Assembly: GCF_000970025.1 (NCBI RefSeq)
Contig: NZ_CP009528.1
Span: forward strand, 3,149,168-3,213,167
From: Methanosarcina barkeri MS
Lineage (GTDB): Archaea > Halobacteriota > Methanosarcinia > Methanosarcinales > Methanosarcinaceae
Length of the DNA stretch: 64,000 nt
Direction of reading: 5' to 3'
Both the position numbers and the translations under genes were made by a program. Numbering within the stretch: the first letter of the stretch is position 1; every line of letters starts with the position of its first letter. Below are positions 1 through 64,000 of this stretch, piece after piece. Below the pieces are notes generated by a model. It was not told the origin of the DNA and made no database searches. It worked only from the letters and a program-made list of their open reading frames with translations.

Positions 1-2
1 GG

Positions 3-1685
3 GACGATGAACGCATAAAAAGCTTGCTCGCGAGTGTTTCCCTTTCTTTTCCGATCGGAGCTGTAATGATGCTTCAAACTGGGAACGATGAGGTTCGTTT
101 TAAGCCAAGACTCATCGAAGGTCTGATACTTGATCCACAACCAGAACCGAGTCAGCTGATTCTTGATGGACAGCAAAGATTAACTGCACTCTACCAGTCT
201 ATTTTGAGAAAAAAAGCGGTTGATACTGAAGATATAAGGAAAAAACCGATTAAAAGGCACTATTACATCGATATTGAAAGATCCCTTAATCCATACGTGG
301 ATAGAGAAGATTGTATCAGGAGCATCGCTGAAGATAGAATTGTCAGAAACTTCAGGGGGGAATCTATCGAGGATTACTCCACACCTGAAAATGAGTTTGA
401 AGCAGGTCTATTTCCACTTAATCAGATTCTGGACAGCTCTAACTGGCGGATGGCGTATCAGGAGTACTGGTGGAACAGAGAATACGGAAAAAACAAGATA
501 ATGATGTTTAGCGAATTTGAAAAGGAAGTAATAAGCCGCTTTGTGGAATATCAGATCCCCCTTATAATGATGAACAATAGTACACCAAAAGAAGCTGTAT
601 GCCTCGTTTTTGAAAAGGTCAATACTGGCGGTGTAACGCTTACTGTATTTGAACTTCTTACAGCAACCTTTGCTGCGGATAATTTTAATCTTAGAGAAGA
701 CTGGGAGAGAATCCGTAATAGTCATTTAAAGAAATTTAGTGTACTGCAAGGTATAGAAAATACAGACTTCCTTCAAGCCGTATGTCTTCTAGCCACTTTA
801 AAAAAGAGGATAAAAAAACTTGAGGAAGGAGAAGCTGAAGAAAAAGCCCCTGCTGTCAGCTGTAAGCGTAAAGATATTCTCAAAATGAAACTGGAAGAAT
901 ACACAGAAAATGCCGATAAAGTTGCCAAAGGTTTTGAAAAGGCTGCAAAACTTCTCAATATTCAAAATGTATTCACACCTAGAGATATTCCCTATAGAAC
1001 TCAGATAACTCCGCTAGCCGCAACCCTTGCAGTACTTGGAGACGAAGCCGATACAGACGGAGTTAGAAAGAAAATATTCCAGTGGTACTGGTGCGGTGTG
1101 CTGGGAGAATTATATGGAAGTGCCATAGAGACCCGTTTTGCAAAAGACTTACTTGAACTTCTCGATTGGATCAATGGAGGTCCAGAACCTTCAACTGTAA
1201 AGGAAGCAAGCTTTGACCCGGAACGCCTTAACACACTTCGAACCCGTAATAGTGCAGCATACAAAGGAATTTATGCGCTTCTCATGAGGGATGGAGGGAT
1301 AGACTTCAGAACCGGTGAGCCAATTGATATCCAGACATACTATGAGGACAATATCGATATTCATCATATCTTTCCTCAAGATTGGTGTAAAAACCATGGA
1401 ATTAGCCAAGATGAGTACAACAGCATTATCAACAAAACGCCCCTTTCTGCAAAAACCAACCGTATAATAGGTGGCAGTGCACCGAGTTTCTACGTAGAAA
1501 AGATTCAAAAAACTGCAGGAATCGATGAATTCAGGATGAATGAAATACTTTCAAGTCATGTAATAGAACCTTCACTTATCAGGAATGATGATTTCAATAA
1601 ATTCTTTGAAACTCGTAAAAAAGCAATTCTTAAAAGAATAGAAAAAGCAATGGGAAAGCCTGTTATTCATAGGGAAGAAGAATAA
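3..1685 (+). CDS. DUF262/HNH (GmrSD-like) protein, 5' end outside the window
   Basis: The reading frame is open to the left edge, so the true start lies upstream; a TTG at 24 is only the first possible start inside the window. The N-terminal part reads as a DUF262 (GmrS-type, ParB-like fold) domain, with the family hallmark DGQQRLTALY about 50 residues in. The C-terminal part carries IHHIFPQDWC (around codon 446 counted from base 24), the His-rich core of a DUF1524-type HNH nuclease. Members of this family include the type IV enzyme GmrSD, which attacks DNA with modified cytosine, and other phage-defence nucleases. This member could serve defence, but its neighbours do not prove it. The body is intact with no frameshift. 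The next 500 bases contain no intact gene. Confidence 0.85.
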   Translation, partial: DDERIKSLLASVSLSFPIGAVMMLQTGNDEVRFKPRLIEGLILDPQPEPSQLILDGQQRLTALYQSILRKKAVDTEDIRKKPIKRHYYIDIERSLNPYVDREDCIRSIAEDRIVRNFRGESIEDYSTPENEFEAGLFPLNQILDSSNWRMAYQEYWWNREYGKNKIMMFSEFEKEVISRFVEYQIPLIMMNNSTPKEAVCLVFEKVNTGGVTLTVFELLTATFAADNFNLREDWERIRNSHLKKFSVLQGIENTDFLQAVCLLATLKKRIKKLEEGEAEEKAPAVSCKRKDILKMKLEEYTENADKVAKGFEKAAKLLNIQNVFTPRDIPYRTQITPLAATLAVLGDEADTDGVRKKIFQWYWCGVLGELYGSAIETRFAKDLLELLDWINGGPEPSTVKEASFDPERLNTLRTRNSAAYKGIYALLMRDGGIDFRTGEPIDIQTYYEDNIDIHHIFPQDWCKNHGISQDEYNSIINKTPLSAKTNRIIGGSAPSFYVEKIQKTAGIDEFRMNEILSSHVIEPSLIRNDDFNKFFETRKKAILKRIEKAMGKPVIHREEE

Positions 1686-1717
1686 CAAATTATTTATGAA
1701 ATCCTCTTTTTTCCTTT

Positions 1718-1921
1718 TCAACAGAGAACTCTTTTCTCTCTATTCCTCTCCAGCACCCTTAGAACATCCTCAGACTCCATGATCCCGGCAAGTTCAAACG
1801 ACCTCCTTCACACCACCCAGTTCCTCAAGAGATATTCCCAGTAAATTCCAGAACCCCCTCTTCAGCTTTTAACAAGTATCTTAGGAATTCCCGGTCGCTA
1901 TCAAAAATTTTGCATTCAGGG
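1718..1921 (-). pseudogene. Possible decayed small gene (unidentified)
   Basis: On the minus strand one frame reads KIFDSDREFLRYLLKAEEGV and then stops. A second frame a little downstream reads ELAGIMESEDVLRVLERNRE and ends at a stop at 1720-1718. The residue composition looks protein-like in both parts, but no continuous frame joins them. I read this as a frameshifted remnant of a small acidic helical protein. I do not recognise the family, and chance coding potential cannot be excluded. Confidence 0.25.
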
Positions 1922-2170
1922 GTCCGGTTTGAGGATTTCACGATCTAGAGATTCTGTCGCGGATCGGTTTGGTGAAGGATCAAAAACTAAAAACGGTAGG
2001 TGTGGAAGAGGGGAGCAGTATGCGCGGAAAATATATTTCTCAAGAAATTTACTTTTGAATAACTTACCAGTAGCAGCCTTGCATGAAAAAACAAGAACAA
2101 AAGAATTATGAAATGTATTGAAGGTATCTTAATTTTCGGCTTTTTCCTGAAAAATCAAACAGTGACATCT

Positions 2171-2470
2171 TTATATCTTTTCTTTTTCCTTATTCAGCGC
2201 ATCTATTTTTGCCTGTATCTCATCCTTCTGCTGCTTGTACCTGACTTTGATTTTTTTAACCTCTTTGTAGATAAGCAGGCTTTCTTCACTGATTCCTTTC
2301 ATTGACTCAATATGTATTACGAGTTCATCTACTCCTTCGTCCAGTCGCGGTTCTACTTCCCGCCATTCTGCATACTTAGCCTCTAATTCTTCCTTACTTT
2401 TGTCGTCAAGATCAAAGATCTCATCCCAGAGGTCCATAATCTGGCTGTCTAGCTCTTCTTTTGTAGGCAT
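2171..2470 (-). CDS. Small acidic coiled-coil hypothetical protein (99 aa)
   Basis: The protein starts MPTKEELDSQIMDLWDEIFD and is almost entirely charged alpha-helix with heptad-like spacing. A Lys/Glu-rich tail (KDEIQAKIDALNKEKEKI) suggests a coiled coil. There is no signal peptide or membrane segment. A GGGGAG Shine-Dalgarno sits 6 bases before the ATG, which supports the start. I do not recognise a family. It stands alone between AT-rich spacers, so the context gives no functional hint. Confidence 0.6.
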   Translation of the reverse strand: MPTKEELDSQIMDLWDEIFDLDDKSKEELEAKYAEWREVEPRLDEGVDELVIHIESMKGISEESLLIYKEVKKIKVRYKQQKDEIQAKIDALNKEKEKI

Positions 2471-2758
2471 TATCTTCTCCCCGGTTCGGTAAATCTGATT
2501 ATAAGAGCACTGCTATTAATTTTTCAGTAACCTTTTTCTGGCAGCCGTCAAGCCGGCTTTTTCAACCAGTACAATGGAATTCAATAGTATTTTTATTTGC
2601 ATAAATGATAAATTTGTCGTGAGGAAAAAATCTCAGTTATTCCCTGTTCTATTAAGAATTATCTATTTAGGGACCCTGTTTGAAGATTTTATGATTTTGG
2701 AAATATAGAGCATTCATGGTTTTTAGGGATTTTCAATCAGATAATAGGCAGGATCAGT

Positions 2759-3022
2759 TTGGAAAACAAGTGTTATATCGGTCTCAGAGAAATCAAAGGA
2801 CCCATTTTTGATGTATACTTCAAGGATAAAAAGACACAGGAAATCGTGAAAATTTTTAAATATAAAGGGCTGGAAGATCTGTATCACCCAATATTTTCAG
2901 AAAGTTGTATTTATTTTTTGGAGGGAAAAACTTTCCCGACGGGAACGGTGGCCTGGATTTGGGCTGGCACAAAATCATTTATCAGGCAAGCAGATTCAAG
3001 AAATATTCAAGTAAGAGATTAA
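2759..3022 (+). CDS. Doubtful small ORF, possibly a frameshifted remnant
   Basis: A TTG-initiated frame encodes about 87 residues (start MENKCYIGLREIKGPIFDVY). An overlapping second frame continues with plausible protein sequence (KNFPDGNGGLDLGWHK) to about 3171 and runs into the HicB-like remnant. The handover looks like a frameshifted small gene, but no family is recognised and there is no clear Shine-Dalgarno. Treat as low confidence. Confidence 0.25.
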   Translation: MENKCYIGLREIKGPIFDVYFKDKKTQEIVKIFKYKGLEDLYHPIFSESCIYFLEGKTFPTGTVAWIWAGTKSFIRQADSRNIQVRD

Positions 3023-3153
3023 TTCCAGGATATTTTTTGAAATTGGGAGCAGTGGTTTATTTTGTCGTATTCCCTGACTTTCAGTTTTATAAAAGAGGGA
3101 TCATCCTTAATGATAAAAAACAATTCACTCCGGAACACATTTTTAAAATTGAT

Positions 3154-3310
3154 TTGAAAATCGACATTTGAACAGGACGAAGACGGCATTTACGTAGCTT
3201 CGATACCTGAACTTCCTGGATGTCACACGCAGGCAGAGACCATTGACAAATTAAACAGAAGAATAAAAGAATCAACTGAACTCTATCTTGAGATTGAGCC
3301 TGAAAAATAA
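3154..3310 (+). pseudogene. HicB-family (UPF0150) antitoxin remnant, frameshifted
   Basis: From 3167 the frame reads FEQDEDGIYVASIPELPGCH and ends in ESTELYLEIEPEK before TAA at 3308-3310. This is the characteristic core of HicB/UPF0150 antitoxins, which neutralise HicA mRNA interferases. Immediately upstream this frame meets TGA (3155-3157) with no start. The other frame reads TTG-AAA-ATC-GAC-ATT (LKIDI) from 3154, which would be a normal HicB N-terminus. A single lost base near 3168 therefore explains the break. No hicA lies next to it, so this is an orphan relic. Confidence 0.65.
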
Positions 3311-3325
3311 GAAGCTAAAAACCGG

Positions 3326-3976
3326 TCATTCTCTTCCTTCTTTTCCTTCTCTCCCCACATCTACCACCCTCTCATTTGCAGTTAGAATTTCAACTCCAAG
3401 TTCACTGAAATCCTTGTCATGGGTTACGAAAACCATATTTTTTGCTCGGCATATCTGGGCAAAGAGAAGATCGTTGAAATCGTATTTACCCTGCTCGAAC
3501 ATGTCCATGACTTCAGGAAGATCTATAGCTTCCATTTCGGGATCGCAGGCGAGGGTATTTTTAAGAATTTTTCTTACGTTATAGGCTATATCCTGGGCGA
3601 TTGCCCGAAATGCCAGAGAGTTTCGAAATTCCTTGAACCTTGTAAACTCAGTCTGCTGCTTAAACTCGATTCTGGCGAAGGTGTTTATGAATTCTGAAAT
3701 TATCATGCAGTTTATATAGATCGTGCCGTCGGAATTAATTATTTCTTTCAAAGCCTTTGAATAGGCATCCGACCGCTGGTCAGGCCAGCCGATTGGGCCG
3801 TAGATGTACAGCCAGATGTTGGTATCAAAGAAGTAGCTTTTGCCTTCTGGAAAATCATACATCTCTATGGAATGCACCGTTACAGGAGCAGGTTTTATGG
3901 GTCTTGGCCCTCCGGCGCGAAGTCTTGGGCGGCGCCTCACCGGAAAAACGGTTGCTTGATGAACGCTCTTACGCAT
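3326..3976 (-). CDS. PIN-domain protein (VapC-like putative RNase)
   Basis: After a basic, Pro/Arg-rich leader (about 40 residues, RRRPRLRAGGPRPIKPAP) comes a PIN domain. Its acidic residues are recognisable: D in FFDTNIWLY, E in IISEFINTF, D in YDFNDLLFAQIC and D in FVTHDKDFSELG. PIN domains are Mg2+-dependent RNases, often toxins. The ATG at 3976 is preferred because it overlaps the end of the upstream STAS-like gene (stop 3971-3969), giving a coupled two-gene unit. A start at the later Met (MYDFPEGK) would drop the basic leader. No typical VapB-type antitoxin adjoins, so the partner may be the STAS-like protein. Confidence 0.8.
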   Translation of the reverse strand: MRKSVHQATVFPVRRRPRLRAGGPRPIKPAPVTVHSIEMYDFPEGKSYFFDTNIWLYIYGPIGWPDQRSDAYSKALKEIINSDGTIYINCMIISEFINTFARIEFKQQTEFTRFKEFRNSLAFRAIAQDIAYNVRKILKNTLACDPEMEAIDLPEVMDMFEQGKYDFNDLLFAQICRAKNMVFVTHDKDFSELGVEILTANERVVDVGREGKEGRE

Positions 3977-4385
3977 CTTCTCCTCCAAGCACATCTTTCA
4001 GCGCCTTTCTGCAGGTATATGCATGTTCAAAATAGGTTTTCACCCGCTCGATTACTCTCTTAAGGATGATCTCATCTTCTTCGGAGATATCCGTGAATAA
4101 GAGGTTGCTCTCAATCTGCTCTGCAGGAAAACAGCCGTAAAGCTGTCCTATTGCCGAATTCAAAAAGGCAGGTGTAAGCTCATTCACTTCTGCAAAAGAT
4201 AGCTCGATTTTCTTATTTTCACAGAGTGCAGCCGTAATAATATCATAAACTTTCTGACCGTCACAAGCAGCAACGCAGCAGTTTTCCCCGGCAGTTTCAA
4301 AAACATTGATCTTTACTCTTTCTTCCGTAAGTATCCCCATATGCTTATACTCACAATGATTTAAAAAGATCAGGGTATGACCCAT
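3969..4385 (-). CDS. STAS-like (DUF4325) domain protein
   Basis: The segment DGQKVYDIITAALCENKKIE followed by LSFAEVNELTPAFLNSAIGQLYG matches the STAS-like DUF4325 family, small alpha/beta domains found in archaea and bacteria near signalling or toxin-like genes. The rest (ISEEDEIILKRVIERVKTYF) is helical. There is no membrane segment. A second in-frame ATG at 4340 (MGILTEERVKINVFE) is possible; the longer start at 4385 has AGAGTG 5-10 bases upstream. The gene overlaps the PIN gene by 8 bases, implying co-translation. Its molecular role is unknown. Confidence 0.75.
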   Translation of the reverse strand: MGHTLIFLNHCEYKHMGILTEERVKINVFETAGENCCVAACDGQKVYDIITAALCENKKIELSFAEVNELTPAFLNSAIGQLYGCFPAEQIESNLLFTDISEEDEIILKRVIERVKTYFEHAYTCRKALKDVLGGEDA

Positions 4386-4485
4386 GTTTCACTCTTGAAA
4401 GACACAGCTTGTGCATCCATAAATATTAAGTTATAGTCGGTAAGTATTAAGGTATAGTCGGTAAATATTAAGGTATACTCGGATT

Positions 4486-4941
4486 TTAGCTGGCCTTTTT
4501 AAAGAAAAGCCAGCCTTTTTCGCCTTTTCCATACTTTGTCTGGATCAAAACATAAATCCCTTTCAATTCTTCTCCTTCAAGTGCCACTACAATTTCCTTT
4601 TCCTCACGTTTCAAAAGCTCAAAAGTTCCCCTATCCCAGACCTCAACCTTGCCAGCTCCGTACTCTCCAGCCGGAATTTCCCCTTCAAAATCGGCATATT
4701 CCAGCGGATGGTCTTCAGTCTCGATAGCAAGCCGTCTGGTACCTGCCTCCTTCGGGGGCTCCTTTGGAACAGCCCAGCTTTTCAAAACTCCATCCATTTC
4801 CAGACGGAAATCATAGTGAAGCTTACGCGCATCATGGCGCTGAACCACAAAAATCGGTTTGTCGGAGCTTTGTTTAATATCACTGGTCAACGGTTCAGGC
4901 GTCTTTTGAAAGTGTCTTTTCTTCTCGTATTCTTCAAGCAT
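4486..4941 (-). CDS. LigD-type DNA 3'-phosphoesterase, stand-alone
   Basis: At 151 residues this is just the phosphoesterase (PE) module of bacterial LigD, without ligase or primase domains. It shows the family signature: FVVQRHDARKLHYDFRLEMD (H36, H42, R46), WAVPKEPP, LAIETEDHPLEYADFEGEIP and GEYGAGKVEVWDRG. PE enzymes trim 3'-terminal ribonucleotides and remove 3'-phosphates at primer-template ends in a Mn2+-dependent way. Stand-alone archaeal members, including Methanosarcina ones, are known. It lies downstream of the STAS-like/PIN pair on the same strand, with no LigD or Ku nearby. Confidence 0.9.
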   Translation of the reverse strand: MLEEYEKKRHFQKTPEPLTSDIKQSSDKPIFVVQRHDARKLHYDFRLEMDGVLKSWAVPKEPPKEAGTRRLAIETEDHPLEYADFEGEIPAGEYGAGKVEVWDRGTFELLKREEKEIVVALEGEELKGIYVLIQTKYGKGEKGWLFFKKAS

Positions 4942-4982
4942 AGAGGATCAATAGAAAATATGGTTGCAAACGGATTTTAAGC

Positions 4983-5338
4983 TTATTTTTTGCTTCTAGC
5001 CAGAGCATAGTCCGAATAGATTTTCAAAAGCTCTTTATCAGTGTGCAGGAGCACGGTTTCAAACATAGCTACATGGATTTTTTCTTCTCTGGCAATGTCA
5101 AGCAGGACTTTACGAATTTCTTCGCTTTTTGCCAGATTTGCCATTTACTCATAAATGTTGATAGCATCTATAGTCACGCCTGTAATTGTTGCAACAAAAA
5201 CCTCATTGTATCTCATTTGAACAGTTGCATTATTTAGCCTCGTGACTATAGCTCTGCAATCATGGCAGCTCTAAGGATCTCTTTTTCAAGATATTCGGGT
5301 CTGGTTTTTTCAAGGTCTACAAGTGCTTCCGAAAGCAG
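4983..5338 (-). pseudogene. Ferritin-like (rubrerythrin/encapsulin-cargo type) gene broken by a MITE
   Basis: Two halves on the minus strand make one protein. The N-terminal half is LLSEALVDLEKTRPEYLEKE followed by ILRAAMIAEL. The C-terminal half is DAINIYE, then MANLAKSEEIRKVLLDIARE and EKIHVAMFETVLL. The E...EEKIH pattern is that of a ferritin-like diiron helix bundle. A 78-bp MITE (5171-5248) splits AEL from DAI; removing it plus one duplicated TA restores the frame exactly. A TAA after IYE (probably from CAA) is a second lesion. The first codon behind the AAGGAGG ribosome site is CTG (5336-5338) instead of ATG. The 53-residue downstream ATG ORF (5144 to 4983) is unlikely to be functional. 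Confidence 0.7.
5171..5248 (-). mobile_element. 78-bp MITE, copy 1 (IS630/Tc1-like footprint)
   Basis: The element begins TAGTCACG and ends CGTGACTA, with imperfect terminal inverted repeats extending to about 25 bases (both ends also share GCAAC). A TA dinucleotide flanks each side (5169-5170 and 5249-5250), as expected for an IS630/Tc1-mariner target duplication. It interrupts the ferritin-like reading frame. A second 78-bp copy lies at 28105-28182. It has no coding capacity and would need a transposase in trans. Confidence 0.75.
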
Positions 5339-5769
5339 GTTGCCACCCCTCCTTAAAGTGTTCCTATAAAGTATGAACGGACAAGAGTAATGTTTCTTTC
5401 TATTAGAAATTACAGCCTCAATAAAGTAATTTATAAAAATTAAATAAATGAAATTAAAATTAGACAAATGAAACTAAATGTGGGAATAGATATAACAATT
5501 TAATTATTTATAAAAATTAATATATAGTTAGTAAGAAAAGAAATGAAATTAATTTGTTGGTTTGCAATCGAGATTTAGTTTTTGTGAAGAAATAATAGTC
5601 CATAAAATATAATAAAAAATTACACACAGTTGGAAAAGAACTTATAGACAAATCTCATAAATAGTTCTATAAGTCAATTGCAAAATAATGATGAAGATAT
5701 ATATCCAGGCAAGCTCCAAAAAAGTTTATACAGGCTCGCCAGGAAACGATCTCACCGAGGCTAAAGATC
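5339..5769. other. AT-rich intergenic region
   Basis: About 430 bases, very AT-rich. It holds the ribosome-binding site of the broken ferritin-like gene (minus strand, AAGGAGG near 5348) and must contain the promoter of the protease gene. No further gene or RNA is recognisable. Confidence 0.5.
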
Positions 5770-8004
5770 TTGAAAAGAATAAAACTTTCCCTGCTTAAAA
5801 AAATAAAATCTTTTCTGCTTGTGTTTATGGTTTTGATTTTGTTCCTGCCAGGTAGCCTGGGGTTTGCCGCCGGAAATAACGAAGACCCTGAAACGCTGCA
5901 AAACTGCACACCTTCTGCTGATTCAGTGGTCGAATCCGTAATTAAAACAGCCCCAATGAACCCCGAATTTCTGGAAGACCAGCAGACTGACTCAATTGAA
6001 GCTTTTTCTTTTGTGGGCAGCTACGGACAGCTTTCAAGTACAGGGTATAAGCCCTCACCTGTAGACCTGTCAGAACTTGCAAGCTCTGAAGGAAAATTTT
6101 TACTGGTATCCTCAGGTTCAGACCTTCCGGCTGTTTATGATCTGCGCAAGGAGGGAAAAGTAACAGCCGTAAAGAACCAGGGAAACGATGGAAGCTGCTG
6201 GGCTTTTTCAAGTATTGCTTCTCTTGAATCTTACCTTCTGGGAAAAGAAGGAAAAAGCTATGACTTTTCCGAAAACAATATGAAAAACCTTGTCTCAAAG
6301 AACTATTCGCAGGGATTTGATCTTACTGCTGATGACGGTGGCAATGCATTCATATCAACAGCATACTTTTCTCGCTGGAGCGGGCCTGTAAATGAATCTG
6401 AGGATCTTTATGATGATTCATCTTCTTATTCACCCACAGAGCTTTCTGTACAGAAACATATTCAAGAGACATTTTTCCTGCCCGACAGGACAGAACCCCT
6501 GGATAACGAGGTTATCAAGAATGCAATTCTGGAGTATGGGGCTGTGTACACTACAATATACTGGAATCCTGGGTATTATCAGCAAAAAAACTATGCTTAT
6601 CGATACCCAGGAAGCATTTCCGTCAATCATGCTGTAGCCATTGTGGGCTGGAATGATTCTTTTGACAGGAATTCCTTTACGCAGGTCCCTTCAGGAGACG
6701 GGGCTTTCATAGTGAAAAATAGCTGGAGCGACACATGGGGAGAGGATGGATATTTTTATATTTCCTACTACGACACAAAACTCGGATACAATGAAAACGC
6801 CGTGTTCACAGCTGAAAGTCAGGATAATTATGACCACGTCTACCAGTATGACCCTCTTGGATGGATAGTATCAAAAGAATATGAAGGAAGCCTTGTTGCC
6901 TGGGGCGGTAATGTTTTCTCCTCTGAAAGGAACGAAACCCTCAAAGCCATAGGATTCTATACTACGGACCTTAATACAGCTTATGAGATATACATATATA
7001 AAAATCCTGTTTCCGGGCCTGTGAATTCTGGACAGGGGTACCTTGTACAGGAAAGTGGCAGATACTCCTTCCCTGGATACCATACACATGTGCTGAATTC
7101 GGCAGTGCCATTACATGCCGGAGAGAGATTTTCAATAGTTATAAGATTTGCTAATCCTTCAGCTTCAGGTCCTCTTGCAGCCGAACAACCTGTAGCTCGT
7201 TACAGCAGCAAAGCCCAGGCCAATGCCGGAGAAAGCTATGTGAGCCCTAATGGAGTCACGTGGGAAGACATATCAAGCAATTCGGAAACAAATCTCTGTA
7301 TTAAAGCTTTCACAACCAGTGTGCTCCCTGAGGCTGACTTTTCTTCAAACGTTACAATAGGAATGTTTCCTCTTACAGTCCAGTTCACAGACCTTTCCAG
7401 TAATGCCCTTTACTGGAAGTGGGATCTAAACGGAGATGGAAAAATCGACTCAACAACCCAGAACCCGATATATACCTACGGGTCTTATGGAAATTATGCT
7501 GTTTCTCTGACTATCGGTAACAGTAAAGGGTCTGACACCGAAACTAAAATCGGTTATATAAAAGTGGTCCCCCTTTCAATTGACTCAGCCAGCCCCGTAG
7601 AGAATATAACAACCTACAAAGGAGAGAAACAGGAGTTCAGTATCAGTACAAATTATGCCTGCGATATAAGCTGGTATTTTAATGGAGAAAGTAAAGGTTC
7701 CGAATCCAGCGTTAAGGATAGTTCATACACGGAGACCATCAGCTCTCCAGGTTTTTATAATGTCACAGCAATTGCCAGAACAGGAGATGAAAACATTGCA
7801 TGGAGCTGGAACTGGACAGTCCTCAAATGGAATCCCTGGGATAGCCCGGATTCCCAGGAAGGGGAAAATATAAGCACCGAAGAGCTACAGGAAGCTATCC
7901 ATATCTATCGCAGTGGCATACAGATCCCTGAAACCGGAGCAGAAATCACGGATGAGAGGCTCATAGAACTGATACAGTTATGGCGAGAAAGTTCAGGGAA
8001 TTAA
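5770..8004 (+). CDS. Secreted papain-family (C1A) cysteine protease with lectin-like and PKD domains
   Basis: A lysine-rich start and hydrophobic stretch (FLLVFMVLILFLPGSLGFAA) form a signal peptide. The catalytic domain spans roughly residues 115-350: Gln137 (KNQG), Cys143 (GSCWAFSSIAS), His287 (VNHAVAIVGW) and Asn317 (VKNSWSDTWGEDGYF), so all papain catalytic residues are present. Residues about 350-520 resemble the lectin-like domain found in such archaeal proteases. A PKD domain follows (around 525-600, YWKWDLNGDGKIDS, YTYGSYGNYAVSLTI), then a second Ig-like domain and a short acidic helical tail. No C-terminal anchor is seen, so it is probably released or surface-bound by PKD contacts. 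The start is TTG, with GAGG about 10 bases upstream. Confidence 0.9.
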   Translation: MKRIKLSLLKKIKSFLLVFMVLILFLPGSLGFAAGNNEDPETLQNCTPSADSVVESVIKTAPMNPEFLEDQQTDSIEAFSFVGSYGQLSSTGYKPSPVDLSELASSEGKFLLVSSGSDLPAVYDLRKEGKVTAVKNQGNDGSCWAFSSIASLESYLLGKEGKSYDFSENNMKNLVSKNYSQGFDLTADDGGNAFISTAYFSRWSGPVNESEDLYDDSSSYSPTELSVQKHIQETFFLPDRTEPLDNEVIKNAILEYGAVYTTIYWNPGYYQQKNYAYRYPGSISVNHAVAIVGWNDSFDRNSFTQVPSGDGAFIVKNSWSDTWGEDGYFYISYYDTKLGYNENAVFTAESQDNYDHVYQYDPLGWIVSKEYEGSLVAWGGNVFSSERNETLKAIGFYTTDLNTAYEIYIYKNPVSGPVNSGQGYLVQESGRYSFPGYHTHVLNSAVPLHAGERFSIVIRFANPSASGPLAAEQPVARYSSKAQANAGESYVSPNGVTWEDISSNSETNLCIKAFTTSVLPEADFSSNVTIGMFPLTVQFTDLSSNALYWKWDLNGDGKIDSTTQNPIYTYGSYGNYAVSLTIGNSKGSDTETKIGYIKVVPLSIDSASPVENITTYKGEKQEFSISTNYACDISWYFNGESKGSESSVKDSSYTETISSPGFYNVTAIARTGDENIAWSWNWTVLKWNPWDSPDSQEGENISTEELQEAIHIYRSGIQIPETGAEITDERLIELIQLWRESSGN

Positions 8005-8170
8005 CAGCTCCCGCGATGAAAATGAAAAGAAAAAAAAGCAAAGAACAAAAATTAAAACAGAAAAAGAGAAGGAAAAGAGAAAGAAAATAAACACAATAAT
8101 AAAGAAATAAGTAAAAGAGAAAAAGGTATTAAAAAAGGAAAAAACAAAGGAAAGAAAACTTATAAGTGAA

Positions 8171-8425
8171 TTAGCTTTCCTGGACTTTATCGTCTTTTTT
8201 CATAGCCTCTTCTATTCCTTCTCCAATTTTAACGTTCATGAGAAAATCATCAACCGTTGCAAGAAGAGAGCCTATTTTTTCAGAATGAAACCGGACGGCA
8301 ACTTTATCCTCATGAACTTCACTTTCCATGCTTCTGAGGTTATCCGGAGAAAGAGCTTGCAGAATTCTCGCAGCGGATTTTCTTGATTCAGGATCCGGAA
8401 ATTCAATTGTACCTGTAATTTTCAT
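8171..8425 (-). CDS. pcc1: KEOPS complex subunit Pcc1
   Basis: This 84-residue protein (MKITGTIEFPDPESRKSAAR, ALSPDNLRSM, VRFHSEKIGSLLATVDDFLM) matches archaeal Pcc1, the small dimerising subunit of KEOPS. KEOPS makes the t6A modification at position 37 of ANN-decoding tRNAs together with Kae1, Bud32 and Cgi121. The ATG at 8425 is preferred over the one at 8437 because family members start MKI. It lies 84 bases downstream of the RecJ-like gene on the same strand and is probably co-transcribed with it. The other KEOPS genes are not in the window. Confidence 0.85.
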   Translation of the reverse strand: MKITGTIEFPDPESRKSAARILQALSPDNLRSMESEVHEDKVAVRFHSEKIGSLLATVDDFLMNVKIGEGIEEAMKKDDKVQES

Positions 8426-8508
8426 AAGTACTCCCATCGCTTTTCCAACTTATTATCTTTATCTTTGGCATGAAAGTTCTTTCAAGTACTTCCATTTGTT
8501 TGTACCTA

Positions 8509-9867
8509 TTATTCGGAGAATTTGATATTCGTTTTTTGATTTTTAGTTCCGATCTTCTGGAGCTGATCACCTATAATTCGGTCTGCAATGCTCAGGAACT
8601 CCTCAGCACTCCCTAGAGGAATTGCAGCTCCGGAAGCTACATTATGTCCGCCTCCTCTTCCACCAACCGCACTTGCAGCTTCCCTCAATGCAAAAGCAAG
8701 GTCAAGGCCCTTTGAGACGAGTTCGCGGGTGCCTCTTGCGGAGACTTTCAGGATTCCTTCTGATTCATTTATGCAAATAAAAGGAAGCTCGGGATGAAGG
8801 TAGCGGACGACCGTGCTTGCAAGGTTCCCGGTAGAAATGGCATCAGCAGTAACAACATACCAGAGATTTTCTCCCTTGCGAATTTTTTCTACATTTTCCC
8901 TGACATTCAGTGTAAGTTTCTTCTCATACTCGCTTTTAAGAGAAAAGGCTTCATTGACAATCTCCTGGTCTTTTAGACAAAGAGAAATCGCCAGCCCGTA
9001 AATTTTCTGCTTTCCGCATGTGTTAAGAATAGAAATAAAATCGTAAACGTTTCTTACAAGCTCCCGGTTCAGCAGCAAAACTTCTCCGATAACAGCTTCA
9101 ATAGCCTCCGAGCTTGCCTGCCTGACAAGTTTCAGGGCGACAGCATTGGCAAGCCTTGAGATTTCCTCTTCAGACAGGTTTTCAATTTTTCCAGAAAGCC
9201 TGAGCTGGTTCAAAAATTCTGTAACTTTTTCAGGGTAACCGGTTATATCCAGAAAAGGTTCAGTACTGTATGCAAGCACGTCTACGAGGTCTCCGTCTCC
9301 TACTTTGAGCCCTTTCCGAATAGACACAACCCCTGCTTTTAAGGCTTCTTCCAGGATGAAGGCATTGGCTGTGTGAAAGAGTTGCTTGTCTCCGATTGCA
9401 CCTGCAAGAGCCAGCCCTGCAAGGTCAACGTTATCGACTGCCATTTCTCTTGCTACCAGGTAGCAGGTGCCAGAAGCCGATATATCAGTCGCTCCGTCAA
9501 TTCCAACCAGATGGGCATTCACAAAGGCTTTTGCCGGAGATTGCCCTACAGGCTGGTGGTGGTCAAGCACTATAACATCAGCTTCCACCTTACTAATAAG
9601 TTCAGGCTGCCCGCTACCCATATCGCAAAAGATGACAAGTTCATTCCTGGAGATGCTCTTGTTCACGTCTTCAATCACAGCTTCATCCAGCCTTCCAGCT
9701 ATCGAAAGCTGGAAACAAATGCCTGCTCGCAGCAAGGCCTGCGCCATTATCCCGGCTGAGGTCAGACCATCAGCATCATTATGTGAGACTACGCGCACAA
9801 ATCTGTATTTCCGGATTTTTTCGGCTGCATTTTTTGCAAGATCTATCAGTTTCTCAAGCTCACTCAA
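8509..9867 (-). CDS. Archaeal RecJ-like DHH phosphoesterase
   Basis: The DHH motifs occur in order: SHNDADGLTSAG (around residue 29), FCDMGSGQ (around 80), VLDHHQPVG (around 100) and SASGTCYLVARE (around 135). The C-terminal DHHA1 nucleic-acid-binding motif is GGRGGGHNVASGAAIP (around 415). This layout is that of archaeal RecJ/GAN-type single-strand exonucleases, which act with Mn2+ or Mg2+ in repair or replication, with GINS-associated members known. Length (452 residues) is normal for the family. The next gene downstream is pcc1. Confidence 0.85.
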   Translation of the reverse strand: MSELEKLIDLAKNAAEKIRKYRFVRVVSHNDADGLTSAGIMAQALLRAGICFQLSIAGRLDEAVIEDVNKSISRNELVIFCDMGSGQPELISKVEADVIVLDHHQPVGQSPAKAFVNAHLVGIDGATDISASGTCYLVAREMAVDNVDLAGLALAGAIGDKQLFHTANAFILEEALKAGVVSIRKGLKVGDGDLVDVLAYSTEPFLDITGYPEKVTEFLNQLRLSGKIENLSEEEISRLANAVALKLVRQASSEAIEAVIGEVLLLNRELVRNVYDFISILNTCGKQKIYGLAISLCLKDQEIVNEAFSLKSEYEKKLTLNVRENVEKIRKGENLWYVVTADAISTGNLASTVVRYLHPELPFICINESEGILKVSARGTRELVSKGLDLAFALREAASAVGGRGGGHNVASGAAIPLGSAEEFLSIADRIIGDQLQKIGTKNQKTNIKFSE

Positions 9868-10288
9868 AATCCATCACTCAAAAAGTTCAGTAATAAAATC
9901 AAAAATATCGGTTTGAAAATCAAATAACACACGCCGCCAGAGTATAAAAGATATCAGTCTATACTGGCTTGATAATATAAAACTTTGTACATTCAATAAC
10001 CGAGGAGTTTTTACATGACAGATAAAAGATTTTAAACCTTTTTAACTTTTTAAAAAATGGAACAGAAAACACATTTCCTTTTAAACAAATTATTACTTTT
10101 TAAATAAATTAGTACCTTTTAAATAAATTATTACCTTTTAAATAAATTATTACCCTTTAAGCAAATTATTACCTTTTAAGCAAATTATTACCTTTTAGAT
10201 AAAATATTAACATTGCTTTTTATTAGATTTTAAACAAGTCATAATAAACTCAAGTAGACCATGTAGATAGTTATTCAAGATTATTCAA
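9868..10288. repeat. Intergenic region with 19-bp AT-rich tandem repeat
   Basis: From about 10079 to 10209 a 19-base unit close to AAATAAATTATTACCTTTT recurs about seven times with drift (some copies read AAGCAAATTATTACC). No gene is seen elsewhere in this spacer, which separates the RecJ-like gene (and its promoter) from the end of the membrane protein gene. Confidence 0.75.
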
Positions 10289-10732
10289 TCACAAAGACGA
10301 AGTTGTAAATTTATATACAAACTTCATGCCACATGAGAACAATGCCAAACCAATTCCAACATAAAAGAATCCTATGTCAAAAGCTGGCAAAAGACTAAAT
10401 TTCCGAATAGTAATTCCACCTAAGATCATTACCACCATAATCATGTATGACTTTCTATCAAAAAATTCCATAACAAACATTTTCTTTCTATTATCTTTAC
10501 TTATTCGAGTCGTGTGCTTCTCAACTAATTTAGAGAAAATGAGAAAGTAGAATACTGAAAATACTGAAGCAGCTAAAAAAACACTAAAAATAGATTTCCC
10601 TTGACTTATAAAATATGGTAATCCAGTCTCTATTACCATTGTTCCAGCAAACATCCAAACGATACCTGCAATCAAAATTAAATATTTATTAGGAATCGAT
10701 GATTTCTGTTTGAAGCTGTTTTTCATAATCAC
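10289..10732 (-). CDS. Hypothetical four-helix membrane protein
   Basis: The 147-residue protein has four hydrophobic segments: YLILIAGIVWMFAGTMVIE, IFSVFLAASVFSVFYFLIF, YMIMVVMILGGITIRKF and IGFFYVGIGLALFSCGMKF. A cytoplasmic-looking Lys/Arg-rich loop (KHTTRISKDNRKKMFVMEFF) lies between helices 2 and 3. It resembles small uncharacterised integral membrane proteins of methanogens and Firmicutes, but no function is known. The gene stands alone between long spacers. Confidence 0.7.
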   Translation of the reverse strand: MIMKNSFKQKSSIPNKYLILIAGIVWMFAGTMVIETGLPYFISQGKSIFSVFLAASVFSVFYFLIFSKLVEKHTTRISKDNRKKMFVMEFFDRKSYMIMVVMILGGITIRKFSLLPAFDIGFFYVGIGLALFSCGMKFVYKFTTSSL

Positions 10733-11206
10733 TATTTAACCTTGCATTCATGACATAAAAACTTATAGTATTATGGTTCTGTAGAAAACTTACATTTTAA
10801 CTGAAACTGCAGTAAAAACATATGCATGTGAATAATCCACCTACATTTATCTGTGACTATCTTGCGGTTTGCAATCAAGGGATGGGATTTTAACAGAATA
10901 TGTCAACTGCTTACAGATATAGTCAAAATCAAATGGTTGTGCACTATTAGTTAGTTGAGAAGTCTCTCCCAAAAGCCACTTTACTCTTAATCACTGGGAA
11001 TTTTCAGACTTGTTTTCATGATTATGAGCTTGATTGATTATTCGAAATACAAGATCCAAGAAGCAACTTTCAAGTTTTGGAATGAACTCACACATAACTT
11101 TGGATAGTTCTTAGAATATAAATTTGATTTCGTTAAGTTAAATCGGAAGAAATATACACCCCCAATAAGTAACTTAGCAACATTATAAAAACGATGAGTA
11201 GATATT
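10733..11206. other. Intergenic region, nothing recognised
   Basis: About 470 AT-rich bases between divergently oriented genes. Short protein-like stretches occur on the minus strand near 10870-10980, but none forms a credible gene. The 3' part must carry the promoter of the lamin-tail gene. Confidence 0.4.
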
Positions 11207-11211
11207 GGAGG
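11207..11211 (+). promoter_or_regulatory. Shine-Dalgarno GGAGG that points to an ATA start
   Basis: GGAGG is followed by a 7-base spacer (CAATAAT) and then ATA at 11219. This spacing is ideal, whereas the first ATG in the frame (11255) is 43 bases away and lies inside the signal peptide. Confidence 0.6.
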
Positions 11212-11218
11212 CAATAAT

Positions 11219-11641
11219 ATAATAAAAAATAGAATAGTTGCTATCTTTTTAGTTATGTGTTTGATTTTGGATACCATTCCTTTTGCTCTGGGTGCTACTG
11301 AAAAGACCAGTGGTTCGACAAGCTCGGTTTATATAAGTTATTTAGATGTTGGAGCTCCTAAGGAAAAGCCGTATCAAGAGTATGTTAAAGTTACAAATAA
11401 AGGATCAAAATCAGTAAATCTGAAAGGTTGGAAAATTAAAGACAAAGGTGCAAAGCATACCTATACTTTTTATTCATACACATTGAAATCTAAAGCTTCG
11501 GTAGTTCTCAGAAGCGGCAAGGGTAAAAACTCTGGAAGCACGCTGTATTGGAATAAGTACTCTTTTATCTGGAATAACGAAGGAGATACGGCTTATTTGT
11601 ATAATGCTCACGGAAAATTAGTTTTTAAAAGAAATGGATAA
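11219..11641 (+). CDS. Secreted lamin-tail-domain protein, apparent AUA start
   Basis: Read from ATA at 11219, the protein begins (M)IKNRIVAIFLVMCLILDTI and continues PFALGA, a good signal peptide with basic n-region and hydrophobic core. The mature part (ISYLDVGAPKEKPYQEYVKV, NLKGWKIKDKGAKHTYTF, LYWNKYSFIWNNEGDTAYLY) is a lamin-tail domain, an Ig-like fold common in secreted archaeal and bacterial proteins, often next to nucleases. Starting at the ATG at 11255 would remove the n-region of the signal peptide. The codon before the ATA gives no better start. Either a near-cognate start is used or an ATG mutated to ATA. It is a single-domain protein of about 140 residues; the function is unknown. 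Confidence 0.75.
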   Translation: MIKNRIVAIFLVMCLILDTIPFALGATEKTSGSTSSVYISYLDVGAPKEKPYQEYVKVTNKGSKSVNLKGWKIKDKGAKHTYTFYSYTLKSKASVVLRSGKGKNSGSTLYWNKYSFIWNNEGDTAYLYNAHGKLVFKRNG

Positions 11642-11931
11642 GTAAAATGAGGACTTCTCATTTTTTCATTTTTCAAGTTTACAGGTTTAAAGGAGAGATT
11701 TAGTATTTCAGGTTTTACAGCTTTTCTTTCTTCAGCCTGTTTTCAATATCATGCGAAACTAGGTAAAAAAACATAAACTAAAAAGATAGCTTTAAGAAAA
11801 TTAAACGAAAATATATACACTGCCTCTCGGATATAGGGATATAAAACACATCCCTTGAAAATTTCTCAGGGATCAACTTAATGAGTCAAAAAATATATAG
11901 TATAACGACAGGGGCAGCCTGTAAACTTCAA

Positions 11932-12003
11932 ACATCAGTAGTGTAGCGGTCATCACCGGGCGTTGCCAACGCTCGAACCCGGGTTCGAATCCCGGCTGAT
12001 GTA
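11932..12003 (+). tRNA. tRNA-Gly (anticodon GCC)
   Basis: The cloverleaf is complete. The acceptor stem is ACATCAG paired with CTGATGT. The D arm is GTGTAGCGGTCATCAC. The anticodon stem GGGCG/CGCTC encloses loop TTGCCAA, with anticodon GCC. The T arm is CCGGG-TTCGAAT-CCCGG and the discriminator is A. CCA is not encoded. A TATA-like AAATATATAG lies about 35-40 bases upstream. The first acceptor pair is A-T instead of the G-C normal for tRNA-Gly. Dispersed repeat A starts four bases after the gene. Confidence 0.9.
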
Positions 12004-12006
12004 TTG

Positions 12007-12090
12007 CCCGAGTCCCGCCACCCGAGTCCCGTATCGGGAGGACGGTGCCCTTTTCGCTCACTTTGTTCGCTCAAGAGGGCTGAATTATGG
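12007..12090 (-). repeat. Dispersed repeat family A, copy 1
   Basis: In reverse orientation this matches the element at 34414-34490 and 57798-57870: a core CCATAATTCAGCCCTCTTGA, then GCGAACGAAGTGAGCG, then GGGCACCGTCCTCCCGA and GACGGGACTCGG. The subsequences form short inverted repeats (CGAG/CTCG). No coding capacity is evident. Confidence 0.75.
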
Positions 12091-12147
12091 CAAAGATAAA
12101 CTGATTTTTAACTCGCTTATGGGACTATGTATCCAAATTTCGGAGAG

Positions 12148-12305
12148 GGTTGCCAGCGGGCGTTATCACAAGCCTTTTGAAAAAGCTTGCCTGCAAACTT
12201 TTATAGAAAAAGTTTGATTGAAAACGATTCACGTTTGAATTTGAGAATCTTATCCCCGAACCCTATCGGCGTGATCAACCGGCGCAACGTTGCAGCTCAA
12301 CGATT
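12148..12305 (+). repeat. Dispersed repeat family B, copy 1
   Basis: Palindromic segments of the form CTTTTTGAAAAAGCTTG lead into a core at 12232-12277 (GTTTGAATTTGAGAATCTTA, then CCCTATCGGCGTGATCA). The same arrangement recurs at 60430-60665. It fills the spacer between tRNA-Gly/repeat A and the convergent surface-protein gene. No gene is seen here. Confidence 0.7.
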
Positions 12306-12378
12306 GTTTAAAAAAGAAAGATAAGCAGCTTTGAATGCTGCTTTTAATTAAAATCTGTTTTGAGATTCAGTACTGTAT

Positions 12379-13494
12379 TTACTTTCTTCTCAGGATATAG
12401 TACACAGTACCGAGTACTCCCACAGCTACTGCAGACTCAAATCCAGGGATAGAACCCCAGCCGGAAGGTTTGTTTTCATTAGTTGCAGGGTTGCTCGTTT
12501 CAACTTTTTCTGTGTTGGGAGTGGTTGTGTCTACTTGATCCTCAGGTTCCAGTTTTATGCTCTTATCGGGTACTACAATTGTGAAGGATCCGAAACCAGG
12601 AGTTTTGGACTCGAAGAAGACATAGGTACTGTCTTCACCAACTTTTGTGGTTTCAAGTTTGCTCCAGGCTTTGTTATTATAGTTCCAGAGAGATACAGAC
12701 GTTTCGTCAGCTCCGCATTTTTCGAGCCAGGACTTTTCAACTCTGAAACCGACAACTGCGTTTGCAATGTTATTGGAATTTGCAATTCCTCCGGAACCTA
12801 CCCAGATGTTCACGTTCTTATAGATCGTACCTTCTGGCAGGCCAGAAACCAGTTTAGATTGTCCTTTCAGCATTTCGACAATGGTAGTAATCTTTCCCAA
12901 ACTCTTTTTGGCATCAAACTCCACATACCTTATGCAGGTTACACCCTGTGAGAACTCGAACCTTACGCGCTCCCCAGCGGTGACCGATTTCCTAGACAGT
13001 TCTTTGGCAGCGACATTACTCTGAGGCTCAGCAGAACCGCCGCCTCCACCACCGCCTGAACCGCCTGAACTACCTGAACTGCCTGAGCTGCTACCACTGA
13101 CAGTTATAGAACAATCGGCAGGAAGTACAGGGAATTCAGCTTTGTTGATATCTCTTAAAATTCCCACAATTTTGTACGTACCGGTTGTTGACGGAGCTTT
13201 CAAAGTGTAGCTGAAGCTCTTTTCATTAATGAGCAGGAAGGAAACTTCGCTGCCATTTACAGTTACAGCTCTTTTCGGCAATGTAGAACTAACAAATGTG
13301 AAGCCGGAAGGAAGCTTTTCAAGTACCTGTCCGGCAGCACCGTAGTCAGATACATTAACTGTTACCTTGAATTCCTCATCAGAACTAACCGAAGAAGGGA
13401 AAGTCCTTTCTGCACTGCCTGCAGAAACCGGGAAAGTAAACAAAGTCAGGGCCAGGAACAGTATAACAACAAATTTTAACTCATGCCGTTTCAT
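12379..13494 (-). CDS. Surface protein with PGF-pre-PGF-like domain and PGF-CTERM anchor
   Basis: A signal peptide (FVVILFLALTLFTFPVSAGS) is followed by an Ig-like adhesion domain and a Ser/Gly-rich linker (residues about 160-180). A PGF-pre-PGF-like domain comes next (NVNIWVGSGGIANSNNIANA, WNYNNKAWSKLETTKV, TPGFGSFTIVV). An acidic Thr/Asn-rich stalk leads to WGSIPGFESAVAVGVLGTVY and a final Arg-Arg-Lys, a PGF-CTERM signal of the kind processed by archaeosortase and lipid-linked. The start ATG (13494) overlaps the stop of the upstream gene as ATGA, indicating translational coupling. This is the last gene of the surface-protein run. Confidence 0.85.
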   Translation of the reverse strand: MKRHELKFVVILFLALTLFTFPVSAGSAERTFPSSVSSDEEFKVTVNVSDYGAAGQVLEKLPSGFTFVSSTLPKRAVTVNGSEVSFLLINEKSFSYTLKAPSTTGTYKIVGILRDINKAEFPVLPADCSITVSGSSSGSSGSSGGSGGGGGGGSAEPQSNVAAKELSRKSVTAGERVRFEFSQGVTCIRYVEFDAKKSLGKITTIVEMLKGQSKLVSGLPEGTIYKNVNIWVGSGGIANSNNIANAVVGFRVEKSWLEKCGADETSVSLWNYNNKAWSKLETTKVGEDSTYVFFESKTPGFGSFTIVVPDKSIKLEPEDQVDTTTPNTEKVETSNPATNENKPSGWGSIPGFESAVAVGVLGTVYYILRRK

Positions 13495-14312
13495 ATCCGA
13501 TCCCACCCATCAGCAAAATACGCACCCAGAACTGCATATTTGATCCCGCTAGATACGTCGTTATTGTTTACAAGAGCCTCAATTTCCTCAGAAGAAAAGA
13601 CCCCATCAGAGCCTCCAAACGTTGTTGCAAGTTGACTTTCTTTCAGTACAATGATGGAAATGCTGTCCGTATCTACAACACTGTTTCCTGAGGGGTTCGA
13701 AGCCGTGAATTTGAATTTGAACTCACCTGGCACAGTACTGACTATATTATAGGTATACTGATCACCCTCTGATTTTAATGAAACCACGCCCTGTTCTATG
13801 CTGGTTAGGTCGAGATTCACTGATTCAATTCCAGAGTCATCTACAACCTTTGCCGTGACAGTCGAGAAATCTTCTCCGTCATTCAGGATGTATTTTGGGG
13901 ATGCAGATAAAGCTTGTATTTCAGGAGGTATAAAGTCTCCATAAAATGTAAGATCAAGTTTAACTGGATTAGCTCCGTGTTCATAAGTTACGGAAACAGG
14001 CTCGGATGCAATACCTCCTAGCTTGAAGATTATCTCTTTTCCGTTATCTTGCTCAGTACCATTAGCTGACACCTTGTACTGTCCAACCTTTGTAAGAGTG
14101 TACGAGCCAACAAGCTTTGAATCTATATATGCAGAGATTACGAGTCCGGGACCCGCTTGTGCAGCATCTCCTTTCAAACTTCCTTCAAACGCGTTGGGGA
14201 GAGAAGGAATAGTAGAAGAAGAATTGGCAGATGCGGCCGGAACAAGGAACATGCCCAGTACCAGAATAACCAGGCATAATAACCCTCTTAAATGTTTGTC
14301 CTTGATCGTCAT
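13491..14312 (-). CDS. Secreted surface protein with carboxypeptidase-like and Ig-like domains
   Basis: A signal peptide (LLCLVILVLGMFLVPAASAN) precedes a domain (AFEGSLKGDAAQAGPGLVIS, AYIDSKLVGSYTLTKVGQYK) that resembles the carboxypeptidase-regulatory-like fold also seen in the upstream gene product at 14369-15160. An Ig-like or cadherin-like domain follows (KVVDDSGIESVNLDLTS). The C-terminus (FGGSDGVFSSEEIEALVNNN) has an EF-hand/dockerin-like look and could bind Ca2+ or a partner; this is inference. No sorting signal is present. AAGGTGA lies a few bases before the ATG. The stop overlaps the next gene's start (ATGA), so the two products are probably made in fixed ratio. Confidence 0.8.
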   Translation of the reverse strand: MTIKDKHLRGLLCLVILVLGMFLVPAASANSSSTIPSLPNAFEGSLKGDAAQAGPGLVISAYIDSKLVGSYTLTKVGQYKVSANGTEQDNGKEIIFKLGGIASEPVSVTYEHGANPVKLDLTFYGDFIPPEIQALSASPKYILNDGEDFSTVTAKVVDDSGIESVNLDLTSIEQGVVSLKSEGDQYTYNIVSTVPGEFKFKFTASNPSGNSVVDTDSISIIVLKESQLATTFGGSDGVFSSEEIEALVNNNDVSSGIKYAVLGAYFADGWDRI

Positions 14313-14368
14313 CGTGTCACCTTGAAATTTTACCGTTAATCATGTAGACTTTTTTTTGAAAAAGTCCT

Positions 14369-15160
14369 TCAGCGATTCCTTCTAGATCCCCTCCCGAAAT
14401 CGGGTCCGAAAACAAGTAGAAGTATGCCTGCAACCGCATAGACAATAAGAAAACCTGGAGCACTTTCGGATTTGAGAGAACTTTTAGAAGACTCTGCTGC
14501 CTCTTTAACCTCGGAATTTTCGCTTGAACTTCCCGAAGCCGCCATGTTCCGCTCAAGGACTGAATTCTCAACGGCATCAGCTTTGGAATCCTCTGCGGAA
14601 ACTCTCTGTTCTTCATTATCTGTCAAAGGTTCTGAATCTGTTTTTAAATTTGAGTTACTATTTGAGTTACTATTTGAATTGCTGTTTGAGTTGCTATCTG
14701 AATTGCTGTTTGAATTGCTGTTTGAATTGCTGTTTGAATTACTACCGGAGTTACTACCGGAGTTACTTACAGTAGTAGTCTCGGAATATACTGCCTTACC
14801 ATCAGGTAGCTCGAGGGTAACTATAACTCCAGATTCCCAAGTAACACTGCTCGCAGCATCCTTTCCATTCACTTTAAAAGTAATTGTTTTTCCTTCATCT
14901 TCAGCAGTACCAGGAATAAATAGGGAATAATTTCCTGAGGAAGTATCTGCAAGATACTCCTTTTCATTAAGATAAGCTGCAACAATAGTCCCGTCGGGAG
15001 CAGGCGTACCGTCAATGAGAGCAACTCCTATTACTGTCATCGGAAGTATCGGGGGGGATGGAAGGACATCTTCTGCTGCCATACAACCCTGAGAGAAGAC
15101 CAGGAAAAACAACAGTATCACGGATGTTCCTAAAAGGCCATTTTTTAATTTTTTATTCAT
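14369..15160 (-). CDS. Surface protein with Ser-Asn repeat stalk and C-terminal anchor
   Basis: The ATG at 15160 follows GGAGG (spacer TCTACA). A signal peptide (LGTSVILLFFLVFSQGCMAA) is followed by a domain like that of the neighbouring gene (ALIDGTPAPDGTIVAAYLNE). Next comes a low-complexity run of about 20 Ser-Asn dipeptides (about residues 130-175) and an acidic Ser/Glu stalk. The end, SAPGFLIVYAVAGILLLVFG followed by an Arg-rich tail, resembles a PGF-CTERM anchor. The DNA of the Ser-Asn region is a degenerate 6-base tandem repeat, and its opposite strand reads as a long artefactual Leu/Glu-rich frame. The stalk probably lifts the N-terminal domain through the S-layer. Confidence 0.8.
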   Translation of the reverse strand: MNKKLKNGLLGTSVILLFFLVFSQGCMAAEDVLPSPPILPMTVIGVALIDGTPAPDGTIVAAYLNEKEYLADTSSGNYSLFIPGTAEDEGKTITFKVNGKDAASSVTWESGVIVTLELPDGKAVYSETTTVSNSGSNSGSNSNSNSNSNSNSNSDSNSNSNSNSNSNSNSNLKTDSEPLTDNEEQRVSAEDSKADAVENSVLERNMAASGSSSENSEVKEAAESSKSSLKSESAPGFLIVYAVAGILLLVFGPDFGRGSRRNR

Positions 15161-15250
15161 TGTAGACCTCCAGTTATATGTGAACAACAAAAAGAAAAAG
15201 AGCTATTCAGCCTGAACAGGCTGAACAGTCAACTGTGTCAGAAATTGCAC

Positions 15251-18200
15251 TTACTCCGTACTTGAGTAGTCGGACATCTCCGGTTTGTACGAGCTTTCGA
15301 TGGATGCGTAGGTACCTGCATCTTTCATGAAGATCCAGTAACCCTGTCCGGGTACCATACAGCCATCGGTCTGAAGTGCTCCAACTGGTCTTGGATCAGT
15401 GCTACTTAGGTATTGAATAGATGTAGATCCATTTCCAAGTAGGCTATCTGTCATGCTAGGAATTATACCGCCCCAACCTTCACTGGAACCATAAGTCATT
15501 AGGTTAGAGAACCTGTAGTCTCCAAGAAGCTCAAAGTCATTGAGCGAAGACAAAGTTGTGGACCAGGGTGCATAATACGAAGAGGTATGCCCTATCATGT
15601 GCCATCCAGGAGTAAGCTCAAGAGAAGCAGGCACCCCAGGGTCAGTACTGTCAGATGACATTCCCTTGAACTGAACATTGGCCCCGAAAGGCTCTTTAGT
15701 GTAGACCCAGTATCCCTTGCACGGTTCAATGGTCTCAGGGAACTGCCAGCATGAACCATCCCAATAGAGGACTGTGCTGTCATTGCCAAAGACATCTTCA
15801 GTACAGGCGTTCAAAAGCGTCTTCGGCACGGATTTCAGGTTCCAGCCGTCATCAAGCGTGATAGCCATATCTTCATATGTCCTTACAGGTCCACACCTTG
15901 AGAATTTAGAGTTGTAGTTGCTTGCATTGTCCCGAGCAATTACAGCCACCCAGTAGTCCTTGCCGTAAATAAGGTCTGTTCCACCGATTTCTTCAATGCA
16001 TAGATCCGTGACACTTGAATTTTCTAGTTTCTGGTTCGGAGTCAGTGACCCATCTGTATGAGTCTCTAACCCGGTTGTGTTTACCTTTTGCATATCCTCA
16101 ATACAGCTTGGCTCAGATGTGCTGATATAAACCTCGTATGGCATGTCGGCAAGATCTGCGTCAGTGCTTGCATTCCAGCTAACATACAGCCCGGGATAAT
16201 CATTCACATACTGCCAGTAAGTTTGACCAGGAGCGTCTACAACATTCAGGTTTGCCACACAAGCCGGAGCAACACTGTCAACTGAGAAAGACTTCATATC
16301 AGGCTGGTAAGTCCTGCTGCTTGTACAGTCGGTGATAACTACTGTCCATTTTTTGTTCACTCCATCTTTTACTGCAGCTTTTATTGAATAATTATCTTCA
16401 CCGACAACAAAGTCGCCACAGTTGCAATTTTCAACGGTGCTGCATGTTAGGTCCTCATCTGCCTGGTCACAGCTTGCATCTACTTCTTTACCGTCAACGA
16501 GAAGCTTGTAGTTGAAAGGCAGTCCTGCCCCCTCCCCATTCTGTCCTGCAACAGTGAAGGTAAATGTTGGGTTTGAAGAAACGTATCCTCCATCCGGAGA
16601 AACGAGAGAGACACTAAGCCCATCAAGGCTCACATAGAAGTCACGAACCTTACTTGTAGCTTTGTTTCCAGCTCCGTCTTCAACAGAAACCGACCAGTTG
16701 TGAGCACCGTCATCGAGGTCGAGTTCCTGAGTAATGGGCACTCCGGACTGCACAGTCCCTGTAATATTAGTTCCATAACTCTTAGCAACTTGTCCATCTA
16801 TATACATTGTATATGTCAGGCCAAGATTACTATATTGAGCAGCTAAAGCATCCTCACAAGTGAAGTTGAACTGAGTAGAGCCTATTAACTCTTTATAGCA
16901 ATCCTGAGGAGAAGTAAGTATTACACTGGGACATTTAGTGTCTACATACAGTGCACGAGACCCGGTTGTGTGTGTGTTTCCGTAACTGTCTCTGGTACTA
17001 ATTTCCCAGGTGTGATAACCATCCGCGAGTTCAAACTCAAGTTTTTTATATGTACCAGAGGTTATTACCCCACTACTCTTTTGGACGCCGTCGAGAGAGA
17101 AAGTGTATGTAAGTTGACTCCCGGACTGACCGTATGAATCGTATGCAGTGAAGTTAAAGGCAACACACTTTTTGGCAGCAAACTCGGATTCAGGGCTAAT
17201 TATCGTTATGTACGGATCACTAGTGTCAAACCCGTCAGGGAAAGATTCATCTCCCAGCAGATTACCTAAATCATCAAAGCCAGATATGTCTATATCCAGA
17301 GGACCGCTTACATCATCTGGAACCTCAAAGTCATAAGCAAAGGTGTCATCATCTATTTGATCCATCGGATCATCAGTCACGAAATCAGCGCCTACTAAGT
17401 TTACATTACTAACTCCAGGTAAACCGTTGCCAATCGATATATTGGCGTGATCGACGGGCTGGCTGAAATTTGCGATGATATTTACAATTTCCCCCGGTCT
17501 AAAAGGACCAGTTTTGTTATATCCGATACTGATATTCAAATAGTCATCAAGACCAAACACAAATGCGTTAGGGTCTTTTGCAGGTTCACCATTCAGCAGC
17601 AGAGCTCCAGTTGCATCATATGCGTTTATGTCTACACCCAAATTACCACTTATTATACTCACTGGAATAGTATAGTTATAAATAAAGGAATTATCTTCAG
17701 CATCCAGTGTGTTCATCGCCTCATTAACTAATGATGAACCAGTTTTGTTAGTGATCGATATATTGGCGTGATCAACAGTTGTATTGAAATCCGCGGTTAT
17801 GGTCACAACATCGGTCGGTATAACATTGGTTTTACTATAGGTGACATTGACGCTTGAATCGGTATCATCACCTGTAGGAGTATCATCACCTGTAGAATCA
17901 TATTTTAAGAAATCAGACACAGATTTGCTATCCACGAATGCGGAGGCGTTAAATCCAGAGACGTTTACATCTAAAGGACTTATATCCTTCATATTCGCTG
18001 GAATGGTATAGATATAGCTAAAGTTGCTACCCTCTATTCCAGTAGTTATTTTGTCCATTGCCTGACTGTTTACTAAATATGAACCAGCATTCTCAGTAAT
18101 CGATATCCTGGCTTCATCAATAGTCTTATTGAAATCGGCCGTGATATTTACAACTTCTCCCGATTTGAAGAAATCATCGGTTCCGTTGTGTTTTATATCA

Positions 18201-18289
18201 ATGGTTAAATTATCTTCAGCTGCACTTGCTACCCCTAGTAAAAGGGACGTAATTAGTAGTGCACTAAATAGTATCAATCTTTGTTTCAT
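15251..18289 (-). CDS. Large secreted surface protein with repeated Ig-like domains
   Basis: The 1012-residue protein has a signal peptide (RLILFSALLITSLLLGVASA). Three N-terminal repeats of about 105 residues share phrases such as FKSGEVVNITADFNKTIDEA, VIPTDVVTITADFNTTVDHA and FRPGEIVNIIANFSQPVDHA. They are followed by four or more Ig-like or fibronectin-like domains (for example YTFSLDGVQKSSGVITSG, YTMYIDGQVAKSYGTNITG). The C-terminal part has two related modules around WNLKSVPKTLLNACTEDVF and PGWHMIGHTSSYYAPWSTT, each with a GYW motif. Many Asn-X-Ser/Thr sites suggest heavy N-glycosylation. No sorting signal is found. It is the promoter-proximal gene of the run; AGGTG precedes the ATG. Confidence 0.8.
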   Translation of the reverse strand: MKQRLILFSALLITSLLLGVASAAEDNLTIDIKHNGTDDFFKSGEVVNITADFNKTIDEARISITENAGSYLVNSQAMDKITTGIEGSNFSYIYTIPANMKDISPLDVNVSGFNASAFVDSKSVSDFLKYDSTGDDTPTGDDTDSSVNVTYSKTNVIPTDVVTITADFNTTVDHANISITNKTGSSLVNEAMNTLDAEDNSFIYNYTIPVSIISGNLGVDINAYDATGALLLNGEPAKDPNAFVFGLDDYLNISIGYNKTGPFRPGEIVNIIANFSQPVDHANISIGNGLPGVSNVNLVGADFVTDDPMDQIDDDTFAYDFEVPDDVSGPLDIDISGFDDLGNLLGDESFPDGFDTSDPYITIISPESEFAAKKCVAFNFTAYDSYGQSGSQLTYTFSLDGVQKSSGVITSGTYKKLEFELADGYHTWEISTRDSYGNTHTTGSRALYVDTKCPSVILTSPQDCYKELIGSTQFNFTCEDALAAQYSNLGLTYTMYIDGQVAKSYGTNITGTVQSGVPITQELDLDDGAHNWSVSVEDGAGNKATSKVRDFYVSLDGLSVSLVSPDGGYVSSNPTFTFTVAGQNGEGAGLPFNYKLLVDGKEVDASCDQADEDLTCSTVENCNCGDFVVGEDNYSIKAAVKDGVNKKWTVVITDCTSSRTYQPDMKSFSVDSVAPACVANLNVVDAPGQTYWQYVNDYPGLYVSWNASTDADLADMPYEVYISTSEPSCIEDMQKVNTTGLETHTDGSLTPNQKLENSSVTDLCIEEIGGTDLIYGKDYWVAVIARDNASNYNSKFSRCGPVRTYEDMAITLDDGWNLKSVPKTLLNACTEDVFGNDSTVLYWDGSCWQFPETIEPCKGYWVYTKEPFGANVQFKGMSSDSTDPGVPASLELTPGWHMIGHTSSYYAPWSTTLSSLNDFELLGDYRFSNLMTYGSSEGWGGIIPSMTDSLLGNGSTSIQYLSSTDPRPVGALQTDGCMVPGQGYWIFMKDAGTYASIESSYKPEMSDYSSTE

Positions 18290-18561
18290 ATTTTACACCT
18301 AGATTCCGCAAATATCCAATTTTCTTCCAGTTTAAACATTGAATAGGTCTTTGTTAATAATTTTATTAAGTTGAAAGATATAGCAGATCCCAGCTATTTA
18401 AATGATTTTGACAAACAGTGTAGTAATATTGAGATAGTTAAAAGCTCAATAGATTAATAAATTAATACTGTTTGATAATTATAGATTATATTTTGCCCCT
18501 ATTTTTCAACCCAACCCCCTCTATATAATTACACTGACATTATCCATATATGTTCGGTTGA

Positions 18562-18759
18562 CAAGAAACCCAACGCTTCTCCGAAATCGTTTTTGGTAGA
18601 AGTGGGGTAACATTTGATCCTGATGCGGCAAGTATTAACCTCTCTGTTCTTGCTGCACAGGGAGGTGATAATCCTGTTTTTGTATCAGTGCTGACTGGAC
18701 AAGCCCTGAACATTAGACATGTGCCCGCTATCGAAAGGCGAAAATTTGTTGTGAGCTAA
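18562..18759 (+). pseudogene. Protein-coding fragment without a start codon
   Basis: The frame from 18562 (directly after TGA) to TAA at 18757-18759 reads QRFSEIVFGRSGVTFDPDAA, SINLSVLAAQGGDNPVFVSV and LTGQALNIRHVPAIERRKFV. The composition is that of a real globular protein, but there is no ATG, GTG or TTG near its start and the upstream frame is closed. I read this as the 3' end of a decayed gene. I do not recognise the family. Confidence 0.4.
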
Positions 18760-19237
18760 ATTTCCACCGACTGCAATCTTTTGATTTTAATGTAGGGTAC
18801 ATATCTTAGTATATTATCTTAGGATGATAATATAGCTAAGATTACACGATAACTAATATAAATCTTTCTGACAGAATAGAATAATTAAATTTAATTAGTG
18901 TTAAAAAAGAATCTAATGTATATTAATAAAAATTGTTTAGATTATAGATTGAAAAAGTTGCAATTTTTTGAGATTGCCTGTAAAAATTTTGAAATTGTTT
19001 GGGTTAAAAAGAGGACATATAAAAATATAGTAGATAGTATGTAGAAAATATAGAGATTAAAAGGTTTTGTTTTGAAAGATATTTCAGAGATTTTTCAAGG
19101 CTGCAAGCAAAGAAACTCCTGAGAGAAAGAAACAATGTTATCTTTATTGAAATCAAAGCTGACAAACTTAAAATGTGGAAAGCACATAATTTAAATAAAA
19201 ACATTTTTTTATACGAAAATAAAATGGGGGTTTTAAA
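18760..19237. other. AT-rich intergenic region
   Basis: About 480 AT-rich bases with an imperfect palindrome near 18795-18835 (ATATCTTAGTATATTATCTTAGGATGATA). No gene is recognised. Confidence 0.4.
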
Positions 19238-19297
19238 ATTCGATACACTTTCCAGAATTCTACCGAATTTCCAGTTCAGAGAGACTTTATACAGGAT

Positions 19298-20371
19298 ATG
19301 CAGGATTTTATAGCGATTTCAAAGGAAGTCATACCTCTGGAAAAATCAACTATCACGATAAAAAATGAAAACCAAGAAAGGCGTGCAGTCTTCGAAAAAA
19401 TGATTCAAGAAATAGACCTGTTTGAGAAGGAAATGAGGGAATGTATTGAGACCCACGTAGCCGGAGTAGACACACCTGAGATTCTTGAGATCAAAGAGAA
19501 AACTTTTGAGACCTCCTCAAGCGTGGCACTGGCAAAGAAAAATGAAAAACTTGCCGAGATCGACAATGAAAATAAACTGGACCTCATGGAAATGCAGCAG
19601 CTTGATACAAGGATACTCTCAGCTCTTAGCCCTTTTTTTGAAGATAGTATATATGGAGCCCAAAATGCTCGCTATGCCTTTATGGAGGATAAAACGCTGA
19701 AGGGAAAGCAGGTCAGTTTTATTGACAACCTGCAATATGAGTTTGAACTACTTTTCACACAGGATACTTTGAAGGTAAAAGACCTACAAAACCTGACCTT
19801 ACCGATATGGTCAAAAGGCGGAATCCTATCTAGAGAGGAGAAAGTAAAAAAAATCGATGTATCCGACTTTTATATAAAGAACATTAAGTATGAGAAAAAT
19901 AGTCTGAAAACCGTGCTCGAAGATAAGGATGCGGAAAATAAGTTTACTATCTCCTCGGACGAGAAAACTTTCCTGATTATGCACAGAGACTACGAGATAA
20001 CACGGGACCAGGAACTGGCTGCTGCCTTAAACAGGGACTTGGTAGATTCGTTCATAACAAAGCTAAAAGGGTTCTTCACCGAATTTGTGGGCTCGAAAAA
20101 GCTTATCAATATCACACTTGACGGGAAAAACGTAATTAAAGAAGACAGAGTTTTTGATTGCCTGAAGCTGATTGCTTCCATATACGGAAGACTGGTAAAG
20201 GAATGCCTTGAAAAAGGATACACTGAAGAGGAAATTACTATTAAAATTGAAGAACCAGGGGGGACGAGAACAGAGAAATATCTTGAAAAGTCGGAAATTT
20301 TGAGAGAGCTGTCAACTATTGGAAAGGAAGGAGAAGATCTAGCTACACTCCTGAGGGTTAAGGAAGCTTGA
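19298..20371 (+). CDS. Conserved-looking hypothetical cytoplasmic protein with coiled coil
   Basis: The 357-residue protein (from ATG 19298) has an N-terminal coiled coil (EMRECIETHVAGVDTPEILE, KNEKLAEIDNENKLDLMEMQ) and a mixed alpha/beta C-terminal half. No transmembrane segment or known motif is seen. The open frame extends upstream without a standard start to ATT at 19238, adding RYTFQNSTEFPVQRDFIQD, which reads as real protein. ATT follows GGGGG by 9 bases, whereas the ATG at 19298 has no good ribosome site. The true start may therefore be near-cognate at 19238. I do not recognise the family. Confidence 0.65.
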   Translation: MQDFIAISKEVIPLEKSTITIKNENQERRAVFEKMIQEIDLFEKEMRECIETHVAGVDTPEILEIKEKTFETSSSVALAKKNEKLAEIDNENKLDLMEMQQLDTRILSALSPFFEDSIYGAQNARYAFMEDKTLKGKQVSFIDNLQYEFELLFTQDTLKVKDLQNLTLPIWSKGGILSREEKVKKIDVSDFYIKNIKYEKNSLKTVLEDKDAENKFTISSDEKTFLIMHRDYEITRDQELAAALNRDLVDSFITKLKGFFTEFVGSKKLINITLDGKNVIKEDRVFDCLKLIASIYGRLVKECLEKGYTEEEITIKIEEPGGTRTEKYLEKSEILRELSTIGKEGEDLATLLRVKEA

Positions 20372-20400
20372 GAAAAGATAGTTAGGCGACAGGAGAGATC

Positions 20401-22775
20401 TTGTTGACACAGGGCCAGAGTAACGTTAAGTTCTGGAGCGTTCCTGTGCCAGAAATGCTCCAGAGACTCAAAATAACCAACGAAGGCTTGAGCAGTTCTG
20501 AAAGCAGTGAACACCTTAAAAAATATGGGGCCAATCTCCTTAAACCAAAAAAAGTTCAAATACCCTTAAAATCTTATTTTCCCAGTTTAAGAGTCCGATT
20601 ATTCTTATTTTGCTTTTTGCAGCCGGATTGTCTTATTTTCTTGGAGATGTTACAGATACTGTAATTATTATAACCATTATCCTGATCAGCAGTTTGCTTG
20701 GCTTCTGGCAAGAGAAAGGAGCTGCAGATTGCCTGATTCTTGAATCAAAAGGGCTTTTTGTCAATGAAGCTACTCTCACCGGAGAAACTTATCCGGTGGA
20801 AAAATCAACAAAAACCCTGAACGTAGAAACACCTCTTGCAAAGCTTACAAACTCCCTCTGGATGGGAACCAGTGTGGAAAGCGGAAGTGGAAAAGCACTT
20901 GCTATAACTACAGGGCAAAAAACAGAGTTTGGGAAGATATCAGAAGAGTTAAGAACCAGTGCTCCAGAAACAGAGTTTAAAAGAGGTATTACAAAGTTTG
21001 GCCATTTTTTGATGGAGGTTACCATGCTGATGGGCATTGCAATCTTTGCAATCAATGTTTATCTTCAGAGTCCGATTCTGGATTCTTGTCATTTTTCCCT
21101 TGCGCTTGCAGTCAGACCTACACCTCAACTTCTACCTGAAATTATAAGTGTAAACATTTCTCACGGCGCAAGAGAAATGGTGGAAAATAAAGTAATTGTC
21201 AAGAGGCTGGCCTCTATTGAAAATCTCGGCAGCATGAATTTACTATGTTCCGACAAAACCGGAACTCTGACCGAAGGATAACTTCAGCTTCATTCTATCC
21301 AGGATGTAAAAGGAAGTCAGCGTGAAAAAATCCTTCTTTACGCCAGTCTCAATGCCCATTACCAGAAAAGTTTAAAAACCCTATAGACCGAGCAATCCTG
21401 GCAAAGAGTAGATTCGATATGGGAGAATATAAGAACCTGGAAGAGGTCTCTTATGATTTAATACGCAGGCGATTAAGCGTTCTTGTCTCAAAAATGAGAA
21501 TAGCCTGATGATCACTAAAGGTGCGCTCTCGAATATTCTTGAGATCTGCACTCTAGCAGAAGTAGAGCCTGGAAAAATTGTAGAAATTTCAGATGTCAGG
21601 GAAAAAATCGAGCAACAATATAATAAGTTCAGCGAAAAAGAGTGTTGAACACTCGGTGTTGCATACAGGGAAATGAACAAGCAGACTAAAATCGAAAAAG
21701 AACAGGAAAAGGGAATGACCTTTCTCGGATTTCTCTTGTTTTTGACCCACTGAAGCCAGACATTGCAAAAACAATAGAAAACACGGAGCAACTTGGAATT
21801 TCTCTGAAAATAATTACGGGGGATAACAGGCTTGTGGCTACCAGTATTGGTAAGGAGGTGTAGGGTTTAAAGCCTCAAGAATTCTCACCGGAAGCGAAAT
21901 TTATCAGATGACAAGTGAAGCCCTTATAGGGAAAGTAAATGACATTGATATCTTTGCTGAAGTAGAGCCAAACCAGAAAGAACGTATTATCCTTGCACTC
22001 AAGAAGAGAGGAAACGTTGTTGGGTATCTGGGAGACGGTATTAATGACGCATCTGCTCTTCATGCAGCCGATGTAGGAATTTCAGTTGACAGTGCCGCAG
22101 ATGTCGCCAAAGAAGCTGCACAAATTGTGCTGATGGAAAAAATCCTGGATGCACTTGTAGAAGCCAAAGGCGGAAGAAAAACCTTTGCCAATACCCTGAA
22201 GTATGTTTTCATGGCTAACAGCGCCAACTTTGGGAATATGTTCAGCATGGCAGAAGCGTCCCTTTTGCCTTTTCTTCCCCTGCTGCCCGCACAGATCCTG
22301 CTAACTAATTTATTGACTGATTTTCCGGAAATGACTATAACCACGGATACTGTTGATAAGTAACTAGTTAAAGAGCCACACCGCTGGGACATAAATTTTA
22401 TCCACAAGTTTATGATGATATTTGGCCTTACCAGTTCGGTCTTCGATTACCTGGAATTCGGTACTCTGCTTCTCCTACTACCAGGAATGATAGAACAATT
22501 TATGACCGGCTGGTTTATAGAATCCGTTATTTCGGCATCAATGATAGTGATGGTAATCCGAAGCCGAAAGCCTTTCTTCAAGAGCAGGCCAGGAAAGTAC
22601 CTGCTAATAGCCACTGGATCGTAGTCCTGACTCTTGTTTTTCCGCTAATTCCTTTTGCAGCACTCTTTGGTTTCAAACCTACCTTTACAGGTCATTTTAA
22701 TTCTTGGAGCCATAATAGGACTTTATATCATTACGGCTGAGGCGATAAAGAGAATTTTTTATAAAAAAGTAAAAT
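20401..22775 (+). pseudogene. MgtA-type P-type ATPase, heavily disrupted
   Basis: Pieces of one magnesium-translocating P-type ATPase lie in order. They are an N-terminal cation-ATPase domain (LKITNEGLSSSESSEHLKKY), a first membrane pair (20610 onward), FVNEATLTGETYPVEKS, the phosphorylation motif CSDKTGTLTEG followed at once by a stop (21279-21281), the hinge motif GDGINDASALHAADVGISVD (from 22034) and the last membrane helices to about 22775. Several frameshifts separate them. In addition about 70 residues of the actuator domain are missing between EKGAAD and CLILESKG without shifting the frame. None of the fragments can make a functional pump. Confidence 0.9.
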
Positions 22776-22835
22776 TTTAAGGGCTACCTGTACTGACAGC
22801 TATACTGATGGGAGAAACTCCGGTTTACCTTGAAG

Positions 22836-23069
22836 TTACTCAGGCTTGCCTTCATCATAACCTGTCCCGTCCGGCAGAAAAGGAGTGAAGATAACTATTG
22901 TAAACAGCAACAAAAAAGTGCCGTACATTTTGATCGTTGTCTCAAACGTAGCATAGAAAATGAAAACCACAAGCATGACCCAGACAATGAAACTGAGCTG
23001 AAGAGCAATTTTTACTCTATATATAGTTTCCGTGCTTTCGCTCAACAAAATCCCCCTTAAAGAATCCAT
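22836..23069 (-). CDS. Small two-helix membrane protein, hypothetical
   Basis: The 77-residue product from ATG 23069 (MDSLRGILLSESTETIYRVK) has two hydrophobic segments, ALQLSFIVWVMLVVFIFYAT and YGTFLLLFTIVIFTPFLPDG. The short acidic C-terminus is Gly/Asp-rich. It lies convergent to the dead P-ATPase. No family is recognised. A start 12 bases upstream (23081) is also possible. Confidence 0.5.
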   Translation of the reverse strand: MDSLRGILLSESTETIYRVKIALQLSFIVWVMLVVFIFYATFETTIKMYGTFLLLFTIVIFTPFLPDGTGYDEGKPE

Positions 23070-23081
23070 TCGAAATCCCAA

Positions 23082-23351
23082 GTAAAAATGATTTCCGATT
23101 GGATAAATAAGTGTTTGTCAAAAAGAAAGATCAAAAGACGTCTCAAAAAATCGGAATGTAAAAAATCTCCCTTTAAAGAGCTACCTGATATCCCGGTAAT
23201 CCTGAGCCCGGTAATGCTAAAGGATGCGAATCTTCAGTATCCAGCATAATGAATCTTCAGTATCCAGCATCAAGTAGCATGAATGATAACTCCAGAAACG
23301 TATGCTGATTCTATAATTATTGAAACTTAATAACTCGAATCCAACAAAGCA
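23082..23351. repeat. Intergenic region with a short direct repeat
   Basis: The phrase GAATCTTCAGTATCCAGCAT occurs twice in a row at about 23228-23270. No gene is seen. Confidence 0.5.
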
Positions 23352-25061
23352 TTAAATCTCAATAAACCGGAGTAATCTATCTCCTTCGCTTACACGCCTG
23401 AGAAAATCTTCTCTGCCAATATAGGGAACTCCGGCAATTATCGAATCCGCAGCTTTCTTGCCAATCCCGGGAAGTTCCCGGATAAGATTGGGAGAAGCGG
23501 CGTTAATAGGCAGAGGATATGGTATGCCAGTAATCGAACGCATTCCATGTCCTGTGACCGTAACATCAGTAAATTTTCGCAAAGGCAGAGAAGCAGGAAT
23601 TCCAACCAGCAATGGGTATGAGCCAAGCTGCCTCCCGAAAGTAATTCCTTTTTCCCGAACCTCACACATTACATCCCTGAGCACAGTACCTTCAGGCACA
23701 ACACGCCGCAACATTGGAAGGTCAATATTCTTTCTTACCCGTTCCTTATAGTCCAGAAAGATTTTTTTATGCTTCCTCGCAGCTTCATCTTTTCCATACA
23801 TAGGGGTTCCGGGAAAAGCCATGACCTGGCGAATATTGATCCTGCGCAAGAGCAATCCAGAATCGAGCACTTCATTCAGAAAATTATAGTTAAGTTGGAA
23901 AGTTTTCTTGGATTCACCCATCAGCCCATGCACAAAATTGATGCCCGGAAGAATTTCGGGAAGCCCGTTTGCTCCTCGAACTGCCCCAAGCCTGTTCACA
24001 AGTTTGATTGCTTCAAAGACCTCTTCAGAGGTTGCCTTAAGGGAATTGGCTTCAATTACTGCCCTGTCGGCACTCTCCATTCCAAAAGCTGCCACATCCC
24101 CTGCCGTATGATATTTAATTATTGTCTTCAGGACCTGTTCAGATTCTTCAGGATAAGTTGCAAGCGTAATTGGGTTTGCATTGTCCATATGGAGCACAGA
24201 CAGCTCTGGAGCCGAGTTTCGGATTCCTCTATAGAGCCTTTCAATAGCTACTGGATCAGGCTTTGGAACAGGCCCTCCAGCATCCTTGCCATGATAGGAA
24301 AAAAGATCCGGCTGCCTACCTATCCTGAAGTAGCGGGCTCCATGGGAGTAGAGAGCGGATGCTTCGGAAATTACATCGTCTATGGGCCGGTATTCGGAAG
24401 CCCCATAAAAGGGCTCTGTACAAAAAGAACAGTGAACATGCCTGCCACAACCTCTGTAGGTCTCAAGCTCGCACATACAGTAAGGATAGTCAGAGTGCTG
24501 CCTGATCAAAAAAGCTCCCCTTGATCCCCAGCGTCCAATTTCGGCTGTTGTCCTGAAGCGGTGATCTACAGCTTCAGGATTTCTGAGCCTCACAGCAGAA
24601 CTTCCGGTAACGCCATCCTTAAAAAGATCATAGACAAAAGCTTCAAGGTCCATTCTGGCAAGCACTGCACCTGACAGGTGTATCCTGCTTTCAGTACCTT
24701 TTGCGGCCCTTCCGCCTTCGCCGCTGAAACCGAGCCTGATAGGCCCGCCTATAACTTTTACCCCGTGTGCAGTCCGGAAAATTGTCTCGATTTCCCCGAG
24801 TGTAATTGGAGAAGCCCGAAGATATTTACCTGGCACCGTCGTGCCTGCTATAATGATAACAAGGTCCGCTTTCCCTGTGAGTTCCCCTGCTCCGGGCGGG
24901 TTTTCTCTCAGGGTGTCAATGGTCAGGTAGTGAATTTCCATTTCGGAAAGCCCGCGTTCTCTGAGAGCGCCTGCTATATAACGCGGATAAGGAGAAAGGT
25001 AAGGAGGAACCCCAAGACAGGCAGGTTCATCCACATAGCCGTCTATAATAAGTGCTTTCAT
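23352..25061 (-). CDS. Archaeal radical SAM protein with B12-binding-like N-terminus and C-terminal HhH
   Basis: Starting at ATG 25061 (MKALIIDGYVDEPACLGVPP), the N-terminal domain has a Rossmann-like layout as in B12-binding radical SAM proteins. The cluster motif is CGRHVHCSFC (C-x5-C-x2-C), just after CELETYRG. Next are a radical SAM barrel and a TRAM-like basic region. The C-terminus (LIRELPGIGKKAADSIIAGV) is a helix-hairpin-helix nucleic-acid-binding motif. This combination is widespread in archaea but uncharacterised; the HhH suggests an RNA or DNA substrate. Two more in-frame ATGs lie upstream (25079 and 25109); 25061 fits the family N-terminus best. Confidence 0.8.
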   Translation of the reverse strand: MKALIIDGYVDEPACLGVPPYLSPYPRYIAGALRERGLSEMEIHYLTIDTLRENPPGAGELTGKADLVIIIAGTTVPGKYLRASPITLGEIETIFRTAHGVKVIGGPIRLGFSGEGGRAAKGTESRIHLSGAVLARMDLEAFVYDLFKDGVTGSSAVRLRNPEAVDHRFRTTAEIGRWGSRGAFLIRQHSDYPYCMCELETYRGCGRHVHCSFCTEPFYGASEYRPIDDVISEASALYSHGARYFRIGRQPDLFSYHGKDAGGPVPKPDPVAIERLYRGIRNSAPELSVLHMDNANPITLATYPEESEQVLKTIIKYHTAGDVAAFGMESADRAVIEANSLKATSEEVFEAIKLVNRLGAVRGANGLPEILPGINFVHGLMGESKKTFQLNYNFLNEVLDSGLLLRRINIRQVMAFPGTPMYGKDEAARKHKKIFLDYKERVRKNIDLPMLRRVVPEGTVLRDVMCEVREKGITFGRQLGSYPLLVGIPASLPLRKFTDVTVTGHGMRSITGIPYPLPINAASPNLIRELPGIGKKAADSIIAGVPYIGREDFLRRVSEGDRLLRFIEI

Positions 25062-25252
25062 GTCAATTCTTGTTTCCATTTGCTCTATGATCGAAAGTAT
25101 ACAGTCCAATCAGATATAAGTTACAGATAAATTACAGATGTTAAAACAGTTGAAAGATATCTATTCAAGTGAATAAAAAAGTAAAAAACACTTTCACAGG
25201 AATAAAATAATCTGTTAAAAGATAAGAGAATAAAAACTTAAAAAATAATTAG

Positions 25253-25326
25253 GGCCGGGACCGAGAATCGAACTCGGGTCGTAGCCTCCACAGGGCCACA
25301 GGATGGACCTCTACCCTACCCCGGCC
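25253..25326 (-). tRNA. tRNA-His (anticodon GTG)
   Basis: On the minus strand the acceptor stem is GCCGGGG/TCCCGGC, with an encoded extra G at -1 opposite C73, the identity mark of tRNA-His. The anticodon stem TGGCC/GGCTA encloses CTGTGGA, with anticodon GTG. The T arm is GACCCGAGTTCGATTCTCGGT. CCA is not encoded. Confidence 0.95.
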
Positions 25327-25488
25327 ACAGGGGTCTGGTACTTCAGATTGAAGCAAGCTATAGAAGGAGTTTTTTTATATAAAGTTTTTGCCGGAAAAGA
25401 CAGGAGACCCTTTTCAGAAAAAGAAAGGCTATGTTTTCCGGCTCGCAAAACGCACAAAACCTGGCTAAAAATTTTTTCTGGATCGGGA

Positions 25489-26271
25489 TCAGAGTTTCTT
25501 AAGCTTTTCAAGGGCAAGTTTTGCAGCCTTTTCTCCCGAGAGAAGCATACCTCCGAAAACTGGGCCCATTCTTGGGGAGCAGGTTGCGGCATTTGCAGCC
25601 ATGCCCGCAACGATCAGGCCCGGATAAATTTCCTTGGTTGCGTCAACAACCAGTTGCTCGCCAACCTCTGACCACATAGGTTTTTCTCCGAGCTTTCCGA
25701 GGTTTCCGATTTTTGCATTGGGAATTTTCCTGAGAATTGTATTACATACAACAGCTTCATGCCCTGTCCCATCAATTACGAGCTTTGTTCGGATCATGAG
25801 AGGATCGACGTGCAGACGCTGTGCTGTGACCGGCCCCCAGTTGACGACGATTCCGGTAACCCTATCGTTTTCCCGAATCATTACATCCTCAAAGCTCACA
25901 AGATTGAAAACCTCAGCTCCGGCTGAAGTTGCCCCTGAAATCAGCTTCCCGACGGACTCTACGGAATTAGCCACATAGTACCCGGGCTGGTACTCTTTAT
26001 ACCTGATCCCGAAGTCGTCAAGGATGCGGCAGGCTTCTTCCTGTACAACGATACGCGGAAACATCATGCCTCCAGCCCACATACCGCCCCCTAGCGATAA
26101 CTTTTGTTCGTAAATGGCAACCTTTGCTCCTGCCTCCGCAAGATACCTTGCAGCCACAAGGTTTGCAGGCCCTCCTCCTATAAGTGCCACATCAACTTCC
26201 GTGTAGTCAAGGAAGGTTTTAGAGTACTCATCAAAAATTGCCCGTGTGATTATGACTTCGTCAAGTTCCAT
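25489..26271 (-). CDS. thi4: Thiazole synthase Thi4 (ribose-1,5-bisphosphate isomerase family, archaeal)
   Basis: The 260-residue protein has an FAD/NAD-binding Rossmann motif (VDVALIGGGPANLVAARYLA) and the Thi4 hallmarks LGGGMWAGGMMFPR, IDGTGHEAVV and CSPRMGPVFGGMLLSGEKAA. At the position of the sulfur-donating Cys of yeast Thi4 it has His (RLHVDPLMI, H154), as in methanogen enzymes, which use free sulfide and iron catalytically. It should make the thiazole moiety of thiamine from NAD and glycine. No thiamine riboswitch is apparent upstream. The gene stands alone downstream of a dispersed accessory region. Confidence 0.95.
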   Translation of the reverse strand: MELDEVIITRAIFDEYSKTFLDYTEVDVALIGGGPANLVAARYLAEAGAKVAIYEQKLSLGGGMWAGGMMFPRIVVQEEACRILDDFGIRYKEYQPGYYVANSVESVGKLISGATSAGAEVFNLVSFEDVMIRENDRVTGIVVNWGPVTAQRLHVDPLMIRTKLVIDGTGHEAVVCNTILRKIPNAKIGNLGKLGEKPMWSEVGEQLVVDATKEIYPGLIVAGMAANAATCSPRMGPVFGGMLLSGEKAAKLALEKLKKL

Positions 26272-26439
26272 TTTAATCTCTCGTAAAGCTTCTAAATTAA
26301 AAGCCGGAAGAATAGCCCGGCCTTATCAGGAACAAACCAGGAATTGTAAACCCCAATTTGTCATCATGAAAATTCACATTTTGATTATAGGCATTGCTTT
26401 TAAAGTTGTTGGAATCGGTGGAGTAGAAAGGAAAAATAG

Positions 26440-26607
26440 ATGATGAATGTACTCGAAGAAAGTTTCCTCGAAACTGAGACGTTTGCGAAGATTTCAGGGA
26501 GGGATCAACAGCCGAGATTGAACTACAGTTACGAAGCAGCTGAAAGTTATGAAGCAGCTAAACTTTCCCCAAGAAAATCAGAGTTGCGCTGGGAAACTCC
26601 ACAGTAA
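26440..26607 (+). CDS. Possible small protein (55 aa)
   Basis: A frame beginning ATG-ATG at 26440 reads MMNVLEESFLETETFAKISG and ends SPRKSELRWETPQ. An internal duplicated phrase (YEAAESYEAA) is present. AAAGGAAA lies just upstream as a weak ribosome site. No family is recognised. It sits in the divergent spacer between thi4 and a pseudogene, so it may be a chance frame. Confidence 0.35.
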   Translation: MMNVLEESFLETETFAKISGRDQQPRLNYSYEAAESYEAAKLSPRKSELRWETPQ

Positions 26608-26642
26608 GCTGCGAGGTATTCAACTGAAATAAAAAAAGAAGT

Positions 26643-28043
26643 TTATAACCCGCTCACTATTTCAAGAAAAGCGGGCCGCTTCTTAAATTCATATTTCAGG
26701 TCGGAAAAACGTTTTACCCAACCGGCTTCATTATTTAAGATATTGATATAGATATCTTTGACCTTTCCAAGATATTTGGCTGCAATGCTGTATGTTTTTC
26801 TATTCCCGTTCGGTATGTTTCGATATGCTTTTTGCCAGTAATATTCGATGATTAAATGATAGGACAATTTTGATGAGTTTGCAGATAAATTGGTTTATCT
26901 GGAAAATCATTTACCAATTTATCTGCAAACTCATCAAAATTGTCCTCAATAGAATAACCGAACCTGTTTTTAGGAGGATTGAAAATTGATTTGAGAACTG
27001 TTTTTTTCATACCTTTATCCAGACAAATTTTCAAATAATCGTGAAAGTCTTTTTTTGATCTTATTGAATATTTCAGGCTCAATAGATTTCCAATCAGGTA
27101 CTTTCAGAAATCCTTTCAGCTTTTTGTACTCTTCATAGTATGTATCTCTGGTAAACTCAAATGACTTTAAAAGTGCAGCTTTTGCATGCTCATAGTCTCC
27201 TTTTAACCTGTAATATTCAAATAACCTGTCCAGCATGTTCTTCTGCTCAGTATTGCGAGATAATGCTGTCTGCACAAGCCGCTCAAGGTTAGCTGTATCT
27301 CCTTTTTTGGAATAATACTCCCAAAGGAATTCAAATAACTTAGTAACCCAGCCTTCCCCTTTTAGAATACCCATTTCTGCCGTTTCCAGGGCTTTAACCC
27401 GATCCCTCTTTTCTATATAATATTCAACCAGGTCCCAGTAATCCATTCCATAATTGAGTGTTTGCATGCGCTTCTGCAGATAAGCTTCGTCATTGTGAAG
27501 GTATTCTCTCTGGATCTTCATAACCTGTTCTTTTCTCCAGTCAGAAAGATATTCATCAAGTTTTTTCACGAGATATTCCCATTCTTCTTTTGTCTGGCAG
27601 ATCTCAAAAAAAATATCCAGCAAGCCATCAAAACCTGAATTTTTGATATTGTACTCCTCAAAGGCTTCGTCTAAAAATTCAAGCTTTGCAGTAGTTGACA
27701 GGCCACCTTCTTTAATCAATTCCGAAATTTTTTCCAGATAACCGAATGCCTCCTCTTCATCATCTTCTGGGCCGCCTCCAAGCTCGTTGAATTCTGAGAT
27801 GATGCTCCTGGCATCTTCTCAGTATTCAAACAATAGCCCATCATTTATGGAGACTACATCGTCATCTGTTAGGGCTTCCGGCATTGACTCCTGTTTTTCT
27901 TTGAACCATTCCAGGACCAGTTGATGTAATTCTGGCTTTTTAATCAGCAGGGTGCTTACCAAGTCGTAAAAGTCTGAGGTATTTAAATCCCGCAGGCGTG
28001 CATATAATAAAAATTTTTCAGGCTGTATGTTATTTTTGGTCAC
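26643..28043 (-). pseudogene. SWIM-associated-type helical-repeat protein, disrupted at three points
   Basis: The pieces read MTKNNIQPEKFLLYARLRDL (from 28043), LLFEY-stop-EDARSIISEF, then TPR-like helices (LERLVQTALSRNTEQKNMLD, LFEYYRLKGDYEHAKAALLK) and a C-terminus (AAKYLGKVKDIYINILNNEA) typical of the helical part of SWIM zinc-finger or DUF6880-like proteins. Lesions are TGA in place of a probable Trp near 27828, a frameshift in a run of seven A (minus strand, near 27050) and a 34-bp inverted duplication at 26861-26946. A MITE copy sits 62 bases before the start. No zinc-finger module is left or was ever part of this segment. Confidence 0.75.
26861..26946. repeat. 34-bp perfect inverted repeat with 18-base loop
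   Basis: Arms at 26861-26894 and 26913-26946 are exact reverse complements. The arm starts AGGACAATTTTGATGAGTTT. The left copy breaks the pseudogene frame: the codons DNFDEFADKLVNDFPDKP are followed by the inverted copy read as IYLQTHQNCP. Confidence 0.95.
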
Positions 28044-28104
28044 TGTCAGACTCCTATTTTTCTCATCAGCAATATATCAATCATTACACTTAAGCTAAAA
28101 ATGG

Positions 28105-28182
28105 TAGTCATGAGGATAAATAAGGCAACTACTCAAAAAGGTACAATGAATTTTTGTTGCAACAATTACACAGGTGTGACTA
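28105..28182 (+). mobile_element. 78-bp MITE, copy 2
   Basis: It begins TAGTCATG and ends TGTGACTA. It aligns along its length with the reverse complement of copy 1, sharing ATAAATAA, GCAACT and TTTTTGTTGCAACAATTACA. Both copies are exactly 78 bases. No clear TA duplication remains outside the ends, so this copy is older or parsed one TA shorter. It lies 62 bases upstream of the disrupted helical-repeat gene. Confidence 0.7.
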
Positions 28183-28381
28183 GATTATCTGTGATAGTTA
28201 AAGCTACCATAAGAATCCTATTGAAAATCCAGTAAGTTTGCATTTGAAACCTGTCAAATTTAAAAATTGGCAGCGCGAATTAATAAGAACTTTATGAGAA
28301 AACAGGTCATTTAGGAAGTAGATTCCTTGAAAGTTATAGTACTTATAGAGGAGAAGTTATTATTATAAAGGGGGATTTATT

Positions 28382-28522
28382 TTGCCAGAAAAAGACAAAG
28401 AACCATCTTTCCAGCCTGAACCGATACCTGAACCTGAGCCTGAACCTGTTCCTCCACCTGAGCCGATACCTCATCCGGAGCCGGAAATTGAGCACGATAA
28501 GAAACCAAAGAAAATAGAGTAA
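28382..28522 (+). CDS. Short Pro-Glu-rich protein (46 aa)
   Basis: A TTG start at 28382 follows AAAGGGGG with spacer ATTTATT. The product starts MPEKDKEPSFQPEPIPEPEP and ends EIEHDKKPKKIE. It is an extended, acidic Pro-Glu repeat with a basic tail. Its ribosome site is nearly identical to the one of the gene at 29148, and the TIR-like gene lies between, suggesting one transcript. No function is known; it could be a linker-like or membrane-proximal peptide. Confidence 0.5.
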   Translation: MPEKDKEPSFQPEPIPEPEPEPVPPPEPIPHPEPEIEHDKKPKKIE

Positions 28523-28536
28523 TTTCGGTAAAGTAA

Positions 28537-29101
28537 GACAGCTATGACTCGAAAATTTATATAGCTCACTGTGAGCAGGACGAACCACTTGCTCAGGAAC
28601 TTGCCAGAGCTCTATGGGCCGTGGAGCTGGAAAGCTTTTCATCCCTGTACAGAAAAGCTAGAATTCTTTCCCAAGGTGAAAGGATACGTTTTGGTATTCG
28701 CCAATCAGATTGTGTTATCCCGATCCTCACACAGAAAGGTGCAGTGTCTCCAGAAGTAAATCAGGAGATTGGCCTTGCAATCGGAGCCGACCAGCTTATA
28801 ATTCCGCTGGTAGAAACGGGAGTCGAATTACCTATCCTTATACACCATCTCCAGCCTATTGTCTTTTCTCCTGAAGCTTATGAAGATGCTCTGGGAAAAC
28901 TAATACAGAACCTGAGAGAACTAACCAGGCTTGACTGGCTAAAGATAACGTGCCCCTATTGTGGAGAGGAAATGACGCAGTATATTTCACCTCAGGAAGA
29001 GGTAGAGAGCTCTTCTTGCAGGGACGCACCTTGAGACAAGATGCAGTTACTGCCAGAAAAATATTTACCTGGACCCAAGAACCTTCAGACCTATACTCTA
29101 A
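28537..29101 (+). pseudogene. TIR-domain/zinc-ribbon protein, frameshifted
   Basis: The body frame opens at 28537 without a start and reads YDSKIYIAHCEQDEPLAQEL, then FSSLYRKARILSQGERIRFG, typical of a TIR or TIR-like domain. An ATG at 28544 in another frame (MTRKFI-stop) looks like the lost start. The C-terminus has CPYCGEEM, and a second zinc pair (ETRCSYCQKNIYLDPRTF) lies one frame over after a stop at 29032-29034. Two indels therefore separate start, body and zinc-ribbon end. TIR proteins in prokaryotes often degrade or sense NAD in phage defence. Sequence quality or programmed shifting could also be considered. Confidence 0.6.
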
Positions 29102-29147
29102 TTATTGATTAGCAACTGGGTTGGGAACAGATAAAGGGGGCAAATTG

Positions 29148-29501
29148 ATGGAAAGAAAAGCGACAAATAAAATAAAAGATGAGCCTGGAGAGCCAATGAT
29201 AGCTCGATCCAAAATGGACGAAGCGGCTGTAAGTGAATTAGAGGTCAAAGGAATCGAAAATCTCACCCCTACCGAAAAGAAACACCTGCTTTTACAACTT
29301 TCCCGAGATAGGATTAAAGATAGTTCTGCCGGCCCATGGGAAATTATTGATGTCTTCAGGGAAAATTGGAGAACCATCAAAGCTACGTTGGCTCAACCCG
29401 TAGAAATTGAGGTAAGGGATATAGGAAGGGATGCTCTCTTTCGAGTGTCTCTGGATATAACGCAGTTAGAAAGAGAACTCGAAACCCAGGAACTGGAATA
29501 A
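29148..29501 (+). CDS. Hypothetical protein (117 aa) downstream of the TIR-like gene
   Basis: ATG 29148 follows AAAGGGGG with a 7-base spacer. The protein (MERKATNKIKDEPGEPMIAR, TPTEKKHLLLQLSRDRIKDS, WRTIKATLAQPVEIEVRDIG) is soluble, charged and appears to have an alpha/beta end (ALFRVSLDITQLERELE). No family is recognised. Shared ribosome-site sequence and strand link it to the Pro-Glu-rich gene upstream. Confidence 0.6.
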   Translation: MERKATNKIKDEPGEPMIARSKMDEAAVSELEVKGIENLTPTEKKHLLLQLSRDRIKDSSAGPWEIIDVFRENWRTIKATLAQPVEIEVRDIGRDALFRVSLDITQLERELETQELE

Positions 29502-29785
29502 CACTCTTAAAATATAGGGCTGCGTCATTTTTAGATTTTATTCATTTTTAGATTTTATTCATTTTTAAATTCTATTCATTTTCAAATTTTATTCAGTTTT
29601 AAATATATAAACTAACATATAGTGTGTTTCGAGCAATATAAAGAAAAAAGTAATAGAAAGAAGAAAATAAGGAAAAGATAAAAATAAAGCAAAGGAAAAA
29701 AGAAAAATTGAGGTAAGAATGGTAACCTCAGTAAGTAAATAGATCATCAATCAGAATGAAAACACAAGGCTTGATGCCAAATACA
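29502..29785. repeat. Spacer with 17-bp tandem repeat
   Basis: A unit close to ATTCATTTTTAGATTTT recurs about four times at 29525-29602. The rest is purine-rich. No gene is seen. Confidence 0.6.
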
Positions 29786-29980
29786 TTAATACCTTTTTGG
29801 TTTGCGCTTTGCGTAACACTCCCTGCAGTAGACCGGCCTGTCAGGATCCGGCTTGAAAGGCACCTCTGCTTCTTCGCCACAATCTGAGCACTTTGCTTTG
29901 TACATCGTCTGTGGCCCTTTACCATAGCCACGTTCTCTGCTGGAACCCCGATCCCTACTCTGGGAACCTTTTCTTTCCAT
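29786..29980 (-). CDS. Small CxxC zinc-ribbon protein (64 aa)
   Basis: A basic Arg/Gly/Ser-rich N-terminus (KGSQSRDRGSSRERGYGKGP) leads to a zinc ribbon, CSDCGEEAEVPFKPDPDRPV then CRECYAKRKPKRY. Two CxxC pairs 18 residues apart would bind one Zn2+. Similar small proteins occur throughout methanogens and probably bind nucleic acid or protein partners. It is a single-gene unit. Confidence 0.75.
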   Translation of the reverse strand: MERKGSQSRDRGSSRERGYGKGPQTMYKAKCSDCGEEAEVPFKPDPDRPVYCRECYAKRKPKRY

Positions 29981-30685
29981 TATGATTTCCCCTATGATAT
30001 TTCGTTAAAGTTCACACAAAGAGAAGTATCAAATAATTCAAAAAGAGCCTCATTTATGAACATGTTATTGTCTGGGGTCTCGATGAACTAATTGAATTAT
30101 TAATATCTAGTATAATGATATTTATTCTTACTGCATTAAGCTTTATTAAGAGCTCAACGATTTCTTGCATTTTGAGCCAAGTGTTTCGTAATTTATTCCA
30201 GTAAACCATGCGGTTTTATTTAAATTATTGAAATATTTGCCGCATTAAACTCCAGTAATATTCGAGTTAGCATTAAACTCCATTAATATTCAAGTGTTGC
30301 ATTAAATTCCGTCAATATTTAAATTTCCTGAAGTAATATTTAAGGAACTAAAACTAAGATATGTACTATTATTTTAGTTAAAATTAATCTGTTTTTCATA
30401 AAATTTCACAATATAACTATACTTTATAACATATCATATAACATATCATATAACATATTATATAACATATTATAGAATTTATCAGAACATTTACAGTATT
30501 TTTATCCTTGTATTATCCTTGCCAAATTTTAGCACTGAAGTCGTCACAGAAATAGCCCAGAAATCCTGATCAAATACTGCATTCCGGAGAAAAAAGGAGG
30601 GTTACTAGCCTCCTCTTTTATTTGGATAAAAAGAGAGCCTTTTTTACTCGCTCCCCATTTAATGCCTTCGTGACTCTAAGTAAGG
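29981..30685. other. Long AT-rich spacer
   Basis: About 700 bases. It contains a loose direct repeat (GCATTAAACTCCA-TAATATTC, three drifting copies near 30241-30330) and a tract of CATATAACATAT units near 30430-30475. No gene or RNA is recognised. Confidence 0.5.
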
Positions 30686-30874
30686 TTATTTTCCCTGGAA
30701 TTCCTTGCTGACAGCTGCAGCATTGGTATACTCCTTTTCAGGAAGATCCTCGAGAACTTCAATTACTTCATTGCTGGCGTCATGTTTTTTAGCGTGCGCG
30801 ATAAGCTGCTTCTTATTTACAGGATAATCTATATTCTTTAAAGCCTTCTGAACTTCAATTGGACTGGTTTGCAT
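30686..30874 (-). CDS. DUF2795 protein, tandem copy 2
   Basis: The 62-residue product (MQTSPIEVQKALKNIDYPVN, KKQLIAHAKKHDASNEVIEV, LPEKEYTNAAAVSKEFQGK) is a DUF2795 domain, a small helical fold seen alone or in stress-linked proteins. It differs from the neighbouring copy by only two residues (D/N, N/D-K region). A GGGGGG ribosome site precedes the ATG. Function is unknown. Confidence 0.8.
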   Translation of the reverse strand: MQTSPIEVQKALKNIDYPVNKKQLIAHAKKHDASNEVIEVLEDLPEKEYTNAAAVSKEFQGK

Positions 30875-30892
30875 AAATTCCCCCCTTTGTGT

Positions 30893-31081
30893 TTATTTTC
30901 CCTGAAACTCCTTACTGACAGCTGCTGCATTGGTGTACTCCTTTTCAGGAAGGTCTTCCAGAACCTCAATTACCTTATCACTAGCATTGTGCTTCTTAGC
31001 GTGAGCGATAAGCTGCTTCTTATTTACGGGATAATCTATATTCTTCAAAGCCTTCTGAACTTCAATTGGACTGGTTTGCAT
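30893..31081 (-). CDS. DUF2795 protein, tandem copy 1
   Basis: Almost identical in protein to the copy 18 bases downstream, with more synonymous differences, so the duplication is not brand new but the protein is under constraint. It is first in the pair; GGGGGG stands before its ATG and the TATATATTATATATAG stretch just upstream could be the promoter. A decayed third relative lies at 31321-31440. Confidence 0.8.
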   Translation of the reverse strand: MQTSPIEVQKALKNIDYPVNKKQLIAHAKKHNASDKVIEVLEDLPEKEYTNAAAVSKEFQGK

Positions 31082-32136
31082 AAATTCCCCCCACTTTTTA
31101 TATATTATATATAGTTTTCTCGGTTATATTGATTATATGATGTTCAAGAACTTGCCTCTTGCAGAGAGTAAGCTATTATTTAGGCACCACTGGGACTAGA
31201 GAAGTACTGTTCTAAAACACCTGCTTAGTAAATCAGTACTTTTTTGGGTTTGGCGATTTGATGCTTTCTCTTTTCAGACGCCCGATTTTCCTGGTAACCA
31301 CTCAAGGCTGTTATACTCTATTATCCTTTTAGAAGATCCAGAACATTATTGCTTGCCTGTTCACCTTCGGCAAACTTTACAAGGTAGTCTCTACTTGCAG
31401 GATAACCTATTCTCCGCCGGTTATAGATTCTTCAGCCTGGCGTGGATTACTTATTGCAAGTTCACTTTCCTGGATTCAGGTAGCTATTGCCTTCCCCAAT
31501 TAGTAGCCCACCCACCATTGAGTATTATGTAAAATATAATATAAAAAAGAATTCAACTCAAACGTTTGGCAGAAGATGACTATTTAGATCCAGCAGCTTA
31601 TTGCTTTTTTTTAGAATTAAAAACTGAATATGTCTCTAAACTAGGGTTTTTGGTTAGCATATATTGAAAGGTATGCCCTCATAGATAGCCTGGTTTAAAA
31701 AAGTCAAGTTTAAGGAAGAAAGTCTCTTGAATAGAGTAGTCAATGCCGAAAAATCACTTCATAAGGAAATAAATTCGCAACATATTTAGAAAAACGTTCT
31801 TGAAAGCTACTGAAGATCAGAGAGATCACATGAAAATAAATTGATATGATTTCAGCTTATCGTTTTGAAAAGTAATTTTATAATATAAACCTAATGATAA
31901 GTCTACGGGATGAAGATATATATTATCTATAATACTTCCATACTACCAGAAATCAAGACTTATCTTCTTATAAAAGCGCCAGATAAATCATTTGCCTGCT
32001 ACTGAAAAATCTTCAGTTGCCTGGCATATAGAAGAGATTCGTTTCTTCTTCTACTGAAAACCTTTAATATAGGAGTTTCCAGATAAGAGACAAGATCACT
32101 ATCAGTAAATTCAAGACAAATAGACCAGATGTAATT
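31082..32136. other. Long spacer with decayed DUF2795 copy
   Basis: About 1 kb. Apart from the DUF2795 relic at 31321-31440 it holds no recognisable gene. The last part must contain the exchanger promoter. Confidence 0.5.
31321..31440 (-). pseudogene. Decayed DUF2795 domain
   Basis: The minus strand reads RRRIGYPASRDYLVKFAEGE then QASNNVLDLLKG before TAA (31323-31321), clearly a DUF2795 C-terminal part. Upstream the frame is broken (a stop in the preceding codons and a shift within KNL). No start survives. Confidence 0.55.
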
Positions 32137-33168
32137 ATGATCGCAGAAAATCTTTTAATCTTTCTACTTGGCCTTGTTCTTTTGGTCAAAGGTTCAGATT
32201 ATTTTGTAAAATCAGCTTCAACAATTGCAGAGAAGCTTGGTGTTTCCGAATTTGTTATAGGTTTGACACTTGTCGCAGTTGGAACGTCAATTCCTGAACT
32301 TGCTTCATCAATAACTGCTTCTCTCCAGCATGCAAGCGGTATCGTAATAGGAAATATCATTGGATCAAACATCGCAAATATAGGGCTTATTGTCGGACTG
32401 GCTGCAGTTATTTCCCCAGTGAAAACTGAAATAGAGATGCTCAGGAGAGATGGCTATGTCATGCTCTTTGCAGCTGTGCTTTTCTTTGTTTTTATTCTGA
32501 ACAGGAAGCTCTCAATACTAGAATCAGTCTTTTTCATACTGATCTTCATTGCGTATGTGTTTTTCCTGTTTGAAGAAAACGATAAATACAAAGGGAAACT
32601 ACAGTTTAAAGAGTTTATAATATACTTTTTAAAGTTTGAGTGTATACGCAGCGCAAGGCAAAAGCTCAATTGCATAAGAAATGACAACGCTAACGGTGAA
32701 AACTGCCAGTCCAGAGAAGGTTTCACAAAAGACATACTGGTTCTAGTATTAAGTTGCGGAGCAATTATAATCGGGGCAAAGTACTTTGTGAACAAATCAA
32801 TCTTCTTTGCAGAACTCCTTGGAGTTCCTGAAACTATAATAGGTACCACTCTCGTAGCCGTTGGCACATCCCTTCCAGAGCTTGTAGTGACACTATCTGC
32901 AGCAAAGCAGGGTTTAGGGAGCATAGCCCTTGGTAATATTATAGGCTCAAATATCGCAAACGTATTTTTAATCTTAGGATTTTCCGGATTAATCTATCCG
33001 GTAGCTGTCGAACAAATAAGTCTATTCTTTACGGCTCCGGCTATGATTTTGATAAGCATAATGCTTCTCGTGTTTATCAGCACAGACTGGGAAATAAAAA
33101 GGTGGGAAGGCGGAACTTTAATCGCCTTTTATGCGGCTTTTTTAATGGTACTGTTCAGGATGAATTAA
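32137..33168 (+). CDS. Na+/Ca2+ exchanger family membrane protein
   Basis: The protein has the two inverted alpha repeats of the CaCA family: VAVGTSIPELASSITASLQH with GNIIGSNIANIG in the first half, and VAVGTSLPELVVTLSAAKQG with GNIIGSNIANVF in the second. About ten membrane segments flank a polar loop (FLKFECIRSARQKLNCIRND). At 343 residues it matches YrbG/NCX-type exchangers. It should export Ca2+ against Na+ or H+ entry. No conspicuous ribosome site precedes the ATG. It stands alone. Confidence 0.9.
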   Translation: MIAENLLIFLLGLVLLVKGSDYFVKSASTIAEKLGVSEFVIGLTLVAVGTSIPELASSITASLQHASGIVIGNIIGSNIANIGLIVGLAAVISPVKTEIEMLRRDGYVMLFAAVLFFVFILNRKLSILESVFFILIFIAYVFFLFEENDKYKGKLQFKEFIIYFLKFECIRSARQKLNCIRNDNANGENCQSREGFTKDILVLVLSCGAIIIGAKYFVNKSIFFAELLGVPETIIGTTLVAVGTSLPELVVTLSAAKQGLGSIALGNIIGSNIANVFLILGFSGLIYPVAVEQISLFFTAPAMILISIMLLVFISTDWEIKRWEGGTLIAFYAAFLMVLFRMN

Positions 33169-33316
33169 AGAAGTAACCGACTTTAGATATGAAAAGTAGA
33201 AAACTGAAAAATTCCCGAAAAACAGATTAGAGCTTAAATCTCTGCCTGTTTTACAAAAAACTCCAAATTTTAAAAGGTAATAAAAAGAAAATAAAAATCA
33301 AATTGCGTGCGGTCAC

Positions 33317-33370
33317 CCCACCCTAAAGGATGGGGTATTCGTGACCCTCTGCACTCCCGTTGTAATAAAG
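33317..33370 (+). repeat. IS605-end-like dispersed repeat, copy 1
   Basis: A hairpin CCCCACCCTAAAGGATGGGG is followed by TATTCGTGACCCTCTGCACT and CCCGTTGTAATAA. The tail recurs at 42083-42115 and 63220-63252. The hairpin resembles the subterminal palindromes of IS200/IS605-family elements, so these may be solo ends or non-autonomous derivatives. Confidence 0.6.
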
Positions 33371-33395
33371 AAAAAGTTCAGGTTTGATCTGGAGA

Positions 33396-34127
33396 TTAAT
33401 CCACGAGTGTAAAGTACATTCTCCTGTTGCTCTTCCCTTTATTCTGGAGTTTTATGACCTTTATGCCTTTTATTTCCTCGGTATTTTTAACATGTGTCCC
33501 TCCACAGGCTTCGATCGTGACTCCTTCTATTTCGACGATGCGCACTTCTTTTATTTCGTCAGAAAAGCCTTTTGCCAGCGTGGTTAACCGTGAGAGCTTT
33601 TCTTCGGCTTCTTTGCGGCTTACAAGGTAGCGATTAACAGGGTTTTTCCGGGCTATAAGGTCATTAGCAATTTTTTCATATTCGGCAAACTTATCCCTAT
33701 CAAAAACCTCAAGACTGAAATCCACTCTGCTCTGGTCAAGACCAAGCTGATTTCCGGTAATTTGAGCCCCAGCCTCCTTTTCAATTACGTTCGCGATTAC
33801 GTGAGTCGCCGTATGCATACGCATATGCCTGTAACGACGATCCCAGTCTATGAATCCTTTGACTTTGTCCCCTGCTTTTAATCCATTAGAAATATTTTCA
33901 CCATCTATCTCGTGACTGATATCTCCATTGAACTTACCCACATACAGGACATTAAACTCAGCCCCATCGGATTCACGAATTAACTTTCCGGTATCGCTGG
34001 GCTGGCCCCCGCTTTCGGGATAAAAAGCCGTACGGTCAAGAACCACAAATTTATTATCTGTAACTTTTTCGACAGTTGCTTCGAATTCTTTCAGGTAACA
34101 ATCAAGGAAGTAAAGCGCCTCTGTCAT
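33396..34127 (-). CDS. alaX: Alanyl-tRNA editing protein AlaX
   Basis: The start at ATG 34127 has GAGGT 8 bases upstream. Domain order is an AlaRS-like beta-barrel (FYPESGGQPSDTGKLI) and the editing domain with HTATHVIANVI and CGGTHVKNTEEIKGI, supplying the zinc ligands H, H, C and H. AlaX enzymes hydrolyse Ser (and some Gly) mis-attached to tRNA-Ala. The 243-residue length with the N-terminal glycine motif fits AlaX-M. No alaS lies nearby. Confidence 0.9.
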   Translation of the reverse strand: MTEALYFLDCYLKEFEATVEKVTDNKFVVLDRTAFYPESGGQPSDTGKLIRESDGAEFNVLYVGKFNGDISHEIDGENISNGLKAGDKVKGFIDWDRRYRHMRMHTATHVIANVIEKEAGAQITGNQLGLDQSRVDFSLEVFDRDKFAEYEKIANDLIARKNPVNRYLVSRKEAEEKLSRLTTLAKGFSDEIKEVRIVEIEGVTIEACGGTHVKNTEEIKGIKVIKLQNKGKSNRRMYFTLVD

Positions 34128-34351
34128 TGCCAAACCTCTTTTCTTAAACTTTATTGAAGGAGGTAAAAACTGTCAGAGTACATAAACTATGCAGTTTTGA
34201 GTAAAAATCCAAGACCTTACCAACCTGATTTTCCATGAGTGCAAAAAACAGTAATCATGAAAAATTATTTCAATCACTCATATTATTGAAAACGAAACTC
34301 AAGCGAAACGAAACTCGAATGAAGCTAAACTTCTTTATAAATAAATGAATC

Positions 34352-34410
34352 CGCTTGAGCGAAAGAAGTGAGCGAAACGGAACCGTACTCCAGAGACGGT
34401 TAATTACTCT
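34352..34410 (+). repeat. Dispersed repeat family A, degenerate partial copy
   Basis: CTTGAGCGAAAGAAGTGAGC is followed by GAAACGGAACCGTACTCC and AGAGACGG, a diverged version of the full copy that starts immediately downstream. Confidence 0.5.
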
Positions 34411-34413
34411 AGC

Positions 34414-34490
34414 CCATAATTCAGCCCTCTTGAGCGAACGAAGTGAACGAAAAGGGCACCGTCCTCCCGAGACGGGACTCGGGTGACGGA
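34414..34490 (+). repeat. Dispersed repeat family A, copy 2
   Basis: It reads CCATAATTCAGCCCTCTTGA, GCGAACGAAGTGAACG, AAAAGGGCACCGTCCTCCCG and AGACGGGACTCGGG, matching 57798-57870 nearly base for base and the reverse complement of 12007-12090. Confidence 0.75.
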
Positions 34491-34564
34491 ACTAGGGTGA
34501 CGGAACTAGGGTGACGGAACTAGGGTGACGGAACTAGGGTGACGGAACTAGGGTGACGGAACTA
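34481..34564 (+). repeat. 14-bp tandem repeat, six copies
   Basis: GGGTGACGGAACTA is repeated six times without error, growing directly from the 3' end of repeat A copy 2 and running towards the end of the coiled-coil gene. Confidence 0.95.
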
Positions 34565-34619
34565 GGGAAGCGAAACAGACCGCGCTCCTGGGTCTAAACT
34601 CGGGAGCTACAATTTTGCC

Positions 34620-35936
34620 TTAACTGAACTCGTGACGTTCTCCCGAAACAGGACTCGGGAAGTTCACATGCAAATCGCTATTGATTAAACTGAGACTGGA
34701 AAGAAGCTTTTTCTTTTGGTGTTCCAGTTCTTCCCTTAAAGCGGCCAGCTTCTTTTCAGAATCCATAATGTCCTCTTCAAGCGAGCGAGTCCTGCTCAGA
34801 AGCTCAGCTTCCTTATGTTCGAGTTCAACCAGCTTTCCGGTATCCGAGCTTTCGAGTTCAGCTTTCTTTGCCTCAAACTCTTTGAGGACTTCAAGATACT
34901 CTTTTTTCCGCTCTGGAAAGTTTGAGATTGCAGTTTTGACCTGTAACAAAGCTTTTTCTTTCTTCTGGGCCTGCATATCCAGGGCATTGTCCTCGAATAT
35001 TTTTTGAAGTTCCGGGAAAAAAGAAGGATTTACGTGTATAGGAGCTTCAAGGCAAATATCAAGCTGTTTCTTTACTTCTGGCTTTAAAGTATACCTGCCA
35101 CTTTCGTGAAGTTTCTTAATCCTTGAGAGATGACCCGAAAGCGGGAGCACAAGAGAACTCAAGCCTGTTTCGGCTTTTCGGAGTTTTTCCCTGGCAGCAA
35201 TAGATTCTGCCTGAAGGTTCTGTAAACTCTGCCAGACTGGTCCTTTTCTAAAGTCTTCGAGAGCCTGACTGGCTTCGGAAGTTTCAGCCTTTAAAGCCTG
35301 AATTCTTCGGTTTTTGGACTCAAACTCCAGCTCTTCAGCAGCTATTGAAGCCAAAAGCTCCTGTATTTTATTAGTATCAGAATGAGCTGCTTCTATGGTG
35401 TCCATTTCCTTCTTATTTACTTGAATTACCTCTCCAAGCTCATTAAAAATCGGACCCAAGCTGGCAAGACTGTCACTAACGTCTTTTGATTCTTCAGAAA
35501 AAACGCCTCTGGTATACCTGAAACTCTGATTCATATGTTCCAGGCAGGCGTTAAGACTCTGCGTAGCTGTCCCATAGAAACTTTCAAGAGCCCTGAAATC
35601 CCTGTTTTCCTTCACTCTGATTTTATCTATCAACATTGTGACCTGTTTAGTCACATTTTCTCTGTTGCTCTTCGCTCGCTTTACGACTCTGACATCAAAG
35701 TCTCCCTCGACTTTAGCATCCGCAAGCCTTGAGTTACTTTCCTTTAGTGCCAGAAGCGAAGCATCAAGTTCCCTCAAAAGGCCGGATACATCCTTTTCCA
35801 CCCTGAAAGAGATTTTTTGAGATCTTGTATCCAGCCATGCTGGCAAGTCTTCAAAATTAATCTCCTTGAGACCAAGCTCCACATCGGAACTTTCTTTTTT
35901 TCCAAAGAGCTTTTTAATCCACTTCAACCTTGACAT
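34620..35936 (-). CDS. Long coiled-coil protein, hypothetical
   Basis: The 438-residue protein (MSRLKWIKKLFGKKESSDVE) has several extended coiled-coil segments, for example EFESKNRRIQALKAETSEAS and RSLEEDIMDSEKKLAALREE. An amphipathic basic N-terminus may touch membranes or nucleic acid. No ATPase motif is present, so it is not an SMC protein. Similar proteins are conserved in Methanosarcinales without known function. It is transcribed alone. Confidence 0.75.
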   Translation of the reverse strand: MSRLKWIKKLFGKKESSDVELGLKEINFEDLPAWLDTRSQKISFRVEKDVSGLLRELDASLLALKESNSRLADAKVEGDFDVRVVKRAKSNRENVTKQVTMLIDKIRVKENRDFRALESFYGTATQSLNACLEHMNQSFRYTRGVFSEESKDVSDSLASLGPIFNELGEVIQVNKKEMDTIEAAHSDTNKIQELLASIAAEELEFESKNRRIQALKAETSEASQALEDFRKGPVWQSLQNLQAESIAAREKLRKAETGLSSLVLPLSGHLSRIKKLHESGRYTLKPEVKKQLDICLEAPIHVNPSFFPELQKIFEDNALDMQAQKKEKALLQVKTAISNFPERKKEYLEVLKEFEAKKAELESSDTGKLVELEHKEAELLSRTRSLEEDIMDSEKKLAALREELEHQKKKLLSSLSLINSDLHVNFPSPVSGERHEFS

Positions 35937-36522
35937 TCCCTGAATTTGATAAAACTATTTAACTTATTTCTTTAGTTCTGTGTATTTTTGAAACTTATGA
36001 TATGAAATACTTATTCTGTAAAAGCCTTTCCGGGGTTAAAAAGACAGAATAAAAGAAAATAGAATCTACAAATATATAAAGAAATTAAATGCTTTTTATA
36101 TTGATAGCCAGAGGACCAGTATAATCCTGCACTTTACTTTAGAAGTTTACTCATTATAAGTTCTACTTTTATAAGTCATGTTCTTTATAAGTTCTACTTT
36201 TAATAATATCTACTTTTAATAAGTTCTCTTTTAATAATATCTACTTTTAATAAGTTCTCTTTTAATAAGTTTTATTCTTTATAAGTTCTATTCTTTATAA
36301 GTTATACTTTTAATAAGTTCTATTATTTACAAGATATATTTTTAATAAGTTCTACTTTTAATAAGTTCTACTTTTAATAAGTTCTACTTTTAATAAGTTC
36401 TACTTTTAATAAGTTCTATTAGTTACAAGATATATTTTTAATAAGTTGTGCTGTTAATAAGTTATACTGATAAGCTACATGAGAATCTTTGCTTCTCCAC
36501 GAAGATAAGAAGGAAGGTAAAA
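35937..36522. repeat. Spacer with 16-bp AT-rich tandem repeat
   Basis: From about 36150 to 36462 a unit close to AAGTTCTACTTTTAAT (or a TCTATTCTTTAT variant) repeats some fifteen times with drift, ending about 60 bases before the mscS start. It probably overlaps the promoter region. Confidence 0.75.
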
Positions 36523-37452
36523 ATGAGCTTTGAGACAGTAATGAAGCAGGTAATTCCATATACAGAGATCACGGTATCCAGGCTGATTTTTGCAGCAATA
36601 GTGCTCGTCATGGGGTTTGTTTTATCAAAGTATATTATTCGTATTTTCAGAAGAGGAATACAGAAAACAAAGATTCCGGACCTTACTGTTCAATTTCTCA
36701 CCCATTTTTTAAGTATCCTCCTTTATGTAATTGTCATTCTTATTTTCTTGAAGAGTCTGAATTTTGACGTGGATAGCTATATAGTAGGAGTTTCTGCAGC
36801 AATAGGCATTGTTCTCGGACTTGGCCTGCAGGATACCTTTACGAACCTGACTGCTGGAGTATGTGTTGCCGCAATCAGGCCTATTGATACGGGAGAAATT
36901 GTAACCGTGAACGAACAGACAGGAAAAGTGAGATCTGTAGGGCTCATGTCAACCGAGCTCCTGACTCTTGACAACCAGCTCATAACAATCCCGAATAAGC
37001 TTGTATGGGGAAGTTCTATTGTTAATATGACACGAATGCCTACAAGAAGAGTGTCGGTTAATGTAGGAATAAGTTACTCCTCAAGCCTTGAAAAAGCTAC
37101 AGAGATAGCACTCAATCTAATGAAAACACACCCCCTTGTCCTTAAGGAACCCGAACCCGCAGTCGTAACTACCGAACTTGCCAATTCCTCGATAAATTTG
37201 CAGCTCAGGGCATGGGCAAAAACAGGAGAAATGGTAACCGTAAAGAATGACCTTGTTGCAGGAATATTTGACGCTTATACGAAAGAAGGAATTGAGATTC
37301 CGTTCCCCCAGATGGATATAAATATAAAAGAAATTAAACCAAAAGAAATTAAACCAAAAGAAAGTGGGAAACACATAACGGAACCGGATATGACAGCGCT
37401 GGAAGAAAAAATTGTACTTGAAGAGGGGCGCGATGTGGAAGGATTATATTAA
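36523..37452 (+). CDS. MscS-type mechanosensitive channel
   Basis: ATG 36523 follows GGAAGGT by 6 bases; an upstream in-frame start (36448) would add an unlikely leader inside the repeat region. The protein has three membrane helices; the third (YIVGVSAAIGIVLGLGLQDT with FTNLTAGV) is the pore-lining TM3. A beta domain follows (RPIDTGEIVTVNEQTGKVRS) and a C-terminal alpha/beta vestibule. It opens under hypo-osmotic stress to release ions. A duplicated KEIKPKEIKPKE phrase lies near the C-terminus. Confidence 0.9.
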   Translation: MSFETVMKQVIPYTEITVSRLIFAAIVLVMGFVLSKYIIRIFRRGIQKTKIPDLTVQFLTHFLSILLYVIVILIFLKSLNFDVDSYIVGVSAAIGIVLGLGLQDTFTNLTAGVCVAAIRPIDTGEIVTVNEQTGKVRSVGLMSTELLTLDNQLITIPNKLVWGSSIVNMTRMPTRRVSVNVGISYSSSLEKATEIALNLMKTHPLVLKEPEPAVVTTELANSSINLQLRAWAKTGEMVTVKNDLVAGIFDAYTKEGIEIPFPQMDINIKEIKPKEIKPKESGKHITEPDMTALEEKIVLEEGRDVEGLY

Positions 37453-37552
37453 GCATAACCAATCCCTCTTTTGAAAAACTATCTATACTTCTTGACCGCC
37501 ATATCTCTTTTTACACTTGAACAAGTTATATGGACTTAACAGCTATATGGAC

Positions 37553-37915
37553 TTAACATGTTATATGGAACATGGCAGTGATCCTGCCTTCAAGCTCGTT
37601 CCAGCGTTCAATTGCCCATGGTGTCGGAAAGAGTTCTACTCCACACTTTTTTTCGGTAAAAAAATTTTCAGCTTCCTCAGATAGTTTAACAAAACCTGTC
37701 TGCCCGGTTCCTATAAGGATTTTTTCTGTCCCTTCCTCATAAATGTGCTTTGCTTCCTCAAGCGAGATTTTATGGGAAGTTCCATATAGCTCCTTTGACA
37801 GTCCTTTCTCTCTTTTTTCTACCTGTCCATTGAGGCGAATAAGTATGTCATATTTAAAAGTCTCTCCATTTACAGTAATAGAACCAAAACTCGTGGAATC
37901 AATCTTTGGCTTCAT
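37553..37915 (-). CDS. Mth938-like (DUF498) domain protein
   Basis: The 120-residue protein (MKPKIDSTSFGSITVNGETF, YGTSHKISLEEAKHIYEEGT, ILIGTGQTGFVKLSEEAENF, FPTPWAIERWNEL) matches the Mth938/NDUFAF3-like fold. In mitochondria relatives assist complex I assembly; the archaeal role is unknown. The length covers exactly one domain. Confidence 0.8.
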   Translation of the reverse strand: MKPKIDSTSFGSITVNGETFKYDILIRLNGQVEKREKGLSKELYGTSHKISLEEAKHIYEEGTEKILIGTGQTGFVKLSEEAENFFTEKKCGVELFPTPWAIERWNELEGRITAMFHITC

Positions 37916-38738
37916 GGTTCACCTCTTAAATTGAAACTGAAAACAAGCTTTTCTATTTTATAATATTATACATACTTCATATAATTAACAGATATGCCCT
38001 GAATACATAAATGTTCAAGCCATAGGCATATATGAATATAAACATTCACATACTTCCGACCCTTGGCAGATCAACCTGGCGAAAATAATGCACTTGAGAA
38101 GATTCTACGCCTTTGAAGAATAAAATCAAGTACATTAGGCATTATGATCAAACTCTACCGTAATCCATTAAAGATTTTCCTATCAACTTTTCAGTTCAAT
38201 AGTAAGCAGATAAACTAAGTGAGCAAATAACGAAAATGTAACCCTATATACAGTAATTTGCGAGGGCGAATAAATGTGGAACTTTGGAATTCAAAAAAAT
38301 ACCGAAGAAAAAAGTAGAACTGTATGTACAAATAATATGCCTTCTTTTAAATAAATAAAACAAATTCACCATTTTAAATGAATAAAAGACTCCAATATCT
38401 CGCTGTTAACAAAAAAAACTTCTACAGATTAAGATTTTTCCACACGTGGATTTAATAAAAGAGATTATATAACATAAACTTGTCAAGTACCTTATATTTT
38501 TATTCTAAGGTGCATTATATGCAGTTATAGTTATTAATAGTTTTATGTTCTTTTAATTTTCCAGATAAAGTATTATCAAGTTTTAAATTCATTTTTCTAT
38601 TTTTATTTAAGGCTAAAAAAATAAGTATGTTTATATGATAATATTTCCCAGTGAGTTTCGATTATAGGTGTTCTCGGATTAAAAGAAATCGCACCTGAGA
38701 ATATAAAATATAACGGGATAAAATACGGAGGAAAAGTA
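37916..38738. other. Long AT-rich spacer
   Basis: About 820 bases without a recognised gene. Near the 3' end a TATA-like GTTTATATGA (about 38629-38638) and then AGGTGTTCTC...CACCTGAGAA precede a GGAGG ribosome site and the Cys-rich gene, implying a 5' leader of about 80 bases. Confidence 0.5.
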
Positions 38739-39167
38739 ATGCGAAAAACTATGCTTAAGACAATCTGTATTTTCACATTAGTCTTTTTTGTCCTGTCAAT
38801 GACAGGAGCTGCATGCAGTAACAGTTATAAAAACAGTTGTAATACAAAAACCGATGCAATAAATGATAGTTATAGTATTAGTCTTAAAACATGTCCAAAT
38901 ACTGCTTATTGCTTTAAATATGATACTTTACTTAAGAATGATAAAGGATGCAACCTTAAAGTTACAACTACCGGAACTTACAAGACCAAACTGGGCGGAA
39001 AAGTGACAGTTTATAGTGACGGTAAATTCTGCTATAAAGCATCATCAACATGTTGCTCCAAAAAATGTTGTACTTGCACGGACACTTTCACATACAAGAT
39101 AAAAGGTAAAGATGGAAAAACCGACTGTGCAACCGCTACGCTGAAACTCAAATGTCCCACCTGCTAA
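38739..39167 (+). CDS. Secreted Cys-rich protein with a cadherin/VCBS-like Ig domain
   Basis: A signal peptide (CIFTLVFFVLSMTGAACS) is followed by a single beta-sandwich module: NDSYSISLKTCPNTAYCFKY, DTLLKNDKGCNLKVTTTGTY, KLGGKVTVYSDGKFCY and TDTFTYKIKGKDGKTDCATA. This order is that of cadherin-like/VCBS-type repeats, in which the hallmark phrase is 'NDSFTYK'. Unusually it contains about 15 cysteines, including CCSKKCCTC, which suggests disulfides or metal binding on the cell surface. GGAGG precedes the ATG by 7 bases. It is a single-gene unit followed by a strong hairpin. Confidence 0.75.
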   Translation: MRKTMLKTICIFTLVFFVLSMTGAACSNSYKNSCNTKTDAINDSYSISLKTCPNTAYCFKYDTLLKNDKGCNLKVTTTGTYKTKLGGKVTVYSDGKFCYKASSTCCSKKCCTCTDTFTYKIKGKDGKTDCATATLKLKCPTC

Positions 39168-39215
39168 AGTACTATTCAGGTACTTCTCCAGTAGGTGAAC
39201 TTATTATAATTAAAT

Positions 39216-39274
39216 GCATTAAAGGGATAAGGAAGTTTTAACTTCCCGGGATTTAAACCCAAATCCCTTAATGC
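39216..39274 (+). terminator. Long hairpin after the Cys-rich gene
   Basis: GCATTAAAGGGAT pairs with ATCCCTTAATGC (one bulged A), enclosing a second hairpin GGAAGTT/AACTTCC. It lies 49 bases after the stop codon and probably stabilises or terminates the transcript. Confidence 0.55.
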
Positions 39275-39354
39275 TTGTCAGTATTCGATTGTTGACTTAA
39301 TTTTGCCAAAACGCGATAGTTCATGCTTATTTTCTTGTTGGATTCAGATTAATG

Positions 39355-39427
39355 AATTTTGGTTTTTTAATTTTGGTTTTTTAATTTTGGTTTTTTAATT
39401 TTAGTTTTTTAATTTTGGTTTTTTAAT
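39355..39427. repeat. 14-bp tandem repeat
   Basis: Five units of GGTTTTTTAATTTT lie in the convergent spacer before the DUF166 gene end. Confidence 0.85.
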
Positions 39428-39463
39428 AAGAATATTTATAGGAAGATTTACAGATAGCACTTT

Positions 39464-40270
39464 TCAGAAGCTAGAACTTGAGATTTCATCCCCGCAAACT
39501 GCGGACAATCGGGCTTTTTCCTTTTTTGCACATTCCATTGCGTCTTCAACAGCTTCCCTAATGATATACCCGGCCTTGTGAAGGATAGTGTCCCCAAGCT
39601 GAGGGTCTTTGTCCATGCTGGCGGTACAGGGATACGAGTGATGAGCACCTGAGATAGTCTCCTTATATTCGACAGTATCAGTCCAGCCGAGCTTTTTTGC
39701 CACAAACCAGGTGGAACCGCAAGGGGCATCCCTGAGAACGCCTGCTCCGATAAACATCTTCCCATCAGGGCTCATCTCAATTCTGAGTACAGGCTTCCCA
39801 AAACCAAGGTCAACAAACGCGTCTATGACAGGTTTACCGGTTTTTTCAAGAGCGCAGAAAGGCTTTGGACCTTCAAACTCAACTCCAATAGCTTCAAGCT
39901 CTTTTTTAAGCTGTTCAAGAACCCCTGCAGGAGTTTTCTTTGAGTCTTCAGCAGGTGCGATCACGGCTTTTGCCTTCGTTTTCTTCACAACGTCCGGAAG
40001 AGCTGTAAGAAGGTCTGGGTGGATACCAATAGCAAGTATCAGATCACATTCCGGAAGTTTTTGAGGCATGTACTGCTCGGGCTCTTCTATAAACGTGGGC
40101 AGGTCTTGAGGAAATTCATGGATTCCTACAATCAGGTTCGCATATGACTTCCTGGCCTGCCTGCAGTGGTTACAGAGTTCTCCGCAGGACACGCAGAAAT
40201 TTCCAGGATTTATAAGGTTCTGGATAACTTTTTTTCCAAGTTCGCCTGAGTAGAGTACGAGGATCTTCAT
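39464..40270 (-). CDS. DUF166 family protein
   Basis: The protein (MKILVLYSGELGKKVIQNLI) matches the archaeal DUF166 family, sometimes labelled thymidylate-synthase-like. A Cys cluster (CVSCGELCNHCRQARKSYA) near residue 27 could bind a metal or FeS cluster. Other conserved phrases are CDLILAIGIHPDLL, KAKAVIAPAEDSKKTPAG and GVLRDAPCGSTWFVAKKL. The family is widespread in methanogens; the biochemical role is unsettled. It is monocistronic. Confidence 0.8.
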   Translation of the reverse strand: MKILVLYSGELGKKVIQNLINPGNFCVSCGELCNHCRQARKSYANLIVGIHEFPQDLPTFIEEPEQYMPQKLPECDLILAIGIHPDLLTALPDVVKKTKAKAVIAPAEDSKKTPAGVLEQLKKELEAIGVEFEGPKPFCALEKTGKPVIDAFVDLGFGKPVLRIEMSPDGKMFIGAGVLRDAPCGSTWFVAKKLGWTDTVEYKETISGAHHSYPCTASMDKDPQLGDTILHKAGYIIREAVEDAMECAKKEKARLSAVCGDEISSSSF

Positions 40271-40846
40271 AACTTACTCCGATTTATAAGACTGGGCAGT
40301 GTTGCAAATTTGCTGTAAATTTGAAGTCAAATTTTTGTGTATTATGGGGAAAATTGATCTCCCTATATTGAGTATTTTATTCAATAACGGTTTGAAATTT
40401 ATGATTTTACAGAAAAATCGGCATACTGCCAAAGACCAAGGGTTATTTTGTAATTTTCTATTTCTTTTCGTAAAGATAAGTTCCGGATTACTTTGCCCCC
40501 AGAATTGAATAAAGAACCGGGACCATAGACCAGCGCGGAAATCGTTGAGAAGTTGCCTGATAAACTGCTAATACTCAGTTATGATACTTCCTCCTTTAAT
40601 GTCTATCCGGTTTTCTGTAGGATACATTGTAATTATTTGTTTCAATGTATAAATAACGGGAGTTTCAAAATAGAAATCAGTATCCATAAATAAATCTCGT
40701 ATATAATCAAAGGGAACAAAAATACTGAGACGTGAGAAATAGAAAGGAAACTGATAATAAGGAAAAGAAAGAAAAAAGTAGAGAAAAAGCGATAACGGAT
40801 AAATGAAAATATTTCTTTTCTGATTTTTTGCTTATTATGCATTCTA
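40271..40846. other. Spacer, nothing recognised
   Basis: About 575 AT-rich bases. A minus-strand frame at 40642-40842 reads as a very hydrophobic Phe/Ile-rich peptide but is best explained by base composition. Confidence 0.4.
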
Positions 40847-41689
40847 TTATTTAACCAGAGCTATATGAATGGACCCCCAGAGAATGCCCTTCAAATTAAG
40901 GAAAATATGTACCTTATCAGTTTTGGAATTTGGATAGTTTACAGCCCTTTCTAGATCACTCTTTTCCACACTGTAGTCGATGGGCCAAAGAGGCTTCATA
41001 TTCGTTGATGCTAAAAGATATTGTTCCAACTCCTCATGTGTAAACATTTCCGAAAATATACTGTAGCGCCTAAATAGACGGAGAGGAAATTGGCAATGAA
41101 TCTTACGCTCCCTATACAATTCTCTCGATTCAGGGCAGACGAAGATCTCGGTCGCAATACTGGCAACGCCTCCAGGCTTCAACACTCGCTCGATCTCTTT
41201 CATAGATTTTGCAGCCGCATCTTTCCCACCAAAGTGCTCTATCGAAGAATAGCTGAAAACTGCATCGAAAGTATTGTCATCAAAATGAATATTGGTGCCG
41301 CTCATAATTTGTACGCCAAGCCGTTTGCGATTAAATTGACTCGGAGCAAATCGTTCTGGGTTTGTCAACATATCTGTGTTTGCTTCCTTCCACCTTCTGG
41401 AAGTGATAGTGTACAAGTCTGTACTAAAGACGTATTTTGCATGGTTAGTTAGGTAAAAAACGGGTGCTTCACTGCCACTTCCTATTCCCAAGAAGTTGCA
41501 ATTATTATCCATCTTACCAGCCTTCTTCATTGCCAACATTCCGATGGCCCACTCCCAGTGCTTCCGGTGCCGAGTCTCTAGAAGCTCAGGGTACTTTCCG
41601 ATGTCAAGATTGAGTACATCCTTCATCATCTCCAACAGTTCCGGATCATCCCAGTCTGCCATCGCACAAATTTTGTTTAAACTTTCCAT
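40847..41689 (-). CDS. Class I SAM-dependent methyltransferase
   Basis: The SAM-binding core shows LGIGSGSEAPVFYLTNHAKY (motif I, aberrant: GIGSGSE), the acidic end of strand 2 (VFSTDLYT), and VFSYSSIEHFGGKDAAAKSM with EIERVLKPGGVASIATEIFV, typical of SAM methyltransferase class 11. A C-terminal helical cap follows. The substrate cannot be deduced; such genes often modify lipids, polysaccharides or small metabolites. No neighbours suggest a pathway. Confidence 0.8.
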   Translation of the reverse strand: MESLNKICAMADWDDPELLEMMKDVLNLDIGKYPELLETRHRKHWEWAIGMLAMKKAGKMDNNCNFLGIGSGSEAPVFYLTNHAKYVFSTDLYTITSRRWKEANTDMLTNPERFAPSQFNRKRLGVQIMSGTNIHFDDNTFDAVFSYSSIEHFGGKDAAAKSMKEIERVLKPGGVASIATEIFVCPESRELYRERKIHCQFPLRLFRRYSIFSEMFTHEELEQYLLASTNMKPLWPIDYSVEKSDLERAVNYPNSKTDKVHIFLNLKGILWGSIHIALVK

Positions 41690-42196
41690 TAGTTTATTGC
41701 CCCATATATAGAGTTATTTAAAATTATATTTGAGAATAAATATAGTAACTTTCTAATTTAACCGTCATAGGAATCAGTTGTGCTTATTTAAGAAAGCTAC
41801 ATATATAAATAATTATAATTTAGTATAAAAGTTTTCATAATGTTTTTTGAGTATACCCATATATAAGACCAAAGATGGTTAACATAAAGCTGGTTAACAT
41901 ATGGCTTGATTCTTTAGTATCAGCTCATCCAAAATCAATTTTAGATTCAAATCAATAAAAAGCTTTAACCATTTTCATGATCGGAACTTGATAGATCATC
42001 CAGAATTTGAAAACCATGGACATAATTAAGTTTTGGGATGAGCTCAGTAGTAATTGTAGGACAGCATGTGAAAAGTCAGGGATATTCGTGACCCTCTGCG
42101 CTCCCGATGTAATAAGGAAAAAAGAGGAAAACCGGAAAAGCCAGAAGAAAAATAAAAGAGTGAGGGAAAGATTTCGTGATTCGATCCTCTCTTTCT
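41690..42196. other. Spacer with IS605-end-like repeat
   Basis: About 500 bases. The only recognisable feature is repeat copy 2 at 42083-42115. A plus-strand frame MDIIKFWDELSSNC (42016 on) leads into it but has no identified homology. Confidence 0.4.
42083..42115 (+). repeat. IS605-end-like dispersed repeat, copy 2
   Basis: TATTCGTGACCCTCTGCGCT then CCCGATGTAATAA, three mismatches at most to copy 1. The upstream hairpin is not conserved here. Confidence 0.65.
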
Positions 42197-42583
42197 TCAT
42201 TCTCCCAGTTTCAAAGCTCCATGAGGACACATCTTAATGCACACGCCGCACTGGATGCATTTCTTTTCATCTACCAGGACATTCCAGGAGTCGTCAAAAG
42301 AATACACATTCATAGGGCAGACCGAAATACAGGCTCCACAATCGATACATTCTTCCTCATCCCTATGAATAGGTCTGTCCAGAATGGAAACTATAGCTCC
42401 TCTCGATTCCAGGGCATTTTTGATTTTATCGAACTTGAGGTCATTCACGTCAGCTATTAATTCCCCATAGGTTGAGTCGATATTTGCAACCATTATATTA
42501 ATCAGGATTCCGGTTTCGACTATGGACTCGGAAATGATAGGGTTATGGATTCTTTCAGTAGGAATGGTGATCTTGATTTTCAC
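42197..42583 (-). CDS. NIL-domain ferredoxin of the homocysteine-forming sulfurtransferase
   Basis: An N-terminal NIL domain (about 75 residues) precedes two 4Fe-4S motifs, CIDCGACISVCPMNVYSFDD and CIQCGVCIKMCPHGALKLGE. In Methanosarcina acetivorans the equivalent MA1822 works with MA1821 to turn aspartate semialdehyde and sulfide into homocysteine. The gene starts 3 bases after the stop of the upstream partner, so the pair is a tight operon. The ferredoxin supplies electrons. Confidence 0.9.
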   Translation of the reverse strand: MKIKITIPTERIHNPIISESIVETGILINIMVANIDSTYGELIADVNDLKFDKIKNALESRGAIVSILDRPIHRDEEECIDCGACISVCPMNVYSFDDSWNVLVDEKKCIQCGVCIKMCPHGALKLGE

Positions 42584-42585
42584 GC

Positions 42586-44088
42586 TCAGTACCTCCTTGC
42601 AATGAGTTTGCTGATATTGTCACTCGTTATTATTCCAAGAACCCGCCTTTGAGCATCGATCACCGGCATTGCAGATACCCCGTAACGGTCCAGCCGCCTG
42701 GCTGCAAGATCTACAGGCTCGTTCGGAGCGCAGGTCAGCACCTTTTTCGTCATAACATTCTCCACCGAATCAAAGCAATTCTCTGCAACAGCCTTCGAGA
42801 CATCCCAAGCAGTCAGGATCCCAACCAATTCCCCACCATCAGAAATCACAGTCAGATGGTTGAAAGAGTTCTCCCAGATTTTCTTTGCAGCGTCCTGGAC
42901 AGTTTGATCTCTTTTGATGGTCACAACAAAACTGGACATCACATCTTTTACGAGAGGTACGACCTGAGTCTCTTTCATGGGTTTGGCAACTCCTTCGGTA
43001 CACAGTCTTTCCACGGGCATGGTGACAAAGAATTTCCCATGCTTAACCCACGACTTTAACTCGTTTGCGATCTTTCTCGCGTTCTTGAAACTGGAAAGGG
43101 AAGATGTGGGCACGTCTTTTCCGTCAATCTGCACCGAACCTGACCGGAGTTCAGCATAATTTACCTTTCTGATAACCGGCTTGTCCCTGCTTCCCACAGC
43201 ATAGTCCTCAATGGTGGTTACAATATCCTCATCACGAACTGCAGTAGCAGCAGCGAGTTTTTCGTTGAGGATAGGGATAGGAATTCCAACTCCCATGTAA
43301 AGAGTAGCTCCGTATCCGGTAAAGGAAGCAGCTCTCAAATAGTCAGGGTTCATCTCTTTCAGGTTACCTTTAAGCATGAGAGTTCCAAAACCGGAAGAAG
43401 GAGAATGCTGGGTTCCATTCCCTATAACATAGCCCTGGGCTCCTCCCATGAAAATCCTTGTTCCCATGCCTATAGTTTCATAGCTTGGGTCATTTGAGAG
43501 AGGAGAGAGGACTCCTGCCCCCGAATAGGTTACATTTCCGAAATTGGGCAGAAGCTCACCCATATAAGTATGCAGAGTCCTTTTAGAACTGTTAGTTGCT
43601 GCTGCATATTTCTGGTAGGCGTTCCTTGGGTTAAGAAGCATGGCTTCATTAAGGTCCTCAAGAGAAATTATCGTATCAAGTACTTTCCTTGGATAACAAT
43701 CCGTCCCATACGAAGTCGCATGAACATCGACCTCTTTGCCCCTGAGAAGATCTTCAATAACATGAGCTCCACCATACTGAATTCCCCGTGTATCTGAGAT
43801 CTGGGCAGCCCCCAGGTAAGCGTCTACGGCTGCCAGTCCACTGTATGCTTCTACATTGTTGAACCAGATCTTCTGGATTTTTATGGGAGGCTCGGAATGT
43901 CCCAGGTTAAGCATCAAGCCGGATGAACACATAGCTCCGAATGTGCCTGTAGTAACTACATCTACTTCCTTTGCAGCCCCTTCAGCGCCAAGCTCCTCAA
44001 CAATTGTGACCATTTCCTCGGCTGTCACTACATTGACGCTTCCATCTTCAATTTTTCTATTAATCTCATGAACTGATTTTTTAACCAT
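42586..44088 (-). CDS. L-aspartate semialdehyde sulfurtransferase (DUF39 + CBS)
   Basis: Residues about 1-370 are the DUF39 (HcyBio) domain, with ATSYGTDCYPRKVLDTIISL holding a conserved Cys. Two CBS domains follow (MSSFVVTIKRDQTVQDAAKK and MTKKVLTCAPNEPVDLAARR), probably sensing an adenosyl ligand. Known as MA1821 in M. acetivorans. It forms homocysteine without O-acylhomoserine and so feeds methionine synthesis. It is first in the operon with the NIL-ferredoxin. Confidence 0.9.
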   Translation of the reverse strand: MVKKSVHEINRKIEDGSVNVVTAEEMVTIVEELGAEGAAKEVDVVTTGTFGAMCSSGLMLNLGHSEPPIKIQKIWFNNVEAYSGLAAVDAYLGAAQISDTRGIQYGGAHVIEDLLRGKEVDVHATSYGTDCYPRKVLDTIISLEDLNEAMLLNPRNAYQKYAAATNSSKRTLHTYMGELLPNFGNVTYSGAGVLSPLSNDPSYETIGMGTRIFMGGAQGYVIGNGTQHSPSSGFGTLMLKGNLKEMNPDYLRAASFTGYGATLYMGVGIPIPILNEKLAAATAVRDEDIVTTIEDYAVGSRDKPVIRKVNYAELRSGSVQIDGKDVPTSSLSSFKNARKIANELKSWVKHGKFFVTMPVERLCTEGVAKPMKETQVVPLVKDVMSSFVVTIKRDQTVQDAAKKIWENSFNHLTVISDGGELVGILTAWDVSKAVAENCFDSVENVMTKKVLTCAPNEPVDLAARRLDRYGVSAMPVIDAQRRVLGIITSDNISKLIARRY

Positions 44089-44449
44089 TGGGGGTCTCCT
44101 CTTTTTGTAAATTTTATGAATAGTAATATTTATTATAATTATATATTATTTATGATAATGTTAAAGGTAACAGCTCTGCCTGAAAACGTGAAAAGCTGTG
44201 CCTGAATTTGATTTAGTTTCAGGTTTTCAGGTTTATGCCCTTAATTCAATAAATAATATTCATAATTATGGGCTATATATATTACTTACGATAATTTGAA
44301 AATTCTCATACCATAGAGTCAAACTATAAATAGATATAACAGTTCATGTGGAAACATTTTGAATAATCAAGAGCTTTTCTCATACTCCAGAAGGTTAATT
44401 TCAGTAAGTTTCTTATGCTAAGAAGATATACCCGAGGCCAGGTGATCTG
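44089..44449. promoter_or_regulatory. Divergent promoter region of sulfurtransferase and ribL
   Basis: About 360 bases between divergent starts. AT-rich inverted elements (AATATTTATTATAATTAT near 44127 and AATAAATAATATTCATAATT near 44249) flank a short direct repeat AGCTCTGCCTGAAAACGTGA / AGCTGTGCCTGAA. These could be regulatory sites, but no motif is identified. Confidence 0.4.
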
Positions 44450-44869
44450 TTGACACGTATACTTGCTACCGGGACTTTTGACCTTCTACACCCCGGACAT
44501 ATTTATTTTCTGACCCAGGCCCGAGCTCTAGGAGATGAGCTTTTCGTTATTGTTGCTAGAGACTCAAATGTGACTCATAAGCCAAAACCAATTGTGCCCG
44601 AAGAGCAGCGGCTGGAGATGGTAAGTGCGCTCGGGATAGTAGATAAAGCGCTTTTAGGCAGCGAAAAAGATATGTTTGAACCCCTGAAGCATATCAGGCC
44701 GGACATAATTGCCTTGGGTTACGACCAGCGTTTTAACGCCGAAAATCTGGAAGAAGAACTTGCTAAAAGAGGGCTTCCTGCAAATGTGGTAAGGATTCCA
44801 CTTTCAAAAGAATGCCCACTTTGTAGTACAGGTGCAATCATAAAAGAAGTACTTAAACGGTATGGGTAA
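44450..44869 (+). CDS. ribL: FAD synthase RibL (archaeal)
   Basis: The 139-residue protein shows the nucleotidylyltransferase motif ATGTFDLLHPGHIYFLTQAR and a late CSTGAIIKEVLKRYG (in place of ISSTxI). Archaeal RibL transfers AMP from ATP to FMN; the two cysteines in KECPLCST are typical of the family. The TTG start has AGGTGATC 5-10 bases upstream. ribH and ribC are found 1.7 kb away on the other strand, so flavin genes cluster loosely here. Confidence 0.9.
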   Translation: MTRILATGTFDLLHPGHIYFLTQARALGDELFVIVARDSNVTHKPKPIVPEEQRLEMVSALGIVDKALLGSEKDMFEPLKHIRPDIIALGYDQRFNAENLEEELAKRGLPANVVRIPLSKECPLCSTGAIIKEVLKRYG

Positions 44870-44953
44870 ATTTGCCCCTACCGTTTCCCGATTTGATTGA
44901 TGCCTGTTATTTACTCATACTTTTATTAAGAAAAATAATTGACTGAATTTAAT

Positions 44954-46096
44954 TTAGAAAAACACCTTTTCAAGTCTTTCAAGAGCTTCCCTGATTCGGT
45001 CAATCGATGTTGCATAGGAAATCCTTACGAAATCCTCGCCAGATGAACCAAAAGCAATTCCAGGCGTAACTGCAACCTGAGCTTCTTTCAGGAGCCGTTC
45101 TGCAACCTGAGTCCCGTTTCCATACTCGCTGACATTAGCAAAAGCATAGAAAGCTCCATCAGGCTTTTTACATTCAAACCCCATTTTGTTCAGACCGTCG
45201 ATAAGGACATCACGGCGTACTTTGAAACGGTCAACCATTGCTTTAACGCTGTCCTGAGGGCCCTGAAGGGCTTCAAGTCCACCGTACTGAACAAACGTAG
45301 TCGCACTGCTTACCGAATGAGACTGAATTTTAAGTAGAAGTTTGAGAATTTCAGGAGGAGCAGTCAGGTAGCCGAGTCTCCAGCCTGTCATGGCATATGC
45401 CTTAGAAAAACCATTTACGGTGATAGTTCTTTCCTGCATTCCATCGAGGCTGCCAATGCTGATATGTTCCCTGTCATAGATAATTTTCTCATAAATCTCA
45501 TCCGAAACCACTATGAGGTCATGGTCAATTGCAAGATCCGCGATACATTGCAAAGTCTTTTTTCCAAAGACCCCACCTGTTGGATTTCCCGGACTATTGA
45601 CAACAATGAGCTTGGTTTTATCAGTGATGTACTCTTCAAAATTGTCAGGAATGAAACCTTTTTCAGGAACTGTTGGAACCCAGACTGTTTCCGCCCCCGC
45701 AAAACGTATGCATGCATCATAAGTTACCCATGCAGGGTTAAACAGGAGAGCCTGGTTCCCATCATCGAGAACGCTCATCATTACCTCAAAAATTCCCTGT
45801 TTCGCTCCGGGGGTGACAAGTACACCTGCCTCGGTTACATCGAGGTTGTTTTCCGTCCTCAATTTTTCGGCAATAGCTGCCCTTAGTTCAGGAATACCTC
45901 CAGAAGGAGCATAGTGGGTTTTTCCCTCATACATAGCCTTTGCCGCAGCATCGCAGATATTCTTAGGGGTATTGAAATCAGGTTCACCAAGGCTGAAATT
46001 GATTACGTCTGTACCCTCTTTAATCATTCTAGTCGCAATATTGGAGATCCTTATCGTTGCGGATTCTTCTACACGCTTGAGCCTTGCGGATGACAT
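44954..46096 (-). CDS. Class I aspartate-type aminotransferase
   Basis: The fold-type I PLP enzyme shows SPGNPTGGVF, VSDEIYEKIIYD and the PLP lysine in VNGFSKAYAMTGWRLGYLTA. A C-terminal Arg for the substrate carboxylate lies in EDFVRISYATSIDRI. It most resembles archaeal aspartate aminotransferases. It lies 46 bases downstream of ribH on the same strand, so it may share a transcript with the riboflavin genes. Confidence 0.9.
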   Translation of the reverse strand: MSSARLKRVEESATIRISNIATRMIKEGTDVINFSLGEPDFNTPKNICDAAAKAMYEGKTHYAPSGGIPELRAAIAEKLRTENNLDVTEAGVLVTPGAKQGIFEVMMSVLDDGNQALLFNPAWVTYDACIRFAGAETVWVPTVPEKGFIPDNFEEYITDKTKLIVVNSPGNPTGGVFGKKTLQCIADLAIDHDLIVVSDEIYEKIIYDREHISIGSLDGMQERTITVNGFSKAYAMTGWRLGYLTAPPEILKLLLKIQSHSVSSATTFVQYGGLEALQGPQDSVKAMVDRFKVRRDVLIDGLNKMGFECKKPDGAFYAFANVSEYGNGTQVAERLLKEAQVAVTPGIAFGSSGEDFVRISYATSIDRIREALERLEKVFF

Positions 46097-46142
46097 AGGA
46101 ATGGTCCTGGTATTACATTTACTAATATAGTTATTATAACAT

Positions 46143-46547
46143 TCACAGCCGCCGCACCAGCTTTACTGCAGCTTCAACGGCCCGCTTTGCATAGTCCACA
46201 CGTTCATGAGCCGCCATGCGGGTCATGCCTGGGCCAGAAATTCCGAGAGTTACAGGCTTATTGAACTCAAGAGAAAGATCCATGATTTTCCGTGCCGCGT
46301 GCTGCATAACCACCTGGTCATGGTCAGTATCGCCTTCAATTACAGATCCTATAGTAACCACGGCATCAATGTCATCCCTTTGGCAAAGCTTCTTGATCGC
46401 AAGCGGCATGTCAAAGGCCCCTGGGACAAGAATAGTCTCTTTAACTGTTGCCCCCAGGAACTCCGCGTGTTCTCTTCCAAGCAGTTCCATCTGATAGGTC
46501 AGATCCCTGTTAAATTCAGCTACAACAAATCCTAGGCTGATAGTCAT
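46143..46547 (-). CDS. ribH: 6,7-dimethyl-8-ribityllumazine synthase
   Basis: This 134-residue protein begins [20 protein letters not shown] and contains [40 protein letters not shown] and [20 protein letters not shown]. The GDTDHDQV His is the general acid-base of lumazine synthase. It makes the riboflavin precursor lumazine and precedes ribC product action. The spacing to ribC (39 bases) implies one operon. Confidence 0.95.
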
Positions 46548-46585
46548 CTGATAAGATCTCCAGTCTTGTTTTTACATAAATTGAT

Positions 46586-47083
<498 letters not shown>

Positions 47084-47152
47084 TCAGGATTTTCCTGAAA
47101 AGATCTGGTAGATATTGTTCTACCTGTATCTAAGTCTATAACTTTATCCTTT

Positions 47153-48304
47153 TCAGGCTCTGTCAAGAACCCTGTTTGCAGCTTCTACACCTGCTCCCAG
47201 GCGATCAATGTAGCCATGCTTATTCAACACAATTTCCAGCTGCTGGATGGTTGAAAGCACATCCCTTCCGGTCACATTACCCATGCAGCCTATTCTGAAA
47301 ATCTTGTTTTTAAGACGTTCCTGCCCGCCTGCAATAATTACGCCTCTTGCCTTCATATCACTCTTTATATCCTCACCAGTAACATCTGTGGGAGCCTTCA
47401 TAGCAGAGACAGTGTTAGAGTAATGGCTGTATTCGTTAAGCTGCGGGAACATCTCAATGTTCAGTTCGGCAACTGCTGCCCTTATGGCTTCAGAAAGGAC
47501 TCTGTGTCTCTTAATCCTTGCCTCCATTCCTTCCTCCTTTACGATGTGCAGAGCCTCCTGAAGCGCATAGAAGAGAGGAATTGCAGGAGTGTAAGGTGTT
47601 TCTGCTTTGGGCTTATCTCCACTCTTTTTATATGCAAGTAGGTCGTTATAGTATGGCCTTTTAGTTACATCCTTCATAACCTCAAAAGCCTTTTCACTTA
47701 CGGAAACAACTGAAAGTCCAGGAGGAGCTGCAAGACACTTCTGTGAGCCTACAACTGCAATGTCAACTCCCCACTCATCAACCTTTACATCATCTCCTCC
47801 AAGGGAAGTCACACCGTCCATAATAAAGAGGGCATCATGCTTTTTAGCAAGTTTGCCAATTTCTGCTGCAGGGTTGAGAATGCCTGCAGATGTCTCGTTG
47901 TGGACAAGAGTGATGGCTTTTGCCCCTTCTTCGAGTTTTTCCTTGACAACCTCAAGGTTAACCGGCTGACCCCATTCGAATACAACTGGAACAACTTCTC
48001 CATAGATAGCTGCAATGTCTTTAAACCGCTCTCCAAACTTTCCATTTTCTATGGCAACAACTTTGTCTCCGCTTCCAACCGAAGAACCGACAGCAGCTTC
48101 CATTCCTGCCGTTCCAGAGCCACTGAGCACGAAAATATCATTCTTTGTCTGGAAAATGCTGGAAAGGATTTCCCTGCAATCAGTATAAATTCCGGCAAAT
48201 TCCGCACTTCGATGGTTGATCATCGGTTTTGACATAGCTCTAAGGACTCTGGGTGTAACAGTTACGGGGCCAGGCATCATGAGAAGGGTATCTTCCAGAT
48301 CCAT
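47153..48304 (-). CDS. Class V aminotransferase (alanine/serine-glyoxylate aminotransferase family)
   Basis: A PLP fold-type I protein of 383 residues. Conserved parts are MPGPVTVTPRVLRAMSKPMI, LSGSGTAGMEAAVGSSVGSG, DGVTSLGGDDVKVDEWGVDI and the PLP lysine in VVGSQKCLAAPPGLSVVS. In methanogens relatives act as alanine-glyoxylate or phosphoserine-type aminotransferases; the substrate is not decidable. It lies 102 bases upstream of ribC in the same direction. Confidence 0.85.
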   Translation of the reverse strand: MDLEDTLLMMPGPVTVTPRVLRAMSKPMINHRSAEFAGIYTDCREILSSIFQTKNDIFVLSGSGTAGMEAAVGSSVGSGDKVVAIENGKFGERFKDIAAIYGEVVPVVFEWGQPVNLEVVKEKLEEGAKAITLVHNETSAGILNPAAEIGKLAKKHDALFIMDGVTSLGGDDVKVDEWGVDIAVVGSQKCLAAPPGLSVVSVSEKAFEVMKDVTKRPYYNDLLAYKKSGDKPKAETPYTPAIPLFYALQEALHIVKEEGMEARIKRHRVLSEAIRAAVAELNIEMFPQLNEYSHYSNTVSAMKAPTDVTGEDIKSDMKARGVIIAGGQERLKNKIFRIGCMGNVTGRDVLSTIQQLEIVLNKHGYIDRLGAGVEAANRVLDRA

Positions 48305-48762
48305 ATATTATGCTCCACATTTTTAAAAATTTAATTTGGAATATAATTAGATTTTAATTTTTGATTTAATTTAATCCGAGTTTATTTTTGATTTAATTTA
48401 ATATTTATCCTTAAATCTAATCCAATTTATTTTTTGATTTAATATAATTAAATATTTTATTTATAAAGTGGTTTTAATACTTCCGTTTTTATCTGTTTAA
48501 GAAGTTGTATTAACCTACAGTATTAAAATACTGCAAATTTGAAATAATTCAGAGTAATATCATTGTGATACGGTATGCTTAAAAGGCCCCGCCGTATTTT
48601 ATTCCGGGAATTTGTCACAGGACTCATTAAATGAGTTACTTTGCATGATTAAGCATTATTCCGATTTAGAGATCAGGTTTAATTGGATTCTAGTATATAA
48701 TTGATGTGCTTTTCAAACCCTGATTCCGAATACCGCTCTATAGGGAGAACGGATTTTGCTAA
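48305..48762. repeat. AT-rich spacer with TTTTTGATTTAATTTAAT repeats
   Basis: The phrase TTTTTGATTTAATTTAAT occurs three times near 48357-48455 with variation, in the presumed promoter region of the class V aminotransferase. No gene is seen. Confidence 0.5.
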
Positions 48763-49323
48763 TTAACCCTGGAGAAGCGTCATTACATCATGTTTCGTCA
48801 CGACGCCGATAACTGCTCCTTTTTCTAATACCAGTACGGCAGGGTTTCCTTCCAGCATGTGCGACACTACTGAGATAGATATACCTGGAGACACTGTTGG
48901 GAAGGCCTCTCCCATTATCTCAGAAACTTTCAACTGGGAAATTGATTTTTTCTTACTTTCGGCCATCAATTTCACTATCATGTCTTCGGAAACACTTCCA
49001 ACCGGAATGCCCCTATCAAGCACAGGGACCTGTGAAAAACCATACTTCTGCATCAGGTTTACTACTTCTTCCACAGAATCACTTGGTGAAACATGAATTA
49101 CAGGGGAATGCATCAGATCTATTATAATAATCTGCTGTTCCTTTTCAACTTCCTCAAAAGCGTCAAGGATTTTCCTGACAGTCGAAAGCCTGGGATCTAC
49201 GTCTCCCGATTCTATACGAGCTATAAGGGGCTGACTTACTCCTGCCCTTTTAGCCAGATCGCTCTGGGTAAGCCCGAGTTCATTTCTTCTTTTTTTAAGA
49301 TCTTCGGGTGTTGGAAGCTGCAT
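48763..49323 (-). CDS. XRE-type regulator with two CBS domains
   Basis: The N-terminal 65 residues are a helix-turn-helix of the Cro/XRE class (LGLTQSDLAKRAGVSQPLIA). Two CBS motifs follow (MHSPVIHVSPSDSVEEVVNL and IMGEAFPTVSPGISISVVSH), probably sensing an adenine nucleotide. Such proteins are common in methanogens as energy- or SAM-responsive regulators. The ATG has a purine-poor upstream region, suggesting a leaderless transcript. It stands between the aminotransferase and cdc48, all on the same strand. Confidence 0.85.
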   Translation of the reverse strand: MQLPTPEDLKKRRNELGLTQSDLAKRAGVSQPLIARIESGDVDPRLSTVRKILDAFEEVEKEQQIIIIDLMHSPVIHVSPSDSVEEVVNLMQKYGFSQVPVLDRGIPVGSVSEDMIVKLMAESKKKSISQLKVSEIMGEAFPTVSPGISISVVSHMLEGNPAVLVLEKGAVIGVVTKHDVMTLLQG

Positions 49324-49709
49324 GTATATTACCGATAGTAATTATTATATTTAATATCATTGGTTAACATAATTTGTGAAGTTAAAAAAAAGGTGATATT
49401 AAATTCAGAGAATTATTCTCGGGAAACTCTATACAGAACTGGGTAAAAAAAGAGAAATTAAAAATACTCAGTTTAAAGATCAGAGATAAACATCGTATTA
49501 AAAAAATTATAAGATTTGTAAAAAACACTAAAATTATAAAAAAATAGTAAAGTTGTAAGAAAAATAAATAAGTAAAAAACAACATGTGAGCAGGAAACAA
49601 AAAGGTAATAAATCAACAGGAAAAGAAGTGACTAAATCAACAGGAAAATTAAAATAAGGTAAATCTGTACTTTAAAGAAGACAAACCTGTGATTATAGCT
49701 TTTTTTTGC
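49324..49709. other. AT-rich spacer
   Basis: About 385 bases, rich in A/G runs downstream of cdc48. No gene is recognised. Confidence 0.5.
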
Positions 49710-52001
49710 TTAAATATAGGAGGGGTTCTCGATTTCTTTAGATTTCCTAATTCTGAGTTCGCCTTTTATAGCTTCGTAGTATTTCATCGTGTCCGAAGTG
49801 ACTGAAGGTCCAGTTTCTGTTATTGCTTTAATGAAGTGTCTCTGCTTAACATTTTTTGCGTGAAGATCCTCACGCAGAGCAAGCCTTCCTGCCTTTTTAC
49901 ATATGGCTGCAATGTCTGCACCTGTATACTGATCAGTCATAGAAACGAGCTTTTCGATATCAATACCCTCTGCAAGCGCCATTTTTTCGGTATGGACTTT
50001 GAAGATCTCCCTGCGAGCTCCCTCATCAGGAATAGGAACAAGAATCAGTTCATCAAAACGTCCTGGTCGGATAAGTGCAGGATCGATAACGTCCGGGCGA
50101 TTGGTTGCACCAATTACCACTACAGCCCTGAGCTCTTCAAGTCCGTCCATTTCGGAGAGAAGCTGATTAAGGATTCTTGCCGTAACCTGAGGCTCACTTA
50201 TAGAAGCCCCGCGAATAGGCGCAAGTGAGTCAAGTTCGTCCAGGAAAATAATAGATGGAGCAACCTGCCTTGCCCGTGTAAAAACCTCAGCTATCCTTTT
50301 TTCGGATTCTCCATACCATTTGGAAAGTAGATCACTTCCCTTGGCTGTGATAAAATTAGCATCCGATTCATGAGCTATCGCCTTTGCAAGCAGAGTCTTT
50401 CCCGTACCCGGAGGGCCATACAGAAGGACCCCTTTAGGAGCTTCAACCCCGATATCTCTGTAAGATTCCGGATTCTTAAGAGGCCATTCTACGACCTCTT
50501 TCAGGAGCCTTTTTACTTCTTCCAGACCGCCGACGTCGTCCCAGCTGACAGTTGGCACTTCGATAAGGATTTCCCTTATTGCTGAAGGCTGGACATCTTT
50601 GAGAGCATTTTCAAAATCTTCTCTTATTACCTGGAGGGAATCCAGAATTTCAGCTGGGATTTCAGGTTCATTAAGATTGATTTTAGGTAAAACCTTCCGT
50701 AAGGCACTCATAGCTGCCTCCCTGCACAGGGCAGCAATATCAGCTCCTACGAATCCGTATGTTATTTGAGCAAAATCCATGAGGTTTACGTCTTCGGCAA
50801 GAGGCATTCCTCTGGTATGGATCTGGAAAATTTCTAACCTTCCATCAGTATCCGGGACTCTAAGTTCAATTTCTCGGTCAAATCTGCCCGGGCGGCGGAG
50901 TGCTACATCCAGGGCTTCGGGACGGTTGGTTGACCCTATAACGATTACATTCTTGCGGGCTTTAAGCCCATCCATAAGGGAGAGAAGTTGAGCAACTACT
51001 CTTCTTTCCACTTCTCCGGTTACCTCAGCTCTTTTAGGGGCAATGGAATCGATCTCATCCAGGAAGATAATTGCAGGAGCATTCTTTTCTGCGTCCTCGA
51101 AAATTTCCCTTATCGCCCTTTCGGATTCGCCGTAATATTTGGACATAATCTCAGGACCATTGATCGAAATAAAGTAGGCATCGGATTCGTTAGCAACTGC
51201 TTTTGCAAGCAGAGTCTTTCCCGTTCCGGGCGGGCCATGGAGCAGTACCCCTTTTGGAGCATCAATTCCTAGCCTGTCAAAAAGCTCAGGGTGCTTCAAA
51301 GGCAATTCTATCATTTCCCTAACTTTCCCAATGGCTTCTTTTAGCCCACCTAGATCTTCATACATAACAGTAGGGATATTCTGTTCAGAGGTTACCTCGG
51401 TCGCTTCAGGCAAAAGCTCAACTTGTGTTAAGTCTGTAATCTTTACTATTCCAGACGGAGAAATAGAAACTACTTGCAATTTTATTTCTCCAAGCCCGAA
51501 AGACGGCCCAAAGCCCTGGTCGAAAAAGTCCTGGAAGAAATCTTCGAACATACCTCCTTTGCCGAAAGTCTCACTTTCCCTTGATTTCTTCAAACTTGTG
51601 GTAGAAATAAAATCCCCTTTTGAAACCGTACGGTTTATGAATACGGCTTTAAGAGTTTCGCTTGGAGCATAGATTTGCATGCCCCTGGATACAGGCGCAA
51701 GAGTTACACTTTTTGCTTCTTTCCAGTCGGCTTTGCAGATATCCACATATTCCCCTACACTGGTTTTTGCATTAATGCGGATAAGCCCATCCATACGTAT
51801 TATCTCAAGTCCTGAATCACTAGGGTACGGGCGTCCGATAAGGGCTGAAGTCGATTTTTCCCCTTTGATTTCCACGACGTCGAAAGGCTTAAGACCCAGT
51901 TTTTCCCGGAAACTTTCGCCTATTCGGACAATGCCTTTTCCAACATCCCGTTGATCGGCTTCTGCAACTTTCAATTTTATCGTTGTCTTACTATCAGTCA
52001 A
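49710..52001 (-). CDS. Cdc48/VCP-type AAA+ ATPase (CdcH)
   Basis: An N domain (double-psi barrel plus 4-beta, about 190 residues) precedes two AAA modules. Each has Walker A ([40 protein letters not shown]), Walker B ([18 protein letters not shown]) and arginine fingers ([19 protein letters not shown]). At 763 residues it is full-length. The hexamer unfolds substrates for the proteasome or other partners. The C-terminus lacks the HbYX tripeptide (ends ENPSYI), though -YI may still be related. It is transcribed alone. Confidence 0.95.
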
Positions 52002-52077
52002 ATAATACCCCCCGTTTCCAGCAGTAAAAGTGTCCAGGACTTTGTGAAAAGATCAGCAACTCTCAGATAGGTCAGCA

Positions 52078-52728
52078 TCAGTCGCTTACCTTTTTTGCCT
52101 CTTCATCAAGTTTCTTTAAATTGGTAGGGATGGGGTTTTCTTTGAGCAGCTTTGCAAAATATGTCAGATTGTGTACCATATATCTGGCTGTCCGATTTGC
52201 ATAGAGATGCCTATCTCCTCCAGCTTCTATGTAACTTGGACCCGGCCCTGCATCACCAACCCAGTAACAGTCTGCATTTGGGGGAACAGTGCATCCCAGA
52301 TGAATAAGGTTAAAAAGTATAGTTGAACAGACATCATGTGCTCCATCCTCGTTTCCGGTAACTATGACTCCCGCAGTCTTTCCATAAAGAGGATACTGAC
52401 CGGTTTCGGGATCTCCTTCCGTATAAGTACCATCCAGCCTCTCAATTACCATCTTTGCCACAGATGAGAGAACACCAAACCAGATGGGAGTTGCTATAAC
52501 AAGAATATCACAGGCTTTTATCTTCTCAAGGATCAAAGGCCATTCATCTCCTCCCCCTTCATCTGAGGAAATCCCAAAAGCCACTTTATGATCCACAATC
52601 CTTATCACTTCACTTTCAACACCAAGTTCACCAAAGATAGCTACTGCCTTGTCAACAAGAGCGCGAGTATTTGATACTCGAGGAGATTTTTTCAGAGTGC
52701 AGTTTAAAAAAAGTGCCTTAATCACCAT
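52078..52728 (-). CDS. Flavodoxin-like NAD(P)H-dependent FMN reductase family protein
   Basis: The protein reads ALFLNCTLKKSPRVSNTRAL then IRIVDHKVAFGISSDEGGGD, CDILVIATPIWFGVLSSVAK and GKTAGVIVTGNEDGAHDVCS, the flavodoxin/NADPH-dependent FMN reductase layout. It binds FMN and shuttles electrons to unknown partners. The gene is 76 bases upstream of cdc48 and could be co-transcribed. Confidence 0.8.
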   Translation of the reverse strand: MVIKALFLNCTLKKSPRVSNTRALVDKAVAIFGELGVESEVIRIVDHKVAFGISSDEGGGDEWPLILEKIKACDILVIATPIWFGVLSSVAKMVIERLDGTYTEGDPETGQYPLYGKTAGVIVTGNEDGAHDVCSTILFNLIHLGCTVPPNADCYWVGDAGPGPSYIEAGGDRHLYANRTARYMVHNLTYFAKLLKENPIPTNLKKLDEEAKKVSD

Positions 52729-52901
52729 AGTATATATGTTTCCAAACTGCTTTTATTTATACGGGGACGCATTATAATTTAGAAATGTTATTTCTGAATT
52801 ACTCACCAGGCATTTTATCCTCACCTGATCTTTGGGCTGAGTTTTACATAAGAGTACCTCAAGAAAAGGGATTGACACGGAAAAAGGCGATTTCAAGTAT
52901 A

Positions 52902-52955
52902 ATTGTAGGATAGTGAAACATTGTAGGATAGTGAAACATTGTAGGATAGTGAAAC
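52902..52955. repeat. 18-bp tandem repeat, three perfect copies
   Basis: ATTGTAGGATAGTGAAAC is repeated three times exactly. It lies in the spacer between the flavodoxin promoter and the end of the winged-helix gene. Confidence 0.95.
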
Positions 52956-53019
52956 TGGAAAATCCGAAAAAAGAAAAAGATGGGAAAGTGTAATAAAAAT
53001 TAAAAAAGAAATAAATTGC

Positions 53020-53247
53020 TTAGAGCTTGAGTTCCTTAGCCATTTCCTGAAAGACTTTTCCTTTGTCAGTAGTGATGAAAAGCCCATTTTCATGTCTGAT
53101 AAGCTCTTTTTCTTTCAACATTTCAAGGTATTTCTGGGCGATATTAAAGTTCAAATTAACCTCATATACAATGTGAGTTTTCTTTGCCCCGTTCATTGCT
53201 ACTCTTAAAATATCGACTGCAATATCAGTCCTGCTCCTTCTCTTAAT
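53020..53247 (-). CDS. Small winged-helix regulator (HTH_45/ArnR1-like), apparent AUU start
   Basis: From ATT 53247 the product is (M)KRRSRTDIAVDILRVAMNG, then AKKTHIVYEVNLNFNIAQKY and LEMLKEKELIRHENGLFITT, the compact archaeal winged helix of the ArnR1-like class. A perfect GGAGG (53259-53255) lies 7 bases before ATT. The only upstream ATG in frame (53400) would add an unlikely 51-residue leader read through the ribosome site. Family members begin MKRR, so the start is either AUU or an ATG that mutated. At 75 residues it is likely a dimeric repressor of unknown target. Confidence 0.75.
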   Translation of the reverse strand: MKRRSRTDIAVDILRVAMNGAKKTHIVYEVNLNFNIAQKYLEMLKEKELIRHENGLFITTDKGKVFQEMAKELKL

Positions 53248-53254
53248 ACTGACT

Positions 53255-53259
53255 CCTCC
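53255..53259 (-). promoter_or_regulatory. Shine-Dalgarno GGAGG that points to an ATT start
   Basis: Followed by spacer AGTCAGT and then ATT-AAG-AGA-AGG. No other start codon is correctly placed. Confidence 0.6.
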
Positions 53260-53701
53260 CCCACGGTAGTTTTTAAATAATCTTTGTAGGTAGTTACGCC
53301 TTAAAAATATTAAAGCATATCTTTTTGTAGGTAACAAAGATTCTAAATCTTTATCGTCCCCCTTTCTATATAACAATTTCAGTACTATATATAATGTCAA
53401 GTTATAAAGAAAAAAGATTTAAACGGACAAGTTCCCTTTTGCGACTAGAGAAAAAGGTAAATTGCCAGAAAAAATTGGAAATAGCTTTTAGTTACTCATT
53501 ATAAATAAAAATTAGAGTTAACATAGAGTGTATATTAGATACTAAAATCGTAGAAAACAAAACTGAGAAGTTGCATAAAATAATACACTCATACTCTTCA
53601 AAATACTGAAGCGACTAGCGCTTTAATTCCAAAATAAATTCCTTATTTATCGGAAAACTCATGATTAGTGAATATATTCAAAAGTTTCAAAATTCAATTG
53701 G

Positions 53702-53971
53702 ATGCAAACAATAACCAAACGGAGTGAACTAGAGAATACTTTGGTTGGTATGATAATATATCATGCAAAAATTGATGAAACGGGCTATGTAAAAGTCAAA
53801 GCTATTCTGGGACAGAACCTGGGTGGGAATGATTCTACTTCTTAATACAGTAGTCAATATTTTTTAGATTATTATGGAAATGAAACAACAGAATATAAAG
53901 GTAAACTTTTGGATGTAATTACTCTTGAGAAAGAGATTAAATGTGAACTTATAGTTGTACAACCAGATTAA
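53702..53971 (+). pseudogene. Small gene with an in-frame TAA
   Basis: ATG 53702 opens MQTITKRSELENTLVGMIIY, HAKIDETGYVKVKAILGQNL and GGNDSTS, then TAA at 53843-53845. The same frame continues YSSQYFLDYYGNETTEYKGK and LLDVITLEKEIKCELIVVQP to TAA at 53969-53971. The 88-codon frame with a single internal ochre suggests a recent nonsense mutation. The family is not recognised. Confidence 0.45.
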
Positions 53972-54051
53972 AATCTGAACTTGAAGTAAGAGTTGAAAGA
54001 TTAGAAAATAAAAATCTATAAACATCTAAAAAGAGAAGATTATAAAAAGAA

Positions 54052-54125
54052 TGGGCCCGCTGAGATTCGAACTCAGGATCCCCGCCGTGTAAAGGCGATG
54101 TCATAACCGACTAGACCACGAGCCC
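54052..54125 (-). tRNA. tRNA-Val (anticodon TAC)
   Basis: The acceptor stem is GGGCTCG/CGGGCCC with discriminator A. The anticodon stem TCGCC/GGCGG encloses TTTACAC, anticodon TAC. The T arm is CTGAGTTCGAATCTCAG. CCA is not encoded. Confidence 0.95.
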
Positions 54126-54566
54126 AGTTTGCCTTTTTAGAATTGCTGTAAGAGCAACACCAAAATGTCACTAGTTATATATATCTCTTTTGTTAGGAAA
54201 GAAACTCAGGGCTATCTGAAAGTTAGTTACTTCGCAAAATAAGAATATTTTTTACTGAAATAAATCCTTATTGCATTAAATAAGACTGCTATTGCGCTAT
54301 ATAATATTACTATACTAAATAAGAAAAATTTACAATAATAGATCACATTTTAGTAAAAATGAGATCTGGATAATTATTACACCAAATTGTTATTATATTA
54401 TATGTTCTAGTTAATATAGAAAGTAATTACCATACTTTATTTTTAAACATAAATGTAAATATACATATAAAGCTGAAAATTAAGAATAATTCATTTTAAA
54501 CATTGACATTAGATGATTTATATGCTAGATTGAGATAATTCTGAATGTATAAAAAAGCGAAGCAAA
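54126..54566. other. AT-rich spacer
   Basis: About 440 bases, strongly AT-rich, between the tRNA-Val 5' end and the first sRNA candidate. It should contain the tRNA-Val promoter. No gene is seen. Confidence 0.4.
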
Positions 54567-54577
54567 ATATATTTATA
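54567..54577 (+). promoter_or_regulatory. TATA box of sRNA candidate A
   Basis: ATATATTTATA with a purine-rich upstream stretch (CGAAGCAAA). Its centre is about 27 bases before the hairpin start, as expected for an archaeal promoter. Confidence 0.55.
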
Positions 54578-54597
54578 GTAGATTAGCGTGAAATAAC

Positions 54598-54682
54598 TTG
54601 TGAGCGGGTCTCTATTTTATATGATAACCCCAACACTCAACACCCCAATTCATACTCCCCAACCCGCTCATCTTATTCTCAT
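54598..54682 (+). ncRNA. sRNA candidate A: 9-bp hairpin with C-rich loop
   Basis: GTGAGCGGGT (54600-54609) pairs with ACCCGCTCA (54662-54670), enclosing a 52-base loop with three CCCCAA motifs (AACCCCAACA, CACCCCAATT, CTCCCCAACC). A pyrimidine-rich tail (TCTTATTCTC) follows. There is no open reading frame. It shares the 5' arm, ATAACCCCAA and the 3' arm with candidate B 410 bases downstream. The structure, a stem presenting unpaired C-rich stretches, resembles RNAs that pair with Shine-Dalgarno regions. Confidence 0.55.
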
Positions 54683-54977
54683 CAAAATAGAAATATATAT
54701 TAATGGAAACGATTCAAAGGCTTTAAATTGTGGGTTCCTATAGTACAATGCTAGAAAATAAATTGAGATATCTGGCCATGAAACTACTCTGGAAACTCAT
54801 TTAGAAAGAAATTTAATAATTAAATGATTAAGAAAAGGAGATTTGGATAGGTTAGACCTTAACTCCATCCAATGGTTATTATAGATTTTTACTTCAGGAA
54901 GTAGAATTTCTAGCTAAAAGAAAAACCCATAAACATCAAGTAAAATTTATAAATACGAGACTATAGAAATGAAAAAC

Positions 54978-54986
54978 TATTTATAA
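54978..54986 (+). promoter_or_regulatory. TATA box of sRNA candidate B
   Basis: TATTTATAA preceded by purine-rich GAAATGAAAAAC. Its centre is about 27 bases before the second hairpin. Confidence 0.55.
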
Positions 54987-55006
54987 GATGAATAAATAGT
55001 CATGTC

Positions 55007-55112
55007 GCGTGAGCGGGTCTTTTTTCCATAGTATAACCCCAAAACAATATCCCCCAACTATTTCCCCCAACTATTCCCCAAACTCTCCAGCCCGCTCACA
55101 AATATTTTTCAG
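55007..55112 (+). ncRNA. sRNA candidate B: paralogue of candidate A
   Basis: GTGAGCGGG (55009-55017) pairs with CCCGCTCAC (55091-55099). The 73-base loop carries four C-rich motifs: ACCCCAAAA, TCCCCCAAC, TCCCCCAAC and TCCCCAAAC. A T-rich tail (ATTTTTCAGTTTATTTT) follows. It has the same arrangement of promoter, stem and loop as candidate A with a longer loop, indicating a tandem duplication that kept the stem and the C-rich motifs while the rest drifted. Confidence 0.55.
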
Positions 55113-55291
55113 TTTATTTTAACTGTTGATAGCAGTTCAGAAATTTTTTTTGCCAATATATACTAACTCGTCTAATTCTGCATATAAACTTCCTTCGTAT
55201 CTATTCCACATGATCTAAAAAATTGATATGATGTACATAGTACAAATTGCAGCAATCAGAAAAATCAATTCGTCTCTTACTTAATAAAAGA

Positions 55292-55469
55292 TAAGAAAAC
55301 TAACAGAAATTAAGAAAACTAACAGAAATTAAGAAAACTAACAGAAATTAAGAAAACTAACAGAAATTAAGAAAACTAACAGAAATTAAGAAAACTAACA
55401 GAAATTAAGAAAACTAACAGAAATTAAGAAAACTAACAGAAATTAAGAAAACTAACAGAAATTAAGAAA
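55292..55469. repeat. 19-bp tandem repeat, about nine copies
   Basis: AAGAAAACTAACAGAAATT is repeated with almost no variation and stops about 20 bases before the end of rfcL. Confidence 0.95.
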
Positions 55470-55487
55470 ATAAATAAGGTCAGAAAA

Positions 55488-57443
55488 TTAGAAGTCGAAA
55501 AGCGTTTTTTGTGTTTTTGACTCAGCTTTTTTAGGAGTTTCACTGGCTTTGACCTCAGATTTTTCAGACTTATCTGAAACTTTTTTGACAATGAGCTCAC
55601 GAGTTATAGGTTCCCTGGATCTGGAAAATTCGAGAGAGATGCTATTTTCTATAGGTTCAGAGCCAGAAAAAGCTTCCTTCTCAAAAGGTTCAGGCAGGGA
55701 TGAAGAATTCTTAACCTTAAGATTATCGTGTTCAGATAAACTGGATGTAAGGCTACCAGGTTTGAGCTCGACCTCATTAAGCCTGGCCTGATTCTGTTCC
55801 GGTATAAGAGTATTGGAAGTAACACTGTCAGGCATAAGGGCATCAGATGTAAGAGCATCAGGTGTAAGGGCATCAGATGTAAGAGTATCAGGTGTAAGAG
55901 AATCAGGTGTAAGGATATCGGAAGTATTATTTTCCGAGTTCGTAGTTTCTGGAGTAATCTCAAGTGAGATATCAAGACCAAAGTTAAGAGTTTTCTGCCC
56001 GCCCTGTGAAGTCCTGGAGTTGGGAACTTCGAGACTCTCGGAATGTTTTCCAGCTTTTTCCTTCGGAGTTTTAATCAAGAAGCTAGAAAGGTCCTCTTTA
56101 CTATTTTCTGAGGAGGCAGGAGCCCTGAAAAACTCAGTTCCATCAGATTCTTTTCCTTCAAGGAGAAGTTCCTGCGCCCTGTCGTAGATTTTCTGCAGCT
56201 TTTTACTAGCTTTTGTGCTCCCCGAGAGATATATCAACTCCTCAAGTTCAAGCCCGAGGCCCGCAGTAATTTCGATCGCGGATTCTTCATTCTTTAACAT
56301 GAGAGAGTAAAGCTCCAGCAGATTATTTCTTGAATAACGCATGGACTCGAAGTTGTGTTCTCCAACTTTAGAAGCTATATTATCCCTGAGGTTTCGTTTC
56401 GAACGTATCTGCCCCATTTTCTTCCAGAGAGAAGGAGACTGATACTTGATAAATCCGGGGTATGGCCGTGTCTTTGAGACTGCAGTTCCGCAGACCATCA
56501 ACATGCTCGCATACCTCCACATCCCATAGTTCTGGCGTTTTTTTACGCGCCCAAGGTAAAGATCGGCCCTTGAGAGATAACCAAAGCCAGTTTTTATATC
56601 CTCAAGATTTCCATCCTTAGATGCATACTGGAAAGGCAGGTTTTCATCTATCCAGTGTACAAGATCTTCAGGGCTTTCATCAAGCCCACGAGATGCTTCC
56701 AAAGCCTTTTTACAGTCCGTGCTCTTAAAGATTCTCTGCATTGCCTTGAAGATGTTTTCTTTTACATCTCTGCCTGAAGTGCTGATATCCTCAACTTCCA
56801 GCGCTTTCCTTCCGGTAGCTGCAGCCTGAAGGTCGTTAATTGCACTTCTTAGATCTCCTCCCGCCCCTTCAGCGATTTTCTGGACTGCATCCGGGCTGCA
56901 TAAAATTTCTTCGCTCTCGCAGACCTTCTTCAAAGCAGGGACCATAGAACGGCTCTGTACGGACCCGAACTTTATTTCCAGACAGAGGTTCCTGATAGTA
57001 GGAGTCAACCCATAAATATCGTTTGCAATCAGCACTATGGGTTGAAGTGTGCTCTTTATAATTCCTGCAATAGCTCGCATTCCACCCCTGTCTGCAGTCC
57101 CGTGAATATTGTCCGCTTCGTCCAGGATAATCAGACGTTTTCCTCCAAAGAGGGTATTCATTGAAGCTGCCGATCCCGCAACCTTTTCAATAACACCTGC
57201 AGTCCTCTGGTCACTTGCATTGAGTTCGATGACTTCCCAGCCCAGATCGCGGGCAAGAGCATGGGCAGTAGAGGTCTTCCCTACTCCTGCAGGTCCATGA
57301 AGGATCACTGCCCTCCTCTCTGGAATGCCTGAAAGCCACTTCTCAGCCCAGGTCCGCAAATCCTGCACCGCCTTCTTGTTCCCTACAATCTCCTTCAGGG
57401 TCTGTGGGCGGTATTTCTCAGCCCATTCAATTGCCAACGTCAT
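55488..57443 (-). CDS. rfcL: Replication factor C large subunit
   Basis: The start [20 protein letters not shown] (ATG 57443) is typical. Walker A is [20 protein letters not shown], Walker B is [13 protein letters not shown], and the sensor region follows. With RfcS it loads the PCNA clamp onto primed DNA using ATP. Beyond the clamp-loader core (about 420 residues) lies a long acidic tail with a degenerate repeat of [10 protein letters not shown]-type units and a C-terminal PCNA-interacting motif QKTLFDF; a second similar motif, [10 protein letters not shown], sits upstream of the repeat. A start 5 codons upstream is possible. It is transcribed alone. Confidence 0.95.
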
Positions 57444-57797
57444 CTTAAACCATACCAATAAAAAAAGAACTCATTATTAACTCTATACATTTTAATCTTT
57501 TAACTATTCAAATGCTTTTGTTCTTACAATCCCCTGCTTTCGATTTTTAAATGACAACGCTAAATTTACACTTTGATATGTGTTAAAGTCTTTTTGCTCT
57601 CATAAAAATAATACCTTCAATCGCCAGAACAAATTTGGGCAGAAAAACGCGTATTCATATTCCCTTTCATCCCGGCTGCAAATATCTTCCTTAATGTTAG
57701 CCCACTAACATTTTCTAATCAATCAAGAATACGAAGAGTACGAAAAAACTCAATCTGACTATATCTTTGAGTAAGGTGAAAATATATCTTTTCTTAC
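57444..57797. other. Divergent promoter region of rfcL
   Basis: About 350 bases without a gene before repeat A copy 3. No conspicuous motif is identified. Confidence 0.4.
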
Positions 57798-57870
57798 CCA
57801 TAATTCAGCCCTCTTGAGCGAACGAAGTGAGCGAAAAGGGCACCGTCCTCCCGAGACGGGACTCGGGGGA
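57798..57870 (+). repeat. Dispersed repeat family A, copy 3
   Basis: CCATAATTCAGCCCTCTTGA, GCGAACGAAGTGAGCG, AAAAGGGCACCGTCCTCCCG and AGACGGGACTCGGGGG. It differs from copy 2 at very few bases and lies about 70 bases before mtxX. Confidence 0.8.
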
Positions 57871-57941
57871 CAAAATTAATTAATGATCGTGTTTGTACTT
57901 CTTTGAACTACTTAAAATCTTACACAACAGTCAGGATGCAT

Positions 57942-58799
57942 ATGGAAAAGAATAGCATGAATGCCCTCCTTGAGGCCATCGAAATGAGGGCCAGGGCTAA
58001 CAAGGCCAGAGTAGCTATGGGAATAAGGGATCCAACTCCCAAAATGCTCGAAAGTGCCTGGAAAGCCCAGGAACTGGGATATGCACAGGTCGTCCTGGTG
58101 GGGATTAAGAAGGAAATTGATCAGATCGGCACAGAACTCGAGGTAGTGGATACAGAGGAGCCCGAGAAGACTCTTACAGAACTTATGATTTCAAGAAAAG
58201 TCGATGCAGTAATAAGAGGTACTGCAAGAGCATCGGGAGCCCTGGTTCACCTTAAAGAGGCTCTAGGAAAGAAAAGAATCTGCCGGCTTGCCCTGCTCCT
58301 TACAGTTGACGGGACACCTTTCTTTCTCGCCCCTGTAGGAATTGATGAAGGGAATACCATTTCAGATAAACTCAGAATGATAAAGCTCGGCGCCGACCAT
58401 ATAAGGAGATTTGGGATAGAGCCCAGGGTCGGCGTGCTGTCAGGGGGCAGGATTGGAGACATAGGAAGAAACAAACGTGTGGACAGGACTCTTGCAGACG
58501 GAGAATTCGTGACAAGGCGAGCTGTTGAACTTGGGATCAATGCTAAGCATTATACAATTCTTATTGAAGATGCCATAAAAGAATCGAACTTTATCGTTGC
58601 CCCTGATGGAATTTCGGGAAACCTCATCTTCAGGACAATTGCTTTCCTGGGTGGAGGTGACGGGCTTGGAGCTCCGGTGCTCATGGATGATTATGTTTTT
58701 GTAGATACATCAAGGGTAGGTGGACATTTTACGAAAGCCATAATGCTTGCAAGTGCACTGTCTCACCTGAATAAGGAAAGAAAAAAGGTGATTTATTGA
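57942..58799 (+). CDS. mtxX: Methanogenesis marker 4, MtxX
   Basis: The protein (ALLEAIEMRARANKARVAMG, VDAVIRGTARASGALVHLKE, LLTVDGTPFFLAPVGIDEGN, FIVAPDGISGNLIFRTIAFL) is MtxX, or methanogenesis marker protein 4, related to phosphate acetyl/butyryl-transferases. It is found in nearly all methanogens but has no proven reaction. Several ATGs compete (57903, 57936, 57942, 57957); 57942 has AGG at a suitable distance. The stop overlaps the TTG start of mtxA by 4 bases (TTGA). Confidence 0.85.
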   Translation: MEKNSMNALLEAIEMRARANKARVAMGIRDPTPKMLESAWKAQELGYAQVVLVGIKKEIDQIGTELEVVDTEEPEKTLTELMISRKVDAVIRGTARASGALVHLKEALGKKRICRLALLLTVDGTPFFLAPVGIDEGNTISDKLRMIKLGADHIRRFGIEPRVGVLSGGRIGDIGRNKRVDRTLADGEFVTRRAVELGINAKHYTILIEDAIKESNFIVAPDGISGNLIFRTIAFLGGGDGLGAPVLMDDYVFVDTSRVGGHFTKAIMLASALSHLNKERKKVIY

Positions 58800-59389
58800 A
58801 AGACATTGCAGAGATATGGCCGATAGTAAAAGGCGACTACACGATAGGAAATCCGAAGTCTCGGATTGCAGTGGTAACTCTTGCGAGCCAGATAAATCCC
58901 TCGCCTGAAGCGGCCCTATGGGGGAGCTCAAAAACCGAAAATCTGGGAGTCGAAAAAATAATCGTAAATACCATCTCAAATTCCAACATAAGGTACATCC
59001 TTATCTGCGGGACGGAATCTAGGGGACACCTGGCAGGCCATTCCCTACTCGCAATCCATGCAAACGGGATTGACGAAAAAGGAAGAATTATTGGTTCTGA
59101 GGGAGCTATCCCTTTCATAGAAAACATATCTAAAGAAGCAGTCAAACGCTTTCAGCAACAGGTAGCGCTTCTTGACAGGATAGGACTGACAAACCTCGAG
59201 GAAATAATGAAAATTGTGAGAAAATATAAGGATCGAGGTGAAGTTTACCCTGGGGAACCTCTTGTAGCTATTTCCCAGAAGAAAAAACAATCTACTTTCA
59301 CAATTCCTCATTCAGGTGATATAATAGTCTCCGAAGAATTTGTCATGGACTCAACTGCAGGAGTTGTCTGCACGACAAAGGAGCTTTAA
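58796..59389 (+). CDS. mtxA: MtrA paralogue MtxA, soluble corrinoid-binding subunit
   Basis: The 197-residue protein aligns with the corrinoid domain of MtrA: IWPIVKGDYTIGNPKSRIAV, ILICGTESRGHLAGHSLLAI and HANGIDEKGRIIGSEGAIPF. H78 in RGHLAGH is the counterpart of the cobalt-ligating His of MtrA. The C-terminal membrane helix of MtrA is absent, so it should be cytoplasmic. Its start TTG overlaps the mtxX stop, so it is translationally coupled. mtxH follows 98 bases later. A role in methyl transfer to or from a corrinoid is inferred. Confidence 0.85.
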   Translation: MKDIAEIWPIVKGDYTIGNPKSRIAVVTLASQINPSPEAALWGSSKTENLGVEKIIVNTISNSNIRYILICGTESRGHLAGHSLLAIHANGIDEKGRIIGSEGAIPFIENISKEAVKRFQQQVALLDRIGLTNLEEIMKIVRKYKDRGEVYPGEPLVAISQKKKQSTFTIPHSGDIIVSEEFVMDSTAGVVCTTKEL

Positions 59390-59487
59390 TTTTCAATTCA
59401 GAGATCTACTTCGAATGTACATTATTCGAGCGCAAATTACCGTGTTTTGAAACAAATACTAGCCTGTAGATTTTGAAGGTGTAAAAA

Positions 59488-60420
59488 ATGTTTAAGTTTC
59501 AGAAAGAACAGGAAATCGTTAACATCGCAGGAGTGAAGATAGGTGGACAGCCAGGAGAGCTTCCGACCGTGCTTGCAGGCACTATCTTTTATGATAAGCA
59601 TGAAATAGTAAAAGACGTTGCAAGAGGCCTGTTTGACCGGGATGCTGCCGAAAAACTGATAAATCTGCAGGAATCAAGTGCGGAAGAAACCGGAAACCCG
59701 CATATAATCCACATTTTCGGTACTACCCCTGAAAGCATTACCCGTTACATTGACTTTGTGGCCGACATTTCAGAAGCTCCTTTTCTTATCGATTCCCCTG
59801 AAGGAGCCGTGCGTTCATATGCTGCAGAATATGTTAGCGAAATTGGGCTTGCAGACAAAGCAATCTATAACTCCATAAACATGAGCATAAATGCTTCTGA
59901 AATTGAAGCTCTTGCTCTATCTGATATTGACAGCTCGATAATCCTTGGCTTCAATGCAACGGACTCATCCCTGCGGGGCAGGATGGAAATACTGGAAAAT
60001 GGGGCAGGCCTCCTGGAAGAGGGATTACTTTCAATTGCAGACAGATGTGGAATAATTAACAAGCTTATAGATCCGAGCATTACTCCTATGGGAAATGGAG
60101 CAGGCGTAGCCCTGAAGATGACGATTACCGCAAAAGCAAAATGGGGGCACCCCACCGGCTCGGGAATCCACAACGCACCTTCATCCTGGAACTGGCTGAA
60201 TAAGAAGAAAGAGAAAGACCCTATTCTCTACAAAATCTGTGATGTGGGTTCAACCTGCTTGCAGCAGGCAGCAGCTGGAGATTTCATCCTCTATGGACCC
60301 ATCGAGCATGCCCCATACATATTTCCTATGGCTGCCATGAGCGATATAATGATTTCTGAGGCTGTAGCTGACCTCGGCATAGAGCCTGCTTCCCGGCATC
60401 CTATAAACCTGCTTGTATAA
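59488..60420 (+). CDS. mtxH: MtrH paralogue MtxH, methyltransferase subunit
   Basis: A TIM-barrel methyltransferase with MtrH features: VNIAGVKIGGQPGELPTVLA, GTIFYDKHEIVKDVARGLFD, LIDPSITPMGNGAGVALKMT and KWGHPTGSGIHNAPSSWNWL. In the Mtr complex MtrH moves the methyl group from tetrahydrosarcinapterin to the corrinoid of MtrA. With mtxX and mtxA it forms the mtx unit, first noted in M. barkeri, and may transfer methyl groups from another donor. AAGGTGT precedes the ATG. Confidence 0.9.
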   Translation: MFKFQKEQEIVNIAGVKIGGQPGELPTVLAGTIFYDKHEIVKDVARGLFDRDAAEKLINLQESSAEETGNPHIIHIFGTTPESITRYIDFVADISEAPFLIDSPEGAVRSYAAEYVSEIGLADKAIYNSINMSINASEIEALALSDIDSSIILGFNATDSSLRGRMEILENGAGLLEEGLLSIADRCGIINKLIDPSITPMGNGAGVALKMTITAKAKWGHPTGSGIHNAPSSWNWLNKKKEKDPILYKICDVGSTCLQQAAAGDFILYGPIEHAPYIFPMAAMSDIMISEAVADLGIEPASRHPINLLV

Positions 60421-60940
60421 TTTCCGAGTCTTGCAAGTCTTTTTAAAAAATTGCTTGCCCGCAACCCTTTTGAAAAAATTACTTGCCCGCAACCCTTTTG
60501 AAAAAGGCTTGACCGAAAACCCCGAGAAACGTTTGAGTTTGAAAATCTTATCCTCAAACCCTATCGGCGTGATCACAACCCTTTTTAAAAAAGGCTTGAC
60601 CGAAAACCCCGGCAACAACATGGTCGGCGTGATCAAACGGCTCAACGGTTGCATTCAAGATGGCTGAATTCTGATGAAGATGCGAGCTGAGTCATGGCTT
60701 ATTTACGGGTAAGAGAAATAGTCTTCATTTGCTGAAAATGGCTAATTTAGGTATTATATTTTTCTGTTCTTTCAGATATTCTTTAAGAGATTCAAAAATG
60801 TCTTCATAAATTCTTTAGAGTTTCAAAAACATAAAAAACTTAAAGAACTTAGAGAACAGTGGATATAAGGTTTGGAAAAAATTAAAAAAGAGGAGGGATG
60901 AACCCTTCCGATTTTAAGTTTTTAAATAACCATGGAAAGC
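60421..60940 (+). repeat. Dispersed repeat family B, copy 2, and spacer
   Basis: At 60430-60665 repeated palindromic blocks (CTTTTTAAAAAA, CCCTTTTGAAAAAGGCTTGA) alternate with TTGCCCGCAA units. The core at 60530-60574 (GTTTGAGTTTGAAAATCTTA, then CCCTATCGGCGTGATCA) matches copy 1 at 12232-12277. GGCGTGATCA recurs within this copy at about 60623. The rest of the spacer holds no gene. Confidence 0.7.
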
Positions 60941-62602
60941 TCAGTCCACTATTCCTCCTGTATTTGCAGAGTGAACGGAACGCTGGTACCTTGCAAGGTA
61001 GCCTGTAACTTCCTTTTTTGGAGGTACGAATGCCGCCTTTCTTTTCTTAAGCTCTTCTTCTGAGACTTTAAGGTTCAGAACTCTTTCTGGAATATTAATC
61101 TCTATCATATCCCCGTCTTTTACCAGGGCAATTGGTCCTCCTTCGCTGGCTTCGGGAGAAACGTGTCCTATACATGGTCCGCGTGTGCCTCCAGAAAAGC
61201 GCCCGTCAGTTATCAGAGCCACAGACTCCAGCAACCCCATGCCTCCGATTGCGGCTGTAGCTGCAAGCATTTCCCTCATTCCAGGGCCGCCTTTTGGGCC
61301 TTCGTAGCGGATAACTACAATATCTCCTGGTTTTACATTGCCTGCAAGGATATTTTCCATAGCATCTTCTTCACAGTCATAAACTTTGGCAGGGCCTGTA
61401 TAAACGCGCATTTTAGGGTCAACTGCTGCCTGTTTTACAACCGAACCGTCAGGGGCAAGGTTACCTTTAAGGACTGCAATGCCTCCTTCGGCATGTATAG
61501 GCTTGTCAAGAGTTGCAATTATCTCTTTATTGAGCTTCGGGTTAATAATCTTAAACTCGTTCAGGTTTTCCCCGATAGTTTTGCCGTTTACTGTAAGCTG
61601 ATCTAGGTAAAGTTTGGAGGAAAGCCTTTGCATGACCGCCTGAACGCCACCTGCCCTATCAAAGTGTAGCATGAAATTAGGGCCGCCAGGGCGAAGAGAA
61701 ATCAGGTGGGGAGTTGTCCTGCTCAACTCATCAAATTTTTCAAGAGGAAGATTCAGCCCGAATTCGTGGGCAAGGGCAGGAAGGTGCAGAGTGGTATTTG
61801 TGCTACCCCCGACTGCCATGTCTACCATTATGGCGTTTTCAAAAGACTTTAAAGTGACAATCTTTCTGGGAGTCAGGTTCTCTTTAACCATTTCAACGAT
61901 ACGCTCGCCGGATTCCTTGGCAATACGGACCTTTTTTGCATCCACTGCGTGAGCAGTTGCACAGCCCGGAAGGCTCAGACCAAGCGTTTCGGTCACACAG
62001 GCCATGGTGTTTGCGGTAAACATTCCTGCACAAGATCCGGCTCCTCCACAGGAAAGGTTTTCAAGCCTTTTAAGATCAAGTTCTGAGATTTTGCCTGCGC
62101 TGTAGGCCCCCACTCCTTCAAAGACCGAGATCAGGTCTGTATATTTGTCATCAACATAACCCGGAAGCATAGGCCCTCCAGTTACGACAATTGCAGGGAT
62201 ATCAAGCCTGCCTGCTGCCATAAGGTGACCCGGCACGATCTTGTCACATGTGGGAATAAGGACAATCCCATCAAACTGATGGGCTTTAACCATAAGCTCT
62301 ATCGTGTCCTCAATAACTTCTCTGCTGGGAAGGGAATATTTCATACCCTCATGTCCCATTGCGATTCCATCGCATACTCCTATAGTATGGAATTCAAAAG
62401 GAACTCCCCCGGCGTTCCTGATTCCGGCTTTAACAGCCTCAGCAAGTTTATTCAGATGAATATGGCCAGGAATTATATCGTTCCAGGAATTAACGACTGC
62501 GATGAATGGTTTCCTCATCTCGGAATCTGTGACTCCTGTTGCTTTCAGAAGTGAACGGTTGGGAGCACGTTCAGGTCCCTCTTTGATGATATCGCTTCTC
62601 AT
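60941..62602 (-). CDS. ilvD: Dihydroxy-acid dehydratase
   Basis: Full-length (553 residues). The FeS cysteines C119 ([20 protein letters not shown]) and C191 ([20 protein letters not shown]) and the ILV-D signatures [20 protein letters not shown] and [13 protein letters not shown] are present. It converts dihydroxy-isovalerate or -methylvalerate to the keto acids for valine, isoleucine and (via ketoisovalerate) CoA synthesis. GGAGAT lies just before the ATG. Transcribed alone, convergent to the mtx operon. Confidence 0.98.
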
Positions 62603-63219
62603 TATAAATCTCCTTAAAATTTCATGATGAAAACTAAGTATAATGTATAGATAGGAAAAAACTTCATAGTATAAACAGGTTGGGGAAGAAAGAGTTGTAA
62701 AAACAAAAGAAGAAGGTACTGGAAAATTGGGGGAATAATCACAGAGACGCTGGATGAAAAGATAACTAATAAAATTAACTGCAATCCAGTTGGAATAAAA
62801 ATCTGGCTTTGGAAATCTAAATGAAGAGTTTCAGGGAAAAACTCAATTTAACTAATATATATTACAAGTGGATAAAAGTCTATGTTTTAACCGTAAAAAT
62901 TCCCAAACTTTTCACAAAAAGGCAAGATTCTATAATATCATCCAAATACTTATATAACGAATCAGATTTTTGTATCAATTGCATAGTGAACGGGCCTTCT
63001 CTGGACCACATCTACAAGATCACACCCGAACAAACAAACTATAAAATTAACCATGAGAGGATTATACCCGTTCACAGTTTATTCTGTTTTTCGTTTGAGT
63101 ATTTATTTAATGATTAGTAGCAGGCGTATTTTCGGAATCTTTGACTCTCCAAGTGCAATTTTGGAATCGCCAGTATCTTCAAAACCATGAGTGTTATTCC
63201 TGAATGAAACAAATTGTTT
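62603..63219. other. Spacer, nothing reliable
   Basis: A plus-strand frame at 62821-63117 (98 codons) has unremarkable composition, no ribosome site and no recognised homology; I do not call it. The first part holds the ilvD promoter. Confidence 0.4.
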
Positions 63220-63252
63220 TTATTACTAAGGAAGTACAGAGGGTCACGAATA
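63220..63252 (-). repeat. IS605-end-like dispersed repeat, copy 3
   Basis: The reverse complement reads TATTCGTGACCCTCTGTACT then TCCTTAGTAATAA, preceded by CCTATAAAGATGAGG, matching copy 1 including a diverged version of its hairpin side (CCCTAAAGGATGGGG). Confidence 0.65.
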
Positions 63253-63479
63253 CCTCATCTTTATAGGCTGTTCGACAATTACTGGTAGTAATAAAATAAT
63301 TATCGTCTGCTGTTAAATTGGAACTTTAACTTTATGAAATTTGCATTCCATTCCTTATTCCTTTCTTTTTAATGTGAAGAGTTCCATTTATTTCTATTTC
63401 TCATTCCAATTATTTTGTTTTTATTTGAGTAAATCCATAATTTTCTTGAGTTAGCTACCGTACACACTAAATTAAATTT

Positions 63480-64000
63480 GTTCTTGACTGATTTCAATCC
63501 TCTTGAATATATGGATCTAATCTCCAATAACTTTCAAAACGTCTTCTATTACCGTACTATTTTTTTGACGCCGAAGCTTTTACTATGTATCCATCAGTGC
63601 TTAATTACTCAAGACCTATTACTCCAAGATCTTTATTTAAATACTTCCGTGATCAATTTTTTATTTTCTTTCCTTAAGTCGCTGATTGTTCTAAATCAGG
63701 TTGCAGGTTTTCATCCAGATACCTGTAAACTACATTTTCTCGAACATTGCGAGCTATCGCTTGCGATGATCTAACCCTATCAAGTATCGATTGAATAAAA
63801 ATCTTACATATTATGCAAGGATGATAAGAGTTGTGTCCATAATCGTTAGATCTTACTTTAAATTCACTAAATCCCTCTCATCTACAAAATACTCAACCAA
63901 ATAGCAAACATGATCTAAAGGAATAAGATCTCGAATATCTGTATGTAAAGTCCAAACTTGATTTTTTGAATATTTGATGAAAGCCAGAACTCAAAATATT
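63480..64000 (-). pseudogene. IS1182/DUF772-type transposase remnant, cut by the right edge
   Basis: Minus-strand fragments read, in order, LHTDIRDLIPLDHVCYLVEY with FVDERDLVNL; NDYGHNSYHPCIICKIFIQS; RSSQAIARNVRENVVYRYLD; ISDLRKENKKLITEVFK; and DGYIVKASASKK. This is the N-terminal half of an IS1182-family transposase (DUF772 region SSRxIxxxxxEN and DGTKxKAxASK). At least three frameshifts and several stops show it is dead. The 5' end lies beyond base 64000, and the catalytic domain is missing from the left part. Confidence 0.75.

Follow-up and report, generated by a model that had tools for sequence, protein, structure and literature searches.

A multi-copy family of predicted structured small RNAs with C-rich, nearly G-free loops in Methanosarcina and its relatives

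The window analyzed here, a 64,000-nucleotide stretch of the 4.57-Mb genome of Methanosarcina barkeri MS (G000:C2:3149168-3213167), carries two hairpin elements, copies A and B, between a tRNA-Val gene (54052-54125, minus strand) and the 3′ end of rfcL (55488-57458, minus strand). The latter encodes the large subunit of replication factor C and is transcribed opposite to the two elements, both of which point at its 3′ end. The gap between the tRNA gene and rfcL is 1.36 kb long and holds no plausible open reading frame, in line with the gene-free stretch described in the first-pass annotation of this DNA. tRNA-Val(TAC) also adjoins A and B in the two other Methanosarcina genomes that were checked. 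In each element a 10-bp stem closes an almost G-free, C-rich loop in which CCCCAA motifs occur three times (A) or four times (B), and the 5′ arms of the two copies are spaced 409 nt apart (Table 1).

Table 1. Coordinates in the window of copies A and B and of their parts
Feature	Start	End	Strand	Remarks
Copy A	54600	54671	+	Predicted hairpin ncRNA, 72 nt measured by the stem; orthologues in almost every Methanosarcina genome
Stem A, 5′ arm GTGAGCGGGT	54600	54609	+	Pairs with 54662-54671; covariation
Stem A, 3′ arm ACCCGCTCAT	54662	54671	+	Folding and covariation
Loop A, U-run (5′ part)	54615	54618	+	Family-wide U-run
Loop A, C-rich G-free part	54628	54661	+	Three C4 tracts; the part ends in ACTCCCCA
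TATA-like box of A, AATATATTTATA	54566	54577	+	Centre ~54573, ~27 nt before the stem
Copy B	55009	55099	+	Predicted hairpin ncRNA, 91 nt measured by the stem
Stem B, 5′ arm GTGAGCGGGT	55009	55018	+	Folding and covariation
Stem B, 3′ arm GCCCGCTCAC	55090	55099	+	Folding and covariation
Loop B, U-run (5′ part)	55020	55025	+	Family-wide U-run
Loop B, C-rich G-free part	55037	55089	+	Holds 2.8 copies of TCCCCCAACTATT at 55050-55084; unit number differs by species
TATA-like box of B, TATTTATA	54978	54985	+	Centre ~54982, ~27 nt before the stem

The sequence agrees with the earlier description of this locus as two elements with a common stem, C-motif loops and a TATA-like box at matching distances upstream. 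Both elements fold far more stably than their dinucleotide shuffles (z ~ -5.0 for A and ~ -5.7 for B). When the entire window was scanned mechanically for nearly G-free loops with three or more C-tracts, closed by stems of 9 bp or longer, A and B were the only matches; 20 Markov-randomized windows gave none. The loop of A measures 52 nt and that of B 71 nt by the 10-bp arms or 73 nt by the 9-bp arms. The first-pass annotation had read this difference as drift in loop length; the difference is real, but it lies between paralogues, and each orthologue is tightly conserved. Orthologues of copy A are 68-76 nt long, and the variation of copy B between species is mostly a matter of how many TCCCCCAACTATT units it has and how long they are. 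Length differences among orthologues are not multiples of three, and such indels rule out a small coding ORF.

We conclude from sequence comparison that A and B are members of a predicted small-RNA family present in several copies in the Methanosarcina group and its relatives. The simple pattern GAGCGGGT-N10-30-AACCCCAA occurred in 27 of 112 genomes of the family Methanosarcinaceae, with a single match for the reversed control, and the same element is carried by two Methanosarcina records (L043 and L070); a pattern scan of genome contigs returned mostly unrelated short matches. A first covariance model, built from 33 copies, matched 147 of the 186 genomes searched in the order (E <= 0.1) and showed almost all complete Methanosarcina genomes to carry a trio, in which A and B are joined by a third copy, C. 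The covariance-model search across Methanosarcinales that had been proposed for this locus thus found the family order-wide, together with copy C in the host genome itself. With a second model, built from 51 sequences, 87 of 394 genomes of the phylum matched at E <= 0.001; nearly all belong to the same family, order or class, and the three that fall outside the class are probably chance matches. Sequences from additional families within the order retain the whole layout, as do the weak matches in a different family of the class (f6). Genomes carry between one and seven copies. By these searches the predicted family spans the order and probably the class.

Members of the family share a fixed 5′-to-3′ layout. 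A TATA-like box precedes the 5′ arm, which is GTGAGCGGGT or a variant with compensating changes; a U-run comes next, then C-tracts, as a rule two to six of them, a core, the 3′ arm and a slightly T-richer flank. In most members the core abuts the 3′ arm and reads ACCCCCACUCCCC(A/U) or a variant thereof; ACCCCCACUCCCC and the U-run are nearly invariant across the family. A U-run of at least four near the 5′ arm is found in 69 of 69 non-redundant members, the C-rich parts contain 4 G in 1689 bases, and the best TATA-like match falls 24-30 nt before the stem at 51 of the 69 non-redundant loci as compared with 9.2 in shuffles. Because the stem hardly varies within Methanosarcina, covariation was sought across genera. 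Both sides had changed with pairing kept in seven of nine stem pairs (33 cells; 38 diverse sequences), as against 0 of 500 shuffles; slid controls were far lower, and a separate count gave six of ten stem pairs. The compensated variants include ATGGGCAGGT/ACCTGCCCAT, ACGAGCGGGT/ACCCGCTCGT, GCTGACGGGT/ACCCGTCAGC, ATAAGCGGGT/ACCCGCTTAT and TTGCGCGGGT/ACCCGCGCAA, and since both arms have changed in them, pairing itself appears to be what is kept. Selection on the stem, as the first-pass annotation had suggested, is thereby supported. Altogether, deep conservation, covariation and fixed TATA spacing strongly support the prediction, also made at the outset, that A and B are small structured RNA genes with their own promoters.

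The same features bear on two readings that dispense with a free RNA. Hairpins in archaea can sit in untranslated regions, and A and B are intergenic, as a leader, attenuator or terminator of a neighboring gene would be. We nevertheless consider a role in cis very improbable. rfcL runs toward A and B, which point at its 3′ end, while copy C (G000:C2:3640335-3640407, minus strand, 0.4 Mb away) is flanked by hppA, which encodes a membrane pyrophosphatase, and an MFS transporter gene, both of them encoded on the other strand. Most copies have a TATA box of their own, and orientation and separate promoters together argue against a cis-acting leader. An element acting as DNA, whether a cruciform, an i-motif or a G-quadruplex site, could in principle form, since the inverted repeats are nearly perfect and hold three or four C-tracts. 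This is the least probable of the readings considered here, given the strong strand asymmetry, with a same-strand TATA box at a constant distance, the position of the U-run always 5′ of the C-tracts and the occurrence of G-U wobble pairs in the stem.

The family appears to be previously uncatalogued and is a good candidate for inclusion in Rfam as a new family. Searched up to E = 1-2, copies A, B and C and five homologous loci matched none of the Rfam 15 covariance models, and no paper found in the literature searched describes the family, its structure or its reach. About 200 intergenic sRNAs have been reported in M. mazei, of which one in five is also conserved in two further species (PMC5867862, PMC3432209), and single loci of the family may already be among those listed; a study of Methanolobus psychrophilus reports nine conserved cold-induced sRNAs (PMC5378194). 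Masking of ribosome-binding sites (RBSs) is the reported mode of action of the best-known Methanosarcina RNAs, M. mazei sRNA162, sRNA41 and, for glnA2, sRNA154 (PMC3510493, PMC5867862). sRNA162 and sRNA154 act in trans through single-stranded regions, much as we propose below for this family, but a multi-copy C-rich family such as A, B and C is described for neither in those two papers (PMC3510493, PMC5867862).

sRNA41 deserves separate consideration: like A, B and C it is an intergenic Methanosarcina sRNA, and it is reported to mask RBSs in the polycistronic ACDS mRNAs, an activity to which C-rich loops would be suited (PMC5867862). That one of our copies is sRNA41, repressing ACDS by RBS masking, is nonetheless improbable. 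For A and B, the starts of both ACDS operons fall short of a high rank among 486 sampled genes, and for C their rank is only modest; cdhA and cdhC are in the bottom half, and cdh genes are mostly in the middle or bottom, with best single ranks of 29-46 of 486. Thus the ACDS targets of sRNA41 are not favored by these loops, and ACDS Shine-Dalgarno (SD) sequences are mostly GGAGG and not G-runs. Judging by targets, we think it unlikely that A, B or C is sRNA41.

To our knowledge, conservation beyond the genus level has been established for few archaeal regulatory RNAs, and their mode of action is poorly understood. A multi-copy family that covers an order and probably a class, including many methane producers, and that combines a near-invariant single-stranded motif with a covarying stem would offer a clear starting point for experimental tests of RNA-based control in methanogens.

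How might such RNAs act? Whereas structured RNA genes are strongly supported, pairing with G-runs is a plausible function, and we favor it tentatively, at rather less than even confidence. We envision a scenario in which transcription driven by TBP and TFB starts at the stem and yields stable RNAs of roughly 50-100 nt, whose closed stem and absence of G would keep the C-tracts single-stranded. These tracts would capture, in trans, RNAs with runs of four to six G; the most useful targets would be mRNAs with a G-run SD in place of GGAGG, whose masking would repress translation. Messenger RNAs of universal stress proteins (Usp) are the best candidate targets in this analysis, and the U-run is a plausible binding site for SmAP/Lsm proteins. 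With C-tracts that have no G partners within the molecule, the loop would present an exposed C-strand, and the gain and loss of C-tract units in B was likewise counted for this reading. The anti-SD-like sequence CCUCC is present in 3 loops where 18 are expected; its avoidance suggests that GGAGG sites should be spared and G-runs chosen.

The first-pass annotation had proposed that the C-rich loops pair with G-rich RBSs. This is plausible, but real loops paired with start regions no better than shuffled loops, which did equally well or slightly better, and general SD targeting is not favored on these grounds. Unusually G-rich sites had also been noted before several genes of the window; across the window GGGGG before ATG is not enriched, with 6 sites as compared with 9 expected. 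One of the genes singled out as a candidate target, that at 29148 (window 29121-29501), did come first for B when 486 sampled start regions were ranked. About one gene in nine has GGGG in its RBS. Among sampled starts the frequency of GGGGG is highest at the SD position, a peak that is partly built in since the choice of starts favored strong SDs, and conservation of G-run RBSs between orthologues is partial and mixed in small samples of 25-60 pairs. The Cdc48/VAT-type AAA ATPase gene of the window (49710-52001) has an apparent TTG start behind a GGGGGG RBS; in G081 this RBS is GGAGGG, so the G-run is not conserved.

A second reading, nearly as likely as G-run pairing, is that the stem and C-rich single strand have a dedicated protein partner, with which they would form a stable RNP or, acting as a sponge, titrate a regulator that binds C-tracts. 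Multiple binding sites would then be provided by the C-tracts, repeated in variable numbers of units, and ACCCCCACUCCCC and the GCGGG of the stem are conserved far past the needs of pairing. The core, nearly invariant over 13 nt class-wide, shows more conservation than mRNA seeds usually do, which speaks against mRNA pairing, as does the finding that loops are not optimized for start regions. Nor is an antisense partner evident. No conserved, fully complementary site for the loops was found, and full-length copies of CCCCACTCCCC/GGGGAGTGGGG in Methanosarcina genomes lie almost only at copy C, which led us to reject a perfect antisense partner, GGGGAGTGGGG being found mainly at copy C itself. 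The sole site outside copy C in the host genome is G000:C2:1487248-1487258 (L283), and G077, G078 and G104 have one extra site each. A role as an rRNA guide or in rRNA pairing was also discarded: the longest complement is 8 nt, a length equaled by 133 of 200 shuffled cores. On the other hand, no candidate protein was found, protein binding alone leaves the absence of G unexplained, and A and B vary the exact core yet keep the C-tracts. The host has two short LSM genes alongside the universal U-run, an observation that fits RNA pairing and a protein partner alike.

Known systems offer parallels for both readings. RsaE/RoxS and IsrR of the Firmicutes hold unpaired C-rich motifs in a small structured RNA and are thought to pair with G-rich SD sequences. 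The present family shares an unpaired C-rich motif in such an RNA, but differs in having one closing stem with one large loop, an archaeal promoter and several paralogues per genome, and we know of no sequence relation between them. The protein-sponge RNAs CrcZ and CsrB/RsmY expose repeated short motifs in loops and vary in copy number, as this family does; here, however, the motif is another one, the structure is a single hairpin and a protein partner is hypothetical.

Returning to G-run pairing, Usp genes stand out among possible targets. In three Methanosarcina, 15 of 27 single-domain Usp genes have GGGG in the RBS (L395, L397, L399-L401, L403, L415, L417, L420, L423, L424, L427, L432, L436 and L441), as compared with ~12% of 1027 genes (p ~2e-8, a post hoc statistic, three Usp genes having been noticed before testing). 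Outside the discovery genome the count is 9 of 17 (p ~5e-5). Usp starts also have lower duplex energy to all three loops (p 0.0008-0.03), and two Usp RBSs contain GGGGAGU, the exact complement of ACUCCCC. In Methanolobus the GGGG excess is absent (1 of 5). Since the signal was noticed beforehand, the paralogues share ancestry and Methanolobus lacks it, we regard it as a lead. A broader extension, in which a class-wide riboregulator would use its G-free C-tract loop to read a G-run SD code and so separate a stress regulon (Usp and others) from GGAGG genes, is doubtful. Several GGGG RBSs of Usp genes are kept between apparent orthologues.

In G081, the stem of copy A (L202:3994-4066) has changed to GTGAGTGTGT/ACCCACTCAC, in which one pair is compensated and another mismatched; it is possible that copy A is decaying in this species, where B and C are intact. 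In a genome of genus g7, two identical copies lie 209 nt apart (G021:C1:1751436-1751697, L371/L384), the product of a recent tandem duplication that arose separately from the A/B pair. Next to copy B itself, a perfect 19-bp tandem array of TAAGAAAACTAACAGAAAT (9.4 copies, window 55292-55470) separates B from the end of rfcL, and 15/30-bp coding repeats at 55828-55913 give the C-terminal part of the rfcL product a run of S/T-L-T-P/S-D units.
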